A stretch of DNA of 64,000 nucleotides, taken from contig NZ_VAUV01000006.1 of NCBI RefSeq assembly GCF_005780165.1, forward strand, positions 124,001 through 188,000. Reading direction: 5' to 3'. Shown piece after piece: positions 1 through 64,000 of the stretch. Below the pieces are notes generated by a model that made no database searches, had not been told where the DNA came from, and was given only the letters and a program-made list of their open reading frames with translations. The position numbers were made by a program, and so were the translations under genes. Position 1 is the stretch's first letter. Each line of letters begins with the position of its first letter. This DNA is from Phragmitibacter flavus (GTDB lineage Bacteria; Verrucomicrobiota; Verrucomicrobiia; Verrucomicrobiales; Verrucomicrobiaceae).

Positions 1-221
1 GGATCAAACGTGTCCAGATGACTCATGCCACCCGACATATACAAATAGATCACGTTCTTCGCCGTTGCCGCCTGTTTCAAATTCGAAGCCAAAGCCCCTG
101 CCGCAAAACTTTTTCCCGAGAAGATCCCCGGCAACAAACCCACCCCTAAAAGTGAACTCGCCGTGCGCGCAGCAAACTGACGACGGCTGAGTTCGTCCTG
201 ACGAAGAAAAGAATTTTTCAT
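1..221 (-). CDS. DUF1501 domain protein, N-terminal fragment
   Basis: The reverse strand encodes an N-terminus starting at an ATG at 221 and running off the left edge of the window. The visible 73 residues contain a twin-arginine-like SRRQF motif, a hydrophobic stretch and then the sequence NVIYLYMSGGMSHLDTFD, which is the typical beginning of the DUF1501 (sulfatase-like fold) domain. DUF1501 proteins are usually exported and are encoded next to DUF1549/DUF1553 proteins in Planctomycetes and Verrucomicrobia. That is the case here, since the gene ending at 295 lies 73 bp upstream on the same strand. The substrate of the family is unknown. Confidence 0.85.
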   Translation of the reverse strand, partial: MKNSFLRQDELSRRQFAARTASSLLGVGLLPGIFSGKSFAAGALASNLKQAATAKNVIYLYMSGGMSHLDTFD

Positions 222-294
222 GGTGTAAGTGGGTTGGTTATATTGGAACAAATAAATAAATGATTGAAGCTCATCGGTTGGTCCGAGATGCTCA

Positions 295-2586
295 TTACTG
301 AATAAAAATGAATTGCTGCGTGTTAATCAGCGCATAAAGCAAATCTTCCATCTCCGTCAGCCCCCGATCCGCCGCCTTCCGCCAGATCTCGCGCTCCTGT
401 TCGGTCGGCTGTCTCGAAAGCAAAGTCATGTAAGCCGTGGTTACCTTGTCATCATGATACTGCTGTTTATTCAAGCTTAACATCAGAGCCGAATACTTGT
501 TCATCACCTGCGGAAGCAACTGACTGTTCATCAGCGCCAATGTCTGCGACACACTTGCCTCCGTGTTGGCATTCTCAATCACTTCGCGATCGCTCTGACC
601 AAACTCCCGCAGATAGTGTCCGCGAGGCGCCGGGCTCTCAATCTCCGCCGCCCGCAGCCAGGTGCGCACATTCTGAATTCGTGCTTTTGCATACTGCCTC
701 ACTTCTTTTTCTCCAGAGATCCCAAAATACGCCGCCTCATCCTGCAACTGCCGCTCCTGTTCTTCCGTCAATTTGCCCCGATCGTTGCTTTGGACCCGAT
801 CAAATCCGGGAATCTCCGATCCTGCATTCCCACTCATCATCATGGACATCGCCGAACCTTCCATTGAAGCCTCAGCCATCTCCCCCGAAGGATTGTTGCC
901 CTTGCTCATTGAAACAAACTTCGCCGCCGCAGGTGCCATCACATTCTGTTTCACTGCTTCACGAACCTGCCGGTTCAAAGCTTGCAGTTCCTTGCTGATT
1001 TGGGCCACCTTGTCTTTGTCCTTCGCCACTCTCGCCAATGCGAGATCGCGCTGCAACCCCTTCAAGCTGTCCGCCTGTTTGCGATAGACCACCACCGATT
1101 TTTCCGCCCCTTCCAAAATTGCCTCCGGCCCGTAGGCCTCCAGCGAATCATAAACAAACCTTGCACCATCTATGCGTTTGTCCGCCAGTTCCTGCTGAGC
1201 CTCGTTCGGCATGTCGGGGGTAGGATTGATCAAGGTCACAAACGAATCCCACATCTGTTCCGCCGTCATGCGCCGCAGCACCGGTCCTGGAAAATGATAA
1301 GGCACGCCTGCAATGACTTCCTCGCGCGAAACCTCCCGCTGATAGGCATCCGTGTTGAACAATATCCGCAGATAGCTCTTCATGTCATAATTCAGCGACA
1401 CCATCAAACCTTCCAAATGCTTCATCAGCTCTGGATTCATTGCCTGGGTATTGTCCATCAACTCATCCACCGGCTCGATCTGACCGACCCCGAAAACTTT
1501 CTTCCACAACCGGTTCGCCACCACCGTGGTGAAACGAGGATTGTCCTTCGCCGTCATCCATTCTGCATACGCCTTCAGACCCGCCTCACCCGGTTCGGCC
1601 GCGACTTCATGCCCCATCATTGTCGCCGCGCCCACCTTCGATTTCGGCTTTGCATCGGAGTAAGCATAGTCATGTGGCAGCGTCACCTGTTTGCCTTCGC
1701 GAAGTCCCACTGCCGTGTAGCGGAGTGGATTGCGCAAATCCGTCAAGGTCTCCCCAATCTCGCGACTGTGCTGACGGAATTTTTGCTGCATCTCCGTCAG
1801 CTCCTTGCGTGCGCCCTCGTCCTTGCGACTCTTCTGTCGAAGCGGCCCCAAAACCTCCTGTTCCTCCGCCTGCATCATGTCACGAACCTCCCCAAGCGGA
1901 CCGCCGCTGTAATCGTTCGTCTCAACCGGAAACGTAAAGGCCGCCATTTCGAAAAACTCCTTCTGCGTCCACTTGTCGAAAGGATGATTGTGACACTGCG
2001 CGCATTCAATCCGCGTGCCGAGAAACACGCGCACCGTATTCGCCATGTTGTCCAGCGGCATCCCACGATCCCTCATGTAGTAACCGATCGCCCCATTCTC
2101 CCATGCGAAACCCTGTGCCGACACCAAATCCCGCACCATCTGGTCATAAGGTTTGTTGCTCCGCAGGCTCTCCTTCAAATAATTCGCGTAAGCCGCCCCC
2201 GTCACCACACCCGCCTGCTGGCCATTCGTTTGCAAGCGCAGGATGTCCGACCAGTAATGGAAAAAGTTTTGCACATACCCATCTCCCGCCAGCAATTGGT
2301 CGATCAGCTTCGCCCGCTTCTCCGCCGCCTTGTCTGCCAAAAACTCCTCCGTTTCGCGATAAGTCGGAATTCTCCCAACTACATCCAGATAAATTCGGCG
2401 CACAAAAACTTCATCACTCGCCGGGGCATTTGGCTTCACGTGGTTCGCCTCCCACCCTTTTGCAAGAATTGCGTCGATTGCCTTCGCGGCCGACTTCTCC
2501 TCCACCTTCGCCACTGCCGCTGATGTAAAACCAACCGGAGCCACCAGGGCCGCAGCGAAAATCATAATCCTAAGTGAGTGCTGCAT
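295..2586 (-). CDS. DUF1549/DUF1553 domain exported protein
   Basis: This is a 763-residue protein with an N-terminal signal peptide (about residues 1-26). The DUF1549 (PSCyt2) region spans roughly residues 35-260 and contains CAQCHNHPFDKW at 195-206, the hallmark of the family, including a CXXCH sequence. A DUF1553 (PSD1) region covers roughly residues 335-755, and a charged, probably coiled segment lies between and inside the two. It is encoded directly upstream of a DUF1501 gene, the usual pairing in this phylum. The paired proteins are thought to act at the cell surface on polysaccharide- or sulfate-related substrates, but no reaction has been shown. Identification as the family is firm; any function is inference. 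Confidence 0.9.
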   Translation of the reverse strand: MQHSLRIMIFAAALVAPVGFTSAAVAKVEEKSAAKAIDAILAKGWEANHVKPNAPASDEVFVRRIYLDVVGRIPTYRETEEFLADKAAEKRAKLIDQLLAGDGYVQNFFHYWSDILRLQTNGQQAGVVTGAAYANYLKESLRSNKPYDQMVRDLVSAQGFAWENGAIGYYMRDRGMPLDNMANTVRVFLGTRIECAQCHNHPFDKWTQKEFFEMAAFTFPVETNDYSGGPLGEVRDMMQAEEQEVLGPLRQKSRKDEGARKELTEMQQKFRQHSREIGETLTDLRNPLRYTAVGLREGKQVTLPHDYAYSDAKPKSKVGAATMMGHEVAAEPGEAGLKAYAEWMTAKDNPRFTTVVANRLWKKVFGVGQIEPVDELMDNTQAMNPELMKHLEGLMVSLNYDMKSYLRILFNTDAYQREVSREEVIAGVPYHFPGPVLRRMTAEQMWDSFVTLINPTPDMPNEAQQELADKRIDGARFVYDSLEAYGPEAILEGAEKSVVVYRKQADSLKGLQRDLALARVAKDKDKVAQISKELQALNRQVREAVKQNVMAPAAAKFVSMSKGNNPSGEMAEASMEGSAMSMMMSGNAGSEIPGFDRVQSNDRGKLTEEQERQLQDEAAYFGISGEKEVRQYAKARIQNVRTWLRAAEIESPAPRGHYLREFGQSDREVIENANTEASVSQTLALMNSQLLPQVMNKYSALMLSLNKQQYHDDKVTTAYMTLLSRQPTEQEREIWRKAADRGLTEMEDLLYALINTQQFIFIQ

Positions 2587-2688
2587 AACAACAGCTTAAA
2601 CGTCCGGCATTGTTCCACCTATCAAAAACCAGTCGGTTATTTTCGCTGAAAACAATTTATCCACTTCCGTATCATCACAAAAACATCA

Positions 2689-3834
2689 TCAAGGCTCAAT
2701 GATCACCTCATCGCCCACCTGGGCCAGATCAAACATCTTCTTGGCCATCGCATGAGGCAACCTCACGCATCCCGCCGAGGCCGGACGCCCCGTCACCCGC
2801 CCGCTGTGGAAACCGATCTCGCTGCAATTGAACCGCAAAAAATACGGCATCGGCACTTTGTAAATGGTCGACACCCAATCCTTGTGTTTGTTGGTGATCA
2901 CATACCTTCCCGGAGGAGTCTCCTTGCCGTTGCGACCACTTGAAATGCTGCTTCGCAAAATCTCCTCCCCGTGCTGCACCACCCAAAATTTCTGCTCCGA
3001 CAAGTCCACCGTGATCAATCTCGCCGGTTCTTCATCCGGATCACGACCCAACAACACCCTCATAATAAACAGATATCCACGACCCGCCGCCATGTTGATG
3101 GGATAACGATAGCTGGGCAGCGTGTGCGCATTTTTGCTCGCTCCAAATTTCACCAGAGAAATGACTCCCTCCACATCTCCGCGCAACGAACAGGCCATCA
3201 ATGCCGTCACATTGCGTTCGCGTTTCAGCTCCCCGCGCAGCCACGGATCAGGCACCAGTTCCAGCAACTCTGGCGCAACCTGATGACTGAACGGCACATT
3301 CGGATCAGCCCCCGCCTTCAACAGATCCTCCAACAAAGTTGGATGCCGATACATCGACGCCAGCACCACGGGCACCTGCTTGCCAAGTCCCGGCGTATTC
3401 GGATTGGCACCGTGCTCGATCAACTTCACCGCCAGCGGCAGAAACCGCAGCCGCAACGACAGACACAGCGGGGAATCGCCCTCACCATTCATCTGCTCCG
3501 CAGGCAATCCGGCCTGCAATAGCTCCCCGAGTCGCGCCTCGTCATTGGCTAAAATTGCCTCGAATACCAACAAAGGATCAGTCGGCACCGCCTTCATCAC
3601 CGTAACGGGTGTCTCAGCCGCGACATTGTGTTCCGCTGCCGAAGCCGGGGTCACCAATGAACTTTCCTCCGCAGGCTTTTCAACGGGCGGAGGTTCCTTT
3701 GCCTCAACGACTGCGTGGGTGGACCTAATCGGAGGCGCGGCGGAATTGGGGACCGCCTCGTCTCTGCGACCACAACCCGCCAACAGCCCTAGAAATGAAG
3801 ACCCAACGAGAATAAGCCGAATCAGTGGAGGCAT
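2689..3834 (-). CDS. Ankyrin-repeat L,D-transpeptidase lipoprotein
   Basis: This is a 381-residue protein. The signal sequence ends in a lipobox LLAGC with the lipidated Cys at residue 21. A Pro/Glu/Ala-rich linker follows to about residue 85. Ankyrin-type repeats with phrases such as LLQAGLPAEQMNGEGDSPL and LIEHGANPN run from about 88 to 265. A YkuD (L,D-transpeptidase) domain covers about 268-381. The catalytic motif is seen as FHSG (His343) followed by SAGCVRLPH (Cys356). YkuD enzymes make 3-3 peptidoglycan cross-links or attach proteins to peptidoglycan. Fusion to ankyrin repeats is unusual and suggests a protein-binding arm in the periplasm. The gene stands alone on the minus strand, downstream of tpiA. 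Confidence 0.85.
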   Translation of the reverse strand: MPPLIRLILVGSSFLGLLAGCGRRDEAVPNSAAPPIRSTHAVVEAKEPPPVEKPAEESSLVTPASAAEHNVAAETPVTVMKAVPTDPLLVFEAILANDEARLGELLQAGLPAEQMNGEGDSPLCLSLRLRFLPLAVKLIEHGANPNTPGLGKQVPVVLASMYRHPTLLEDLLKAGADPNVPFSHQVAPELLELVPDPWLRGELKRERNVTALMACSLRGDVEGVISLVKFGASKNAHTLPSYRYPINMAAGRGYLFIMRVLLGRDPDEEPARLITVDLSEQKFWVVQHGEEILRSSISSGRNGKETPPGRYVITNKHKDWVSTIYKVPMPYFLRFNCSEIGFHSGRVTGRPASAGCVRLPHAMAKKMFDLAQVGDEVIIEP

Positions 3835-3889
3835 TGCAGTGCCTCACTATCTCTGTCCCGGGGGAACTCGCAAGTGGCAGAATCGTCTG

Positions 3890-3932
3890 CCTTTGCTCGC
3901 TAACAATGAAGCCGGCCAGAGGCCAGCGCTCC
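3890..3932. repeat. Dispersed GGGAGCGC intergenic motif, copy 1
   Basis: The spacer between tpiA and the L,D-transpeptidase gene holds, on the minus strand, GGGAGCGC followed by a short GGCC-rich palindrome (TGGCCTCTGGCC), GGCTTCAT and TAGCG. The same order of blocks recurs on the plus strand at 39938-39986. This looks like a dispersed intergenic repeat of the REP type; its function is unknown. Confidence 0.5.
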
Positions 3933-3961
3933 CAAGGTCAACCAACTCGACTCAGCTCAGC

Positions 3962-4768
3962 TCAGCCCGGCTTGTTGTTGTCGTTCACGTAATTGATCAC
4001 CGCTTTGACGATTTCGTAAAAGCTGCCGCTCTCAAGGCTGGCACCACCCACCAACGCCCCATCCACATCCGGCTGTGAAATCAGCTCATCCATGTTGGAA
4101 GGCTTGACGCTGCCGCCGTATTGAATACGCACCTTGTTGGCCGTGTCCTGATCAAACATCGACGCCAGCACGCTGCGAATAAACGCATGGGCTTCCTGTG
4201 CCTGCTCCGGAGATGCCGTTCGACCCGTGCCAATCGCCCAGACCGGCTCATAGGCCACCACCACATCCATCAAACGACGTGATCCCACCGTCGCCAAACT
4301 CTCGCGCATCTGCGATTCGAGCACCTCATTGATCCGGCCCGCATCGCGCTCTTCCAAAGTCTCACCCACGCAAACGATTGGATGCAAACGTGCCTCCAAA
4401 GCCGCGAGCACCTTCGCGTTCACCATCTGGCTCGTCTCGCCAAAAATTGCCCGGCGCTCGCTGTGACCAAGGATCACGTGGCGCACGCCCACTTCCTTCA
4501 GCATCATCGCGTTGATCTCGCCCGTGTAGGCACCGCTCGGATACTGACTCATGTTCTGCGCTCCCAATTCGACAATTTCCGTGCGCACGTTGTGCATCAA
4601 CTCATGCGCCTTTGGCAGAGACACAAACGGTGGGGTCACCACGATCTGGATCGGACATTTCTCTGGAATCAACCGCAGGAACGACCGCAGGAACTGCTCC
4701 GTTTCCGTCGGTGTATTGTTCATTTTCCAGTTGGCGGCGACGATAGGTTTGCGGAACACGGGAGGCAT
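3962..4768 (-). CDS. tpiA: Triosephosphate isomerase
   Basis: This is a cytoplasmic glycolytic enzyme that interconverts dihydroxyacetone phosphate and glyceraldehyde 3-phosphate. The 268 residues match the family length. Visible motifs are NWKMN with Lys15, GHSERR with the catalytic His102, the signature AYEPVWAIGTG with the catalytic Glu174, and the phosphate-binding GGSVKPSN and GALVGGASL near the C-terminus. It follows pgk on the same strand with a 75-bp gap, so the two are probably co-transcribed. No Shine-Dalgarno sequence is evident before the ATG. Confidence 0.97.
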   Translation of the reverse strand: MPPVFRKPIVAANWKMNNTPTETEQFLRSFLRLIPEKCPIQIVVTPPFVSLPKAHELMHNVRTEIVELGAQNMSQYPSGAYTGEINAMMLKEVGVRHVILGHSERRAIFGETSQMVNAKVLAALEARLHPIVCVGETLEERDAGRINEVLESQMRESLATVGSRRLMDVVVAYEPVWAIGTGRTASPEQAQEAHAFIRSVLASMFDQDTANKVRIQYGGSVKPSNMDELISQPDVDGALVGGASLESGSFYEIVKAVINYVNDNNKPG

Positions 4769-4843
4769 GGGAGTGCGAGTGGAGGTTCGATTAAATGATG
4801 CGTGTGAGTTGAGAAAAGTCTGGGGGACTGCAAAAAAGCGGGG

Positions 4844-6058
4844 TCACTTGTCCTGAAGTGCAGCGACACCCGGAAGCTCTTTGCCTTCCAAAAGTTCGAG
4901 GCTCGCGCCACCACCGGTGGAAATGAAGGTCACCTTGTCCGAGACACCAGCTTTCTTGACTGCTTTCACACTGTCGCCACCACCAATGATGGTCTTGGCA
5001 GCCTGATTCGCAGCGATTGCTTCCGCCACGTCAAAAGTGCCTTTGGAACTTTCCTTGATCTCAAAAACGCCCATCGGGCCGTTCCAGATCACCGTTTTTG
5101 CCTTGGCAATTTCATCAGAGAAAAGTTTTACTGTCTCTGGACCGATGTCGACCCCTTCCCAGTCATCAGGGATGCTCTCACCGGGCGAAGTGAACTTCGT
5201 GTTGCCCAGCTTCTTCGCATCAAAATCAAATGCATCGGTGATCATCGAATCCACCGGAATCAACAACTTCACCCCACGCTCCTTCGCCTTGTCCAATGCC
5301 GCCTGGGCAATCGGCTCCCAATCCGGCTTGTAAAGGCTCTTGCCGATGGAAATGCCATTCACGATCTTCATGAACGTGTAAGCCATGCCGCCACCGATGA
5401 TCACCGTATCCGCTTTTTCCAGCAGACGATTGATCACCGCAATCTTGTCATTCACCTTCGCACCACCAAGAATTACCACAAACGGACGCTCCGGGTTCTC
5501 CAGTTCATCGTGCAAATAGGCAAGCTCGCTCTCCATCAGCAAACCAGAAACCGCCGGCAGGTAATCCGCCACACCAGCCGTTGAGCTGTGCGCACGGTGC
5601 GCAGAACCAAACGCATCATTCACAAAAATCTCCGCCAAGTCAGCCATACCCTTCGCCAGTTCGGCGTCGTTCTTCTCCTCACCTGCGTGGAAACGCGTGT
5701 TCTCCAACAGCAGAATCTCTCCATCCTTCAGTGCCAGCGCCTTCTCTTTGGCCGATTCACCCACGCAATCATCCGCAAAAGCCACCGGACGACCAATCAA
5801 CTCTTCGAGTCTTGCCGCCACCGGCTTCAACGACTGCTTGGGATCAGGCTTGCCCTTCGGACGACCCAAATGACTCGCCAAAATCACCCGCGCTCCCTTT
5901 TCCAGAAGATAGTTCAGCGTCGTGAGCGTCCCCTTGATCCGCGTGTCATCCGTGATCACCATCGTTCCATCCTTGTCATCAAGAGGAACATTAAAATCCA
6001 CGCGCACGAGGCAGCGTTTACCAGTCACGTCGATGTCGCGGATGCTCTTTTTTGGCAT
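4844..6058 (-). CDS. pgk: Phosphoglycerate kinase
   Basis: This is a 404-residue monomeric glycolytic kinase that transfers phosphate from 1,3-bisphosphoglycerate to ADP. The N-terminal lobe carries RVDFNVPL and SHLGRPKG (substrate binding). The middle has [11 protein letters not shown] and the C-terminal lobe has WNGPMGVFE and GGGDSVKAV, all standard PGK signatures. The gene precedes tpiA on the same strand. gap lies about 4 kb upstream on that strand, with two unrelated genes between. Length and motifs are complete and nothing appears altered. Confidence 0.97.
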
Positions 6059-6202
6059 ATCAATAAATTCTGTGTTGGGAGTGCAAGATTCGGGCCGAAC
6101 CCGGGGCCGATTTCATAAAAGGGACTGCCCCTCTCGTCAAGAAGTGTCGCCCACATCCCGCACGATTCAGCAGATAAGTGCACCAACCGACCGCTTTTCG
6201 TC

Positions 6203-8371
6203 TCATTCCCCTGTCGTAAATCTCGGATCTTTCGAAGAAAACGGAGCCTGCTCCCCCAACCAAACCGGGTAAACCGCCCGGTGCGCCTTCATCATTTCCT
6301 CCAGCAAACCTTTCCACGGACGGTCCACCACACTGATCAATCCCGTGTTCGCCCGTTCCCCGTCAAACCCCGAAAACCACCGTCCCGTCACCGACTGATC
6401 CACCATCGTGAACCACTCCGTCCCCACCACAAAACCCAGCGACGCCGCCTGCTCCACATAATTCCGATAGGCCAGACCCCGCTCCTGCTGACTCCCCACC
6501 TCACGACCTCCCGTCAGACCACTGTCCGTCGGCGACGACCAAAAAAACTCACTCAGCATCATCGGCTTCCCACCTGTCCACCCATGCACCTGCTTCAAAA
6601 ATTCCTTGTCCAGGCCATAGGTGTAGTAGTTGAACGACATCACATCCACGTGTCTCCCCATCACCCGGCAGATCCATTCATGTTTGATCGTCGCTGGCTG
6701 CAACCGGCTCCCCAACAACAGATGATTCGGATCATGCCGCCGAAACGACTCCTTCACCAACGTCATATACGCCTCCAGAAACACCTCCGCAAAAGCCACT
6801 GCATCCGCCTTCGCCGCGTCTGTCGTCATAGGCAATCCCGGCTCCAGCAACTCTTCAAAACCACCCATCTTCATTCCCCAAGCTTCATTAAACTTCGCGA
6901 CGGACCCATACTTCTCCGTCAACCATTCCACCAAGCGCCGTTTGCAAGCATGCTCGCTGCCCTTCAGCGATGGCACGATCACCGGAATCTGCTCATAAAT
7001 TGGCTCATTCACGATGTAATACCCAATGATCAACGGATCATCGGCATGCGCCGGTAAAAACGCCGCCATGTTCTCCTCAATCTGCCTCCTCGTCGCCTCA
7101 TCAAACGGATCAAACACCTCATGAATCCCCGCAATCCGCAGCACCTTCTCCCAGGCATTGATCGGCAAATGCGCCACGCCTGGGAACTTCGCCACCTTCC
7201 TCGCCTCCGCACCGAAGCTCAAATCCGTAAATGCGCCCACGGAAGAAAATCCCCACTTCCGCAATCGCCCAATCATCCGCGCCGCATAAGCATTCGCCTC
7301 GAACGGCGCCCCATACTTGCGGATCTGATTCGCCAGATGGAACGACACGACCGTTCCTTCACTTCCCGTCCGAAACACCGATTCAAACTCTCCCTTTGAC
7401 TCCGGCAGCCATTCATAAGCCGACTCCCGACCTTTCGTCAGCGTGTAATCATCATTCGGATTAAACCCACAAACCCCCAGATGAAAAAACGCATTGCCCA
7501 CTGGATTCACCAACAGCCAACGCCCATCCTCTTTCTTCTCCACATGGAAAAACCCCGTCGCCTTCAACCCCAACTTCTCCCTTGATCCCTGGAGCCCGCC
7601 AAACTCATCCCTCTCAAAATCCGGCAACCCGCCAAAATACTTCTCCTCCGCCGCCACATCCCCCTTCAGCTCCTCCAAGTCCCTCACCTTGTCCGCCCAT
7701 TCCGCCCGCATTGACTGCCCCATCAAATCCACCAAAGGCTTCGCTCCTTTTCCATCCCCTCCCAGCGCCAGCTCAATCGTCATCCCGCCCGCCGCATGCG
7801 CCTCCACTGGCGTGATCGACTTCCAAAAAAAGATCGGCCAGTTCCACTCCCGATTGTCACTCAACTGCAGAAACGAAAACCCCGGCGGCTTCACCGTCAG
7901 ACTCCGGCCTTCAAAATTCACCACCGTCAACGACTCCGCATTGCCCTGGAACAGATGCGGATTTCCCTCCGGCTTCTGCACCGGAAACGCCGCCATCTTG
8001 TCGCCGATCTTCCATGATCCGCCCTGGTTAAATCCAATCGGAATCTGCATCTCCAAAATCAAAAACTTCGCATCCGCCCCCCTCTCCACAAACACCACCC
8101 CAACCTCCCCATTCTTGCCCACGTCCAGTCGCAGCTTCGATCCGCCCTCATAACTCAACAGGGCGCTTTCCTTGCCCACCTCCCTTGCAATCAACTTGCT
8201 CTCCACCTTCTGCCCTTCATCGAACAACTTCGGATAATCCAAAACCAGCTTCCCCACACTGCCCGCCTCAATCTCCATCCCCTCATTCAACAGCCTCACG
8301 CCCACCGTCTGCGCCGGCATCATCGCCGCTGTCAAAAACCAAACACCCAATCCAAAGAGAAATTGTTTCAT
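6203..8371 (-). CDS. Secreted agarase-like glycoside hydrolase (clan GH-A)
   Basis: This is a 722-residue protein with a signal peptide (about 1-20) and a beta-rich N-terminal region to about 250. A TIM-barrel hydrolase domain begins at VEKKEDGRWLLVNPVGNAFF. The likely acid/base is Glu455 in YYIVNEP and the likely nucleophile is Glu608 in MLSEFFW. Further motifs include NYYTYG and GTEWFTMVDQ. The arrangement resembles beta-agarase-type enzymes (GH50/GH86-like), which cleave algal galactans, but the exact GH family cannot be fixed by eye. It sits between pgk and selO on the same strand. Its substrate is therefore an inference; the hydrolase assignment is solid. Confidence 0.7.
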   Translation of the reverse strand: MKQFLFGLGVWFLTAAMMPAQTVGVRLLNEGMEIEAGSVGKLVLDYPKLFDEGQKVESKLIAREVGKESALLSYEGGSKLRLDVGKNGEVGVVFVERGADAKFLILEMQIPIGFNQGGSWKIGDKMAAFPVQKPEGNPHLFQGNAESLTVVNFEGRSLTVKPPGFSFLQLSDNREWNWPIFFWKSITPVEAHAAGGMTIELALGGDGKGAKPLVDLMGQSMRAEWADKVRDLEELKGDVAAEEKYFGGLPDFERDEFGGLQGSREKLGLKATGFFHVEKKEDGRWLLVNPVGNAFFHLGVCGFNPNDDYTLTKGRESAYEWLPESKGEFESVFRTGSEGTVVSFHLANQIRKYGAPFEANAYAARMIGRLRKWGFSSVGAFTDLSFGAEARKVAKFPGVAHLPINAWEKVLRIAGIHEVFDPFDEATRRQIEENMAAFLPAHADDPLIIGYYIVNEPIYEQIPVIVPSLKGSEHACKRRLVEWLTEKYGSVAKFNEAWGMKMGGFEELLEPGLPMTTDAAKADAVAFAEVFLEAYMTLVKESFRRHDPNHLLLGSRLQPATIKHEWICRVMGRHVDVMSFNYYTYGLDKEFLKQVHGWTGGKPMMLSEFFWSSPTDSGLTGGREVGSQQERGLAYRNYVEQAASLGFVVGTEWFTMVDQSVTGRWFSGFDGERANTGLISVVDRPWKGLLEEMMKAHRAVYPVWLGEQAPFSSKDPRFTTGE

Positions 8372-8436
8372 AGGAAGCGCTTGTTATTCGCAGCTTCCAT
8401 CAACGTCGCCAATCAAAAAATCGTGCGCGACGACCA

Positions 8437-9897
8437 TCAAGTCCCGCAAAAGGTCTGATAGCCCTCTGCCTCCGTTCCACCCGGACTTCGATATTCAGCA
8501 TGCTCTGCGGAGTCTTCATAGGGTTTTTCCAACACCTCGAGCAGCCGCTCCATCACCGATAAATCCTCTCTGGCAACCGCCGCCTCCAACGCTTCTTCCA
8601 CCCGATGATTGCGCGGGATGAATGCCGGATTGCTGGCCTTGATCAACATCACCGACTCCTCAAACGTTTGCTCCTGTCGGTCCAGCCTCTCCATCCATCG
8701 CTGCCTCCACTGCTCGTCCCCAACGCCAGGCAAATCACGAAACGTATTGGTAAAATCCGCCTTCGTCTGGTGCATCCATTCCAACAACTCATCCGCCAGC
8801 CCCCTGTCGCCCGGCTCCTCACTAAACAACCCCAACTTCCGGCGCATCCCCCTCAACCAATAGAATTCAATTCGTTCTTTAAAACTCTCGATCATCTCAT
8901 TCGCCAGCTCCACCGCCTGTTTCTCATCCTCACCAAACAGCGGCAACAAAGCCTCCGCCAGCCGCGCCAGGTTCCATTGCGCGATCAATGGTTGATTCCC
9001 ATAAGCATACCTCCCGCGCTGATCAATCGAGCTGAACACCGTCGCCGGATCATACGCATCCATGAACGCACAAGGCCCATAATCAATCGTCTCACCGCAG
9101 ACCGACATGTTGTCCGTGTTCATCACACCATGAATGAACCCCACCAACTGCCACTGCGCCAACAGCGCCGCCTGCCGCTCCATCACCATTCTGAAAAACT
9201 CCACGTAAACTTTCTCCACTCCCACCAGCACCAACTCCGCATAGTGCCGTGCAATCGTGTAGTCCGCCAACGCCTTCAAGGAAGTCCGATCTCCGCGCGC
9301 CGCCGCCCATTCAAACGTTCCCACGCGAATATGACTCGCCGCCACTCGCGTCAGCACCGCCCCCGGCAACGACTCCTGCCGATGCACCATCTCTCCTGTC
9401 AAGGTCACCGCCAGACTTCGCGTCGTTGGTATCCCCAAAGCAAACATCGCCTCACTAATCACATACTCCCTCAACATCGGTCCCAACGCCGCCCGACCGT
9501 CTCCACGACGCGAAAATGGCGTAGGCCCAGGCCCCTTCAACTGCACATCAAACCGTTCCCCTTTTGGCGTGATCTGCTCCCCCAACAAAATCGCCCGACC
9601 ATCCCCCAGCATCGTAAAATTCCCAAACTGATGCCCCGCATAAGCCTGCGCGATCGGCTCCGCTCCATGAGGCAGCTCATTGCCCGCAAAAATCGCAGCG
9701 CCCTCCTCCCTCCGCAGCAATGCCGCGTTTAATCCCAGTTCCCCCGCCAGTTGATCATTCAACACCACCAGCTTCGGCTGCTTCACCGGCACCGGCATCG
9801 CCTTCACATGAAACATCTCCGGCAACTGCGCATAAGAATGTTCCAGACGCCAACCAGCTTGTGATCCTAAAAAGATTGATGCCTGCTCCTCCATCAT
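8437..9897 (-). CDS. selO: Protein adenylyltransferase SelO (YdiU)
   Basis: SelO is a pseudokinase-fold enzyme that transfers AMP from ATP to Ser, Thr or Tyr of target proteins and is linked to redox stress. Signatures seen are AYAGHQFGNFTMLGDGRA near the N-terminus, RRGDGRAALGPMLREY, and MNTDNMSVCGETIDYGPCAFMD in the active-site region. The C-terminus ends in CGT, with Cys as the third residue from the end, the position occupied by selenocysteine in some eukaryotic homologues. I chose the ATG at 9897 because AAGGGG lies 11 bases upstream; a GTG at 9909 is the alternative. It lies between gap and the hydrolase gene. Confidence 0.93.
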   Translation of the reverse strand: MMEEQASIFLGSQAGWRLEHSYAQLPEMFHVKAMPVPVKQPKLVVLNDQLAGELGLNAALLRREEGAAIFAGNELPHGAEPIAQAYAGHQFGNFTMLGDGRAILLGEQITPKGERFDVQLKGPGPTPFSRRGDGRAALGPMLREYVISEAMFALGIPTTRSLAVTLTGEMVHRQESLPGAVLTRVAASHIRVGTFEWAAARGDRTSLKALADYTIARHYAELVLVGVEKVYVEFFRMVMERQAALLAQWQLVGFIHGVMNTDNMSVCGETIDYGPCAFMDAYDPATVFSSIDQRGRYAYGNQPLIAQWNLARLAEALLPLFGEDEKQAVELANEMIESFKERIEFYWLRGMRRKLGLFSEEPGDRGLADELLEWMHQTKADFTNTFRDLPGVGDEQWRQRWMERLDRQEQTFEESVMLIKASNPAFIPRNHRVEEALEAAVAREDLSVMERLLEVLEKPYEDSAEHAEYRSPGGTEAEGYQTFCGT

Positions 9898-9970
9898 CCC
9901 ACTATCCACCCCTTAGACCGATAGTCACCCAATCACCCCAGAAAAGATCCGCCCACCTCACCACAAAAAG

Positions 9971-10000
9971 CAAAACCGGCGCAGTCACCCGCGCCGGTTT
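9971..10000 (-). terminator. Rho-independent terminator after gap
   Basis: AACCGGCGC (9974-9982) and GCGCCGGTT (9991-9999) form a perfect 9-bp stem with an 8-base loop. Read on the minus strand, the stem is followed by T-rich sequence (TTTTGCTTTTTG). It lies about 30 bp past the stop of gap, so it should end the gap transcript and separate it from selO. Confidence 0.8.
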
Positions 10001-10028
10001 CACCAAAAACTAAAAGCCTTGCGGGATG

Positions 10029-11108
<1,080 letters not shown>

Positions 11109-11249
11109 TCACCTACGCAGAACGACCGCGCAGGGGGTGAACGTATAGGCGGTCTCGCAGCAAGCGTCAACTCGCCTTTAGTTCACCTAAACGTCGGAAA
11201 TCCGTGACAGCAGGAAAAATGCCGTCAAGACCACCTATCATTGATTACG

Positions 11250-11663
11250 TCAGTGCAAAAGCAGCGGATGTTTTGCCAGCGCACGATCAAAGGTGTGCAA
11301 CTTGAGCCCCTCAAGGCGGGCAAATGCCGCCAGATATGCATCCGTCACAACATTGGGGGATTTCTGCGTAACACGCCCAAGATATCCCGCCAAAAGATGG
11401 TCTACACCCGGTGGTTCATCCTTAAATCCCACTCGCTCATCACCGAGATACCCTTCATAAAATCCCCACGCCTGCTCAGCCGTCACCGCCTCTCCCGGAA
11501 AAGCCGCCTCCAGCTGAGCCAATCGCAGAAATCCAAGCATGCTCAATCTACAAAAATACACACTGTTCTCCTCCAGCCCTTCAAACCACACTGCCATCTC
11601 CTTGTGATGCACATGAGATTGAAAGGTCAGCGCAAGCCAGCTATTCACATCAAGCAGAAACAT
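11250..11663 (-). CDS. PIN-domain (VapC-like) toxin
   Basis: The protein has about 137 residues. It begins MFLLDVNSWLAL, the conserved PIN N-terminus with the first metal-binding Asp. It carries VVTDAYLAAFARLEG and ends near LHTFDRALAK, giving the remaining acidic residues of a PIN ribonuclease site. VapC toxins cleave specific RNAs, often initiator tRNA or rRNA. The start overlaps the end of the upstream antitoxin gene by about 14 bp, which implies translational coupling. I chose the ATG at 11663; an in-frame GTG immediately precedes it. Function is inferred from family and gene pairing. Confidence 0.85.
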   Translation of the reverse strand: MFLLDVNSWLALTFQSHVHHKEMAVWFEGLEENSVYFCRLSMLGFLRLAQLEAAFPGEAVTAEQAWGFYEGYLGDERVGFKDEPPGVDHLLAGYLGRVTQKSPNVVTDAYLAAFARLEGLKLHTFDRALAKHPLLLH

Positions 11664-11901
11664 CACCAGCCTCCATCAGCATCTCCAACTCCTTGATCCG
11701 GGCGGCGGTCAGCTTGTTTGAACCAGGATTCGCACTCGGAACCATCGGAATCCGCACGCGCACCTTCTCAGCACTTGGTGCAACCGACAGCTTCGACTGC
11801 AACGCATCAATCACCAATTCTTTTAAAGTCACCGAACTCGCCGCAGCACGACTCTTCGCCTGCTTGAATAAAGCATCCGGTATCTCAATCGTTGTCCTCA
11901 T
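11650..11901 (-). CDS. Ribbon-helix-helix type antitoxin for the PIN toxin
   Basis: The protein has 83 residues when started at MRTTIEIPDALF, a typical ribbon-helix-helix antitoxin opening (beta strand then helix). An earlier in-frame start at 11937 would add 12 residues of low likelihood and would overlap folP. The middle is Ala/Lys-rich and the C-terminal half (LTAARIKELEMLMEAG) is probably the toxin-binding tail. It overlaps the PIN toxin gene and would both neutralise the toxin and repress the operon. The pair forms a self-contained module between gap and folP. Confidence 0.75.
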   Translation of the reverse strand: MRTTIEIPDALFKQAKSRAAASSVTLKELVIDALQSKLSVAPSAEKVRVRIPMVPSANPGSNKLTAARIKELEMLMEAGDVSA

Positions 11902-11933
11902 GTGCGCACATCTACGCGCACATTCGCCAAAAG

Positions 11934-12776
11934 TCACCCCGCACCCATCACCGCCTCCACCATGCGCATCGACTGCACATTGTCCCGCACCTCATGCACC
12001 CGCGCAATCTCCGCCCCCACCTCACGCATCCACGCCGTCAACGCCACCGTCGGCCAATGGCGTTTCTCCATCGCCGGATCACCGATCAACGTCGCAATCA
12101 TCGACTTCCGCGAAACCCCCACCGGCAGCGGTCGCCCTTCCACCCGCACCTCTCCCAACCCTCGCAACAACGTCAGATTGTGCTCCAACGTCTTGCCAAA
12201 TCCAAACCCCGGATCAAGCGCCACCCGCTCCAACTCAATCCCCGCCTCGGCCAGCGTCCGCAATCGCTCCACAAAAAATTCCCGAACCTCCCGCACCACA
12301 TCGTCATAAAGAGGCTGCTTCTGCATCGTGCGCGGCTCGCCCTGCATGTGCATCACCACCACCCCGACATCACTGGCCGCCACCGCCTCCAGCATCGCCG
12401 CGTCACGCAAGCCATTCACATCATTCACCACATCCGCCCCCGCCCGGATCGCCGCCGCCGCCACCGCGCCCTTCATCGTATCCACCGAAATCAACGCCTC
12501 CGTCCTCGCTCTCAGCCCCTCGATCACCGGAATCACCCTGGCCAGTTCCTCGTCCACATCCACCGCCGCCGCACCCGGCCGGGTCGACTCCCCACCCACA
12601 TCCAGCATGTCCGCCCCTTCCGCCACCATCATCAACCCATGCTCAATCGCGCGCTCCACATTCACATAAGCCCCGCCATCAGAAAACGAATCCGGCGTCA
12701 CATTCAAGATGCCCATGATCATGCCGCGACGGCTCAAATCAAACATCCGACCACGAATTTTCCAAGTCACTCCCAT
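11934..12776 (-). CDS. folP: Dihydropteroate synthase
   Basis: This enzyme condenses p-aminobenzoate with 6-hydroxymethyl-dihydropterin pyrophosphate in folate synthesis. Both family signatures are present in the 280 residues: MGILNVTPDSFSDGG near residues 20-35, and the DVGGESTRPGA block that follows. Further conserved pieces are SVDTMKGAVA, DVVNDVNGLRD, VVMHMQGEPRTMQ and DPGFGFGKT. The C-terminus includes GVSRKSMI. It ends 32 bp before the start chosen for the antitoxin gene. Other folate genes are not in view. Confidence 0.95.
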   Translation of the reverse strand: MGVTWKIRGRMFDLSRRGMIMGILNVTPDSFSDGGAYVNVERAIEHGLMMVAEGADMLDVGGESTRPGAAAVDVDEELARVIPVIEGLRARTEALISVDTMKGAVAAAAIRAGADVVNDVNGLRDAAMLEAVAASDVGVVVMHMQGEPRTMQKQPLYDDVVREVREFFVERLRTLAEAGIELERVALDPGFGFGKTLEHNLTLLRGLGEVRVEGRPLPVGVSRKSMIATLIGDPAMEKRHWPTVALTAWMREVGAEIARVHEVRDNVQSMRMVEAVMGAG

Positions 12777-13140
12777 CGCGGACCATCCCTCATTCCTTCA
12801 AAAAATCCAACCCCCGATGCCGCTTCGCGCCTTCCATTCGCAAAAACCCCTTGCACGACTCACCGATTTCATCCAATCTTCACTTGTTGTCGGGCTCGCA
12901 AGCCCCATCAGTGATCAACGTTGCCTTCCGTGCAACGGTTCGCTCCTTCCTTAAGTCGCCACCCATAAATACTGCGTGGCACGGGCTTTAGAGAGAAGGT
13001 GCCTCCCGTAGGAAGCCAGACTTTTTTCACACGCTCGTTCGTTTGTTCGTTCCCCCGCTCTTTCCCTTCCTCCGCGTCCCGGCGCGACTCTCGACTCTTC
13101 ATTTCACGCATCCTCCAACCACGCACACCCCTCATCATCC
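12777..13140. other. Non-coding spacer between folP and yebC
   Basis: These 364 bp separate divergent genes folP and yebC, so both promoters should lie here. I see no convincing protein: the only minus-strand frame is Arg/Glu-rich and lacks family features. GTTGC and GCAAC flank a short loop near 12923-12939 and could form a small hairpin. The last 120 bp before yebC are very pyrimidine-rich. No riboswitch was recognised. Confidence 0.5.
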
Positions 13141-13890
13141 ATGGCAGGCCACAACAAATGGTCGAAGGTCAAACACATCAAGGCCGTCGTCGACGCCAAA
13201 CGCGGCAAAGCCTTCAGCAAATTCAGCAAAGAACTCACCCTCGCCTCCAAGCTGGGAGGGTCCAACCCCGAACTCAATGCCCGCCTGCGCACCGCCATCC
13301 TTAATGCCCGCGCTCAAAACATGCCCAACGACAACATCGAACGCGCCATCAAAAAAGGCGCAGGTGAACTCGAAGGCTCCACTCTTGAAGAACTGGTCTA
13401 TGAAGGCTACGGCCCCGGCGGCGTCGCCATGCTCATCGAAGTCGTCACTGACAACCGCAACCGCGCCATCAACGACATCCGCGTCATCATGGGCAAAAAC
13501 GGCGGCACCATCGCCGACACCGGCAGCGTCGCCTACATGTTCCAACGCCTTGGCGAAATCCGTTTCCCCAAAGCCAACCTCCAGGAAGATGACGCCATGG
13601 AGCTCGCCCTCGAAACCGGCGGCGACGACGTCATTGATGGCGACGACGAATGGGTCATCCGCACCCCATGGGATCAACTTTTCGCCGTCAGCAGCGCCCT
13701 CCAGGCCAAAAACATCACTGCCAGCTCCACCCAGCTCATCTATCACCCGTCCACCACGGTCACGCTGACCGAACCCGACACCGCCAAAGCCCTGCTTAAA
13801 CTGCACGACACTCTCGACGACTACGACGACACCCAACACGTCCACGCCAACTTCGATATCGACGACGCCATTGCCGACCAGCTCAACTAG
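13141..13890 (+). CDS. yebC: YebC/PmpR/TACO1 family regulator
   Basis: The 249-residue protein starts MAGHNKWSKVKHIKA, the invariant opening of the family, and has the acidic segments typical of the second and third domains (YEGYGPGGVAMLIEVVTDN, ADTGSVAYMF). Members were described as transcriptional regulators and, more recently, as ribosome-associated factors that relieve stalling at proline-rich stretches. It lies 56 bp upstream of rho on the same strand; an operon is likely. The leader lacks a Shine-Dalgarno sequence. Family identity is certain; its exact role in this organism is not. Confidence 0.95.
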   Translation: MAGHNKWSKVKHIKAVVDAKRGKAFSKFSKELTLASKLGGSNPELNARLRTAILNARAQNMPNDNIERAIKKGAGELEGSTLEELVYEGYGPGGVAMLIEVVTDNRNRAINDIRVIMGKNGGTIADTGSVAYMFQRLGEIRFPKANLQEDDAMELALETGGDDVIDGDDEWVIRTPWDQLFAVSSALQAKNITASSTQLIYHPSTTVTLTEPDTAKALLKLHDTLDDYDDTQHVHANFDIDDAIADQLN

Positions 13891-13946
13891 CTAACTAACT
13901 AAGCAAGCAAGGGCATCCAACAACCCCTTCCCCAATTTTCATCATC

Positions 13947-16166
13947 ATGACCGAATCCACCCTACTGGCAGCCAAAGCTCCCGCAAGCGACCTCTTCCCG
14001 CCAGCCCCCGAAGAAGCCCGCAACACTGCCGCCCCTAAAAAACGCGTCGCGAAAAAGGCCACCGCCAAGAAGACCACCGCTAAGAAAGCCGCTGCCACCA
14101 AGGCCCCCGCTGAAAAAGCCCCTGCTGCCGAACTTCCCATCGTCGTAAAAGAGAAGGCACCGTCTCCAGCTCCCGCGAAAAAAGCCACCCGCGCCCGCAA
14201 AACGGCCGCCTCCGCTTGCGAGACAGCAACGACAAAGGAACCCTCATCCAAGCCCGCAAGAGCCGCCGAGACTTCGCCCGAACCATCAAGTTCAAGCGCC
14301 CGGTCTGAGGCACCACCCGTTCACGAATCTTCCAACGCCAACGTCGCCCCGGCCCCACGTCCTCCCGAACCCGCGCCATCCGCAGCCTCCGCTCCTGTTT
14401 CTGCTCCCGCTCCTGCCCCTGCTCCATCTCATGCAGGTGCCGATCAACAAGGCGGACAATCCCAAAACTACTCCCAACCACGTGACCGCGATCGCGGAGA
14501 CCGCGACAGAGATCGTGATCGTGATCGTGGACGCGGTGGTGACCGGGGTCGCGGACGCGACAGAGATCGTGATCGTGATCGCAATCAACCACGTGACCGC
14601 AGCAGCATCGGCTTCGATCAACCGCGCGAACGCAGCGGCAGCGGCAACGACCAGTTCCGAGACCGCGATCGTGACCGTGGCACCAACGGCGGCGAGCAAC
14701 CTCGCGAACAACAGCGTGGCAACGATCAACAACGCAGCACCGGCACCGGCGGCGGCACAGGAGTCAGCACCGGCAACGAACAACAACAACCACCACCACG
14801 CGACCGCGGCAACTTCAGCGACCAGCCACGTGGCAATGGGAACAGCAACGATCAGTCTCGCAATCGTGGCAATGATCGCTTCCGCAACAAGTGGGACAAA
14901 CGCGGACGTTTCCGTGACCGCGACCGCAACGACCGTGGCAACGAACAACCGCGCGACCGTGATCGGGATCGGGATCGTGACCGCGACCGTGACCGCAGCG
15001 GCCCTCAAGGCGAAGGCGGCCAGCAAACCGCGCCGCCACCTGACCGCCCGCTCGGCCCACCCGAAGCAAGCGAAGGTCTTCTCGAATTGACCCCAAAAGG
15101 CTACGGTTATCTGCGTCAGAAAAGCCGCCAGTTCACCGCCTTCAATCAAGACCCCTGGGTTTCCCCCGAATGGATCCGCACACTCGGACTCCGTGAAGGC
15201 ATGTTCATCAAAGGCGTGCAACAGGAAGGCCATCGCGGCCCCCAAATCACCTCCATTACCGAAGTCAACGGCATGGACCCCGAGAAAGTCCGCGACCTGC
15301 CGCTCTTTGAAGAACTCAAAGCCATCAACCCCAACAAGCGCATCCAGCTCGAGACCCGTCCCGACCGTCTCACCACGCGCTTGATGGACCTCGTCACCCC
15401 CGTCGGACGTGGTCAACGCGGACTCATCGTCGCCCCGCCACGCGCCGGCAAAACCACCCTTCTTCAGCACATCGCCGAAGCCGTCACCGAGAAACATCCC
15501 GATCTCCATTTGATGATTCTCCTCGTCGACGAACGTCCCGAAGAAGTCACCGAATTCCGTCGCACCCTCCCCAACGCCGAGATCCATTCCAGCTCCAACG
15601 ACAGCGATGTGAAGAACCATATGCGCACCGCCTCCTTCGCCATCGAACGCGCCAAGCGTCTCGTCGAAGCCGGCCAGCACGTCTTCATGTTGCTCGACTC
15701 CATCACCCGCATGGGACGCGCCTTCAACAACGCCCACAAAGGCGGTGCCACCATGAGCGGTGGTGTCGGCGTCGGCGCCCTCGAACTTCCCCGTCGCCTG
15801 TTCGCCGCCGCGCGCAACACCCGCGATGCCGGCTCATTGACCATCCTCGCCACCACGCTGATTGAAACCAACAGCCGCATGGACGAACTCATCTTCCAGG
15901 AATTCAAAGGCACCGGCAACCTCGAACTCGTGCTTGATCGCAAAATCGCCGAGCAATACATCTATCCCGCCGTCAACATCTTCAAATCCGGCACCCGTCG
16001 GGAAGAATTGTTGTTGCCTGCCTTCCAGATGGAGAAAATCCATCTCCTGCGCCGCGGCCTCGCCGGACACAAACCGATCGACGCCGTCCAACGCGTCATC
16101 ACCCTCCTTGAGCGCAGCCCCAACAATTCCCAGATGCTCATCGAGCTCCCCAATCGCCCGGGTTAA
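13947..16166 (+). CDS. rho: Transcription termination factor Rho with long disordered N-terminus
   Basis: Rho is the hexameric RNA helicase that ends transcription. The protein has 739 residues against about 420 in E. coli. The first 370 or so form an extension: a Lys/Ala tract (about 31-60), a Pro/Ala/Ser part, then a long Arg/Asp/Gly/Gln/Asn-rich part with many DRDR repeats. The core follows, with the RNA-binding domain beginning near EGLLELTPKGYGYL (residue 376), Walker A PPRAGKTTLLQ (about 499), Walker B region MILLVDERPEEV, and the Q- and R-loop regions (SGGVGVGAL, GTGNLELVLDRK). Similar extensions in other bacteria bind RNA and can drive phase separation. Confidence 0.96.
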   Translation: MTESTLLAAKAPASDLFPPAPEEARNTAAPKKRVAKKATAKKTTAKKAAATKAPAEKAPAAELPIVVKEKAPSPAPAKKATRARKTAASACETATTKEPSSKPARAAETSPEPSSSSARSEAPPVHESSNANVAPAPRPPEPAPSAASAPVSAPAPAPAPSHAGADQQGGQSQNYSQPRDRDRGDRDRDRDRDRGRGGDRGRGRDRDRDRDRNQPRDRSSIGFDQPRERSGSGNDQFRDRDRDRGTNGGEQPREQQRGNDQQRSTGTGGGTGVSTGNEQQQPPPRDRGNFSDQPRGNGNSNDQSRNRGNDRFRNKWDKRGRFRDRDRNDRGNEQPRDRDRDRDRDRDRDRSGPQGEGGQQTAPPPDRPLGPPEASEGLLELTPKGYGYLRQKSRQFTAFNQDPWVSPEWIRTLGLREGMFIKGVQQEGHRGPQITSITEVNGMDPEKVRDLPLFEELKAINPNKRIQLETRPDRLTTRLMDLVTPVGRGQRGLIVAPPRAGKTTLLQHIAEAVTEKHPDLHLMILLVDERPEEVTEFRRTLPNAEIHSSSNDSDVKNHMRTASFAIERAKRLVEAGQHVFMLLDSITRMGRAFNNAHKGGATMSGGVGVGALELPRRLFAAARNTRDAGSLTILATTLIETNSRMDELIFQEFKGTGNLELVLDRKIAEQYIYPAVNIFKSGTRREELLLPAFQMEKIHLLRRGLAGHKPIDAVQRVITLLERSPNNSQMLIELPNRPG

Positions 16167-16240
16167 GATCCGTCAGATCCGCCTAATCCGTCCGATCATC
16201 CCGAGGGACTCCACGCGTGCGTGTCGTTCCCCCACCCCAC

Positions 16241-19200
16241 CTACAAATACTTCCGAATAAAATCCTCGAAGCGGTTGTAGAAAAACCCCACCAGCACCAG
16301 CACGCCACCAATTGCCAGGAAGCTTGCAAACCTAGCCGCCGTGCCGAGTTGCCAGACGTCATAAACGACCACTCGACCAAGCGCCATCGCCAGCACGGCC
16401 AAACCACAGCGTCGGTAAATGGGATGACCCAACCCAATCCCTGCAACAAAAACAACAAGTGCCATCGCCGCCCAACTGATGGTGCGAAACTCCCCTTCCG
16501 CAAACAGATGGAAGGTCAGGAAGCTCCACAAAGCAAACACCGATGTTAATGCCACCGCATTGCACCAGCCTTTGCACACCGACTCCTCATAGACCTTGCT
16601 TCCGCGCAGCAACCACTCTGCCACCATCGCCAGCACCGGCACCATCCATCCCCACCCTTGCGGTCTGATGGATGGCGAGAAAAACCAAAGGAAATCCGCC
16701 GTAAACAACCCGGCCAGTAAGCTCAACAGGCCCAACCCTAACAACAACCAAGCGAACCCTGCCGCCACGCGCGAGTCCTTCCACCGCGTCAGCATGGCCA
16801 GCAACAATCCCGCCCCCACCGTCGCCAGCGGAAAAAACTCCGGCTCATAAATCCACCACCAGTGCAGGAACGCCGCCACGGTTTGCAACCCGGCCATCCA
16901 ACGCAACACCGACAACCAAAGCTCCCCTTCCACCCATCGCTTCGCGGGCATCGCCGCTGCCAGCATCAACAACCCCAAAGCCAGCATCAACCACAGTCCC
17001 GCCTCCCGATGCTGCGGTCCGCCAAGCTCCGTCACCTGATACCATGTCACGGCCAATGCACAAAATCCCGACACCAGTCCAAGCTCCGGAAGATTCACCT
17101 TCGACAACTTCGACAGCGCCATCAACAACGCACAAAACACCACCCACCCCGCCGGCTGCCACACTGATTCAAACGGCCAGAATACCGTCACCACAAAACT
17201 CAACACCGCCGCAATCGAATGCACCAGCGGCACCCAATCCAGACCGCCCTCAATCGGATCCCACTGAAACGAAGGACGATGACGCGCCAGCCACGCTGCT
17301 GCGATCAACAACAACGAACTCGCCACCACTCCCACTACCTGCCACTGATCCAATACCTCGCCATCGCTCAGCACCGCATTCACACAGATTAGCAAAGCAG
17401 AAGCCAACGCCGCCACCCGCGACACCAGCATCAATTCTCTCAACCCAACCTGCCTCGACCATCCCAATCCATACAACACACCGCTCAACAACAACAAGGC
17501 TGCACCCTCCCACCACCGATCCAGCGGCAACACCACCACCGAGGCCCAGCTCACCCACGCCGCCGCGCCCAGCAGCAACACCTCCAGCGAAACCATCTCC
17601 AGCTTGCCCAGCAACGTCACCCGCATCCACAAATCACGCCGACTCAGCCACGCCAGCACCAGCATCATCAAACTCAGAAAAGTCACCGTCATCGGCGTGA
17701 ACGTCCAGTCGTCCACCCGATCACTCCCGACCGCTCGCTCCACCACCAAGATGGCCCCCAACAACGCGCCAATCGTTCCCACTTTCCGCATCTCGCCAAA
17801 GCCCAGCAAACGCCGGTCGCCTCCCACCAGAAACACCGCTGCCACTCCAAACATGAAAGCATAACCCCGCCAGTCCACGATCGGTGTGAAAAGCTTCCCG
17901 GTGACAATCATCAACGCCACCAGACATATCCAAACACTCAACCCATTGGTCTTCGACTTACCCTCGCTTTCATCCCCCCGCACGAACCAACCTGCCAGCA
18001 GCAACAACGCGGCCTGCAATATCACCGCCAGTTGCCCACCAAGCGCCAGCGTCGGCTGAATTGGATTGCCACTCGCATCCACATGGAACGGCAAAACCAG
18101 CACCAGCCCTGCGGCAATGCCCGCGCCGATTTTTGCCACGATGCGATCCTGCCGATTGCCCAACCACGCCAACACTGCCGTTTGAAAAGCAAACACTGTG
18201 GCAAGGTTGTATCCGCTTACCTTTACCGCCACCCCCAAGGAGATCTGCACCAGCGCAAACGCCAGGAACATCTCGCCCAGCGGTCGCCCCTTCTCCCCAT
18301 GCCGCACCTCCGACCACCAGCACAGTCCGAGCAACACCGCACCCCACACGAATGAAAACACCGCAAACGCATCACTCTGTTGCTCCATTGGCGTCTTCGC
18401 CAGCAACGCCACCACAAACAACGCCGCAAAGGCCGAGTTGTTCAGCGCCGTCAACGTTCCCCTCAACACCATGCGCATCGCCTCCTCCCGCGGCAACAAA
18501 AATCCCGCCGTAAACATCACCCAGCAACTCATCAAAAATCCCTGCCCCGCCCAGTAAGGCATCGGTGCCAGTTCACCCGTCGTGAGCAAAGGCATTACAT
18601 ATTGCCAGAAGGCAAACCCGCCATAGGAACCCACCAGACTCAACGCCCCCAAGGACACCCATCCGTGACGCCACAACAACCACAAGCCCCCAAGCGTCAG
18701 CAACAAATTCGAAAACAAACTGAACCAACCAATCGCATTGATCGATGTTCCATAATAACCCAGCACCAGCGACATCGCCGCCACGCTTTGATCCTTGCGC
18801 CGATCCGCATAAAAGAAGATCCCAAACGCACACAGCAACAACGCCACCCCCGCCAGCACCGGACTCTCGATCACCCGCAAGCGCTCCACATGATGCATCG
18901 CGTAAGTTGTATAAAACACCGCCGCCAAACCACCTGCTGCAACCACCCGCCCAAATGTCTTCAACGACTCCTGTGACTTCTCCAGCCACATCCCCACGCC
19001 AGCCATCAATCCTGACAACCCATACAGCGCCAGCACCTTCAAGATCACCGGCATCTCGCGCACAAAATTTTGATACGCATACACACTTCCCAATGCCAGC
19101 CCCGTTAAAATCGCCACCACCCCAATCCGCACAAACCAAACCTTGCCAAGCCGCATTTCAAAATCACCCGAAGCCACCTTCGCCGCCACCGCTTGGGCTG

Positions 19201-19558
19201 GAGGCAGCGCCATCGTCGTCTTCGAAACAGGCGCCGATGCAAACTTCGGCGGCAACACTTTCCGCTCCGCCTCGTCATTTGTCTTCAGCAACTCCATCAC
19301 AGGATCGAACATCTTCACCACCGGCGTCACCGGCAAAGGCGGCGGCATGGATGGCACCTTCACTTCAACCGGTGTCGACACGGGAATCGGTGCAACCACC
19401 TCCGCCTTCACCTCCCTCTCATTCAACGCCAGTCGAACCTCACCGATCTCATGTTCGAGTTGCGACAATCGAGCGCGCAAATCACGCTGCTCCTCCACAA
19501 TGCGTTGCAGCCTCTCGTCAGGATTCATGTGTCCCCAAAGAAGATCAAGTTCATCCAT
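16241..19558 (-). CDS. DUF2339 multi-pass membrane protein
   Basis: This is a 1105-residue protein. The first 45 residues are a charged coiled coil (EEQRDLRARLSQLEHEIGEVRL). A Pro/Val linker follows to about 115, and then more than twenty hydrophobic membrane segments fill the remainder, including GKVWFVRIGVVAILTGLALG. This is the layout of DUF2339 predicted membrane proteins, which are large and functionally uncharacterised; a role in envelope or polymer transport is speculation. No catalytic motif is visible. The ATG at 19558 gives the full coiled coil, but the in-frame ATG at 19528 is preceded by a GGGG and may be the true start. Confidence 0.85.
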   Translation of the reverse strand: MDELDLLWGHMNPDERLQRIVEEQRDLRARLSQLEHEIGEVRLALNEREVKAEVVAPIPVSTPVEVKVPSMPPPLPVTPVVKMFDPVMELLKTNDEAERKVLPPKFASAPVSKTTMALPPAQAVAAKVASGDFEMRLGKVWFVRIGVVAILTGLALGSVYAYQNFVREMPVILKVLALYGLSGLMAGVGMWLEKSQESLKTFGRVVAAGGLAAVFYTTYAMHHVERLRVIESPVLAGVALLLCAFGIFFYADRRKDQSVAAMSLVLGYYGTSINAIGWFSLFSNLLLTLGGLWLLWRHGWVSLGALSLVGSYGGFAFWQYVMPLLTTGELAPMPYWAGQGFLMSCWVMFTAGFLLPREEAMRMVLRGTLTALNNSAFAALFVVALLAKTPMEQQSDAFAVFSFVWGAVLLGLCWWSEVRHGEKGRPLGEMFLAFALVQISLGVAVKVSGYNLATVFAFQTAVLAWLGNRQDRIVAKIGAGIAAGLVLVLPFHVDASGNPIQPTLALGGQLAVILQAALLLLAGWFVRGDESEGKSKTNGLSVWICLVALMIVTGKLFTPIVDWRGYAFMFGVAAVFLVGGDRRLLGFGEMRKVGTIGALLGAILVVERAVGSDRVDDWTFTPMTVTFLSLMMLVLAWLSRRDLWMRVTLLGKLEMVSLEVLLLGAAAWVSWASVVVLPLDRWWEGAALLLLSGVLYGLGWSRQVGLRELMLVSRVAALASALLICVNAVLSDGEVLDQWQVVGVVASSLLLIAAAWLARHRPSFQWDPIEGGLDWVPLVHSIAAVLSFVVTVFWPFESVWQPAGWVVFCALLMALSKLSKVNLPELGLVSGFCALAVTWYQVTELGGPQHREAGLWLMLALGLLMLAAAMPAKRWVEGELWLSVLRWMAGLQTVAAFLHWWWIYEPEFFPLATVGAGLLLAMLTRWKDSRVAAGFAWLLLGLGLLSLLAGLFTADFLWFFSPSIRPQGWGWMVPVLAMVAEWLLRGSKVYEESVCKGWCNAVALTSVFALWSFLTFHLFAEGEFRTISWAAMALVVFVAGIGLGHPIYRRCGLAVLAMALGRVVVYDVWQLGTAARFASFLAIGGVLVLVGFFYNRFEDFIRKYL

Positions 19559-19640
19559 GCGCCAGCAAAATGTGCATCCCTACAAAAAACTTCCCGCCCC
19601 TTCCCCTTGGCACGCTTCCATGCTTCCATAACCTTTTCCC

Positions 19641-19780
19641 TTCATCCTTCATCCTTCATCCTTCATCCTTCATCCTTCATCCTTCATCCTTCATCCTTCA
19701 TCCTTCATCCTTCATCCTTCATCCCTCATCCCTCATCCCTCATCCTTTAGCCTTTCGCCTTTATCCCTTATCCTTTCAAT
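19641..19780 (+). repeat. Heptanucleotide tandem array abutting a start codon
   Basis: Twelve exact TTCATCC units (19641-19724) are followed by three CTCATCC units, then TTTAGCC, TTTCGCC, TTTATCC, CTTATCC and TTTCAAT. The 7-base phase is unbroken until the ATG at 19781. Related shorter arrays precede sucD (33268-33302) and lpdA (54396-54485). The array may act as an unstructured pyrimidine-rich leader or as a length-variable phase switch; no such role is shown. Confidence 0.95.
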
Positions 19781-20563
19781 ATGACCCTTACCTTTCTCGG
19801 CACCGGCACCTCGGTTGGCATTCCGATGATCGGTTGCGACTGCGCCACCTGCACCTCCACTGATCCACGCGACCAACGCCTGCGCTCCTCCGTCTATCTT
19901 TCCACACCTGAAGCCTCATGGGTCGTCGACACCGGACCTGACTTCCGCATGCAATGCCTTCGCGAAAGAATTCGCCGTGTCGATGCCGCCCTCTACACCC
20001 ATCCGCACATGGACCACGTCACCGGCTTCGATGACCTGCGCCGCTTCTGCATTGAAGAAGACGCCTTCCTTCCCATCCATGCCGCACCCTCCTGCCTCGC
20101 CGCCCTGCAACGCATGTATGAACACGCCTTCAATGGCCAGAACCGTTATCGCGGATACCTCAAACCCCAGCCCATGCCCATTGACGGACCCTTCAACATT
20201 GGCGACACCCACGTCACTCCATTGCCCGTCAAACATGGCAAAGTTGAAACCTTCGGCTACCTCTTCACACGTCATGGACGCAAGCTCTGCGCCTACCTCA
20301 GTGACATGAAGGAACCACTGCCCGGCACGCTTGAACTCATGGAGGGAGTCGACACGCTCATCATCGATGCATTGCGCAACACGCCTCATCCCACCCACAT
20401 GAATTTTCCTGAAGCGCTCGCGTTCCGCGAAGCCGTGAAACCACGCATCACCTGGTTCACTCATCTGCAATGCGAGATCCTTCATGCACGCGCCGAAGCC
20501 TTGCTTCCTCATGATGTGCGCATCGCATATGATGGATTGAAACTTGCTTGGCCATCACCCTGA
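19781..20563 (+). CDS. MBL-fold metal-dependent hydrolase (PhnP-like)
   Basis: This is a 260-residue cytoplasmic metallo-beta-lactamase-fold protein. It begins TFLGTGTSVGIPMIGC, contains a CDCATC cysteine cluster, and has the metal motif THPHMDH with His74, His76, Asp78 and His79. Further ligands are likely in LPVKHGK and in the YLSDMKEP and THLQCE regions. The early Cys cluster and the overall layout match the PhnP group of phosphodiesterases (cyclic phosphate or nucleotide hydrolysis), but no phosphonate genes lie nearby, so the substrate is unknown. The 7-bp repeat array directly precedes the ATG. Confidence 0.85.
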   Translation: MTLTFLGTGTSVGIPMIGCDCATCTSTDPRDQRLRSSVYLSTPEASWVVDTGPDFRMQCLRERIRRVDAALYTHPHMDHVTGFDDLRRFCIEEDAFLPIHAAPSCLAALQRMYEHAFNGQNRYRGYLKPQPMPIDGPFNIGDTHVTPLPVKHGKVETFGYLFTRHGRKLCAYLSDMKEPLPGTLELMEGVDTLIIDALRNTPHPTHMNFPEALAFREAVKPRITWFTHLQCEILHARAEALLPHDVRIAYDGLKLAWPSP

Positions 20564-20716
20564 TCATCGCTTCAAAGTCTTCATCACATCATCATCTTCA
20601 TCACCACCCGCATACGCGAAGTTTTTTTGTTGTGAGTTGGTGCGGCTCATGTTAATCATGCAGCTTCAGTAACCAATAAAACAACATCAACGATCAAACG
20701 AAAGGAAACAGAGACC

Positions 20717-20971
20717 ATGGCTAAAAAAGCAGCAAAGAAAGTCGCCGTTAAGGCTCCTGCCAAAAAAGCAGCAGCTCCCGCTAAAAAAGCTCCTGCCAAA
20801 AAAGCAGCAGCCCCGGCCAAAAAAGCTCCTGCCAAAAAAGCAGCAGCTCCCGCTAAAAAAGCCCCTGCCAAAAAAGTAGCGGCTCCTGCGAAAAAAGCAG
20901 CAGCTCCCGCCAAAAAAGCAGCCGCTCCAGCTAAAAAGGCTCCTGCCAAAAAAGCAGCCAAGAAAAAATAA
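20717..20971 (+). CDS. Histone H1-like Lys/Ala/Pro-rich protein
   Basis: This is an 84-residue protein made almost entirely of PAKKAAA and PAKKAPAKKAA repeats, starting MAKKAAKKVAVKA and ending AAKKK. It is extremely basic, without acidic or aromatic residues, like the C-terminal tails of bacterial and eukaryotic H1-type proteins that bind and compact DNA. An AAAGGA sequence lies about 12 bases before the ATG. A strong terminator follows at 21009-21064, so it is probably a monocistronic, well expressed gene. Internal repeats make the copy number prone to change. DNA binding is inferred from composition. Confidence 0.85.
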   Translation: MAKKAAKKVAVKAPAKKAAAPAKKAPAKKAAAPAKKAPAKKAAAPAKKAPAKKVAAPAKKAAAPAKKAAAPAKKAPAKKAAKKK

Positions 20972-21008
20972 GACGGCCACCGGCAATTCCGATTGCCGAC
21001 CACAAAAC

Positions 21009-21064
21009 AAGCAGTCCTTGATGATGCGGCTCACGTCGTGTTTTCAAGGACCGCTTTTTTTTAT
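21009..21064 (+). terminator. Rho-independent terminator after the H1-like gene
   Basis: GTCCTTGA (from about 21013) pairs with TCAAGGAC (to about 21052) around a 24-base loop, and an outer GC pair extends it. A run of eight T follows. It ends transcription of the H1-like gene and lies 136 bp before the start of the next gene. Confidence 0.8.
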
Positions 21065-21199
21065 GCCCCGTGGGCTCGGGAAAAGCATCACATCCATACC
21101 CCCGCTCAAAACGAATCAGTCATTGCAGCACGCACCCGCTGCTACGGATTCCAAACATTATTGAATGCCCGTGCCACTTTCTCCGTCCAATCTCCAATC

Positions 21200-21859
21200 A
21201 TGAAATCGCTTTCCCTTTTCGCCCTCGCCCTCCTCTTCGCCGTGGCGCTTCCCTCATGCGTCATCACCGATGGCTACGGCTATTATGACGACGGCTATTA
21301 TGATGATGGAGCCTACACCAGCACCACCGTCTACGGCGGCGGCGGTTACGGCGGATATTACACCGGTCCGTCCTACGGTTACTACTCATCGTCCCACCCC
21401 TACTACTACTCCGGTCGCTACTACAGCCGTGGGCATTCCCATCATCGCCGTTACAGCGACCACCGCCACCACAGCCACAGCGGCGGATCCAGCCGATACC
21501 GCGACCACGACCGCCATGATGGTCATGATCATGACAAGGACCGCCGTCGCAGCTATTCCTCCTCCAGCAGCAGCCGCAGCCGAGATGACGATCGCCGCCG
21601 CAGTTCCTCCGCGTCCAGCAGCAGTCGCAGTCGCAGCAACGATGACGACCGCAGACGTTCCGTCTCATCCAGCAGCCGCAGCAGCGGTGACGACCGCAAG
21701 CGTTCTTCTTCATCCTCCTCTTCCAGCCGCAGCCGTTCATCCGTTCAGAAACCCCAGTCCAGCAGCAGCAGTCACGGTCGCCTGAGAGCCGTTTCATCCC
21801 GTAGTTCCTCAAGTGACAAGCAGCGCGGCGGTGCAGCCGCCCGATCCAAAAAAGACTAA
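21200..21859 (+). CDS. Tyr/His- and Arg/Ser-rich lipoprotein
   Basis: Starting at the ATG at 21200 gives 219 residues with a clean signal peptide MKSLSLFALALLFAVALPSC, where the Cys at 20 is a probable lipidation site. An upstream in-frame start (20993) would cover the terminator and is unlikely. After the Cys come a Gly/Tyr/Asp-rich part, a His/Tyr/Arg part, and then three to four cycles of a Ser/Arg block followed by a DDDRRRS-type block to the C-terminus. The last half resembles an SR-protein tail in composition. No enzymatic motif is visible. Envelope location is inferred from the signal, and the function is unknown. Confidence 0.75.
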   Translation: MKSLSLFALALLFAVALPSCVITDGYGYYDDGYYDDGAYTSTTVYGGGGYGGYYTGPSYGYYSSSHPYYYSGRYYSRGHSHHRRYSDHRHHSHSGGSSRYRDHDRHDGHDHDKDRRRSYSSSSSSRSRDDDRRRSSSASSSSRSRSNDDDRRRSVSSSSRSSGDDRKRSSSSSSSSRSRSSVQKPQSSSSSHGRLRAVSSRSSSSDKQRGGAAARSKKD

Positions 21860-21952
21860 CTTACCTTTATCTTCCCCGTCGGCCGCGTGTGATCCACGAG
21901 GCCGTTCTTGTAAACGGGCGCAAACTCGGGTAGGTTGTTGCCGCCCACACTC

Positions 21953-23089
21953 ATGTCCGACGCCGTCCCCATTTCCACTTCTCTTCTTGCTCACACGCCG
22001 GAGGAACTTATCAGCGTCGTCGCCCAGGCTGGCGAAAAGTCCTACCGAGCCAAACAGCTCATCGAATGGATCCATCGCAAACGCGTTGAGACCTTCGATG
22101 AAATGACCAACCTTTCCAAACCCCTGCTCGCCTATTTGAATGAGCATCACACGCTCCGCACGCTAACTCTCGCCCGCGTCGAAGGCTCCGCCGACACCAC
22201 CCGCAAATACCTCTTTAAACTTCACGATGGACGTTTCGTTGAAACTGTCCTCATCCCCGCCTCCGTTTCTTTCGCCGGCGAACGTTCCAACCGCCGCACC
22301 CTCTGCGTCTCCTCCCAGGTCGGCTGTGCTTACGATTGCAAATTCTGCGCCAGTGGCCTCGCCGGCTTCACCCGCAATCTCACCGCCAGTGAGATCGTTG
22401 AACAGATTGTCCAGGTCGAAAAACACGCCGGGGAACGCATCGACAATCTCGTCTTCATGGGCATGGGCGAACCCTTGGCGAACTACAACAACGTCACCCG
22501 CGCAATCACCGCCCTCAACGCCCAGTGGGGCGTCAACATCGGCGCCCGCCACATCACCGTCAGCACCAGCGGCCTCGCCCCTCAAATCAAAAAACTCGCC
22601 GAGTTCCCCCTTCAAGTCCGACTCGCCATCTCCCTCCATGGTGCCAGCGACGAAGTGCGCAACCAGATCATGCCGGTGAATCGCAAACACCCGCTCGACG
22701 AACTCTTCGAAGCCCTGCACTTCTGGCGACAACACAAAAAACAGCGCATCACCTTTGAGTTCATCCTTATCAAGGACATCAACGACAGCGACGAACAAGC
22801 CAGACTCCTCGCCCATCGCGCCCGCAACATCGACGCCAAGGTTAACCTCATCCCCTACAATACCGTCGACGGCCTCCAATGGGAACGCCCCGACGTCCCC
22901 CAGCAAGACCGCTTCCGCGACATCGTTGCCTCACACGATGTCGTCGTCACCCTGCGCCGTGAAAAAGGACACGACATCGCCGCCGCATGCGGCCAGCTTC
23001 GTCTCCGCGAAGAAACCCAGCTCGGCATCATCGCCGCCCCCGTTCCCGAAAAACGCCGCAGCATCACCACCGAAATTCACGCCGACTGA
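21953..23089 (+). CDS. rlmN: 23S rRNA (adenine-2503-C2)-methyltransferase
   Basis: This radical-SAM enzyme methylates A2503 of 23S rRNA and also A37 of some tRNAs. The 378 residues include the cluster motif CAYDCKFC (CXXXCXXC) within CVSSQVGCAYDCKFCASG. They also include the SAM-binding GMGEPLANY, STSGLAP, and the C-terminal GHDIAAACGQLR with the catalytic Cys that forms the methyl-carrying intermediate. I chose the ATG at 21953 over an in-frame TTG at 21935. It is the last plus-strand gene before a long minus-strand block. Confidence 0.95.
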   Translation: MSDAVPISTSLLAHTPEELISVVAQAGEKSYRAKQLIEWIHRKRVETFDEMTNLSKPLLAYLNEHHTLRTLTLARVEGSADTTRKYLFKLHDGRFVETVLIPASVSFAGERSNRRTLCVSSQVGCAYDCKFCASGLAGFTRNLTASEIVEQIVQVEKHAGERIDNLVFMGMGEPLANYNNVTRAITALNAQWGVNIGARHITVSTSGLAPQIKKLAEFPLQVRLAISLHGASDEVRNQIMPVNRKHPLDELFEALHFWRQHKKQRITFEFILIKDINDSDEQARLLAHRARNIDAKVNLIPYNTVDGLQWERPDVPQQDRFRDIVASHDVVVTLRREKGHDIAAACGQLRLREETQLGIIAAPVPEKRRSITTEIHAD

Positions 23090-23105
23090 CTCAAAGAGTC
23101 AATCA

Positions 23106-24659
23106 TCAGGCGCTCATCATACCCGCCAAAGGAGTGCCGCTTTGGTATTGAGAGCCACTCCATTGCGGCCAGTTGGGAAGAATGCCGGGCCAGTCGATGG
23201 CCCCGCTGGTTCCATGCAGCAGCCAGCTTCCCAATCTCTGAATGTATTGATCAACCGACGTGGTCGGAAGGAAAACCCCGTTCCCCTGAATGTCCAGATT
23301 CGTCGGGTCGTTGATCCCCTCGCTCATGAGTTTCAAGCTGGGGTAAGATCCATAGATCGTGCCACCGTTCACCGCACCTCCAAGAACGATCTGATTTCCT
23401 CCCCATGCGTGATCCGTGCCGGCCCGGTCGCCTCCTCCATTGGGTTTCAGAGCACGACCAAAGTCAGACGCTGTAAACAGGGTGACATCATTCAATGCTC
23501 CGATGGCCTTCATCTGCATATAGAACTCCGCCAGCGCCCCATCCAGCAGGCTCAACATGCCTGAATGAGAGGATTTCAAGTCATCATGATGATCCCAGCC
23601 ACCGAGGGTCAGAAAGAAAACCTGACGTCTCATTTTCTCTTTGCCAGCACTGGCACTCGCGGCGCGACAGGCGTTGATGACCTTGGCCAGATTGCGCATT
23701 TTTTCGACCCACTGGTGGCCATTACTGGCACCAAGAATGTCCGCAGGAGCAGGAACTCCCGGCGAAACTATATCGGCATAATCGCGCTGCAACTGCAGTC
23801 CATCACGGACCATTTTCGAATAGGCACGATCCAGAATATTGATGCTGGGATCGTTCACGTCGTCATTGAGGATCGACATCAGCCTGTCGCGCCGGGCGCT
23901 AAACCCGCCCCCCACCATGCTATGCAGGCGCCGGTTGGCCGCCCCTTCAACAAATGGAGCGACATTCTTTCCGACAAGCGCGAGGTTGTATCCATCCATC
24001 GAAACGAGTGCGTATTCGGATCCACTCCCAGGACTGGCATGAAGCTGGTCCATCATCCTGCCCGCCCAGCCGGTCGTTCCGTGGCCCTGCGGAAAGCAAG
24101 TTTGCCACTGGTCGAACTGATCCACGTGCGACTGGAGGTAAAGTGGTAGTAACTTGGAACGCTGCCGCGCTTCCGCAGCGGTGATCGGCTCAACCAGTGT
24201 GCCCACATTGCTGACAAAGGCGGCATGCCGACCAGACGGCAACACGCCGGGAGCCGCCGCACTGGTCCGGTTGTTGAAGATGGCTTGCAGACGCGGCATG
24301 CTTCCATGAAGCGCCTGACTTTGAAGGCTCTGTCCGTTGGCCTGATAGAGGGGCAGTGCGGATTGAAAAATGTTCGGCAGGCTCACCGAACCGCGAATGG
24401 CCAGGTATTTTTGCCATTCGGCTTCGACCGGACCGGTCCAGTTGCCCGCCGCATGCTGACCACTTCGCCGCGGCACCAGCATGTTGAAAGAATCGTTCCC
24501 TCCTGCCAGCATCACACAAACGAGGGCGCGGTATCCAGAGGCTGGAGCGGAAGCCTGCGCCGCCTGCTGCGCCAGAGCATTCAGCGATAGCCATGAAGCC
24601 ACTGGAAGACGACAGCCTCCCCATACGGCACTGCGACGAAGGAAATCTCTGCGGTTCAT
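23106..24659 (-). CDS. DUF1501 domain exported protein
   Basis: The 517 residues start MNRRDFLRRSAVWGG, a twin-arginine-type signal (RRDFLRR), followed by the hydrophobic part and a DUF1501 domain with RALVCVMLAGGNDSFNMLVP, QVFFLTLGGWDHHDDL and TASDFGRALKPNGGGDRAGTDHAWGG-type motifs. The last of these carries the conserved His and Asp residues of the alkaline-phosphatase-like fold. It follows the DUF1800 gene on the same strand after 48 bp; DUF1800-DUF1501 pairs are a conserved operon in several phyla. Its function is unknown, but Tat export of the pair is a reasonable inference. Confidence 0.92.
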   Translation of the reverse strand: MNRRDFLRRSAVWGGCRLPVASWLSLNALAQQAAQASAPASGYRALVCVMLAGGNDSFNMLVPRRSGQHAAGNWTGPVEAEWQKYLAIRGSVSLPNIFQSALPLYQANGQSLQSQALHGSMPRLQAIFNNRTSAAAPGVLPSGRHAAFVSNVGTLVEPITAAEARQRSKLLPLYLQSHVDQFDQWQTCFPQGHGTTGWAGRMMDQLHASPGSGSEYALVSMDGYNLALVGKNVAPFVEGAANRRLHSMVGGGFSARRDRLMSILNDDVNDPSINILDRAYSKMVRDGLQLQRDYADIVSPGVPAPADILGASNGHQWVEKMRNLAKVINACRAASASAGKEKMRRQVFFLTLGGWDHHDDLKSSHSGMLSLLDGALAEFYMQMKAIGALNDVTLFTASDFGRALKPNGGGDRAGTDHAWGGNQIVLGGAVNGGTIYGSYPSLKLMSEGINDPTNLDIQGNGVFLPTTSVDQYIQRLGSWLLHGTSGAIDWPGILPNWPQWSGSQYQSGTPLAGMMSA

Positions 24660-24707
24660 GCGCTTGGTGATCTGAGGCGATGCAAGGGTTGAGGTTAATG
24701 GGTTTGT

Positions 24708-27700
24708 TTACTTGAGGATGGCGGCTTCACGCGTGGGCCACAGCAGTTGCACCGCCAGTCGCTCCCATCGATGAGGATCATTGGCCGACATGAGGCGTGG
24801 GTCGGCAGGGGAGGTGAGGATGCTTTTTAGACTGGCGCGGGTTTTTGGCGACATGCGTCCATTGCACAGCAGGGTGTTGAGCTTGGTGAGGAAGGCTTCC
24901 ACACTGCTGGCACTTGGAGGGTTGTTCCCGCTCGGCGCGGGCGACAAAGCCGTGCCTGCAATGGCCGGTGAACCGGGCGCAGCGGGCCGACCTGCGAAGT
25001 TAAGTCGCAAGGCCTTGCCACGTAAGTCCAGGTTGGGATCAGTGGTCAGTGGAAGCCCTCCGCTAAACAAGTGATTGCGCACGGCAACCGTCGCGGAGTG
25101 ATAGATGTGCGAACTGAACCCAGCGGGCAAAACGTAATCTTGCAGCATGTGGGAAGAGCTGTCGGTATCCGTCCACACGCGTCCGATCGAGCTGGTCAAG
25201 GCTGCCGGGGTCAGCAATTGAAACTCCGGGGCTCTCAGCCGGGCATTGGAAATCTCCCCAGCAGGCGAAAACCCCGGACGGAAAAAGCTGAAGACCGAAG
25301 GTGCCATGAATGGCATCTGCTGAAAATCATGGATGGGGGCCGAGATGTCCCCGTCCGTGTTCCAATGGCTCCAAGCGCCCCAGTTGGGTCCATCGAGAGG
25401 GTTTTGATTGGGATTGCGCAAGTCGTAACGCCCTCCGCTGTAATCGAGCCCTGCATTGAAGGCACGCATCAAACCCAGCAGCCGCTGCATGGGATCCTTC
25501 AAACGTCCCGTGGTGGTGCTCGCAAGACAAACTCCCGCATGTCGTGCCTCAGGATCCATCAGGATCGCTTTGACGACCTTGGCTAACTGGTCGGACGCAT
25601 CCTTGTTGCTGGCAAAAACCTGCGCCACCCGCCTCACATAGGCGGAACTCGGGTTCGAGGAAACCAGATGCTGGATCAATTGCCGGCTCATGAAAGGCGC
25701 CACCGAGGGACGCTGCGTCAGGTGTCGGATCGCCTCCACCACTTCCCGCTGAGCTTGCGCCTCGGTCGGGGCAGGGTTGGCGGGGAAAGTCAGCCCCAGG
25801 AACGTTTTGCTCCTCCGGTCATGCAGGGCGAAATTCTGCTGATTCGTAAACACCCGGAATGGCAGGGTGGCAAAGTGATACTGACCCGGCGGAATCATGC
25901 CGGTAAACACCCTGGACAATCCGAGGATGTCATCCTGGGTGTAAGTGGGGATGCGCAGGCCGTCCTGATCCAGCTTGGGCGTTCCATCCATGTTCAGCTC
26001 ATACAAACCCATGGTGAAAAGCTGCATCACCTCCCGCGCATAGTTTCCATCAGGGAACGTGCTGGTGTCATTGACATCGACCGCCCCCCCGTTCCAATGG
26101 TAAGTGAGCCAGACCCCCATCATGGGATGGAAAGTCACTGAGGTCAGCAGGTCCGTGAAGTTGCCAAAAGACTTCTCGGTGAGCATGTCGTAATAGTTCG
26201 CCAACGATGGAACCCCCACCTGCTTGCCTGCGGCAAATCCATTCAGGTTTGAGGTGACCAGGATCTGACTGAAAGCCCAGGCAACCCGCTGGCGCAATTG
26301 GTCGGAGTCATATAGCGCACGTCGAAGCCATGCATCGTCCATGTTGCCGGACGGAATTGCTTCTTCCGTTGTCATGGCGTTGGCATAAACTGGCCCCAGA
26401 ATGTAAGGAAAGGGAAGCGGCGCATCCGTCGCCCCCGCCACGGTTGGGTGCAGACGATTGATCCAGAGCGGCTGGTCCTTGACCATCTTGCGCCACTGAA
26501 GGTAGAACACATACGGTTCAATGCCTCGCTTTGGAAAGGCCGCATCGGCATAAGGTCCGCGTTCCCCCGCACCCGCCCAAAGAGAAGCAAGGCCCGCATA
26601 CCCGTTGCCACCATGCAACCGGTTGGCCGTCGCACTGCCCCCGGCCGGCCAGTTGGGATACCAGAGATTCTGCCAGGTAAGTCCGGTCCCCACCCCGTCC
26701 AGCCACGGAATGTTGACCAACTGTCCGGGCGTGCGAAACGGATCGTTGTAGAGCTGTTTATTGATCCACCCTTCAATCCCCAGTGACTTTACTTCAGCAA
26801 TCGTTTCCCAAGTGGGCCCCCATGATGCCTGTGACAACAAACGCGCAGCCGACTCATTGGAGAGCTGACGTGAACCTTTCACCATAGGTGCGGTTACCCC
26901 ATCCTGCCTAAGTCGCTCAGCAAGGTAAACATCCACATCCCCCGCCAGGTTGGGGTTTCCTCCCCCCAAAATCTCGGCAAGGTTTGACAGGCTGTCACCA
27001 TCGGAGTCCACGGGCTGACCGTTGAAAAGAAACCCCCTGGCAATGAGCAATGAGGTGCAGTCGAAGTTGAAGCAGTGTTTAAGTTGCCCCAGATTGGCCG
27101 GCTGCAATCCCAGCGTGTCGCGTTCGTGCGCCGCCCAGAAAACGGAAGGAACCCAAAACTTCCACGGATACCTTGGCGTATGCGCCCATTCAGCAGGGAC
27201 AAGGGGAGGCGCGACCTTGATCTCCACCCGCTTTGTTCCGCTAATGTGAGGCAGCGGAGTGCCGGCGGGCACCGTTGAATAGGCATCAACCAGATCCACG
27301 CCCCGCGGCCACAGCCCCAAAGCGGCGAGTCGATCATAAAAAGGTTTGGTGATCGCTTTGAGCTGTCCTTGATTGAGAACTTGATTCACATCGTGCGTCT
27401 TCCAACCCGATTGCGCATTGCCGGGATCAATTCTCCAACTGTTGACCATTTGCTGGATCTCTTCGCCCGCCCCGCCTCCGGGAAGATCGAAGGCCGCCAG
27501 TGCCTGGTTCAACTCCAGCATCGCCCGGTAGGCCATGTGCTTCGCCTGACCGACGCGAACCGGTGAGAAGCTGTTGACGGAACCCGCGTGATTCTTGACT
27601 CCCGACTGTCCCCACCATGCTGGACCCGGAGGTTCCGTGCTTGTCTGTTGCGCCAACGAAACCGCGACTGAAGAAAGCAGGGCGCAAGCAGTGAGAGAGA

Positions 27701-27716
27701 AGAGGTTCCGGTCCAT
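24708..27716 (-). CDS. DUF1800 domain exported protein
   Basis: This is a 1002-residue protein with a signal peptide (about 1-22). An N-terminal region of about 240 residues is unlike the family core and contains a calcium-binding-like phrase DSDGDSLSNLAEILGGGNP. The DUF1800 domain covers about residues 280-1000, starting at SNESAARLLSQASWGPT, with NYAREVMQLFTMGLYELN, RVFTGM and HDRRSKTFLG as family motifs. It lies directly upstream of the DUF1501 gene and 36 bp downstream of the head-repeat protein gene on the same strand. The three are likely one transcription unit for an exported surface system of unknown role. Confidence 0.92.
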   Translation of the reverse strand: MDRNLFSLTACALLSSVAVSLAQQTSTEPPGPAWWGQSGVKNHAGSVNSFSPVRVGQAKHMAYRAMLELNQALAAFDLPGGGAGEEIQQMVNSWRIDPGNAQSGWKTHDVNQVLNQGQLKAITKPFYDRLAALGLWPRGVDLVDAYSTVPAGTPLPHISGTKRVEIKVAPPLVPAEWAHTPRYPWKFWVPSVFWAAHERDTLGLQPANLGQLKHCFNFDCTSLLIARGFLFNGQPVDSDGDSLSNLAEILGGGNPNLAGDVDVYLAERLRQDGVTAPMVKGSRQLSNESAARLLSQASWGPTWETIAEVKSLGIEGWINKQLYNDPFRTPGQLVNIPWLDGVGTGLTWQNLWYPNWPAGGSATANRLHGGNGYAGLASLWAGAGERGPYADAAFPKRGIEPYVFYLQWRKMVKDQPLWINRLHPTVAGATDAPLPFPYILGPVYANAMTTEEAIPSGNMDDAWLRRALYDSDQLRQRVAWAFSQILVTSNLNGFAAGKQVGVPSLANYYDMLTEKSFGNFTDLLTSVTFHPMMGVWLTYHWNGGAVDVNDTSTFPDGNYAREVMQLFTMGLYELNMDGTPKLDQDGLRIPTYTQDDILGLSRVFTGMIPPGQYHFATLPFRVFTNQQNFALHDRRSKTFLGLTFPANPAPTEAQAQREVVEAIRHLTQRPSVAPFMSRQLIQHLVSSNPSSAYVRRVAQVFASNKDASDQLAKVVKAILMDPEARHAGVCLASTTTGRLKDPMQRLLGLMRAFNAGLDYSGGRYDLRNPNQNPLDGPNWGAWSHWNTDGDISAPIHDFQQMPFMAPSVFSFFRPGFSPAGEISNARLRAPEFQLLTPAALTSSIGRVWTDTDSSSHMLQDYVLPAGFSSHIYHSATVAVRNHLFSGGLPLTTDPNLDLRGKALRLNFAGRPAAPGSPAIAGTALSPAPSGNNPPSASSVEAFLTKLNTLLCNGRMSPKTRASLKSILTSPADPRLMSANDPHRWERLAVQLLWPTREAAILK

Positions 27717-27752
27717 CGCGTTGATTGGATATAGTGAGTTGACCAGCCACCA

Positions 27753-29219
27753 TCAAGGAATGCCTTGGGTGAAGGGACCCATCGATATGTCCGACGTGTC
27801 AGCCGGATTGCTGATGGTGATGGATTGAACGGAAATGGTATCTGCCTGCACGGTCTCCGTCACAATCGAATCCGCCGCCATGGTCGTGGTCGCCACTGAT
27901 CCCGTCGCCACCGACTCGGTCGTCATGGTCTTCGTGACCACATCACCATTCTCCCCTACACTAAAGGCATTCCTCCTGGCGTTGTCGGCACTCCCATTGC
28001 CAATGATGAACAACTTGCTGCCATCATTAATATTGTATCGGCCCATCACCAGTTGTTGATTGCCGGAGGCTATTGTCGATGAGCCCATCACCACGTTGGA
28101 ATATCCTCCCGTGATCTGTGCGCTGTAACCTCCAAGCACCGTATGATAAGCGCCGGAAGATATCGTGTTTGCATACCCACCAACAATCGCAGAAAGCGGA
28201 ACGCCACTGCCTATGGTATTAAGTCGGCCAGCACCAATGAAGTTATCACCATACTGCCAGTCGTAAGTGTTCCCAATGATCTTGTTCTCAGTTCCGCCGA
28301 CAATCGCTGAAGCATTGGCAAAACCTATCTGATTGGATTGCCCGCCCGTGATTGACGCTGCGGTTCCAGAGTTGGTCATTTTGTTGGCGCTTCCTCCAAG
28401 AATCACACTTCCCCACGACCATGCGGGCATCTCATTGCCACTCCCGCCAACGATCGCGTTGCTCGCCCCACCCGCAATTTTATTCATGGCCCCACCCACA
28501 ATAACCGAGTGCCGCCCCCAGTCCCCGCCGGTGATCTCACTTTCATAGGAACCGAAAATTGAGGTGAGAATGGAAGACGCGGTGTTTCCGCCTCCACCAA
28601 CCACGGCTGCCCCCGTTCCCGAAGCCAGGTTGGGTCGTGGACCGTTGTTCCAGATGTATCCTCCGATGGCGATGGAGTTCATTCCCGTCGCCAAGGCATT
28701 CATGCCGCCAATCGCAGCCGCCCGGTAACTTGAAGCAAGCGTGCCGTATTCCCCACCCAAGGTCACCGCACCGGCGTAGGGACTGGTCCAGATGCTTCCA
28801 CCCCCCGAAAAATGCAGCTTGCCCGACACCCGCAGGTCACCGTTGACCTCCGTATTCGCATGCAGGATGGCCGTGTCAGTGCCTGCCCCTGGAATGACCT
28901 CAAAAATGGAAACCGACCCCCCGGACGTTACTGTTTTTCCCACCGCAAAACTGCCGTTGGCCTGAGGCAAGATGACCGAGATATCGCCGACCCGATTAAG
29001 CATCATCAAGGTATCCACTGAAGAACTTCCCACCCCCTGCACCCCCGAAATTTCCATGGCGGATGGCTGCACGCCCACGGGAGAAATGGTGAGCCCTTTG
29101 GTGACATTGACGGACTGGGGGATTTGGGCCGTCGACAACACCGGAACCGCGCCAAGCAAAGAAAAACACGTGAACCCAACGAGAAAAACCGGACGTTTCA
29201 TGGAGAAGTTTGAATTCAT
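27753..29219 (-). CDS. YadA-head-like repeat surface protein without membrane anchor
   Basis: The ATG at 29219 has AAAAGG about six bases upstream and gives 488 residues; a longer frame upstream to 29306 looks untranslated. A signal peptide is followed by a short N-terminal domain. From about residue 150 to 420 runs a long series of repeats centred on AIVGG, SIAIGG and VILGGSANKM, the left-handed beta-roll pattern of trimeric autotransporter heads. The C-terminus has a degenerate TESVATGSVATTTM repeat and no YadA-type membrane anchor. It is the first gene of the unit with the DUF1800 and DUF1501 genes and may be their exported partner. Adhesion is inferred from repeat type only. Confidence 0.75.
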   Translation of the reverse strand: MNSNFSMKRPVFLVGFTCFSLLGAVPVLSTAQIPQSVNVTKGLTISPVGVQPSAMEISGVQGVGSSSVDTLMMLNRVGDISVILPQANGSFAVGKTVTSGGSVSIFEVIPGAGTDTAILHANTEVNGDLRVSGKLHFSGGGSIWTSPYAGAVTLGGEYGTLASSYRAAAIGGMNALATGMNSIAIGGYIWNNGPRPNLASGTGAAVVGGGGNTASSILTSIFGSYESEITGGDWGRHSVIVGGAMNKIAGGASNAIVGGSGNEMPAWSWGSVILGGSANKMTNSGTAASITGGQSNQIGFANASAIVGGTENKIIGNTYDWQYGDNFIGAGRLNTIGSGVPLSAIVGGYANTISSGAYHTVLGGYSAQITGGYSNVVMGSSTIASGNQQLVMGRYNINDGSKLFIIGNGSADNARRNAFSVGENGDVVTKTMTTESVATGSVATTTMAADSIVTETVQADTISVQSITISNPADTSDISMGPFTQGIP

Positions 29220-29684
29220 ATGAACCTTTTGTTTTGCTGATTTAATGATCGCCCGCTGATGTTTCACAAATGCTGTTGATCCACCCCCTGAGAATGCATT
29301 GAACAAATCCCGCTTTGCCCTGTCTAGAATATGGCACTTTCACCATCCGTCATTTATTTTGTCGACCAAATAACAAAATGGCTTACTTAATGCACGGTCA
29401 TTTGGTTGTTAAGCTCTCCTAATTTGCAACTTGCTCAATACCAGCAGTTTATGGGGATTCGATGACATGAGCTTTTCAATCTGTTTATTGTCCATTAACT
29501 AGTCGAATGCACCGCAGATAATGATTAGATTTTACGACGTCGTCCCAAATTGATCGGTCATTTTCGATCATGATTTTGGTGTTTCCCTCTGTGAATAATT
29601 TGGGTCGGGCAACGAACCGCAACATCCAGGGACGATGAATTGCGCTAATCGCACCCAATCGACAAGTTGGGCGTGAGTGAGAAC
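29220..29684. other. AT-rich spacer upstream of the surface-protein unit
   Basis: These 465 bp are clearly more AT-rich than the surroundings. They should hold the promoter of the head-repeat gene (read leftward) and the 3' region after dgkA is on the other side. I found no convincing ORF, no RNA gene and no strong terminator. Short inverted elements such as GATCGGTCATTTTCGATC near 29552 are weak. The AAAAGG ribosome-binding site of the downstream gene lies at its left edge. Confidence 0.5.
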
Positions 29685-30050
29685 TCAATGGGCCAGCCGC
29701 TCCCAAACTCGCGGCACAAATACGATCATACCCACCGCCAGGGCAAAAACTGCCGCCAACAACACCGCACCCGCCGCCACATCCTTGGCGCGTCCAATCC
29801 GCTCATCGCGCTCCAACGTCACCGCATCACACGCCTGCTCCAATGCCGTGTTGATTGCCTCCGCCACCCACACCATTCCCATCGCCAGCATCAGCATCAT
29901 CCACTCCAACCCCTCCACCTGCAGCCAAATCCCCAATACTACGACCATCACCGAAGCCATTGCATGCCATCGCGCATGTATCTGCGTCTTCATCATGAAG
30001 ACCAGCCCTTCCAACGCACACCGAAACGATCGCCACTTCAATCTCAACAT
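29685..30050 (-). CDS. dgkA: Diacylglycerol/undecaprenol kinase
   Basis: This is a 121-residue small membrane kinase with three transmembrane helices. It carries the family signature EAINTALEQACDAVTLERDERIGRAKDVAAGAVLL, in which the Glu, Asn and Asp residues bind ATP-Mg. The enzyme phosphorylates lipid alcohols: diacylglycerol in Proteobacteria and undecaprenol in many other bacteria. The substrate here is not decidable from sequence. The start lies 7 bp after the stop of the permease gene, so the two are co-transcribed. Confidence 0.92.
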   Translation of the reverse strand: MLRLKWRSFRCALEGLVFMMKTQIHARWHAMASVMVVVLGIWLQVEGLEWMMLMLAMGMVWVAEAINTALEQACDAVTLERDERIGRAKDVAAGAVLLAAVFALAVGMIVFVPRVWERLAH

Positions 30051-30057
30051 AACATCA

Positions 30058-31371
30058 TCATCCCTTCATCTTCTTCAGCGCATACAACCCAGCTCCAACC
30101 ACCAGCGTCAGCAACCCCCACGCACTCTCCACCGGTCGCTCTCCCACCAGCGCCCACAACATCCAGCCCGTCACCCCCACAAACACCAAAGGCGGCAATG
30201 GATACAACGGCACCTTGAATGGTCGCTCCATTCCCGGACTGCGCCATCTCAACCACGGCACCGCCACCACACACAACATCGACGACATCAGCAACAGTCC
30301 CTGGATATAAAGCAGCAATTGCTCAAACGTTCCCGACATCATCAACACCAGCACCGTGCCCGCCAGCACCACCACCGCCAGCCATGGCGCTCCCGCAGGA
30401 TTGCGACGGTTCATCCATCGCATGAACCACACATCTTCGCCAATCACCCGCAACACCCGTGTCCCTGCAAACAACATCGCACTCATATGGGCCACCAATC
30501 CAAATGCAATGATCCCACCCATGCCGTTTCCACCCCACGCGCCAAAGATCGACCGCGCCGCCACCAGCGCCACCTCCGGCTTGCCCTCCAACACCGACCA
30601 CGGCGCACTCATCAAAAACACCGCATTCAATCCGACATACAAAACCATCACCCCCAGCGTCCCCATCATCAACGCGCGCGGCAACTGCCTCTTCACATCC
30701 GCCATCTCCCCCGCCACATACACCGCCCCGTTCCATCCGGTGTAGGCATACATCACATACACCAACGCAATCGCATACGGCTGCGAAACATAATAACCGC
30801 CCTCGCCCGACTTCGGTAGCAACAGCTCCCACCGATTCGCCCCCATCCACAACGCCCCCAAAACAAAAATCCCAATCAGCCCCAGCTTCATTACCGTGAA
30901 CCCCACCTGAAACCGCTCCACGAACTGCAACGACAACAACTGCACCCCTGCCACCAACAACAGCAGTGCCAATCCATACCACCTCACTCCAATCCCCAAC
31001 TCTGGAAACAGATCCGCCATATATGTTCCAAACACCACCCCCGCCGCCGCCATCGGAGCCGCAAACCCCGCCGTGATCGACACCCAACCCGCCAGAAATC
31101 CCGCCATCGGATGCAGCGCCGACGACAACAAATGATACTCCCCGCCCGAACGCGGCATCATCGCCACCAGCTCTGCATAACAAAACGCTCCACACAGCGA
31201 CACCAGACCTCCCAAAACCCACAACACCAAAATCGGAAACCCCGCCGACACGTCGCGCACCTGAAACCCCAAACTCGTAAACACCCCCGTTCCCACCATG
31301 CTCGCCACCACCACCGCCACCGCCGTCGCCAGCGACACCGGAGGGTTGGCAGCAGAAGTCTCCCCTTTCAT
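30058..31371 (-). CDS. APC-family amino acid permease
   Basis: The protein has 437 residues when started at MKGETSAANPP; an upstream in-frame start at 31425 adds 18 residues unlike a permease N-terminus. About twelve membrane helices are visible. TM1 carries ASMVGTGVFTSLG, the unwound glycine motif of the APC superfamily (GTG), and AFCYAELVAMMPRSGGEYH is the conserved TM2-TM3 region. It is likely a cytoplasmic-membrane amino acid transporter or exchanger, close to the LAT/basic amino acid group in layout. Substrate is unknown. dgkA follows with a 7-bp gap. Confidence 0.9.
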   Translation of the reverse strand: MKGETSAANPPVSLATAVAVVVASMVGTGVFTSLGFQVRDVSAGFPILVLWVLGGLVSLCGAFCYAELVAMMPRSGGEYHLLSSALHPMAGFLAGWVSITAGFAAPMAAAGVVFGTYMADLFPELGIGVRWYGLALLLLVAGVQLLSLQFVERFQVGFTVMKLGLIGIFVLGALWMGANRWELLLPKSGEGGYYVSQPYAIALVYVMYAYTGWNGAVYVAGEMADVKRQLPRALMMGTLGVMVLYVGLNAVFLMSAPWSVLEGKPEVALVAARSIFGAWGGNGMGGIIAFGLVAHMSAMLFAGTRVLRVIGEDVWFMRWMNRRNPAGAPWLAVVVLAGTVLVLMMSGTFEQLLLYIQGLLLMSSMLCVVAVPWLRWRSPGMERPFKVPLYPLPPLVFVGVTGWMLWALVGERPVESAWGLLTLVVGAGLYALKKMKG

Positions 31372-31447
31372 ACCCCCCGCCCATAGCATCAAGCTGTCCG
31401 TCGTGCACAAAAATAAACCCCTCATTTAACCAGAGAAAACCCAGCCT

Positions 31448-31542
31448 TGTTCACACCGATTGACTCCGATTCCCACAGATGCACTCTTCATCCACACAAA
31501 AATTTGTGTCGATTCGTGTCCACTCGTGGTGAATCCCCTCTC
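31448..31542. repeat. Short GTGTC..TTCGTG quasi-repeat in a spacer
   Basis: Within the permease-sucC spacer, three 10-base units follow one another: GTGTCGATTC, GTGTCCACTC and GTGGTGAATC (from about 31507). A related block GACTCCGATTCCCACAGAT lies about 50 bp before. Similar units occur in spacers of many environmental bacterial genomes as far as I know. Function is unknown; it could be a dispersed non-autonomous repeat. Confidence 0.45.
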
Positions 31543-31664
31543 TCAACCCCAAATCGCCTGCAAACATTCCTCTCTTGTCCTTGACGCCATCCCCCCAGTT
31601 CCTATGCTGCCCGCGTCTTTGCACGTTCTAGAACATCCATCTTCCTTTCCCCGAGCTTTCCCAA

Positions 31665-32852
31665 ATGAACACCCACGAATACCAAGCCAAAGAACTTTTC
31701 GCCCAATCCGGCGTCGCCACCCCTGCCGGTAAAGTCGCCTCCACCGCCGCTGAAGCCGGTGCAGCCGCCCGCGAAATCGGCGGCGAAGGCCTCGTCGTCA
31801 AAGCCCAAATCCACGCCGGCGGTCGCGGCAAGGGCACCTTCACCAACGGCTTCAAAGGTGGCGTCCACGTCATCAACACCGCCGCCGAAGCCGAAGACAT
31901 TGCCGGTAAAATGCTCGGCCAGACCCTCGTCACCCACCAGACCGGACCCGAAGGCAAACTCGTCAGCAAAGTCCTCATCGCCAAATCCGTCGACATCAAA
32001 AAAGAATACTACTTCGCCATCCTCTTCGACCGCGCCTCCAGCCGCCACGCCCTCATCGCCAGCACCGAAGGCGGCATGAACATCGAAGAAGTCGCCGAAA
32101 AGACCCCTGAAAAAATCATCCGCGAATTCGTCCACCCCACCCTCGGCCTCCAGGCCTACCAGGCACGCAAACTCGCCTACACCCTCGGCCTCACCGGCAA
32201 GCTGGCCAACCAGGCCGTCAAACTCTTCACCTCCCTCTGGACCCTCTACATTCAGCGCGACTGCTCCCTCGTCGAAGTCAACCCCCTCGCCATCACCAGC
32301 GATGACCAGGTCGTCGCCCTCGACGCCAAATTCAACTTCGACGACAACGCCCTCTACCGTCAAAAAGACGTCGCCGCCCTGCGCGACATCACCGAGGAAG
32401 ACCCGCGCGAAGTCGCCGCCAGCGAATACGGCCTCAGCTACATCGGACTCGACGGCGACATCGCCTGCCTCGTCAACGGTGCCGGCCTCGCCATGTCCAC
32501 CATGGACATCATCAAATTCCACGGCGGCGAACCTGCCAACTTCCTCGACGTCGGCGGCGGCGCCACCAAAGAGCAGGTCACCGCAGCGTTTAAAATCATC
32601 CTCGGCGATCCCAACGTCAAAGGCATCCTCGTCAACATCTTCGGCGGCATCATGGACTGCGACATCATCGCCCACGGCATCATCGCCGCCGCCCAGGAAG
32701 TCTCACTGACCATCCCCCTCGTCGTCCGCCTCGAAGGCAACAACGTCGAAGCCGGCAAAGCCACCCTCGCCAACAGCGGCCTCGCCATCACCAGCGCCGA
32801 CGACCTCACCGACGCCGCCGCCAAAATCGTCGCCGCCGTCAAAGCCGCTTAA
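31665..32852 (+). CDS. sucC: Succinyl-CoA ligase beta subunit
   Basis: This is the TCA-cycle enzyme subunit that binds the nucleotide in an ATP-grasp fold. The 395 residues start [17 protein letters not shown] and contain [12 protein letters not shown], the ATP-grasp lysine and glycine region, [21 protein letters not shown] with metal ligands, and GGGATKEQV with the CoA/phosphate-interacting loop [10 protein letters not shown]. sucD lies 450 bp downstream with a VOC gene between. No Shine-Dalgarno sequence is visible. A complete, normal member. Confidence 0.97.
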
Positions 32853-32864
32853 CTCCACCCGTCC

Positions 32865-33245
32865 ATGATTAAGGTCACCGAAATCGCCTTCTCCTGCTAC
32901 GCCGTCACTGACGTCGCCCGCTCCCTCGCCTTTTACGAAGGCGTCCTCGGTCTCACCAAAACCATGGACCACGAAATGGAAGATGGCAGTGGCCACTGGG
33001 TCGAATTCGACATCGGCACCGGCACCCTCAGCATTGGCAAAACCCCTGGTTGGGAACCCAGCAGCCAGGGCTGCACCGTTGGCCTCGAAGTCGAAAACTT
33101 CGAACAAGCCGTCGAACAGATCAAAGCCGCTGGAACCCCCATCAACATGGGCCCTCTCGAAACCCCCGTCTGCCACATGCTCATGATCAGCGATCCCGAC
33201 GGCAATCCCCTCATCATCCACAAACGCAAACCTGGCCACAGCTGA
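32865..33245 (+). CDS. VOC-family (glyoxalase-fold) protein between sucC and sucD
   Basis: This is a 126-residue protein with one vicinal-oxygen-chelate domain in two halves: SCYAVTDVARSLAFYEGVLGL at the N-terminus and SDPDGNPLIIHKR at the C-terminus. His and Glu residues that could bind a metal are sparse, so catalysis is uncertain. It starts 12 bp after the sucC stop and precedes sucD, an unusual insertion into the sucCD operon. Methylmalonyl-CoA epimerase belongs to this superfamily and would make metabolic sense next to succinyl-CoA ligase, but the sequence does not establish that. Family assignment is firm; function is open. Confidence 0.85.
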   Translation: MIKVTEIAFSCYAVTDVARSLAFYEGVLGLTKTMDHEMEDGSGHWVEFDIGTGTLSIGKTPGWEPSSQGCTVGLEVENFEQAVEQIKAAGTPINMGPLETPVCHMLMISDPDGNPLIIHKRKPGHS

Positions 33246-33267
33246 GCCGCGCCTTCGCCGTTCATTT

Positions 33268-33302
33268 TTTAGCCTTTATCCCTTATCCTTTATCCTTTCA
33301 AC
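33268..33302 (+). repeat. Heptanucleotide array before sucD
   Basis: TTTAGCC, TTTATCC, CTTATCC, TTTATCC and TTTCAAC follow in exact 7-base phase and end at the base before the ATG of sucD at 33303. The last units match those before the MBL gene at 19746-19780. Confidence 0.9.
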
Positions 33303-34211
33303 ATGTCCATCCTCGTCACACCCGAAACCCGCATTCTCGTTCAAGGCATCACCGGTGACTTCGGTTCCCGCCACGCCAAAGCCTCCCTCGACTACGGCAC
33401 CCAGCTCGTCGCCGGCGTCACTCCAGGAAAAGGCGGCCAGGTCTTCGAACACGGCAGCCACAAAGTCCCCGTCTACAACACCGTCGCCGACGCCGCCAAA
33501 CAATCCGGTGCCACCGTCGCCGTCATTTTCGTCCCACCCCCCTTTGCCGCCGACGCCATCCTTGAAGGCGTCGATGCCGGACTCGACCTCGTCGTCTGCA
33601 TCACCGAAGGCATCCCCGTCAACGACATGATCCGCGTCAAATCCGCCATGCAAGGCAGCAAAACCCGCCTCATCGGCCCCAACTGCCCCGGCCTCGTCAC
33701 CCCCGGCACCGGCGAAAAATCCCACGGCGGCTGCCGCATCGGCATCGCCCCCGGCTACATCCACAAACGCGGCAACGTCGGTGTCGTCTCCCGCTCCGGC
33801 ACTCTTACTTACGAAGCCGTCTGGCAGCTCACCACCCGTGGTTATGGCCAAAGCACCTGCGTCGGTATCGGTGGCGACCCCGTCAACGGCACCAGCCATC
33901 TCGACGTCCTCAAAATGTTTAACGAAGACCCAGAGACCGAAGCCATCATTATGATTGGCGAAATCGGCGGCACCGCTGAAGTCGAAGCCGCCCGCTGGGC
34001 CAAAGACAACTGCAAAAAGCCCATCGCCGGATTCATCGCCGGAGCCACCGCACCTCCCGGACGCCGCATGGGCCACGCCGGAGCCATTGTGGGTGGTGAA
34101 GACGACACCGCCGAAGCCAAAAAGCGCATCCTCGCCGAGTGCGGCATTGCCGTCTCCGACTCCCCCGCCGACATGGCCACCACCCTCCTCAAACTCTGGG
34201 GCAAAGCCTGA
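33303..34211 (+). CDS. sucD: Succinyl-CoA ligase alpha subunit
   Basis: This is a 302-residue CoA-binding subunit that carries the phosphohistidine. It has the Rossmann opening [20 protein letters not shown], the conserved [11 protein letters not shown], and [11 protein letters not shown] with the active-site His. Together with SucC it makes ATP (or GTP) from succinyl-CoA. The 7-bp repeat leader separates it from the VOC gene by 57 bp. Two palindromes follow the stop at 34245-34289 and may end the transcript. Confidence 0.97.
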
Positions 34212-34244
34212 CGAAACTAAACTTCCAGTCTGTGACCGTCGTGA

Positions 34245-34289
34245 CACAGGCTTGCAGCCTGTGGGTGGGACAGGCATTTTGCCTGTCCC
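34245..34289. repeat. Double palindrome downstream of sucD
   Basis: CACAGGC-TTGCA-GCCTGTG (34245-34263) is followed after three bases by GGGACAGGCA-TTT-TGCCTGTCCC (34267-34289). Both are perfect hairpins sharing the core CAGGC/GCCTG. They lie between the convergent genes sucD and the HEAT-like gene. There is no long T-run, so they may be a dispersed repeat element, a weak terminator, or both. Confidence 0.7.
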
Positions 34290-34342
34290 TTCCGTCTTTG
34301 TATCGTCTCCCGGCCATACAGAAATCAAATCACCCCACCGCT

Positions 34343-35968
34343 TCAAGCATTTACCGATTTCAATAACACGTCCAAATTGTGTGCCGTTGAATCTGCTAAA
34401 CTCTCCCTCGACTTCACCAACCCGCTCTTCGCAGCTCCGAGCTGAGATGCAGAAGGCGTGGTAAACGAGCGATTGTAACTGCGAAGCCAATTCTCAATAG
34501 CCGACTTGGCTTCGCGTTGCAGTTCGGCATCCGTTGTCCGAACCAGTCCAAGTAGCAAGGGTAGCTGCGCCCATTTATCCAGCTTTCCCAGCAAAACTAG
34601 CCCCATCATGCGCTGCGTGCTGGAGCGAGAATCCGCCACCATTTCCGAGACATCGCTTGCTCCCAAACCCACCTTGCGCTTTTGAAGCAGTTTGTATCCG
34701 AGCTTTGACATGCTGGCCCCAAACTCATCCATCACCGCCCGCTTTAGATCAGGCGTAGACTCATAAGGGTGCGCTTGATCAAAAGCTCTCAATGCCGCCA
34801 TCCTTACCTGCATATGGGTGTGTTGAAGCCACTTTTTATAAACATCTGCATCCCATTTCCCACCGCACTCGTGATAGCCTGAAATCGCCATCGCCAACCG
34901 GGGCGCCCCCTTGTGCTCCTCTATCAATTTCTCATATGACGAGCGCAAATCGCCCTCCGAAATCTTCTGTTTTAGCCAATACTGCGCCACATTGCGAACA
35001 CCGAAACTGACATCCTTCATCCCTTCCTGCAACACGCCTAAAGATCCTGGAAAAACCTGTTCAGCATACAGTTGAAGCGCCATCCGCCTTATCTTTGGCT
35101 CAGAAGCAGAAAGTCCATGCTCGAGCACCCGCGCATCCGGCCTTGCTCCTGACTTTTGCAGCCAGGCAAGACACAATACTCCGACAATCGATTTCTTAAT
35201 CGACACCAGCCGCAATTGCATCGTCGGATCATGCAGCGCACCGCCATCAACCAAAAGACGAAACGCAAACCGCCTGGTCCGTCCCGGGGCGTCTTCGATC
35301 ACCTTCATCAGCAGCTCCCGCGACTCCCCGCCACGCAATTTCTCCAACAACAGAGACATCGACTTTGAATCCGACTGATGCTTTCGTATTGCCAACGCTG
35401 CGATGAGACCAAAGTTGGCGTGCAGAAGGTCTTGCGTAACTTCATTCATTCGCAACCTCAGCCATTGGTCGGCTTTTCTTCGAATTGGTTTGACCCAATC
35501 ATTCAATCGCAACAAAACATAAGGCAGCACATCGACCATCGGCAGGTTCTGAAGCCGACGTAAAGCCTCTTCACGGATTCGACCGTTGGGATCAAGCGAC
35601 GAAAGCATCCAGCTTGTTGATCGCGTCGCTCTCGAAACAGGGGTTCTGACAAAATAATAGCCCCATGAGCTCCTGATTTCGTTCTCAAGCAACAGCATAT
35701 CTTCCACTTCCAACAACGGCAACAACGATGCCACCGCATCCTCGGCTGCAACACGCACGGCATCAATCTCGTGGTGAACCAGCGTCTGAAAGCAGGTAAG
35801 AGCTGACAACTCTCTTGTCCCGGCGATCTCCTCGATCAATTTCACTTGCCTTCCCGATCCCAATAACCACCCCTTTCGCTCAAGCAGATGCCATAATCGT
35901 GCGACAAGCTCATCGAGTCGAAGCGAGGGTTTGGCGAACATCAGGGAGTTTTTGCTCCACCCAGCCAT
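34343..35968 (-). CDS. HEAT-like alpha-helical repeat protein, unknown function
   Basis: The 541 residues are almost entirely helical, with repeated pieces such as DPNGRIREEALRRLQNLP, SEPKIRRMALQLYAEQ and DAELQREAKSAIENWL typical of HEAT/armadillo-type solenoids. No signal peptide, membrane segment or catalytic motif is visible. Such scaffolds usually bind proteins or nucleic acids. Codon use is less C-biased than in neighbouring genes, which may indicate a different history. It is convergent with sucD and divergent from the citrate synthase gene. I do not recognise a named family. Confidence 0.7.
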   Translation of the reverse strand: MAGWSKNSLMFAKPSLRLDELVARLWHLLERKGWLLGSGRQVKLIEEIAGTRELSALTCFQTLVHHEIDAVRVAAEDAVASLLPLLEVEDMLLLENEIRSSWGYYFVRTPVSRATRSTSWMLSSLDPNGRIREEALRRLQNLPMVDVLPYVLLRLNDWVKPIRRKADQWLRLRMNEVTQDLLHANFGLIAALAIRKHQSDSKSMSLLLEKLRGGESRELLMKVIEDAPGRTRRFAFRLLVDGGALHDPTMQLRLVSIKKSIVGVLCLAWLQKSGARPDARVLEHGLSASEPKIRRMALQLYAEQVFPGSLGVLQEGMKDVSFGVRNVAQYWLKQKISEGDLRSSYEKLIEEHKGAPRLAMAISGYHECGGKWDADVYKKWLQHTHMQVRMAALRAFDQAHPYESTPDLKRAVMDEFGASMSKLGYKLLQKRKVGLGASDVSEMVADSRSSTQRMMGLVLLGKLDKWAQLPLLLGLVRTTDAELQREAKSAIENWLRSYNRSFTTPSASQLGAAKSGLVKSRESLADSTAHNLDVLLKSVNA

Positions 35969-36235
35969 AAATCCAGCTCATTTTAACTTCTTCTTGCCCC
36001 AGAAGTTCGCTCTCCTACCTACCTCTCATTCGACAATCTCTCGACCCGTCAGGCGCAAAATTCACCATGCTCACCGATTTTTTCATAGCTCCTCGCAACA
36101 ACCTCATCACATAGCGCGCTTTTTGCTTGAGCCCGTTGCTGCTAGCAGTTAACAACCATCTTTCCGCAACGTTGAGGATTCATCCCCAACGCAAACTCCC
36201 GGAATCTTTACAACAGATCTACCCCTTTTTTCAAT

Positions 36236-37360
36236 ATGGCCGTGGTATCCAAAGGACTCGAAGGCGTCGTTGCCGCAGAAACAGAACTCGGTGAAGTCAA
36301 AGGACAGGAAGGCATCCTGTATTATTGTGGCTACGACATCAATGAACTCGCCGGCCACGTCAGCTACGAGGAAGTCGTCTACCTCCTGTTCCACAACCGC
36401 CTGCCCAACCGCTACGAACTCGACAAACTCACCACCGCCCTGCGCGCCGAACGTGAGCTTCCCCAAGGCGTCATTGACTTCCTGACCCGCGCCCCCAAAG
36501 ACGCCAAACCCATCGACATCATGCGCACCGCCGTATCGATGCTCGGCTGCTACAACGTTTCGCGCCACGACCTCGCCATGTCGGAAAACATGGCCACCGC
36601 CATCCGCCTCGTCTCCCAGGTTGGCGTCATCGCCGCTTATTTCCACCGCGCCCGTCAGGGCCTCGACCTCCCACCGGTTCGCAAAGACCTCAGCGAAGCC
36701 GCCCACTTCCTCTACCTCATCACCGGCGAAGTCCCCAGCAAGGAAGCCGAAGCCACCCTCGACGTTGCCTACGTGCTCCACGCCGAGCACGGTTTCAACG
36801 CCTCCACCTTCACCGCCCGCGTGGTCGCCTCCACCTTGAGCGACATGTATTCCGCCATCTCCGCCGCCATCGGAGCCCTCAAAGGCCCCCTCCACGGCGG
36901 TGCCAACGAAGGCGTCATCCACATGCTCGAAGAAATCGGCTCGCCCGACAAAGTCGACGCCTGGGTCGAAGACGCCCTTGCGCAGAAGAAAAAGATCATG
37001 GGCATCGGTCACCGCGTCTACAAGGTCCTCGACCCACGCGCCCCTCATTTGAAAACCATGGCGATCAAGTTGAGCAACGAGCTCGGCGAAGCCAAATGGA
37101 TCCAAATGTCCGAACGCATCGCCACCATCATGCGCGAACGCAAAGGCCTCAACGCCAACGTCGACTTCTACTCCGCCACCGTCTATTACAGCCTCGGCAT
37201 CCCCACCGACCTCTTCACCCCCATCTTTGCCATCTCCCGCATGAGCGGCTGGACCGCCCATGTGCTTGAGCAATGGAAAGACAACCGTCTCTTCCGCCCC
37301 CTTTCCGAATACGTCGGCAAACCCTACGGCCAAAAAGTCCTCCCCATCGACGAACGCTAA
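36236..37360 (+). CDS. Citrate synthase
   Basis: This 374-residue TCA-cycle enzyme joins acetyl-CoA and oxaloacetate. It is a short, type I form, like citrate/2-methylcitrate synthases of Gram-positive bacteria and archaea. The N-terminus has LYYCGYDINELAG. The active site shows LHAEHGFNASTF and LKGPLHGGANE with catalytic His residues, and GIGHRVYKVLDPRA with the third His; the catalytic Asp lies in the NVDFYSATV segment. Whether it also uses propionyl-CoA cannot be told. The nitroreductase gene follows after 9 bp. Confidence 0.93.
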   Translation: MAVVSKGLEGVVAAETELGEVKGQEGILYYCGYDINELAGHVSYEEVVYLLFHNRLPNRYELDKLTTALRAERELPQGVIDFLTRAPKDAKPIDIMRTAVSMLGCYNVSRHDLAMSENMATAIRLVSQVGVIAAYFHRARQGLDLPPVRKDLSEAAHFLYLITGEVPSKEAEATLDVAYVLHAEHGFNASTFTARVVASTLSDMYSAISAAIGALKGPLHGGANEGVIHMLEEIGSPDKVDAWVEDALAQKKKIMGIGHRVYKVLDPRAPHLKTMAIKLSNELGEAKWIQMSERIATIMRERKGLNANVDFYSATVYYSLGIPTDLFTPIFAISRMSGWTAHVLEQWKDNRLFRPLSEYVGKPYGQKVLPIDER

Positions 37361-37369
37361 TTGTCCACC

Positions 37370-38014
37370 ATGCCCAACGCCACTGAACTGCTCGACGCCC
37401 TTCAGTGGCGCTACGCCACCAAGGTCTTCGATCCCGCCAAAAAAATCCCGGACGACACCTGGGCGGCGCTAGAAGAAAGCCTTGTCCTCACTCCTTCCTC
37501 CTACGGACTGCAACCGTGGAAGTTCCTTGTCATCAAAAACCCGGAGCTGCGCGAACAACTCGTCCCCATCAGCTGGCGTCAACGTCAGGTCGCCGACGCC
37601 TCCCATCTCGTCGTCCTCACCGTCAAAACCAAAATCGCTGAGGAAGACATCGACCGCTTCATGTTCCGCATCGCCGAAGTGCGCGGCGGCACCCCCGACT
37701 CCCTCGTTCGATTCAAACAAATGCTCGTCGGCGACGTCATCGACGGCGAACGCGGCCAGATCGCCCGTGAATGGGCCACCCGACAAGCCTACATCGCCCT
37801 CGGCCAGTTCATGACCGTCGCCGCCGTCCTCGGCATTGACACCTGTCCCATGGAGGGCTTCGAACCCGCCAAATACGACCAACTCCTCAACCTCGAAGCC
37901 CAGGGCCTCACCTCCGTCCTCCTCTGCCCCGCCGGCTACCGCGCCGAAGACGACCGCTACGCCCAACTCCCGAAAGTCCGCTTCAAGCCCGAGGACATGA
38001 TCGAATACCGGTAG
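37370..38014 (+). CDS. NAD(P)H-dependent nitroreductase family protein
   Basis: The protein has 214 residues from the ATG at 37370 (a TTG at 37361 is less likely). It begins LLDALQWRYATKVFDPAKKI, the usual FMN-binding opening with Arg and Ser/Thr/Lys contacts, followed by ESLVLTPSSYGLQPWKFLVI. The C-terminal part has the phosphate-binding PAGYRAEDDRYAQLPKVR. Such flavoproteins reduce nitro groups, quinones or related acceptors. It lies 9 bp after the citrate synthase gene and may be co-transcribed, but no metabolic link is evident. Confidence 0.9.
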   Translation: MPNATELLDALQWRYATKVFDPAKKIPDDTWAALEESLVLTPSSYGLQPWKFLVIKNPELREQLVPISWRQRQVADASHLVVLTVKTKIAEEDIDRFMFRIAEVRGGTPDSLVRFKQMLVGDVIDGERGQIAREWATRQAYIALGQFMTVAAVLGIDTCPMEGFEPAKYDQLLNLEAQGLTSVLLCPAGYRAEDDRYAQLPKVRFKPEDMIEYR

Positions 38015-38145
38015 ACGGGCCGAAGATCCCCAGGACCGCACAAATAATTTTCATCAACATTAGTCTGCGCTACACGCGCACAGCAAGTTTCTGCGCCGGA
38101 GTAAATCCTTCTTTTCTGCGGGCTGCTCCAGTGTAAAGTAGGTCC

Positions 38146-38370
38146 ATGAGTATCGACCAAATTGCACCTGAGGCTCTCAAGCTGCCAGCTAGGGACCGAG
38201 CACTTTTGGCAGCATCCCTATGGGAGAGCATTGATGATCCCTATGCAGCCTCCATTCATGTCAGCGACGACGAAGCCGTCGCACTGGCGATCGCTCGTGA
38301 GGAGGAGATTGACTCTGGTTTGGTATCTCCCATTTCACATTCGGATCTCATGCTGCGTCTCCGACAATGA
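38146..38370 (+). CDS. Addiction-module antitoxin (TIGR02574/PF09720 type)
   Basis: The 74 residues include the family pattern ALKLPARDRALLAASLWESID at the N-terminus and an acidic helix ending in a LMLRLRQ tail. Such small, labile proteins neutralise RelE/ParE toxins. The stop codon overlaps the start of the following toxin gene in ATGA. The module stands alone after the nitroreductase gene. Confidence 0.85.
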   Translation: MSIDQIAPEALKLPARDRALLAASLWESIDDPYAASIHVSDDEAVALAIAREEEIDSGLVSPISHSDLMLRLRQ

Positions 38371-38660
38371 GAATCGATTATCATCCAGCCCTTGAAGAAG
38401 AGCTTGCGGAGATTCGTCGTTACTATGAGAGCCAATCGAGCGGTCTGGGGGACGATTTTGTCGATGAATTTGAACGACAGGTCTTCAGCATCGCCGCAAT
38501 GCCGACACGGTGGATGACCGTGAAAGGTGACATTCGGCGATCACTCATGAAAAGGTTTCCTTACGTGATCTTCTTCCGAATCACAGGAGAAGATTCGATT
38601 AGAATTACCGTGGTGAAGCATGAAAGACGACATCCTGCATTCGGAATGTCGAGAGACTGA
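38367..38660 (+). CDS. RelE/ParE-family toxin
   Basis: The 97 residues begin MRIDYHPALEEELAEIRRYYESQ and contain the ParE-type core DDFVDEFERQVFSIAAMP, RRSLMKRFPYVIFFRI and VVKHERRHPAFG. These features fit the RelE/ParE superfamily, whose members cleave mRNA on the ribosome or inhibit gyrase; the group usually paired with PF09720 antitoxins is ParE-like. The gene overlaps its antitoxin by 4 bp, which supports coupled translation. Confidence 0.88.
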   Translation: MRIDYHPALEEELAEIRRYYESQSSGLGDDFVDEFERQVFSIAAMPTRWMTVKGDIRRSLMKRFPYVIFFRITGEDSIRITVVKHERRHPAFGMSRD

Positions 38661-38946
38661 CTCAAGCCTGCCCCCCAAGTTAAGCGTCGGTCTAAAAGCG
38701 CACGACCTACCACAAGCGATTGAAAGACCAGACCTTGGAGAAAACGCAAGTAAGCTGAGCCACCTTTCCTCCTTCACTCTCATCTCAGTAAAATTTGAAA
38801 TCTTGATAGCTCTTCACGCGCTCAACCTTCTACATCCAAAGTTTCCCTTCCCAATTTCCCATTCGATGTCCTGGATTCAACCCGTAGTTCGTCATCAGTT
38901 GAATCGAAATTCAAGCACTCCATTATCGCCCCATCTTCACCACTTC

Positions 38947-39336
38947 ATGAACTCCTCCAACGAATACCTCGTCCTTCTCCGCAACACCGACTGGGACGAA
39001 GAGCTCCCCGTCGAAGACATCGCCAAGGTCGTCAATGAATACCATCTCTGGGTGGACCGCATGCTCGCGGAGGGCAAACTGACCGGCGGACGGCCACTCA
39101 CGGCAGGCGGTCGGGTGGTCAGCAAACAGGGTGGCAGAATTTCCGACGGACCCTTCGTCGAATCCAAAGAGGCCATCGGAGGTTATCTCATTATCCAGGC
39201 GGAAAGTTTCGATGAGGCTGCTGCCATCGCCAGCACCTTCCCTCCCATTCGACAAGGCGTGCAACTTGAGATCCGCGAACTCACCACGCTTTGCCTCGTC
39301 TCACAGCGACTCGAAAAACGTCTCGCAACCGCCTAA
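38947..39336 (+). CDS. YciI/DGPF-domain protein
   Basis: This 129-residue protein starts MNSSNEYLVLLRNTDWDEELP and has LTGGRPLTAGGRVV and ISDGPFVESKEAIGGYLIIQAESFDEA, typical of the YCII/DGPF domain. These small proteins are ferredoxin-like dimers found alone or with ECF sigma factors, and most have no known activity. The ATG at 38947 is chosen because the longer upstream frame has no domain features. The next gene overlaps it out of frame. Confidence 0.85.
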   Translation: MNSSNEYLVLLRNTDWDEELPVEDIAKVVNEYHLWVDRMLAEGKLTGGRPLTAGGRVVSKQGGRISDGPFVESKEAIGGYLIIQAESFDEAAAIASTFPPIRQGVQLEIRELTTLCLVSQRLEKRLATA

Positions 39337-39925
39337 CACCGGGACTTCCCTTGGGGAATTTCCATCGTCGATCATTGAGGCCGTTCGCTCTGGTCTTGAC
39401 GAATTCGTTCCGATTCTTCAACCTCTTCAGGTGACCATCGGCGACCTCACTCCGCGACAACTTTTCCGCGCTTATGACAGCGGGCAAATCAACCGAGACC
39501 AGTTCAGAGAAGCCATGCGTGGACACTCCGAGCAATTGATTGAAGAGATGGTCGAGGTTCACCAGAATCCCATCGCCGCCTGGATGGAGATGCTCAAAAA
39601 TCGCCGCCTCGCCTGGCGCCTCGCCCGTTTGCACGGCGAGGTTCTCGTCCGCGAAATCTTTGTCGCCCTCTCCGAACTCCCCAAGTTCCCGCTCGCCAAC
39701 TGGCTGTGGAATGCCGACCGACCACTCATCCCCCTCTACTGCTTTCTGCGCACCCGACGCGATCCCATCTTCCGCGTCATCAAAATCGAAACCGCCCCCT
39801 TCGTCGTCATCGCCCACATCGAATACGGCAATGCCTCCTCCGAAAAACCCACCCGCGAACGATTTTCATTCGATCGCGACAACGTCGGCCGTTTGCAAGT
39901 GATCCAACGCGAGCCCCTGCGCTGA
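39266..39925 (+). CDS. Hypothetical protein, start uncertain
   Basis: A coding-looking frame continues from the end of the YciI gene to 39925. From about 39355 on it has convincing protein character: AVRSGLDEFVPILQPLQ, LTPRQLFRAYDSGQINRDQFREAM, a helical middle and FRVIKIETAPFVVIAHIEYG. I recognise no family. The only upstream ATGs (39131, 39212) lie deep inside the YciI gene; TTG at 39266 is used here as a compromise, and GTG at 39431 would cut into the conserved-looking part. A rare start codon or coupled initiation is possible. Confidence 0.55.
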   Translation: MRSANSPRFASSHSDSKNVSQPPNTGTSLGEFPSSIIEAVRSGLDEFVPILQPLQVTIGDLTPRQLFRAYDSGQINRDQFREAMRGHSEQLIEEMVEVHQNPIAAWMEMLKNRRLAWRLARLHGEVLVREIFVALSELPKFPLANWLWNADRPLIPLYCFLRTRRDPIFRVIKIETAPFVVIAHIEYGNASSEKPTRERFSFDRDNVGRLQVIQREPLR

Positions 39926-39937
39926 AGCCACCTAGCC

Positions 39938-39986
39938 CGGGAGCGCCGCCATCTCGTGCGGCTTCATCCAACTAGCGCCTCGCGCC
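39938..39986 (+). repeat. Dispersed GGGAGCGC intergenic motif, copy 2
   Basis: GGGAGCGCCGCC, a short loop, GCGGCTTCAT and TAGCG match in order the motif read on the minus strand at 3890-3932. GCCGC and GCGGC can pair. It lies between two convergent genes and could contribute to transcription termination. Confidence 0.5.
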
Positions 39987-40047
39987 TGAAAAACTTAAAT
40001 GGGCATCGCAGCCGATCGAGACTTCGGCGCTCTCAACTCCCCACCCC

Positions 40048-41178
40048 TCAAATCACCAGCCCCGCATCCTTCCATTTCTCATGCCATTCGGCAAAAACCT
40101 TGGGGGATATCTCGCTCGGTTTGATCTCACTGCGGCCGCCCCAGAACACATTGGTATAAAGCACGGGAATGCCAATGTTCTCCAGATGCTGATCAATGGC
40201 GGCCTTGTGCTCCAGCACCCGCGCCCTGTCCGTCCCATGCACCACGCCCATGATGTTGGCATTGGCAAAACGCGGTCCGCCTTCACGCCAGTAGGCATGC
40301 GTCATGATGTGATGACGTCCCACTTCACTGCCCGCACGCTGCTGCATCCCTTCCTCCACACGCCAGTGGAACAAGGCGTTGAACCGCGTCACGCGAACGC
40401 CGGATTGCGAAGGTTTCACGTGCTCCAAAAACGTCGAGAATCTTCCCAAAATCCCCTTGTCATCAAACCCCTGGGCGACTTCACAAAACTTCTCCACCGA
40501 AATCCCAATCTCCGCCGCTCTTCCCACCCATGGCTCGGCAACGATTTCGTCAGGCGCAAAATCCCGCTTCATGGCCACCAAAACTTCCCACTCCAAAGGT
40601 GAAAGTTCGACGATATCCGGCGTGATCATTTCCGCCGGCACTTCCGCCTTGTCGCCAAGCTCCATGGTCTTGCGCCGCACATGCCCCACACCCAAGGCAA
40701 AGATGCCCTTCGGCTGCATGATGATGTATTCCTTCGCGCCCACCAGCCGCTGCAGCACATCACAATGCTCGGAAATCTGCTTGCCCACCGGCACCTTGAC
40801 CGTCGTCCACAACTTGAAATCCGATCCACTCACATCACGATCCGTCGAACGCAAGACCACATGACCGCTGAACGGGTCCTGCTTGAACATGAAATCAAAC
40901 GCCGCATCCAGCTTGTCGTTGTCGATGTTCCACGCCACCAGACCGCCATCCGCCAGCTTGTTCGCCAGCAAGGTCTGCCGCACCCGGCGGATCACGCCCG
41001 CCTTCAACATTCCTTGAACACGCTCCAGCACCGTCTCCAACGAAAGCCCCGTCTGCTTCGCCACAAACTGAAACGGGTGGCGGTGAAACCCTTTGATCTG
41101 ATCCTCTGAAACCTCAAGGATCCGGGTGTTGATTTCGTCGGTGTGTTCGACAGGAAGGGTAGGTGCAGAAAGTGACAT
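40048..41178 (-). CDS. Two-domain siroheme-decarboxylase-like (Lrp/AsnC fold) protein
   Basis: The 376 residues form two homologous halves. Half 1 (about 18-170) has HPFQFVAKQTGLSLETVLER and MLKAGVIRRVRQTLL, followed by LVAWNID. Half 2 (about 188-350) has DKGILGRFSTFLEH, RFNALFHWRVEE, MTHAYWRE and IMGVVHG. These patterns match the winged-helix and ferredoxin-like domains of AhbA/AhbB (NirD/L-type) siroheme decarboxylases, normally separate subunits, and related AsnC regulators. The His in MTHAYWRE matches the family region that contacts the tetrapyrrole. No other alternative heme-pathway gene is in view, so a regulatory role cannot be excluded. Confidence 0.65.
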   Translation of the reverse strand: MSLSAPTLPVEHTDEINTRILEVSEDQIKGFHRHPFQFVAKQTGLSLETVLERVQGMLKAGVIRRVRQTLLANKLADGGLVAWNIDNDKLDAAFDFMFKQDPFSGHVVLRSTDRDVSGSDFKLWTTVKVPVGKQISEHCDVLQRLVGAKEYIIMQPKGIFALGVGHVRRKTMELGDKAEVPAEMITPDIVELSPLEWEVLVAMKRDFAPDEIVAEPWVGRAAEIGISVEKFCEVAQGFDDKGILGRFSTFLEHVKPSQSGVRVTRFNALFHWRVEEGMQQRAGSEVGRHHIMTHAYWREGGPRFANANIMGVVHGTDRARVLEHKAAIDQHLENIGIPVLYTNVFWGGRSEIKPSEISPKVFAEWHEKWKDAGLVI

Positions 41179-41305
41179 AAGGCGAAAAAATATTCAGATT
41201 TGAAGCTTCAAATACAAGGCGGGAAACCCATGCAATTGGACGGAATAAACAAACGATCTCAACAGCGGGGTTCTTGAAGCCGAACCCTGAAAACATAGAA
41301 CTTCT

Positions 41306-42151
41306 TCACAACATCTGGTCCAGGAACTCGGTGGCATTAAACGCCTTAAAGTCATCCACCTGCTCACCGGTGCCCACAAAACGCGTGGGAATGCCCAGCT
41401 CCTGTTGAATGGCCACCACGATGCCGCCCTTGCCGCTGCCGTCGAGTTTGGTGACGATCAACCCCGTCAAAGGCACCGCCTTGTGAAACTCACGCGCCTG
41501 TTGCAGCGCATTGCTGCCCGTCGTCGCATCCACCACCAACAGCACCTCGTGCGGCGCGCTCTCGTCTTTTTTTCCGACAATGCGCTCCACCTTGCGCAAC
41601 TCCTCCATCAAATTGTGCCGGGTGTGCAGCCGACCCGCCGTATCGCACAGGAGAAAACTCACTTTGCGAGCGACCGCCGCATTGTAGGCATCGAAACAGA
41701 CCGCGCTGGGATCGGCATTGGGCGGACCTTTGATGATCGGCACTTCAATGCGCTTCGACCACACCTCCAACTGCTCCACCGCCGCCGCACGAAAGGTATC
41801 CGCCGCCGCCAGCATCACGCTGTGACCCTGCTTCTTCAACAAATGCGCAAGCTTGGCCGAAGACGTCGTTTTGCCCGTCCCGTTCACGCCCACCACCAAA
41901 ATCACCTTGGGTTTGTCCTCAAACGCCAGAAACGGCGGACGAGGCGGCGGAAGGATTTTTTTGATGTGCTCCTTGGTAACGTCGACAATGTCATGCCCGT
42001 GCAGGGTGCGCTGTTGATCACGCAATTCCTGCACGATCTGCATCGACAATTTGACGCCCAAATCTCCTCCAATCAACTGCGCCTCCAGTTCATCCCAATC
42101 GATTTCGGGGTTGGAGAACTTTTGGAGAATCTTGGTGAAGAAGCCGGCCAC
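41306..42151 (-). CDS. ftsY: Signal recognition particle receptor FtsY
   Basis: This is the SRP-receptor GTPase that docks ribosome-SRP complexes at the membrane. The 281 residues comprise only the N and G domains, with no acidic A domain. GTPase motifs are GVNGTGKTTSSAKLA (G1), AADTFRAAAVEQL, LLCDTAGRLH (G3), VTKLDGSGKGG (G4) and FVGTGEQVDDFKAF. The first codon is GTG. It is transcribed after ribH and nusB on the minus strand, with 35 bp between nusB and ftsY. Confidence 0.95.
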   Translation of the reverse strand: MAGFFTKILQKFSNPEIDWDELEAQLIGGDLGVKLSMQIVQELRDQQRTLHGHDIVDVTKEHIKKILPPPRPPFLAFEDKPKVILVVGVNGTGKTTSSAKLAHLLKKQGHSVMLAAADTFRAAAVEQLEVWSKRIEVPIIKGPPNADPSAVCFDAYNAAVARKVSFLLCDTAGRLHTRHNLMEELRKVERIVGKKDESAPHEVLLVVDATTGSNALQQAREFHKAVPLTGLIVTKLDGSGKGGIVVAIQQELGIPTRFVGTGEQVDDFKAFNATEFLDQML

Positions 42152-42186
42152 GGGGATAAAAAATTAAGTTCAGTCGGTCCGACGAC

Positions 42187-42663
42187 TCAGTCAGCCGTGG
42201 TCGTTGGATGCTCTTCAACCTCCGGCTCCGGCGCCGCTTCCCGCTCCGCCTGCGGACGCACCACTTTCGCGATTTTGTCGAGGATGCCGTTCACAAAAAT
42301 CCGCGTCTGCGTATCGCCAAGCCCACGGGCAATCTCCACCGCCTCATTGATCACCACCCGAACCGGAATCTCCTTCACATAAAGCAGCTCATAAACCGCC
42401 ACCCGCAGGATGTTGCGATCCACGGTCCCCACGCGCTCAAACGAGTAGTTCTCCAACCGCTCACTGATGCGCTGGTCGATCTCCGCCTGATGCGCAAACA
42501 CCCCTTGCAAAAGTCCCTCCGCATGTTCGCGAACCTTGGCATTCGCACTGTGCAGTTCCCAAAAACCGCTGCGTTCCTGCTCGCTCACTTCCTCTTCGCC
42601 ATGGAGATCATGCGCAAAAAGATATTGAATGGCGGCCTGCCGGCCCTCGCGTCGCTTGCCCAT
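42187..42663 (-). CDS. nusB: Transcription antitermination protein NusB
   Basis: This is a 158-residue all-helical RNA-binding protein. It starts MGKRREGRQAAIQYLFAHD, the usual Arg-rich first helix, and later has VDRNILRVAVYELLY, PVRVVINEAVEIARG and FVNGILDKIA, all conserved NusB segments. It works with NusE on boxA RNA of rRNA operons. I chose the ATG at 42663; the longer frame starts inside the ribH gene. It follows ribH by 13 bp, the classical ribH-nusB arrangement. Confidence 0.95.
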   Translation of the reverse strand: MGKRREGRQAAIQYLFAHDLHGEEEVSEQERSGFWELHSANAKVREHAEGLLQGVFAHQAEIDQRISERLENYSFERVGTVDRNILRVAVYELLYVKEIPVRVVINEAVEIARGLGDTQTRIFVNGILDKIAKVVRPQAEREAAPEPEVEEHPTTTAD

Positions 42664-42676
42664 GAAAATCAAAAAG

Positions 42677-43177
42677 TTATCCGTTGGATTGAGGAAATGG
42701 AAAGGTGACGCGCAGCTTCTCAAACAGCTGGATCATGTTCACCGCCACCCGTGCGGCTTCTGTGCCGCGGTTAATTCTGTCGCCAAGGCAGCGTTCGCGC
42801 GCCTGTTCTTCGTCGTCCAGCAGCAGCACCTCGTGCACCACCGGCACCACATGCGCCACGGCCATCCGTTGCAGGGCGTCCGTCACCGAAGCCCCGACCA
42901 GATCGCCATGCTCGGTTGCCCCGCGAATGATCAGTCCCAGCGCAATCACCACATCCGGCTCGGTATTGCGCAACACAAACTCCGCGCACACGGGAATCTC
43001 AAAAGCGCCCGGCACCCGATAAGTCATCACCTGCGCCTGCGGAACCAGCAATTCGAGTTCACGCCGGGCTGAATCCACCAAACCTTGAACGAATTTTTCG
43101 TTATAGAGGCTGGCGACAATGGCAATGTTTGCCCGGGTGGTGGAAACTCGGGGACGACTGGGTGCGGCTTCAGACAT
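42677..43177 (-). CDS. ribH: 6,7-dimethyl-8-ribityllumazine synthase
   Basis: This is the riboflavin-pathway enzyme that makes lumazine from the butanone phosphate supplied by RibB. The 166 residues contain ASLYNEKFVQGLVDSA, RVPGAFEIPV, VIALGLIIRGATEHGDLV and a downstream region with the conserved His and Arg. The ATG at 43177 is used; a TTG seven codons earlier is less likely. ribBA lies 3.5 kb upstream on the same strand rather than adjacent. nusB follows immediately. Confidence 0.95.
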   Translation of the reverse strand: MSEAAPSRPRVSTTRANIAIVASLYNEKFVQGLVDSARRELELLVPQAQVMTYRVPGAFEIPVCAEFVLRNTEPDVVIALGLIIRGATEHGDLVGASVTDALQRMAVAHVVPVVHEVLLLDDEEQARERCLGDRINRGTEAARVAVNMIQLFEKLRVTFPFPQSNG

Positions 43178-43267
43178 GAGAAAGAACGGGCGGGACAACT
43201 AGCGGAGAATCCCACAGGAATCAACCTTGGGTTGAACTTCCTGCCAGAAAACGCTTCCCACGACTGT

Positions 43268-44521
43268 TCAAATCTCCACCGGCAATACCGCCAACCCGCG
43301 GAAAACCATCGACTTCTGCCAGGCGAGCTGGTCTTGGGCAATGGCCAGCCGGGGCTGATCCCAGCGCGTCAGCAGGGCCTTCAACGCCTCCTCAATCATG
43401 ATCCGGGCCAGCCTGTCACCGGGACATTGGTGAATGCCAAAACCAAAGGCCGCCGACTTGCCGGGCTCCCGTCGCCAATCAAAAACCTCGGGATTCTCAT
43501 ACACCGCCGGATCGCGATTGGCCGCGGCCAGGCAAAAGGTCACCCCTTGACCTTTCTGAATTTTTGCCCCCGCAAACTCCAGATCCTCGCTCGCATGCCT
43601 CGACATGAACTGCACCGGCGGTTCAAATCGCAGCACCTCTTCCACCGCATTCGCCGCCGCTTCCGGCGTAAGGTTACTCCGCAACCATTCCCAACTGGGC
43701 GGATGCCGAAGCAGGTTCAACACCGCACTGCCAATCGTATTCCGCACATTGTCGCGGGCCGCCATCAACAGCAGAATTGCCGTGGATCGCACCTGATGCG
43801 GCGGTAGCCCCGACACCGCCGCCTCCTTCAGCAAACCCTCCAGCAGCATCGCCTCCGCCCGGTCCTCCACCGGTTTGCAGATCGTCTTCTCCAGCTCTTC
43901 GCAGAATCGGGCCATGTGCGCACTGGCTTCCGATAGCCGGTCCCTATCATACCGATTCGACATCACCATCTGGATGCAGGTCAACGCCGTATCCAGCTCC
44001 TGCGTCAACATGCCCTCCAGTAAACCCAGCAAATTCGCCACCAACTGGCTGGTAAGCACCGCCGCGTATTCACCCACCACATCTACTACTCCAGCTGCGG
44101 GCAGGCCTCCCGCCACGCGCCCCGCCTCGTCGGCCACCCACTCACGAAAATCTGACACCTCCACCCCATTGCAGACCCGGTTGATCGGTTGCCGCAACCG
44201 CCCGTGCTCCGGCGGATCAGTGAAAATCACCCATTCCCGGCAAGTTCTTGCCAGGGCAAGATGTTCAACCGGGATCGCATTTTTGGTCTCGTCCCATTGA
44301 CTGCTTCGAACATTGCGGACCAGCCCCCGATGTCGCATCCCCGCCACCACGTCCGCATGCCGGGTAACAATATATCGGCCAGCCTGCAATTCTGATCCTG
44401 AACCAGCCGCCTGAGGCACGAAGTGAACCGGGGCGCTCTCACGGTAATGACGATAGATTGGATAAGGATCAATCCACACATCGGGATGAGATAGATCCAA
44501 GGGGGGGATGACGGCACTCAT
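43268..44521 (-). CDS. Cytochrome P450
   Basis: This is a 417-residue soluble P450. The heme-binding loop reads FGFGIHQCPGDRLA with the thiolate Cys, and the ExxR motif is EEVLRFEPP. The I-helix where AGxDT is expected reads LMAARDNVRN, so the usual acid-alcohol pair is altered to Asp-Asn. Start and stop of the upstream glycosyltransferase gene overlap in ATGA (44518-44521), so the two are translationally coupled. No ferredoxin or reductase partner is in the window. The coupling suggests oxidation of a glycosylated or lipid-like product; this is inference. Confidence 0.93.
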   Translation of the reverse strand: MSAVIPPLDLSHPDVWIDPYPIYRHYRESAPVHFVPQAAGSGSELQAGRYIVTRHADVVAGMRHRGLVRNVRSSQWDETKNAIPVEHLALARTCREWVIFTDPPEHGRLRQPINRVCNGVEVSDFREWVADEAGRVAGGLPAAGVVDVVGEYAAVLTSQLVANLLGLLEGMLTQELDTALTCIQMVMSNRYDRDRLSEASAHMARFCEELEKTICKPVEDRAEAMLLEGLLKEAAVSGLPPHQVRSTAILLLMAARDNVRNTIGSAVLNLLRHPPSWEWLRSNLTPEAAANAVEEVLRFEPPVQFMSRHASEDLEFAGAKIQKGQGVTFCLAAANRDPAVYENPEVFDWRREPGKSAAFGFGIHQCPGDRLARIMIEEALKALLTRWDQPRLAIAQDQLAWQKSMVFRGLAVLPVEI

Positions 44522-45687
44522 CGCAAAAAACTTCTTTTCCACCAAGCCTTCCGACCTTGTTTCTGCTGCTTCGAAAGTTGTTCTTTCAAGCGTTCGTTTT
44601 TCGTCTTCAAACCGGCCGCCTTCTCCCTCAAGGTCGACACTTTGCGGCGGGCATCTTCGAGATGAACTTCCATCAACGGGAGCCGATGCTGTGCCTCCTT
44701 GGCCTGCTCCATTTGCTCCTTCAAAAAATCCGCCGCAGCCTCCCAAGGATCAAATGCCGGAACTGACACACCCAATGCCCGCTCATAAACGTCCAAAAGC
44801 TGCGGCACAAATTGATCGAGACTCGCCTCCGCACGAATCCGGGCACTCACCACCGCCGCATCCGCCGCATCATACGCTGCCATCTGACTCGACAGATGTT
44901 CCACCGTCAAAGGCTGGTCCATCGACTGGTATCCAAAGTTCAGCGGACGCAATGCATCAAATTTCTCGCTGGTGACCAGCCAGCCCACTCCAAAATAGTC
45001 ACACTGAATCACCGCACACCCCACGGCCATCGCCTCAATGGCCGCCCGTGCTTTGGCAAACACCACATCATATTCCGCCATCAACGTGCCAGGATCCGCA
45101 GAGACTTTACCCGACGCTCTTCCGATCACCTCCACCGTCACCTCAAACCGCCCGCACGTCTCCTCAATGACTGACAAATGCCCGCCCACATCCGCGTTGT
45201 TGCTAAAAACCAACGCTTTGCGAGGTTTCACCGGCAGCGGCCGCCGAGGCGGAAAGCGCGACAGATCCACAAAATTAAGCAGCCGCACAATCCTCTCCTC
45301 CGCAACCCCTTCAGTGATCAGCCTCTCCCGGCACGCCTCATCCACGGCGACGTATTGCACCACGCTGGGCATCGTGCACGGACTCTCCGGCCAGATTTTG
45401 GGTCCGTGACAAAAGGAAATCACCGGCACCTGCGGATACGCCATCGCGGCCAGCGTCGTCTCAATGCGATGATGCCCATGAATCACATCAAAGGGACCAT
45501 GCGCCCGTGCCAAATCCGTCACCACCCTCACTCCTCCCGCCTCCAATTCCGCTGCCACCTCACCAAGCTTCATGCTGAAACAAACCGGCTCATGTCCCAT
45601 CGCCCGCAACGCAAACGCCACGTCACGCACATACAACTCCGTGCCGGCACGCTCGTCTAACGTGTTGTTGGTGATGAGGATGCGCAT
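44518..45687 (-). CDS. GT4-like glycosyltransferase with C-terminal coiled coil
   Basis: The 389 residues start MRILITNNTLDERAGTELYVRDVA, the GT-B N-domain of family 4 (glycine-rich sugar-acceptor loop), and have DVIHGHHRIETTLAA. The C-domain contains KALVFSNNADVGGH and AKARAAIEAMAVGCAVI, the EX7E-like donor site with a first position altered. Residues 330-389 form a Lys/Glu-rich coiled coil ending in a basic tail, which may tether the enzyme to a partner or membrane. It follows a PIG-L-like gene by 18 bp and overlaps the P450 gene by four bases. Sugar and acceptor are unknown. Confidence 0.88.
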   Translation of the reverse strand: MRILITNNTLDERAGTELYVRDVAFALRAMGHEPVCFSMKLGEVAAELEAGGVRVVTDLARAHGPFDVIHGHHRIETTLAAMAYPQVPVISFCHGPKIWPESPCTMPSVVQYVAVDEACRERLITEGVAEERIVRLLNFVDLSRFPPRRPLPVKPRKALVFSNNADVGGHLSVIEETCGRFEVTVEVIGRASGKVSADPGTLMAEYDVVFAKARAAIEAMAVGCAVIQCDYFGVGWLVTSEKFDALRPLNFGYQSMDQPLTVEHLSSQMAAYDAADAAVVSARIRAEASLDQFVPQLLDVYERALGVSVPAFDPWEAAADFLKEQMEQAKEAQHRLPLMEVHLEDARRKVSTLREKAAGLKTKNERLKEQLSKQQKQGRKAWWKRSFLR

Positions 45688-45705
45688 GACCTGCCTTTGG
45701 CTCGC

Positions 45706-46485
45706 TTAGCTCCCCTCCTCCGCCCAATTCCACAGACCTTCGGCAATGGGAAGCAAATGTTCGGAGTAGGTGATCAAATCGTGATAGTGGCCTTTTTCGA
45801 TCTGTCGTCTTCCATAAGTCTCGTAAAACGGCGGGGCATTCCCCTCCCAAACCATGCCCAATCTCCCCTCCACCGCCGGGTGCAGAACCTCCCTTTGAAA
45901 CGGCCCCTCGCCATACTTCGCAATCGCCTTGTCCACCTCACCCGCCATCTCCGGATAAGCGCTCTTGACGATGTCCCGCTTCCACTCGAACAGGGATTGA
46001 TCCATCTCCACCACCAGCTCGCCCTCGCTCTCCACCTCCATTCCCAGACCCTCCAATGGGAATGCATAATTTTTCACCCGTAGATGCTTGCGCCGCAGCT
46101 TCTCCACCACCGCGTTGATCACCATCCGGCAAACGTCGTGCGTCGTATTGAAGCCCTCCAGCGCATCACCAGCCACCGTGTCCACTTCGCCAGCGGTCCA
46201 CTCCCCCTCCAACTGTTGCGCAATTTGGACAAACGGCTCCGCCCCCTCCCGCATCATCCCATAAATTTCGCGATCCGCCAGGTTCCCGAACATCAGTGCC
46301 GGCTCACACCCGACCGCTTCCAAGATTTTTCGGGTCGACTCCAGCCTGGAAGGCCGGTTTGGTCCCGAACCATCGGTGAAAATCGTCACCCTCGGCTTGT
46401 GCTCCGCCGCCCAGGCTAAAACTTTAATTTCATGCCCCGGATGCCCCAAACACAGGGCGCTTTTCGAAATAGTTTCAGAATTCAT
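45706..46485 (-). CDS. Divergent PIG-L-like deacetylase
   Basis: The protein has 259 residues. The N-terminus has SALCLGHPGHEIKVLAWA where PIG-L deacetylases have a HPDDE motif; here the sequence is GHPGHE, so the catalytic Asp is Gly and the second metal ligand is His. The fold-typical continuation VTIFTDGSG and SRLESTRKILEAVGCE is present, and NTTHDVCRMVINA may supply the third ligand. Regular PIG-L enzymes remove acetyl groups from N-acetylglucosamine conjugates. It is the first gene of the set with the glycosyltransferase and P450. The start is uncertain between 46485 and an ATG at 46518. Confidence 0.65.
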   Translation of the reverse strand: MNSETISKSALCLGHPGHEIKVLAWAAEHKPRVTIFTDGSGPNRPSRLESTRKILEAVGCEPALMFGNLADREIYGMMREGAEPFVQIAQQLEGEWTAGEVDTVAGDALEGFNTTHDVCRMVINAVVEKLRRKHLRVKNYAFPLEGLGMEVESEGELVVEMDQSLFEWKRDIVKSAYPEMAGEVDKAIAKYGEGPFQREVLHPAVEGRLGMVWEGNAPPFYETYGRRQIEKGHYHDLITYSEHLLPIAEGLWNWAEEGS

Positions 46486-46697
46486 TCCCACAGAAGTGCC
46501 TGAGAATCGAAAAGCCATGCGATCCGGCCGTGTCCCTTCTCAATTCAGCGAGAATTAGTCATGAGCTCACCTCATTCACCGATGCTTCCCCCATCAAGAG
46601 AAACGTCCTCTTGATCATAACCACAAATAATACCGCGATAGGACCGCGCAACTAAAGCTGATCGCTTAGCCAAGCCACCTCCCGGCGACGGTCCTGC

Positions 46698-47900
46698 TCA
46701 CAACGTGTGCCCCATCTTGGTCCGCTTCGTCTCCAGATACTTCGCATTGTGCTCATTAGGCTCTTGCATGATCGGACATTGCTCCACAATTTGCAGCTTG
46801 TGCCCCTCCAGCCCCACCACCTTACGCGGATTGTTGGTCATCAAACGAATCTTGCGCACCCCCAAATCATACAACATCTGCGCACCCAGACCGTAGTCGC
46901 GCAGATCCGACGCAAAACCCAGTTTTTCATTCGCCTCCACGGTGTCATACCCCTCTTCCTGCAATTTGTAAGCGTGAATCTTCGCCGCCAGTCCAATGCC
47001 GCGCCCTTCCTGACGCATGTAAAGCAACACTCCGCGCCCTTCCTTCTGAATGCGCTCCATCGCCGTGTGCAATTGACCTCCGCAATCGCAGCGCCGTGAG
47101 CCAAACACATCGCCGGTCAGGCACTCGCTGTGCACCCGCACCAGCACCGGTTCGCCGTCATCCACCTTGCCCTTCACCATCGCCAGATGGTTCTCGCCAT
47201 CCAGCTTGCTCTTGTAAAGATGCAGATCGAACTCGCCATAATCGGTCGGCATCTTGATCACCTGCTCGCACTCGATCAAGCGCTCGCGCTCCTGACGATA
47301 ACGGATGAGGCTCTCGATGGTGCCAATTTTGAGCCCATGCTCCCGGCCAAACTCGATCAACTCCGGCAATCGCGCCATCGTCCCGTCATCATTCAAAATC
47401 TCGCAAATCACCCCACCCGGTGCCAGCCCCGCCATCGTGGCCAAATCGACCGCCGCTTCCGTATGCCCGGCACGACGCAGCACACCACCTGCCTTCGCAA
47501 TCAGCGGAAACACATGCCCCGGCTGCACCAAATCCTCCTTGCGACTCCCCTTCTCCACCAAGATCCGCAAGGTTCGCGCCCGGTCCGGCGCACTGATGCC
47601 CGTCGTCACCCCTTTCGCCGCATCCACACTCACCGTAAAATTGGTGCCATAGGCATCCCGATTGCGCTGCACCATCGCCGGCAATCCCAGTTCCTGCGCC
47701 CGCTCTTCGCTCAATGGCGCACAGATCAATCCGCGACCAAATTTCGCCATAAAATTGACCATCTCCGGAGTGATGCGCTCCGCTGCCGCCACCAAATCGC
47801 CCTCATTTTCACGATCCGCATCATCGGTAATGATGACCATTTTGCCCTCGCGGATGTCCGCAAGGATCTCTTCAACACTTGAAAAAGGCAGTTCAGACAT
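46698..47900 (-). CDS. ribBA: Bifunctional RibBA (DHBP synthase / GTP cyclohydrolase II)
   Basis: This protein provides both starting compounds of riboflavin synthesis. The N-terminal half (about 1-200) is 3,4-dihydroxy-2-butanone-4-phosphate synthase, with DDADRENEGDLV and the conserved acidic and His residues near RRAGHTEAAVDL. The C-terminal half (about 205-400) is GTP cyclohydrolase II, with VRVHSECLTGDVFGSRRCDC (zinc cysteines) and RQEGRGIGL. No FMN riboswitch was recognised in the 115 bp upstream. ribH, the next pathway gene here, is 3.5 kb downstream on the same strand. Confidence 0.97.
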   Translation of the reverse strand: MSELPFSSVEEILADIREGKMVIITDDADRENEGDLVAAAERITPEMVNFMAKFGRGLICAPLSEERAQELGLPAMVQRNRDAYGTNFTVSVDAAKGVTTGISAPDRARTLRILVEKGSRKEDLVQPGHVFPLIAKAGGVLRRAGHTEAAVDLATMAGLAPGGVICEILNDDGTMARLPELIEFGREHGLKIGTIESLIRYRQERERLIECEQVIKMPTDYGEFDLHLYKSKLDGENHLAMVKGKVDDGEPVLVRVHSECLTGDVFGSRRCDCGGQLHTAMERIQKEGRGVLLYMRQEGRGIGLAAKIHAYKLQEEGYDTVEANEKLGFASDLRDYGLGAQMLYDLGVRKIRLMTNNPRKVVGLEGHKLQIVEQCPIMQEPNEHNAKYLETKRTKMGHTL

Positions 47901-48015
47901 GGAAAGGCGTGCAGCTAAAAAACAATCTACTCCCTAACATTACGCTGCCCATCAGGCAACGAACGTCATTTCCTCAAAAGGGTCAAGACGGCCCCCAGTT
48001 CGGTTCCGTTCACAT

Positions 48016-48762
48016 TCACATCACCATGCCGCCATCCACCGTCAACACCTGCCCGGTGATGTAACGCGCCTCGTCACTCGCCAAAAACGCCACTGCGTTG
48101 GCAATGTCCACCGCCTCACCAAAACTCCCCAGCGGAATCCCCTTCAAAATCGCTTCCTTCTGCTGTTCGTTCAACTCATGGGTCATGTCCGTGACAATGA
48201 AACCCGGCGCAATCGCATTCACCGTCACCGCCCGACCGGCAAACTCCCGCGCCAGCGACTTCGAAAGTCCGATCAATCCCGCCTTGCTCGCCGCATAGTT
48301 GGCCTGACCCGCATTGCCGATCAATCCGATCACACTGCTGATGTTGATGATCCGGCCAAACTTGCTTTTCAAAATTGGCCGCTGCACCGCCTTCAGCATG
48401 TTGAACGCCCCTTTCAGGTTCGCATCCAGCACCGAATCCCAATCGTCTTCGCTCATGCGCAAAGCCAAACCATCCCGGGTGATTCCCGCGTTGTTCACCA
48501 GAATGTCCACGCCACCAAAATCAGCGATGATCTTTTTGCCCATCTCCAAAGTGCCCGCCGAATCCGCCACATCCACCGCATAAGCCTTGGCTGCGTCAGG
48601 ATAAAGCGCATTGATCGCCGCCGCCGCCGCTTCCGCATTGGTTTCCGTCCGGCTCACCACCGCCACCTTCGCCCCTTCGGCGGCAAAACGTTCGGCGATG
48701 GCCTTGCCGATGCCCCGGCCGGCTCCTGTGACAACTGCGATGCGTGAGGAAAGTCTGCTCAT
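48016..48762 (-). CDS. fabG: 3-oxoacyl-ACP reductase
   Basis: This is a 248-residue short-chain dehydrogenase of fatty acid elongation. The NADP-binding motif TGAGRGIG is at the N-terminus, NNAG in ILVNNAGITRDGL, and the Ser-Tyr-Lys triad in ISSVIGLIGNAGQANYAASKAG. The C-terminus ends ITGQVLTVDGGMVM, characteristic of FabG. The ATG at 48762 is chosen; a GTG nine bases earlier is possible. It lies upstream of ribBA on the same strand with 115 bp between and has no other fatty acid gene beside it. Confidence 0.93.
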   Translation of the reverse strand: MSRLSSRIAVVTGAGRGIGKAIAERFAAEGAKVAVVSRTETNAEAAAAAINALYPDAAKAYAVDVADSAGTLEMGKKIIADFGGVDILVNNAGITRDGLALRMSEDDWDSVLDANLKGAFNMLKAVQRPILKSKFGRIINISSVIGLIGNAGQANYAASKAGLIGLSKSLAREFAGRAVTVNAIAPGFIVTDMTHELNEQQKEAILKGIPLGSFGEAVDIANAVAFLASDEARYITGQVLTVDGGMVM

Positions 48763-48814
48763 TCCCGCCACTAAAGCGAAACTCGCTCATTCACCAACAT
48801 AAAATAAATCTGAA

Positions 48815-50023
48815 TCACGGCAGCTCCTCCAACACCCCAAACATGATCCTCTCCTTGCGACTCGGATCGTTGTCCCCCTGCGTGGCGACCAGATAAATCA
48901 CCCCCTCATGCGCATGGAACGTCGGGTATTGAAACGACCGCTCCGTCGCAAAACGATACTTCCGCTCCCAGTTTTTCCCATCCCGCGAGACCTCCACATT
49001 AAACACCGAGCGGCTCACTCCATTCAACTGGGTCGCCTCCTGCCAGCCCAAATAATAAATCCCGTTGAAACAGTCGAACGTCGGCTTCGAACTCGTCCCG
49101 TTTGGAACCAGAGGCCAATGCTCCGCCCGGCTCCAGGTTTTTCCATCCGCGCTCGTCGTGAACAGGTAATTTTTGTTCCCGCCTTCCTGACGACAAATCG
49201 CCATCCACGTTCCATCCGGCAGGCGGTTCACTGCCGACTCCGTCAGCCGCAAATCAAACGGCTCATTGTAGTGACCCACCACTTCAAACGTATCCAGCGC
49301 CTCATTCGCCACCGCCAGGGCGTTCTGCGCCCCTGGATAGTTATTCACCGCCACCCAGGTCCTCCCCTCAAACACCTTGAACGAATCAAACAGATACAAC
49401 CCAAAATCCTTCGCCGGATGTCTGAACCCCAATGCTGCGGCATCCGCATGAAAATGCTGCGGTTGCATGTCAAACACCCCCAGCTGCGTCTTAATCTTCA
49501 CCTTGTGGATGGAATCCTCAAACGCCATCTTCTCGACATCAAAATCGATGAACCACATTTGCGACTGTCGATTCCCCGGCGACTCACTGGCAAAATAACA
49601 ACGCAGCGTCCGCGCATCCTTCTGAATGATGCGCGGCACAAAACACGCCCCCACCGACAGCGTCTCATTCGCAAATTTTTGCTCCGAACGCGCAAACGGC
49701 AGAATGTTCTCCACCGCCATCGTCTTCAAATTCACCACCGACATTGCCGAATAAATCGACGGCCACGCCGCGCTTTCCCCGGCCTTCTCGTCATTGAGTT
49801 CAGCAACGATAAACGCCCGCCCGCCAACCAGCACAAACTCCGCATCATGGGCACCCTTCACCCCGGGGGCCGTCACCCGGATCAGCTTCTCCATGACCTG
49901 GTTCGCCCGCTCTTCCGCGCTCCATCCCTCCGGCAGCAAACGAACCTCCGCCCCCAGGCAACATCCCGGATGCCACCCCAATCCTATCCCCGCCACCAAG
50001 GCAACAATACACAAAAATCTCAT
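48815..50023 (-). CDS. Secreted sialidase-like beta-propeller protein
   Basis: The 402 residues open with a signal peptide (about 1-24). The body is beta-rich with the repeating SxDGxxW-type phrases of sialidase/BNR propellers: TTSADGKTWSRAEHW and VEVSRDGKNWERKYRF. Arg and Asp residues that could form a sialidase site (for example RLTESAVNRLPDGTW and RQEGG) are present, but the classical RIP and triple-Arg set is not evident, so catalysis is uncertain. It stands alone upstream of fabG. A role in glycan use in the periplasm or outside the cell is inference. Confidence 0.75.
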   Translation of the reverse strand: MRFLCIVALVAGIGLGWHPGCCLGAEVRLLPEGWSAEERANQVMEKLIRVTAPGVKGAHDAEFVLVGGRAFIVAELNDEKAGESAAWPSIYSAMSVVNLKTMAVENILPFARSEQKFANETLSVGACFVPRIIQKDARTLRCYFASESPGNRQSQMWFIDFDVEKMAFEDSIHKVKIKTQLGVFDMQPQHFHADAAALGFRHPAKDFGLYLFDSFKVFEGRTWVAVNNYPGAQNALAVANEALDTFEVVGHYNEPFDLRLTESAVNRLPDGTWMAICRQEGGNKNYLFTTSADGKTWSRAEHWPLVPNGTSSKPTFDCFNGIYYLGWQEATQLNGVSRSVFNVEVSRDGKNWERKYRFATERSFQYPTFHAHEGVIYLVATQGDNDPSRKERIMFGVLEELP

Positions 50024-50155
50024 CTATAACATACCCCGCCAAATACCCGCTTTTTGCACCTCGCCAACGTTTTCTTATGGCCTATGGTGTCGGCAGCCAG
50101 CGCCCGTAGAATATCCGCATTTAGCCCAGCAGCTTAATCCCACCGCCACGAACTC

Positions 50156-50845
50156 ATGGGCATTTCACCTAACTCCGACTCCCGATCAAACCAACTTCGA
50201 TTCCTGGTCGTCGACGACCATCCTCTGTTTCGACGTGGTGTCGCCTTGATTGTGAAGAACCAACCGGGGTTTCAGGTCGTTGGAGAAGCCGAATCGTTCT
50301 CCTCGGCATTGGACAAAGCCCGCGAAGTCCGCCCCGATTTCCTCATTACCGACATCACCATGCCCGGCCCGAATGGGATCGAACTCATCAAAAGCATCCT
50401 TGCTGAGTTCCCCCATTTGCTGATTCTCGTCATCTCCATGCACGACGAGGCCGAGTATCCCCTCAAGGTGATCCGCGCCGGTGCCAAAGGTTACGTCCTA
50501 AAAGACGAGGCGCTCGATGCCCTGCCGGAAGCCCTGCAAAAGATCTGTTCGAGCGGAATTTATCTTAGTTCCCGATTTAACAACACATTGATTTGGAAAG
50601 CCGTCGAAGCCAACGGAGGCACCGAATTCCGCTCCTTCTTCAGCCCGTTGTCCGAGCGTGAGATGGAGGTCTTTGAACTGATCGGAAATCAAGTGAGTGC
50701 GCACGAAATTGCGGGGCGTCTCAGCCTAAGCGTCAAAACTGTCGAAAATCATCGGGCTCACATCAAAGAAAAGCTTGGCGTTCAAACCGCTTCCGAACTC
50801 ACCCAACTCGCCTCCCAATGGATCGCAGCCTGCGAACCTCGGTGA
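50156..50845 (+). CDS. NarL/FixJ-type response regulator 1
   Basis: The 229 residues comprise a receiver domain (about 13-135) and a LuxR-type DNA-binding domain (about 158-222). The phosphorylation site is Asp66 in LITDITMPGPNG; the acidic pair is in VVDDHPLFRRG and the conserved Lys is in KGYVLKDEAL. The helix-turn-helix reads LSEREMEVFELI and KTVENHRAHIKEKLG. No histidine kinase gene is adjacent. A close paralogue lies 1.3 kb downstream (52156-52884), so the pair arose by duplication. The N-terminal 12 residues are variable. Confidence 0.92.
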   Translation: MGISPNSDSRSNQLRFLVVDDHPLFRRGVALIVKNQPGFQVVGEAESFSSALDKAREVRPDFLITDITMPGPNGIELIKSILAEFPHLLILVISMHDEAEYPLKVIRAGAKGYVLKDEALDALPEALQKICSSGIYLSSRFNNTLIWKAVEANGGTEFRSFFSPLSEREMEVFELIGNQVSAHEIAGRLSLSVKTVENHRAHIKEKLGVQTASELTQLASQWIAACEPR

Positions 50846-50849
50846 ACAA

Positions 50850-50885
50850 GCACAAAAATGCCGGGTCTACCTAGAGACCCGGCAT
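50850..50885 (-). terminator. Terminator between convergent genes
   Basis: ATGCCGGGTCT (50858-50868) and AGACCCGGCAT (50875-50885) form a perfect 11-bp stem with a 6-base loop. On the minus strand it is followed by TTTTTG, so it ends the transcript of the exported low-complexity gene. On the plus strand there is no T-run, but the hairpin may still help to end the response-regulator transcript. Confidence 0.8.
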
Positions 50886-50923
50886 CAGGAACTTAAAGCG
50901 AGAAATTCACCTGTCTCAGCGAA

Positions 50924-52012
50924 TTATCGCGCAGCACCGCCGCCACTGCCACCGCCACCGCCACTGCTGCCGCCACTACTGCTGCCGCCGCCTGAACTCG
51001 AACCACCACTCGTGCCAGAACTTGAGCTCGAGCCGCCACTCGAACCGGAGCCGGAACCAGTGGAACCTGAAGAACCCGAGTTTCCGCTACGATTGGCACC
51101 TGAGCTGGATGAATTCGATCCGCCGGTAGCATTGCTACTGTTTGGACGACTCTCTGGACCCGTTCCGGTGCTTCTTGCATTGCTGCTGTTCGGCCGGCTT
51201 TCAGGACCGCTCCCACCGGTTGGTCGAGCCGAATTGTTGCCATTGGCCCCGTTGTTGTTGGCAGGCATGTTTGCATCCGATCCGCCACTGTTGTTGTTCA
51301 TCCCCTGCTGTTGCTGTTGTTGATTACGGTCGGCATTATTACCGTTGGTGCTATTGCCCTGATTACCATTTGGAACGTTGGCACTATTCGCATTGCGATT
51401 CCCAGAGTTCTGGAAAGGCAGTCCCGTCACGGGATCAATGATGCCCGCATTCACCGCATCGGAATTCGTCTGACCCCCGGTTCGATCGCTACGCTCCATC
51501 GGAGTCGAAGTGCCCTCTACGGCTGTTCCGGTTGTGCCGTTCTCAGTCGTGCCCGTGCTTGCCGCTCCACTCGCCGACGAATTCGATCTCATCCCCGGAG
51601 TGCCGGGAGCCAATCCGGAAACATTTTCTCCCGTGACTGCTGGCTGGCTCGATCTCGATTCCGAAAACCGATCATTCTCCGCCGCACCGGGAGTCGGTTG
51701 AGGGGTTGCAAAAACCACCCCCGGCGGCGCAGGAACAATCCGACCGTCCAGCGTCAGCACGGTGTTTTCCGTCATTCGCCGCGTCTGACCATCAAAGCCG
51801 GTGATTTCACCACTCGGCTTGATGCTCATCGTCATCTCGCGATCCAGCGGAGTCGCCTGACCGTTGCGAAGTTGGTAAATCTGATTGTTGCGAATTACGA
51901 ACCCATTGGCTGTCGTCACACCACCGGGCGAACTGGTCTGTGCCAACAGTGGCATCGCTTGAGTCATGCCCATCGCGATCAAAGCGCTAAATGCGAAAGT
52001 TTTTGTTTTCAT
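50924..52012 (-). CDS. Exported Asn/Ser/Gly-rich protein with DUF6799-like domain
   Basis: The protein has 362 residues from the ATG at 52012 (MKTKTFAFSALIAMGMTQAMPLLAQ is a normal signal peptide); the longer upstream frame overlaps the divergent gene and is rejected. After cleavage, residues about 30-95 contain two repeats of a short beta motif (NQIYQLRNGQATPLDREM and MTENTVLTLDGRIVP), like DUF6799. The rest is Asn/Gln/Gly-rich and then a long Ser/Gly tail. It shares a 143-bp divergent promoter region with response regulator 2 and is convergent with response regulator 1. A regulatory link is plausible but unproven. Confidence 0.75.
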   Translation of the reverse strand: MKTKTFAFSALIAMGMTQAMPLLAQTSSPGGVTTANGFVIRNNQIYQLRNGQATPLDREMTMSIKPSGEITGFDGQTRRMTENTVLTLDGRIVPAPPGVVFATPQPTPGAAENDRFSESRSSQPAVTGENVSGLAPGTPGMRSNSSASGAASTGTTENGTTGTAVEGTSTPMERSDRTGGQTNSDAVNAGIIDPVTGLPFQNSGNRNANSANVPNGNQGNSTNGNNADRNQQQQQQGMNNNSGGSDANMPANNNGANGNNSARPTGGSGPESRPNSSNARSTGTGPESRPNSSNATGGSNSSSSGANRSGNSGSSGSTGSGSGSSGGSSSSSGTSGGSSSGGGSSSGGSSGGGGGSGGGAAR

Positions 52013-52155
52013 AAAAGCTGATTCGATCTCCAAGCCACATCCGCAGGTAGGGCAAAACCCTGCCAAGCGCCTCAGGGTCAAACCACCACCCACGAAAAAC
52101 AACACCCAACCGATGCACACAAGCCCGCCACGAAAACCGATTCCCCTCACCTGGC

Positions 52156-52884
52156 ATGAACGAGACTCCCTCAAATTCCCCCTCAAAAAAGCGTGTGCTC
52201 ATTGTCGACGATCATCCCGTCTTCCGACACGGGGTCACTCTCATTCTTAACGCCGATCCATCTTTTCATGTCTGTGGTGAAGCCGAAACCGCCACCGCGG
52301 GACTCGAACTCGCCCGGCAGCTAACTCCCGACATCCTCATCACCGACATCACCATGCCCGGCCCCAACGGCCTCGAACTTATCAAAAGCATCATCGCCGA
52401 GCAGCCACGTCTGCTGATCCTCGTCCTCTCCATGCATGAAGAAGCCGAATACGCCCTCCGTGTCATTCGCGCTGGGGCCAAAGGTTATGTCATGAAGGAC
52501 GAAGCCCATCAATCCATCGTCCTCGCCCTGCAAAAAATCCTCTCCGGCGAATTCTACCTCAGCGCTCGACTCAACAAAACCCTCATCCTTCAAGCCGTTC
52601 ACAGCCCCGGCGGCACCGAATTCGGCTCCCAGTTCAGCCATCTGTCCGACCGCGAAATGGAGGTATTTGAACTCATCGGCAAACGCCTCAGCACCCGCGA
52701 GATCGCTGAATCCCTCCACCTCAGCGTCAAAACCATCGAAACGCATCGCGCTCACATTAAAGAGAAGCTCGCCCTCAAAACCGCCGACGAACTGTCCCAC
52801 CTGGCGGCCCAATGGATCGCGTCCAGCCAGCCTGCAGAATTCATCTCTTCAAGCGACCCCTCGCTCATTCCTCCGCCTCGCTGA
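52156..52884 (+). CDS. NarL/FixJ-type response regulator 2
   Basis: This is a 242-residue paralogue of the regulator at 50156-50845 with the same order of motifs. VLIVDDHPVFRHG supplies the acidic pair, LITDITMPGPNG the phosphoryl Asp64, and KGYVMKDEAH the conserved Lys. SDREMEVFELIGK with KTIETHRAHIKEKL forms the DNA-binding domain. The C-terminal extension is Ser/Pro-rich. It is transcribed away from the exported protein gene, and no histidine kinase is beside it. The protein lacks a signal for membrane association. Confidence 0.92.
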   Translation: MNETPSNSPSKKRVLIVDDHPVFRHGVTLILNADPSFHVCGEAETATAGLELARQLTPDILITDITMPGPNGLELIKSIIAEQPRLLILVLSMHEEAEYALRVIRAGAKGYVMKDEAHQSIVLALQKILSGEFYLSARLNKTLILQAVHSPGGTEFGSQFSHLSDREMEVFELIGKRLSTREIAESLHLSVKTIETHRAHIKEKLALKTADELSHLAAQWIASSQPAEFISSSDPSLIPPPR

Positions 52885-53062
52885 AAAGCCTTCCCACCGA
52901 CCGCCACCCCCTCCCGATCCGGTTTGGACTAGGTCGAGCTGCCGCCCAAAGACGTGTCTCGGCGCAGCTTCGTGCGAGCTTTCCCCAAGCATTACTCTCG
53001 ACAAAGCGCCGTCTCTTTCTAAAGTGACCGCTTCAATTTCTCTCCCTACTCCTGCCCTAGCC

Positions 53063-54385
53063 ATGCCCAAGCTCATCAACATGCCCAAACTCAGTGACAC
53101 CATGACTGAGGGAACCCTCGTCAAGTGGCACATCAAGGAAGGCGATTCCATCGAACTCGGCAAAGTCATCGCCGACGTGGAAACCGACAAAGCCACCATG
53201 GAAATGGAAGCCTTCGATGGAGGCACCGTCCACAAAATCCTCATCGCCGAAGGCAGCAAAGTCACCCTGGGCGGCCCCATGCTCGTCCTGCTGGCTGACG
53301 GTGAAGAAGCCCCTGCTGATCTCGACTCCTACCTCGCCGAAAACGCCTCGGCCGCCGCCCCCAAGAAAGACTCCAAAGCCAAAGCCCAGGACAAAGACAA
53401 AGACACCTCCGGCAAAAAAGCAGCCTTCAGCGGCGTCCTTCCTCCCAGCGCTCCCAAGGCAAAATCCCGCGCCGCCGCCGCCAGCAAAAACGGCGTCCGT
53501 GTCAAAGCCTCCCCTCTCGCCCGCAAAATCGCCGAATCCAAAGGCATCGACCTTTCCACCCTCGAAGGCACCGGCCCCGGCGGACGCATCCTCGCCGCCG
53601 ACCTCGACAACGCTCCCACCGGTGGCGGCTCCGGCAGCGGCAGCGGTGCTCCCGCGAAACCCGCACAAACCATCCGCCCCGTCGCCGGACCAGACGACCA
53701 GCGCATCCCCCTCACCGGCATGCGCACCATCATCGCCGAACGCCTTTACGCTTCGAAAACGCAGATCCCCCACTTCTACCTCAACATCGAAGTGGACGCC
53801 GCCCCGTTGATGGCCTTCCGCAAACACGTCAACGACTCCTCCGAAAAACTCAACGGCAACAAATACTCCGTCAACGACTTCATCCTGCGCGCCGTCATCC
53901 GTTCCGCCGTCGCCGTCCCCGCCGTCAACGCCTCGTTCGACGGTGACGCCATCGTCCAGTTCAAAAACGTCAACCTCAGCGTCGCCATCGCCGTCCCTGA
54001 TGGCCTCGTCACCCCGGTTATCCGCGCCGCCGAAACCAAAACGCTTCTCGAAATCAGCCAGTCCGTCAAAGACATGGCCGGACGCGCCAAAAACAAAAAA
54101 CTCAGCCCCGACGAATTCGCTGGCGGCACCATCACCGTCTCCAACCTCGGCGCCTACGGCATCGACACTTTCTCCGCCATCATCAACCCGCCCCAGGCTG
54201 CCATCATCAGCGTCGGCAGCGTGCGCAACACCCCAGTGGTCGATGAAAAAGGCAACATCGTCGCCGGGCAGCGCATGTGGATCGGCATCAGCGCCGACCA
54301 CCGCGTCGTCGACGGAGCCGTCGCCGCCACCTTCCTCGCCGAACTCCGCAAACTCCTCGAAAACCCCGCCCTCATGCTGGTATAA
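53063..54385 (+). CDS. 2-oxoacid dehydrogenase E2 (dihydrolipoamide acetyltransferase)
   Basis: The 440 residues make a one-lipoyl E2. The lipoyl domain (about 1-80) carries the lipoylated Lys in ETDKATMEME. A Lys/Ala/Pro linker follows. The E3-binding domain (about 150-190) has ASPLARKIAESKGIDLSTLEG. The catalytic domain (about 210-440) ends with the HRVVDG active-site motif in SADHRVVDGAVAATFL. This is the arrangement of pyruvate dehydrogenase E2. I chose the ATG at 53063; a longer frame begins inside the regulator gene. No E1 gene is in the window. lpdA follows after 100 bp of repeat-rich spacer. Confidence 0.93.
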   Translation: MPKLINMPKLSDTMTEGTLVKWHIKEGDSIELGKVIADVETDKATMEMEAFDGGTVHKILIAEGSKVTLGGPMLVLLADGEEAPADLDSYLAENASAAAPKKDSKAKAQDKDKDTSGKKAAFSGVLPPSAPKAKSRAAAASKNGVRVKASPLARKIAESKGIDLSTLEGTGPGGRILAADLDNAPTGGGSGSGSGAPAKPAQTIRPVAGPDDQRIPLTGMRTIIAERLYASKTQIPHFYLNIEVDAAPLMAFRKHVNDSSEKLNGNKYSVNDFILRAVIRSAVAVPAVNASFDGDAIVQFKNVNLSVAIAVPDGLVTPVIRAAETKTLLEISQSVKDMAGRAKNKKLSPDEFAGGTITVSNLGAYGIDTFSAIINPPQAAIISVGSVRNTPVVDEKGNIVAGQRMWIGISADHRVVDGAVAATFLAELRKLLENPALMLV

Positions 54386-54395
54386 TTCTGTCAGT

Positions 54396-54485
54396 CTTTA
54401 GCCCTTCGCCTTTATCCTTTAGCCTTTTAAAAGGTCAGCCCGGTCAGTCTTTAGCCTTTATCCCTTATCCTTTATCCTTTCCCAG
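54396..54485 (+). repeat. Double heptanucleotide array between E2 and lpdA genes
   Basis: Two arrays, each opened by TCAGTCTTTAGCC, fill the spacer. The second (54450-54484) reads TTTAGCC, TTTATCC, CTTATCC, TTTATCC, TTTCCCA in 7-base phase and ends one base before the ATG of lpdA at 54486. The first is more degenerate and contains CTTTTAAAAGG. The unit order is identical to that before sucD. Confidence 0.85.
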
Positions 54486-55871
54486 ATGTCCCACGATCTC
54501 ATTGTCATTGGAGCCGGTCCCGCCGGATACGTCGCCGCCATTAAAGCCGCCCAGCTCGGTCAAAAAGTTGCCTGCATCGACAAGGAACGCGGCGGCGGCA
54601 CCTGCAACAACTGGGGCTGCATCCCCACCAAGGCCCTCCTCCACGACGCCAATCTCTACAACAACATCAAAAACCACACTGCCGCCTCTGGCATCACGGT
54701 GGAAGGCCTCTCGCACGACTGGGAAAAAATCATCAAACGCTCCCGCACCGTCTCCGAAAAAGGCTCCGCCGGTGTCGCATTCCTCTTCAAAAAGAACAAG
54801 ATCGATGACATCCGCGGCGAAGCCCGCATCGACAAAGCCGGCGTCGTCACCGTCAAAGACGCCGAAGGCAAGGAAACCGAATACCCTGCCAAAAAAATCC
54901 TCATCGCCACCGGCGTCGTCACCCGCCCCTTCCCCGACCTTCCCTTCAACGGCACCACCGTCGTCGGTTCCAAAGACGCCCTCGTCCTCAAAACCCAGCC
55001 CAAAACCGCCATCGTCATCGGTGCCGGTGCCATCGGCGTTGAATTCGCCTCCGTCTGGAACGACTTCGGCAGCAAGGTCACCATCGTCGAGATGATGCCC
55101 AACATCCTCCCGGTTGAAGACACCGAAGTCTCCCAACTCCTCGAAAAATCCCTCAAAAAGCAGGGCATCGAGATCCTCACCAATCACAAAACCGTCAAGA
55201 CCGAAGCCAACGACAAGGGCGTCAAAATCACCGTTGCCGACGACAAAGGCGCTGAAAAAGTCCTCGAAGCCGACCTCGTCCTCATCGCCATCGGCGTCCA
55301 GCCCCTCCTTCCCGGCGGCGACCTCAAGCTCGACCTCACCGACCGCGGCTATCTCAAGGTCAACGACAACTACGAAACCAGCATCCCCGGCATCTACGCC
55401 GCCGGCGACATCATCGGCCCCCCCTGGCTCGCCCACGTCGCCACCTACGAAGCCCTGCAAGCCGTCGAAGGCATGTTCACCAAACACAAGCCCAAGAAAG
55501 TCGGCATCTTCCCCGGTTGCACCTACTGCCATCCGCAAGTCGCCAGCATTGGACTCACCGAACGCGCCGCCCAGGAAAAAGGCCTGAAGTTCAAAGTCGG
55601 CAAATTCCCCTACTCCGCCAGCGGCAAAGCCCGCGCCATCGGCGAAAGCGAAGGTTTTGTGAAGCTCATCATCGGTGAACCCCACGGCGAAATCCTCGGA
55701 GCCCACCTCATCGGAGCCGAAGCCACCGAACTCCTCGCCGAACTCAGCCTCGGCATCACGCTTGAGACCACCATCGAAGAAATCGAAAACACCATCCACG
55801 CCCACCCCACCCTGAGCGAGATGATCAAAGAAGCCGCCGAAGTCGGTGCCGGCCACGCCATCCACGTCTAA
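54486..55871 (+). CDS. lpdA: Dihydrolipoyl dehydrogenase (E3)
   Basis: This is a 461-residue FAD/NAD-dependent disulfide oxidoreductase that reoxidises the lipoyl group of the E2 encoded before it. It opens VIGAGPAGYVAAIKAAQLG (FAD site). The redox disulfide lies in GGTCNNWGCIPTKAL. GAGAIGVEFASVW is the NAD site, and YAAGDIIGPPWLAH contacts FAD. The C-terminal HAHPTLSEM provides the catalytic His-Glu pair. The Trp after the first redox Cys is unusual against the common Val. Two hairpins follow at 55886-55954, the second with a T-run. Confidence 0.96.
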   Translation: MSHDLIVIGAGPAGYVAAIKAAQLGQKVACIDKERGGGTCNNWGCIPTKALLHDANLYNNIKNHTAASGITVEGLSHDWEKIIKRSRTVSEKGSAGVAFLFKKNKIDDIRGEARIDKAGVVTVKDAEGKETEYPAKKILIATGVVTRPFPDLPFNGTTVVGSKDALVLKTQPKTAIVIGAGAIGVEFASVWNDFGSKVTIVEMMPNILPVEDTEVSQLLEKSLKKQGIEILTNHKTVKTEANDKGVKITVADDKGAEKVLEADLVLIAIGVQPLLPGGDLKLDLTDRGYLKVNDNYETSIPGIYAAGDIIGPPWLAHVATYEALQAVEGMFTKHKPKKVGIFPGCTYCHPQVASIGLTERAAQEKGLKFKVGKFPYSASGKARAIGESEGFVKLIIGEPHGEILGAHLIGAEATELLAELSLGITLETTIEEIENTIHAHPTLSEMIKEAAEVGAGHAIHV

Positions 55872-55885
55872 TCTCAGACACCAAG

Positions 55886-55912
55886 GAAGGGCGATCTCCA
55901 GATCGCCCCTTC
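55886..55912 (+). repeat. Hairpin after lpdA
   Basis: GAAGGGCGATC and GATCGCCCCTTC pair with one bulged base and a TCCA-type loop. It lies 15 bp past the lpdA stop and just before a stronger terminator. It may be an intrinsic part of a double terminator or a dispersed motif. Confidence 0.6.
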
Positions 55913-55920
55913 AGTATTAC

Positions 55921-55954
55921 AAGGGATCCATCAGCCGATGGATCCCTTTTTTTG
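55921..55954 (+). terminator. Rho-independent terminator after lpdA
   Basis: AAGGGATCCATC (55921-55932) pairs exactly with GATGGATCCCTT (55937-55948) over a 4-base loop, followed by five more T. It is a strong intrinsic terminator for the E2-lpdA unit. Confidence 0.9.
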
Positions 55955-56091
55955 TTTCCACGCCGATCATCTCAACAAGGACTACGAAGACACTTCACCC
56001 AAGTCAGCCTCCCGCATCAAAAAATCTCCGCACAAATGTGTCAAACCCCACCGTTCAAGACAATTGCCATCGACGCTTTTCCTCCTCCGCC

Positions 56092-58923
56092 ATGCCCACA
56101 CGCCCCCTTTTTTTCCTGCTTTCGATTCTCGTCGTTGTCCTCCCACCGCTGGCCCACGCCCAATCCCACAATTGGATCGGCTCCGCAGGCGGCAACTGGA
56201 GCGACCCCGCCAACTGGGCAGGCGGCAGCATTCCGAGCCCCGACAACGGCCCCTTCCGCATCCTGACTTTCTCCAACGCCAACAACCAGACCTCCAACAA
56301 CGACATCACTCCGGTATCTGCTGGCGTCAATATCGACGACATCACCTTCGCCGCCGGAGCCGGAGCCTACACCCTCACCGGCACCCTGCTCGACATGCTC
56401 GGCACCTCCGCCAGCAATACTGACACCGCCGACATCACCAACAACTCCGTCAACACTCAAACCATCGACCTCAACCTCATCGCCCGCGGCGATTTCACCA
56501 GCGCCCTTCTCTTCAACACCGCCGCCGGCAACATCATCGTCAACGGCATCATCAGCCAGGTCGGCATCCCCAACATTCAGAAAGAAGGTGCCTTCACCCT
56601 CACCCTCAACGGAGCAAACACCCACACCGGCATCACCACCATCAATGCCGGCACCCTTGAAGCCGCCATCCTCGCCAACGCCGGCGTCGCCAGCTCGCTC
56701 GGAGCCTCCTCCACCGCCTCCAGCAACCTCGTCTTTAATGGCGGCACGCTCCACTACACCGGCGCTGCCAACGGCAGCACCAATCGCGGCTTCACTCTCA
56801 ACACCAATACCAGCACCTTAAAAACCAATGCCGGCATCAAGGCCACCTTCGGCGGAGTCATCACTGGCGCAGGCAATCTCACCATCACCGAGAACAGCAG
56901 CATTGCCTTCACCAACGGCGCCAGCAACTTCACCGGCGTCACCACCATCAATCAGAACGCCCTGCTGCAAGTCTCCTCCCTTCCCCTTGGCGGATCCACC
57001 AGTTCTCTCGGATCTTCCACCAGCGATTCTACCAACCTCGTTTTCAACGGCGGCACCCTCGAATTCACCGGAGGCTCCGCCGTCGGCACCGATCGCGGTT
57101 TCACCCTCAACGCCTTGGGCGGCACCCTTTCCACGGTCCTCAACAGCGGTATCCGCATGGATGGCGTCATCGTCGGCACCGGCCCTCTCAACCTCAGCGG
57201 CGCAGGCTACGTCGCCCTCACCAACGAGCTCAACAACTTCTCCGGCGTCATCACCATCAACAACGGCTCGTTCCTCGAAGTCCGCAGAGCCAGCGTCCTT
57301 GGCGAAGTCGATGCCGACAGCCACACCATCATCAACAACGGCGGCACCCTCGATTTGAACCCCAACGGCGGCAACGGAGCGGGCGGCAGCATTGCCGTGG
57401 CGGAGTTCATCACGGTTCAGTCGGGTGGCATCATCAGGAACCGTGGATCCAACAACTCACTCACCAACCTCGTCACCCTCGCGGGCAACGCAATCATTAA
57501 CACCGACGGCACCAATCTCACCATCGCTGCCGGTCAACTCAGCGGACCCGCAGGCTTCACCAAAACCGGCAGCAGCACCCTCATCCTCAGCGGCATCAAC
57601 ACCTTCGCTGGTGACATCACCATCAGCGCCGGCACCCTCAGCGTCAACTCCCTCCTCCCCTCCGGCCCCCTCGGCACCAGCACCAACAACATCATCCTCG
57701 ACGGCGGTGCCTTCAGCTACAACGGCGGAGCCAACGCCATCACCCGCGGCTTCACCCTCACTGCCAACGGCGGTGCCCTCTCCGCCCCAACCGCCTACCG
57801 GGTCGGCGGCAAAATCAGTGGCGACGGACCCCTCGCCATCACCGGTTCCTCCTACGTCGCCCTCTCCAACAACGACAACGACTACACCGGCGTCACCACC
57901 ATCGCCGCAGGCGCCTCCGCCTACCTTCGCAACAACAACGTCCTCGGTGCCACCGGTCTTGCCAGCCGCACCGAAGTCAACGGCAGCCTCGTCCTCGATC
58001 CCGGTGGCGCCAGCGGCAGCGGCACCAGCCTCAACCTCACCGAGACCCTCAACTTCAACGACGGCTCCACCGTCCGTGTTCTCAACCAAAACAACACCCT
58101 CAGCGGCCCCGTCGCTTTTACCGGTGGCACCACCAGCGGTGACATCGCCGACAACACCATTCTCACCTTCAACACCCCCATCACCGGCAACGGCGGCTTC
58201 ACGCTCAACCACCTCAATGGCACCATCAAAAACGGTCGCGTTGTGCTCACCGGCTCCAACTCCTACTCCGGCCCCACCACCCTCGTGAACGGCAACTTCC
58301 AAGTCGGCAACACCAGCATCGGCTCCAGCACCAGCGCCACCACCGTCGAAACCCCCGCCATCCTCTCCGGCACCGGCACCATCAACGCCCTCACCACCCT
58401 CGCCGGCACCCTCAGTCCCGGCGACAACGGCGGCACCAGTGTCGGCTCCCTCACCCTCGCCGACCTCGCCCTCAAAGACGGCGCCACCCTCCTGTTTAAA
58501 ATCACCGCCGCCAACACCACCATCCCCAACCAGGCCGCCCTCGCCACCCTCGCCGATCCCGCCCAGTCCGGCGCCAACGATTTTATCAGTGTCACCAACA
58601 CCCTCAGCTCCGATCCCAACGTCGTCCTCAATCTCAATCTCGACTTCACCGGCCTAACCCTCGTCGAAGGCATGGTCTTCGACCTCATCGACGCCCCCAC
58701 CTTTGCCCTCACCGGCACCCCCACTTACAACATCACCATCACCGGCGGAACCCTAGACCCCGCCTTAAAAATCGACACCTCCCGCTTCGCCGACGCCGGC
58801 CTCCTCGCCATCGTCGCCATCCCCGAACCCACCCGCGCCCTATTAATATTGCTCGGCCTGTCCCTCATCGGACTTCGCCGACGCCGGACTTTCGCTCACC
58901 TTTCCATCGGACCGGGAAACTAA
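56092..58923 (+). CDS. PEP-CTERM protein with autotransporter-associated beta-strand repeats
   Basis: The protein has 943 residues from the ATG at 56092; the longer frame from 55846 reads through the lpdA terminator and is rejected. A signal peptide (about 1-22) precedes SHNWIGSAGGNWSDPANW, the usual first repeat. Four or more copies of the autotransporter-associated repeat follow (LTLNGANTHTGITTINAGTL, LILSGINTFAGDITISAGTL). The C-terminus has IPEPTRALLILLGLSLIGLRRRR, a PEP-CTERM sorting signal that directs processing by an exosortase system. No exosortase gene is in view. A surface or extracellular matrix role is inferred from family. Confidence 0.9.
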   Translation: MPTRPLFFLLSILVVVLPPLAHAQSHNWIGSAGGNWSDPANWAGGSIPSPDNGPFRILTFSNANNQTSNNDITPVSAGVNIDDITFAAGAGAYTLTGTLLDMLGTSASNTDTADITNNSVNTQTIDLNLIARGDFTSALLFNTAAGNIIVNGIISQVGIPNIQKEGAFTLTLNGANTHTGITTINAGTLEAAILANAGVASSLGASSTASSNLVFNGGTLHYTGAANGSTNRGFTLNTNTSTLKTNAGIKATFGGVITGAGNLTITENSSIAFTNGASNFTGVTTINQNALLQVSSLPLGGSTSSLGSSTSDSTNLVFNGGTLEFTGGSAVGTDRGFTLNALGGTLSTVLNSGIRMDGVIVGTGPLNLSGAGYVALTNELNNFSGVITINNGSFLEVRRASVLGEVDADSHTIINNGGTLDLNPNGGNGAGGSIAVAEFITVQSGGIIRNRGSNNSLTNLVTLAGNAIINTDGTNLTIAAGQLSGPAGFTKTGSSTLILSGINTFAGDITISAGTLSVNSLLPSGPLGTSTNNIILDGGAFSYNGGANAITRGFTLTANGGALSAPTAYRVGGKISGDGPLAITGSSYVALSNNDNDYTGVTTIAAGASAYLRNNNVLGATGLASRTEVNGSLVLDPGGASGSGTSLNLTETLNFNDGSTVRVLNQNNTLSGPVAFTGGTTSGDIADNTILTFNTPITGNGGFTLNHLNGTIKNGRVVLTGSNSYSGPTTLVNGNFQVGNTSIGSSTSATTVETPAILSGTGTINALTTLAGTLSPGDNGGTSVGSLTLADLALKDGATLLFKITAANTTIPNQAALATLADPAQSGANDFISVTNTLSSDPNVVLNLNLDFTGLTLVEGMVFDLIDAPTFALTGTPTYNITITGGTLDPALKIDTSRFADAGLLAIVAIPEPTRALLILLGLSLIGLRRRRTFAHLSIGPGN

Positions 58924-59035
58924 AAGCCTACGACGCAGTCGTCGTGGACTGCTGCGGCCTACCGCCGCTGTAGTGGCCGCAGCCTGCTGCGCCTCGGCGG
59001 GAGACAATAGGACGACTTTCGCTGTAGCGGGCACA
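58924..59035. repeat. GC-rich dispersed palindromic element
   Basis: The spacer after the PEP-CTERM gene holds GACGCAGTCGTC, then GCTGCGGCC (58951-58959) pairing with GGCCGCAGC (58975-58983) around a loop CCGCCGCT, then GCAGCCTGCTGCGCC and GGCGGGAGACAATAGGACG. Such GC-rich palindromic spacers recur in verrucomicrobial genomes as far as I recall. It may end transcription of the convergent neighbours. Confidence 0.5.
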
Positions 59036-59042
59036 AACCTAG

Positions 59043-59849
59043 CTATCTATCCGTCTCTTCATTTTCAGCCACTGCCTCTGCAATAATGAAGTGATAACCC
59101 GCATCAAACCGATCTTGGAGGCGCAGTGAACCATTCCGGGAATCCCACGTTCCCGATTCCAAGTCAGCCGACAGACGAGCAATTCCGTCACTCACTTCTT
59201 TTGGGTCCATCAAGGCAAATGACGATATGCCATTTCTGACAGCAGGACTGAGATAGCTTTCTGGCTCCGCCCATCCTGCCGCTGCAAATCGATCTTCCAA
59301 GTCACGTGGCAGCAGGAACGGAATCTCTCGCACCGTGCGACCGGTCAATAAGCGGACCTCTTCCGCTACATCTTCTAAATGGGAGAACGAAGAACCGCCC
59401 TCACGTCCAAGCGTCGGAAAGTAGTCCGCGAGCCAAAACCGGTTTAATGTCTGGGGCTGAAAACTGAAAATCACCAGCGGACCGTTGCCAATGACACGCA
59501 ATATCTCCGCCAAGGCTTTCTTCCGATCTGAAAAATGGTGCAGCGCAAGAACCATGATTGCGCCATCGGCCGAGTTCGATGGGAGTGGGATATCCTCAGC
59601 AGCTGCGGCGATCATCCTGACGCGTGGATGCAATGAACTCTGCCCACGCATGACCTCGGAGGGTTCCAGTGCGAGCACGGTGAAACCCAAATCTGCCAAT
59701 GCCCGCGAATACTTGCCCGTCCCTGCACCCACGTCCAGGATGGTGGACGAATGGGCGAGACCGAGACCTTCATCAAGTCCGCCAACGATCCGGGCATCGG
59801 CCAGTCGTGTCTTCGCGTAGTCTTTCCCAATGACGTCGTAGAGCCGCAT
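59043..59849 (-). CDS. Class I SAM-dependent methyltransferase
   Basis: The 268 residues have the SAM-binding motif ILDVGAGTGKYSRALADLG (motif I), VLALEPSE (motif II), DIPLPSNSADGAIMVLALHHFSD (motif IV region) and a later LRVIGNGPLVIFSF. This is the methyltransferase-11/25 group, which acts on small molecules; the substrate is unknown. AGGAG lies 8 bases before the ATG, an uncommonly good ribosome-binding site for this window. A 59-bp tandem duplication has copied that site and the first eight codons upstream. The gene is the downstream-most member of the cassette-like array at 59.0-63.0 kb. Confidence 0.85.
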   Translation of the reverse strand: MRLYDVIGKDYAKTRLADARIVGGLDEGLGLAHSSTILDVGAGTGKYSRALADLGFTVLALEPSEVMRGQSSLHPRVRMIAAAAEDIPLPSNSADGAIMVLALHHFSDRKKALAEILRVIGNGPLVIFSFQPQTLNRFWLADYFPTLGREGGSSFSHLEDVAEEVRLLTGRTVREIPFLLPRDLEDRFAAAGWAEPESYLSPAVRNGISSFALMDPKEVSDGIARLSADLESGTWDSRNGSLRLQDRFDAGYHFIIAEAVAENEETDR

Positions 59850-59942
59850 CTTAATTATCTCCTATTTGTCAGTCCCTTTATTTCCCCAATGGCGTCGTAG
59901 AGCCGCATCTTAATTATCTCCTATTTGTCAGTCCCTTTATTT
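59826..59942 (-). repeat. 59-bp tandem duplication with 17-codon upstream ORF
   Basis: Positions 59826-59884 and 59885-59942 are two near-identical copies, differing at one substitution (GACGTC versus GACGCC) and one base of length. Each holds AGGAGATAATTAAG and the ATG with the first codons of the methyltransferase. The outer copy therefore creates an ORF from 59908 to 59855 starting MRLYDAIG, 17 codons long. Its TAA overlaps the real ribosome-binding site. Microhomology TTGGGAAA at both borders suggests how the duplication arose. Confidence 0.9.
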
Positions 59943-59999
59943 CCCAACTACTCCCAGCTTCGGTCACTTCAAAACCAAAGCTAATTTGGAAGTTGAGCC
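59942..59999 (-). repeat. attC-like imperfect palindrome, 58 bp
   Basis: On the minus strand, GCTCAACTTCC begins 15 bp after the stop of the gene at 60014-60388, and GTAGTTGGGA closes the element. GCTCAAC fits the integron core RYYYAAC, and GTTGGGA fits GTTRRRY in six of seven positions. The arms share CAACT and AGCTT/AAGCT blocks, with unpaired bases as in attC sites. Length and position after a gene are typical of a cassette recombination site. Confidence 0.5.
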
Positions 60000-60013
60000 G
60001 TGTGGTGAAATGA

Positions 60014-60388
60014 TCACCAACCTCGTCCTCCCGCGATAATCAACTGCACCTCGCCATGATGGTCAAGCAACTGATGACTTGATCCAAAGTAGCCACCTTC
60101 ACTTAACGGCTCCAGCAAAACTTCAATGTTCTGCCACGTCAAAGGGGTGAGTCGACAACGAAAGACTGGTGGTTTTGGATCGGGATGCACACCCGAATCC
60201 CATGTATCTCGCTCTGCGAACAACTGGCTACCCTCGACCGAGCGAAAACCCGGAAGCTTGTGGACCGCGAAACTGCCGATACGCCCTTGTGCAAGCTCCG
60301 CCAACTGCTCCCTCAAGAGCGCCACCGCCTTCGGCTCGTGCCCGTCAATCAAAAGGACGTTTGGCTGTGAAAAATACTCAATGTCCAT
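60014..60388 (-). CDS. Hypothetical cassette protein
   Basis: The 124 residues start MDIEYFSQPNVLLIDGHEPKAVALLREQ and end with LLDHHGEVQLIIAGGRGW. It looks like a compact mixed alpha/beta cytoplasmic protein with no signal peptide, no membrane segment and no motif I recognise. An attC-like palindrome follows 15 bp after the stop, and a spacer with GTTCGAG lies upstream. Codon use is less C-biased than in the core genes. It appears to be a single-gene cassette. Confidence 0.7.
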   Translation of the reverse strand: MDIEYFSQPNVLLIDGHEPKAVALLREQLAELAQGRIGSFAVHKLPGFRSVEGSQLFAERDTWDSGVHPDPKPPVFRCRLTPLTWQNIEVLLEPLSEGGYFGSSHQLLDHHGEVQLIIAGGRGW

Positions 60389-60504
60389 CTGCGTTTGTGA
60401 CCCCCTAATACTCGAACTGAGCGCCTGAGAGCAGCGAGCGTCGACAGCCCGAAAGGTGCATGCGATCGTTTTCCGGCTCCGTTTTTGTTCACATTCCGGG
60501 TCCG

Positions 60505-60990
60505 TCAGTGGTGTGAAAATTGATAATATCCCCGTCCCTCGCTGACATCATATCCGATGACATAACCGCCACCATTCGCCCAACGGTCTTCAAAAAACTT
60601 GTCGCCAGTGGTGAACCGTTTGCTATGACGGTCAAATTCCTCATCTACTAAAGATGAGTGATTGAATGAACCGTTTTTCGTGACTCCAAATCGATCTAGA
60701 AACGGATTCACACGCCAGATCGTGGCTGTCTGATCTTCAGCGACTGCGGCAAGTGATTTCCCGATCGAATCACACCATTGCAGGAGAGAATCTTGATCGA
60801 TGTCGAACTCAGCAACCCTGTTAATATCACTAGAAATAAATGTGATATTCGAAGCCTGTGTGGGGAGCCACTCAACCGATTCAACATCAACCCCCCAGCT
60901 CTTGATCCTTGCATAATCCCACAGAAAAAACGCGAATGCAAAAGTGCCTACCAGAACAATTCCACCGAAGATCAAACATAGTTTCTTCAT
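60505..60990 (-). CDS. Hypothetical membrane-anchored cassette protein
   Basis: The 161 residues start MKKLCLIFGGIVLVGTFAFAFFLW, a single N-terminal membrane anchor or uncleaved signal, followed by a soluble domain with ASNITFISSDINRVAEFDID and a C-terminal GGYVIGYDVSEGRGYYQFSHH. I do not recognise a family. The upstream spacer is 63 bp and contains an attC-like palindrome. The domain probably faces the periplasm. The gene has the same orientation as its neighbours and seems an independent cassette. Confidence 0.7.
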   Translation of the reverse strand: MKKLCLIFGGIVLVGTFAFAFFLWDYARIKSWGVDVESVEWLPTQASNITFISSDINRVAEFDIDQDSLLQWCDSIGKSLAAVAEDQTATIWRVNPFLDRFGVTKNGSFNHSSLVDEEFDRHSKRFTTGDKFFEDRWANGGGYVIGYDVSEGRGYYQFSHH

Positions 60991-60997
60991 CTTTTGA

Positions 60998-61058
60998 TGC
61001 GAATGTTAAAGGTGAGGCGCGGAACGCAGAGCGGTCGCCCCCGCCATCTGAGTTCAGC
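60998..61058 (-). repeat. attC-like imperfect palindrome, 61 bp
   Basis: On the minus strand the element runs from GCTGAAC, which overlaps the stop of the RelE-like gene, to ATTCGCA. Inner arms GGCGGGG and CCGCGCC pair in six of seven positions. The plus-strand right half, GCGAATGTTAAAGGTGAGGC, aligns with GCGAACGTAAAGCGCAGGC at 61561-61579. This suggests a shared recombination site, although the terminal cores fit the textbook consensus only partly. Confidence 0.5.
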
Positions 61059-61314
61059 GATAGACATCTTTGCGGTGGCGAATCTTGACCACGAGGACCA
61101 CCAAGACGTCATCTTGAATGTCATAAATTATCCTGTAGTCGCCAACCCTGACCCGATAAGTGTGTTCTGATCCAACGAGATTTTTACAGCCGGAAGGTCT
61201 TGGATTAGACCCCAAAGATTCAATGGCAGCAACTATTTTTGGTATCCACTGCTTGTCGATGCCACGAATATCCTTGCTCGCTGACCTGGTTACTTCAACG
61301 CGATAGGAGGCCAT
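61054..61314 (-). CDS. RelE-type toxin
   Basis: The protein has 86 residues from the ATG at 61314 (MASYRVEVTRSASKDIRGIDKQ); the longer frame overlaps the antitoxin gene. Conserved RelE pieces are IPKIVAAIESLGSNPRPSGCKNLVGSEHTYRVRVGDYRIIYDI and VVKIRHRKDVYR, which carry the basic residues used for mRNA cleavage on the ribosome. It overlaps its antitoxin by 20 bp. Toxin-antitoxin pairs are a recurring component of sedentary integron arrays, where they stabilise the array. Confidence 0.88.
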   Translation of the reverse strand: MASYRVEVTRSASKDIRGIDKQWIPKIVAAIESLGSNPRPSGCKNLVGSEHTYRVRVGDYRIIYDIQDDVLVVLVVKIRHRKDVYR

Positions 61315-61483
61315 CCTGAATGAGTTGTTGTTTGAGGCTGTGCAGGGAAATTCGCTCCTCGTCCCGCCGTTCAGCAACCGCGGCAAGGTCCGCAACATCT
61401 TCCAAAAGATGCTCATATTCAGCAATAGGAATGACGACAGCAACTTTGTGCCCTTGCTCGTCTGTCAAAAATTGAGTGCCCAT
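61295..61483 (-). CDS. Phd/YefM-like antitoxin
   Basis: The 62 residues start MGTQFLTDEQGHKVAVVIPIAEYEHLLEDVADLAAVAERRDEER, a typical Phd/YefM or prevent-host-death beginning (beta strands then the EYEHLLE helix) with a toxin-binding tail. It is short for the family, without the longest form of the DNA-binding N-terminus. It is co-translated with the RelE-type gene (20-bp overlap) and is separated from the next upstream gene by a 180-bp spacer carrying an attC-like palindrome. Confidence 0.82.
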   Translation of the reverse strand: MGTQFLTDEQGHKVAVVIPIAEYEHLLEDVADLAAVAERRDEERISLHSLKQQLIQDGLLSR

Positions 61484-61558
61484 GAAGGCTAAATTAGCGC
61501 ATTTCGCGCGGAAGTCGATCTGTTTAGGATCCGGCAGGAGGGAAGGGCCATTGTCTGT

Positions 61559-61687
61559 CAGCGAACGTAAAGCGCAGGCACCACTACCAGCGGGAGCTCG
61601 TGTCGATCACGGAGTCGGTGGTGAAGACACGATAAAACCGATCAACGGAACGGCTTGCAGGGTTGTCACGGCGCGCCTTGTTCGCTG
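61559..61687 (-). repeat. attC-like palindrome, 129 bp
   Basis: CAGCGAAC at 61559-61566 and GTTCGCTG at 61680-61687 are exact inverted copies. Next to them are AAAGCGC and, on the other arm, AAGGCGC, so the symmetry continues inward imperfectly; CACCAC/GTGGTG blocks are also inverted further in. One end lies within the last codons of the gene at 61666-62298. Size and layout resemble the long attC sites of chromosomal integrons, although GTTCGCT departs from the GTTRRRY consensus. Confidence 0.55.
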
Positions 61688-62298
61688 TTGTCTCTTGCTG
61701 ACTCGACGCTCTCAAGACGAATCCACGGAACAACTCCATCGCCGCCTTTAAACTTGAACATCGCATGATAGTGAAATGGAATTCGCCCACTCTCAGCCTC
61801 TGCCGAACCGATAACTGCGACTTTCAGGCGGTTCCTATCCGTCCACGCTACGGGTGAAATCCCACCATTCGGGCCGGCCTCGGTGGCTTTGAATCTACCC
61901 AGCACATTTTGCCAGGCATCGGGAGGAGTGACACGGATCAGCTTGCCACGCTCAACAATAAAATACGCAGTCGTGGCAGACAGTCTTCCAGAGCGCATGT
62001 AGACCGCGACGAAACGCCCTCCGGGTGACCAAAAAGCCTTGTTCTGTTTGTGAGCGTTCGGATCGCCCATGTCTCCTTCCCAAAGAAACGAATCGAGTAT
62101 CTGCTTTGACGATGCATCTCTGAGCGCGATTCGGAATGGTGTTCCGTTGGGTGGGTCAGTATCGAATATCGGAATGGTTACTAGCTCCTGCTTTTGAGAA
62201 GGTGACGTTCCGTCAATTACTGACCACTCCTCGGCTAAAACCGAAGATGCTATCAAGAAGATCATGAAGGTGGTAGATATGGTGGTAGCGGTATTCAT
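61666..62298 (-). CDS. Hypothetical exported cassette protein
   Basis: The 210 residues start MNTATTISTTFMIFLIASSVLAEEWSV, a clear signal peptide. The mature part has a WD-like AFWSPGGRFVAVYMRSGRLS segment and a C-terminal region with IPFHYHAMFKFKGGDGVVPW. It resembles small secreted proteins of unknown role and I can name no family. The start is preceded by GGACGTTCGCTGATAA, which contains the spacer core shared across this region. An attC-like site begins at its 3' end. Confidence 0.72.
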   Translation of the reverse strand: MNTATTISTTFMIFLIASSVLAEEWSVIDGTSPSQKQELVTIPIFDTDPPNGTPFRIALRDASSKQILDSFLWEGDMGDPNAHKQNKAFWSPGGRFVAVYMRSGRLSATTAYFIVERGKLIRVTPPDAWQNVLGRFKATEAGPNGGISPVAWTDRNRLKVAVIGSAEAESGRIPFHYHAMFKFKGGDGVVPWIRLESVESARDNSEQGAP

Positions 62299-62452
62299 TT
62301 ATCAGCGAACGTCCAAGCTGTGCCGACCGCCGAGGCTGGGGTGAGTATGGAGACAGGAGGGCGGGTTAAAGTTCCGGAAAGCATGGCCGCCAGAGCAGCC
62401 CCGGGGGTTGGCACCAATGCCTTATTCACCCCTGTTCTCGCAGTCGTCGTGT

Positions 62453-63034
62453 TCATCGTGCAGGTTCAGGAATGACTATCTCTAGTGGCTCAGAAGCGGT
62501 AGAGCCTGACCACAAATCCTGAGGATACTGAATGCCAGAGTCCCGGCTGGCCGACGCAACAGTGCTGTCGTATGTGTAGCGGAAACGAACGGAGAACTTC
62601 CCTGATAATTCATGTTCTCGCGCAATATCAACATGCCTCTCACAGGCATCTCCCGGCAGTATCTGAAACCTATAGTCCTCAGGCCACTTGGCGTCGGAGT
62701 AGAGACCCGAAACGCCGCAACGACCTCCGAGGGGCACTGACTTCCCCGCTGAGTCTGTCATCTGAACATCGTAAAACGGCAGATGCCAACCCCACTCGGA
62801 GCCATCCAGCGGACGAAGCAAGTTCACTGGCCGACGTGATAGGTTCTCAAAACGGACAACAATGGTTCGGTGATCTGGCGAGTATCGAAGCACGGTTAGC
62901 TTCAAATCTCGTGCATTTGACGAGTCCTGGCGAACAAAGGCCTGCAATCGTGCTGTATAGGCAGAAGGCTCGCCCCCAGAAATGGAGCATGCTGCGAAGA
63001 TCGCGATTGCTGCGTGAACGACGATGACCTTCAT
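62453..63034 (-). CDS. Hypothetical exported protein, possible lipoprotein
   Basis: The protein has 193 residues from the ATG at 63034, which gives MKVIVVHAAIAIFAACSISGG, a signal sequence with a possible lipobox FAAC. The longer frame to 63106 lacks a plausible start region. The mature part carries LKLTVLRYSPDHRTIVVRFENLSRRPVNLL and GVSGLYSDAKWPEDYRFQILPG, suggestive of an immunoglobulin-like beta sandwich that supplies a protein-protein surface. I recognise no named family. It has the same orientation as the other cassette-like genes. Confidence 0.7.
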   Translation of the reverse strand: MKVIVVHAAIAIFAACSISGGEPSAYTARLQAFVRQDSSNARDLKLTVLRYSPDHRTIVVRFENLSRRPVNLLRPLDGSEWGWHLPFYDVQMTDSAGKSVPLGGRCGVSGLYSDAKWPEDYRFQILPGDACERHVDIAREHELSGKFSVRFRYTYDSTVASASRDSGIQYPQDLWSGSTASEPLEIVIPEPAR

Positions 63035-63422
63035 GAACTGACGGGCGGCTCTGTTGTTGGGCGAACTGGTTATTCGGACACTTTTCCGTTGGTTGCCCAC
63101 GGTCATTATAGTCGACAGTTTTGTCGCCTATCAACGGGTTTCTCACCGTGCCGATGCTAGTTTTTCTGTCGCATTCCGCCTTCGCTGACAGCTTTGTCGG
63201 TTTGCATGCCCAGAGACGTCATATCCAAAAGTAGAATATGACCGGTCAACTGGCTCGACTCCTCTCGCCGCCACCACGAGCGCTATCGCCGCCACCGTAA
63301 GCCCTCGCGCTCCCAGTCTTCACCCTAGGGAGACTGGCTCCCAACCCAACGCCGCACTTAACCAAGGAGAGGCGATGTCCTCATCGTCTTCAGGCTGCTC
63401 TCGTCGACCACCACCCCCCCCG
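63035..63422. other. Spacer with twin small hairpins and a GC-rich element
   Basis: These 388 bp separate the cassette-like region from the partial hydrolase gene. CGACA-GTTT-TGTCG at 63113-63126 and GACA-GCTT-TGTC at 63187-63198 are two similar small hairpins 73 bp apart. CCAGTCT and AGACTGG near 63316-63342, and GCGATGTCCTCATCG near 63372, are parts of a GC-rich spacer element. I see no ORF or RNA gene. Confidence 0.45.
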
Positions 63423-64000
63423 TCACCGCTGAATCCACACAAACACTGGTGCCCCCCATCCCTCAATTTTCATCGTTGAACCTTTGATCGATGGAGACAA
63501 CCCCACCGCCTCGCCATCCTCGCCCGACATCCGCTCCGCTTTCAGCACCTTGCCTGCTTCTTCCCACTCAAATTCGTGCCCCTCATTCTCCTTCGTCGCA
63601 TGCCATACCGCCAAGATCACCGGCTCCCCATCTTTCTCCGGCGCAAACTCATAAATATACCCGTCCTCCAACGACTCACGGATCACTTTTGAAAACCGGT
63701 AGTCCTTCAACGCCTCCAACATCCACGCCACCGCATGATAGGCGGGCTTCGGCTGATAATTCCGCGTCAAACCCGACGCCGCATGCAGCTTTGGCTCATC
63801 CTCATCATTGAAGAAATACACGAAGGCCTTGTCGATCCCCATCCGCGCAAAAATCAAAAACGACCGCACCAGCCACCGTGCCTGTTCCTCATCCGTGCTG
63901 TCCACCCACTTCGACCATTCGCCTTTTGGATCGGGCTTCTTCGTGCTGCTGTCCCAACCAAACTCCGATACCCAAACCGGCTTGTCCGGCGCATGTTCAT
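63423..64000 (-). CDS. Glycoside hydrolase-like protein, C-terminal part
   Basis: An open frame runs to the right edge and ends at 63423; its start lies outside the window. The visible 191 residues include VWVSEFGWDS, a beta-strand with a catalytic-type Glu followed by Trp-Asp as in clan GH-A hydrolases. The segments QARWLVRSFLIFARMGIDKAFVYFFNDED and KPAYHAVAWMLEAL follow, as in GH39/GH5-like barrels. The last 80 residues are a beta-sandwich-like domain. A role in polysaccharide breakdown is likely; the family is not certain. Confidence 0.7.
   Translation of the reverse strand, partial: EHAPDKPVWVSEFGWDSSTKKPDPKGEWSKWVDSTDEEQARWLVRSFLIFARMGIDKAFVYFFNDEDEPKLHAASGLTRNYQPKPAYHAVAWMLEALKDYRFSKVIRESLEDGYIYEFAPEKDGEPVILAVWHATKENEGHEFEWEEAGKVLKAERMSGEDGEAVGLSPSIKGSTMKIEGWGAPVFVWIQR

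Follow-up and report, generated by a model that had tools for sequence, protein, structure and literature searches.

Intergenic heptamer arrays pinned to gene edges and largely confined to one chromosome strand in a verrucomicrobial genome

In Calothrix and further filamentous cyanobacteria, tandemly repeated heptanucleotides are known as STRR. Intergenic heptamer repeats have otherwise been noticed piecemeal, with quadruplex formation invoked for GGGNATC and control of translation for TAACTGA. Rehm et al. 2015 (PMC4692102), who also cite the tandem heptanucleotides of Calothrix, described the heptamers GGGAATC in Xanthomonas and GGGGA(C/T)T in Nostoc, for which the formation of quadruplexes was proposed. 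These repeats are intergenic, prefer four units and neighbor genes that are mostly metabolic or hypothetical; the 5′ edge of their G-rich strand lies near an ORF in either orientation, such that the repeat is found on the non-coding strand before a start and on the coding strand after a stop, and the Xanthomonas arrays show no leading/lagging preference (PMC4692102). MacGregor 2015 (PMC4679880) reported TAACTGA direct repeats, patchily distributed across phyla, in Beggiatoaceae, Cyanobacteria and Bacteroidetes, in sets of 2-6 heptamers most of which directly precede RBS-less starts and some of which overlap stops, and proposed translational control. A literature search on the unit strings of the arrays described here found no bacterial-repeat paper.

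The arrays reported here were noticed in a window of 64,000 nucleotides (the whole stretch of Phragmitibacter flavus DNA that was analyzed), where an earlier note had placed runs of a 7-nt pyrimidine-rich unit, in phase, before genes for an MBL hydrolase, SucD and LpdA. Re-reading of the sequence and TRF returned exactly the coordinates and phase claimed, and the identities of the three genes were borne out by their domain content. The elements are the following.

19641..19773, + strand: MBL array of 19 heptamer units (sequence, TRF, unit list)
19774..19780, + strand: TTTCAAT tail, from the MBL array to the ATG (sequence)
19781..20563, + strand: MBL-fold hydrolase (Lactamase_B_2), 260 aa, start ATG at 19781 (gene call, domain match)
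33268..33295, + strand: standard four-unit array of sucD, TTTAGCC TTTATCC CTTATCC TTTATCC (sequence)
33296..33302, + strand: TTTCAAC tail, from the sucD array to the ATG (sequence)
33303..34211, + strand: sucD-type succinyl-CoA ligase subunit (CoA_binding + Ligase_CoA), 302 aa, ATG start (domain match)
54390..54396, + strand: GTCAGTC, 5′ border of the first lpdA array, a degenerate unit (sequence; 5′ consensus TCAKYY)
54397..54424, + strand: first lpdA four-unit array, TTTAGCC CTTCGCC TTTATCC TTTAGCC (sequence)
54443..54449, + strand: GTCAGTC again, 5′ border of the second lpdA array (sequence)
54450..54477, + strand: second lpdA four-unit array, TTTAGCC TTTATCC CTTATCC TTTATCC, then 8 nt to the ATG (sequence)
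54486..55871, + strand: lpdA-type dihydrolipoyl dehydrogenase (Pyr_redox_2 + dimerisation domain), 461 aa (domain match)

The MBL array consists of 12 TTCATCC and 3 CTCATCC units followed by TTTAGCC TTTCGCC TTTATCC CTTATCC, and these final four units are similar to the standard four-unit array of the genome. The lpdA leader contains the whole element, border included, in two copies, since the GTCAGTC border recurs before the second array. Across the window, 20 matches to the 21-mer were found at ≤3 mismatches versus 0 in 100 dinucleotide shuffles, and no Rfam covariance-model match was obtained. Just 3′ of the MBL gene (20717-20971) lies an 84-aa Lys/Ala/Pro-rich ORF (AKKAPAKKAAAPAKK) resembling a histone-H1-type bacterial DNA-binding protein. 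A 59-bp tandem duplication at 59826-59945, the two copies of which are 98% alike, contains TTTGTCAGTCCCTTTATTTC and the TCAGTC motif also found as the border of the lpdA arrays.

The genome (G000) is a Verrucomicrobiaceae-like draft of 5.91 Mb in 44 contigs, 99.9% complete, from a family that includes members with ~8 Mb genomes. A genome-wide search for array-like strings, the check proposed in the earlier note, yielded 353 21-mer matches versus 1 for the reversed control. Array statistics were drawn from a 2.26-Mb sample representing 38% of this one draft genome, with genes called by a simple purpose-written codon-bias caller and arrays defined as ≥3 YTYMKCC units. Sixty-one arrays were found, 42 of them with exactly four units, 10 with three and 4 with five, the remaining sizes, up to 19, being represented once or twice each; four units are the genome-wide norm, and the 19-unit MBL array, exceptional also for its 12 identical units, is an outlier. 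The arrays are bordered on the 5′ side by the degenerate TCAKYY consensus and followed in 48 of 61 cases by a TTTC tail. Unit identity depends on the position in the array (chi-square p = 8e-5), the third unit usually being CTTATCC or TTCATCC and the others TTTAKCC, and similarity above chance was found between units two places apart (P < 0.0005) but not between neighbors. Identical haplotypes were encountered in 8 pairs versus 2.7 expected (p = 0.01), the commonest being that of the sucD array, with 4 copies in the sample. The genes downstream belong to core metabolism.

Of the 61 arrays, 57 are intergenic. For 43 of these, the gene that follows the 3′ end of the pyrimidine strand is on the same strand, and 36 arrays reach to within 12 nt of its start, ending 2-12 nt and mostly 6-10 nt before it; the start codon is ATG in 34 of these 36 cases. 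For the other 14, that gene is on the opposite strand, and every array lies no more than 13 nt from its stop codon, which some of the arrays supply themselves; these stop-pinned arrays turn up in convergent spacers as well as in those separating two G-rich-strand genes. In a smaller sample, 33 of 38 arrays in tandem spacers lie ≤10 nt from a start, compared to 17 on average and never more than 26 in 5000 random placements, and opposite-stop pinning was 13/13 versus 5/13 under random placement in the same spacers. No comparable pinning was seen on the 5′ side of the arrays in the 2.26-Mb sample. The association with start codons put forward in the earlier note is thus strong (36/43), but it is not exclusive, opposite-strand stops being equally pinned (14/14); the pattern which that note held would refute a link to translation starts, arrays equally common away from starts or in convergent spacers, is in part observed, as the stop-pinned arrays include some in convergent spacers.

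The pyrimidine strand of the arrays was the regionally C-rich strand in 55 of the 57 intergenic cases and in all 16 additional loci, almost every one of them on a contig beyond the 2.26-Mb sample. The array rate per spacer climbed with GC skew from 0.3% at low to 7.1% at high skew; arrays were present in 11% of tandem C-rich-strand spacers, 1.7% of tandem G-rich-strand spacers and ~3% elsewhere, and strong lag-7 periodicity marked 49 of 518 leaders of C-rich-strand genes versus 3 of 539 leaders of G-rich-strand genes. The two exceptions, arrays on the G-rich strand, each have an opposite-strand array at most ~1.3 kb away (G-rich-strand arrays and neighbors: G000:C7:13992, - strand, and 14148, + strand; G000:C9:262717, - strand) and are possibly local inversions. 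Regional GC skew is unusually strong on contigs C2, C6, C7 and C9, reaching ~0.35 over hundreds of kb; contig C1 has mixed and weaker skew and few arrays. From rpoB and rplB, both of which are on the strand opposite to their contigs' arrays, we infer that the C-rich, array-bearing strand is probably the lagging strand, with the caveat that rpoB and rplB are themselves C-biased. tRNAs were uninformative as leading-strand markers (3:3). In the complete relative G011, array orientation differed between chromosome halves defined from an assumed origin (8 + and 18 - versus 11 + and 5 -, p = 0.026), which weakly supports a linkage to replication.

The period of seven extends beyond one unit. Intergenic four-unit-like arrays numbered 76 at period 7 versus 2, 0, 0, 0 and 2 at periods 8 to 12, and 20 and 31 at periods 5 and 6 under a scaled threshold that lets in more chance matches. 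The period-7 arrays come from at least 10 distinct units, including, besides TTTAKCC, TTCCGAC/TTCCCAC, CTGCCCA, CTCAACT, ATCATAA and AACCAAG, and leaders with strong periodicity at other lags numbered 0-3, the harmonic 14 excepted. This suggests that the constant feature of the heptamer class is its 7-base spacing and not its sequence. In a compound array at G000:C2:253925-254036, families follow one another in succession (eight TTCCGCC, eight TTCCGAC, then TGCCCAC repeats).

The exact unit was nearly absent from 38 relatives. A relaxed unit detected arrays in 79 of 236 genomes of the class, in a search whose reversed control pattern also hits further heptamer families (CCGACTT phase) and so does not serve as a clean negative. 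The four-unit mode recurred in two other genomes (25 of 49 and 30 of 52 arrays) with units CTTNNCC and TTCATCC/CTCATCC. Six genomes of the family, from several genera, carry lag-7 arrays in their sucD leaders, with units that differ: YTTAKCC in G000, CTTNNCC in three genomes of one genus, TAACNNN in G005 and CTGANNN in G010. The G004 leader is borderline for period 7, and 7 was the only lag between 4 and 12 at which sucD leaders reached threshold. The CTGANNN heptamers directly before sucD in G010 (CTGAATA CTGACTT CTGAATA CTGATCA CTGAACT) and G004 look like the TAACTGA repeats of Beggiatoaceae. Of the lpdA leaders, only those of G000 and G014 reached the lag-7 threshold, most lpdA orthologs being devoid of an array, and the sites matching five arrays of G001, a member of the family from a different genus, carried none in G000. 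As sucD is thus the exception, conservation of arrays at orthologous positions is suggestive only. Exact TTTAKCC arrays were also found in Bacteroidota, Cyanobacteria, Deltaproteobacteria, Elusimicrobia and other genomes. Of 119 such arrays, 56 adjoin a gene edge at their 3′ side and 6 at their 5′ side; the 3′ edges are mainly opposite-strand stops (51, versus 5 starts), and the array strand showed no skew preference within 8-kb loci (66/119).

The closest known kind to which these arrays can be compared is the little-known class of bacterial intergenic heptamer repeats. With the GGGNATC class they share the 7-nt unit, the four-unit mode, the intergenic location and the polarity at gene edges. 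Their unit, GGATAAA/GGCTAAA on the purine strand, has GG tracts only, as opposed to runs of ≥3 Gs; they are, unlike the repeats of Rehm et al., pinned within ~12 nt; and they lie 55:2 on one chromosome strand, whereas the Xanthomonas arrays have no leading/lagging preference. This strand confinement is new relative to that report. Like the TAACTGA repeats, many of them (36 of the 57 intergenic arrays) are just upstream of starts in a genome where Shine-Dalgarno (SD) sequences are generally rare; unlike the TAACTGA repeats, they have YTYMKCC units, a four-unit mode, confinement to the C-rich strand and several heptamers per genome. The presence of several different tandem heptanucleotides within one genome is reminiscent of Calothrix and filamentous cyanobacteria. 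Other assignments were considered and rejected. REP/MITE-type repeats have terminal inverted repeats or a palindrome and conserved flanks, and the flanks here are conserved over at most ~7 nt; phase-variation simple repeats are homogeneous, variable in number and associated with surface or contingency genes, whereas the arrays here have mixed units, mostly four per array within the genome, and core-metabolism genes downstream; and SD-independent leaders should precede starts on both strands and occur nowhere else, as opposed to the 49/518 versus 3/539 leaders and the 14 arrays at stops.

As a pyrimidine-rich and G-poor element, the array could act as an SD-independent site for ribosome loading or standby (S1/cold-shock protein), a leader role of the kind proposed by MacGregor for TAACTGA (PMC4679880). 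The 36 of 43 arrays ending 2-12 nt before a start (ATG in 34 of 36), the unpaired state of the array RNA in the predicted fold and the rarity of SD motifs all agree with it. The earlier note was correct in that none of the three genes of the window has an SD sequence, an absence that is uninformative because SD-like tetramers are rare throughout the genome (~7% of C-rich-strand and 18% of G-rich-strand genes). The same note's standby or unstructured-leader reading accounts for the start association but neither for the stop-pinned arrays nor for the G-rich-strand starts, which almost never carry an array yet are mostly SD-less too, so that a leader role cannot be the whole rule; in other phyla, moreover, these units are mainly found after stops. 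We therefore regard it as an unlikely explanation of the arrays. A slippage-prone contingency repeat tuning expression, also suggested in that note, could fit the MBL array alone, with its 19 units of which 12 are identical. The typical array has a unit number fixed near four, mixed, position-specific units and core-metabolism genes downstream; units alike two apart and, when adjacent, no more alike than chance rule out simple unit-by-unit slippage, and tuning of this type is barely credible as a general account.

Dispersal of a short mobile element of ~42 bp, made of TCAKYY, four heptamers and TTTC and owing its strand bias to insertion at replication forks, would explain the position-specific units, the recurring haplotypes, the strand bias and the two whole elements, each with its GTCAGTC border, in the lpdA leader; haplotype sharing is also compatible with spread from a master copy. 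Against this, flank conservation stops at ~7 nt, terminal inverted repeats were not seen and many heptamer families obey the same rules, making such an element improbable. A G-quadruplex formed by the complementary strand, the explanation offered for GGGNATC, would find its four G-tracts in the four units and share the placement rule of the Xanthomonas and Nostoc repeats, the purine-strand candidates being (GGATAAA)4 and GGATAAAGGATAAGGGATAAAGGCTAAA. With RNA parameters, ViennaRNA predicted a quadruplex for the Xanthomonas, Nostoc and G001 sucD arrays but none for the two-G tracts of the present unit or of the G054 unit, and we consider this explanation very unlikely.

We put at about even the chances of the reading we prefer, namely that the arrays belong to the intergenic heptamer class and are both made and preserved in 7-nt register where genes end or begin, any role in translation being secondary. 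Period, unit number, pinning, polarity, strand and sequence lability are direct observations. Production and upkeep of the arrays would take place in the DNA itself: where coding meets spacer DNA, duplication or copying linked to replication would proceed in a register of 7 and 14 nt. The replication link would apply to this lineage; given the lack of leading/lagging preference in Xanthomonas, it does not hold unqualified for the whole class. Array length may be held short by selection or by the making process itself. Next to a same-strand gene, the array would turn into its G-poor, unstructured, SD-less 5′ leader, which may be tolerated or used for initiation and would not be the reason for the existence of the arrays. 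This analysis found no enzyme or insertion mechanism behind them. A more general proposal, which we hold to be rather doubtful, is that a cellular process measures or builds 7-nt steps where coding DNA gives way to spacer, blind to sequence, on one replication strand and for about four steps; GGGNATC, TAACTGA, TTTAKCC, TTCCGAC and CTTNNCC would all be its outputs, with sequence turning over while position and period stay, as at sucD.

In this genome the variables come apart: four units and edge pinning persist where a quadruplex is not predicted, stops are pinned like starts, the arrays keep to one chromosome strand, and unrelated heptamers share a single period. The question accordingly moves from what binds the sequence to what makes and counts 7-nt steps at the edges of genes.
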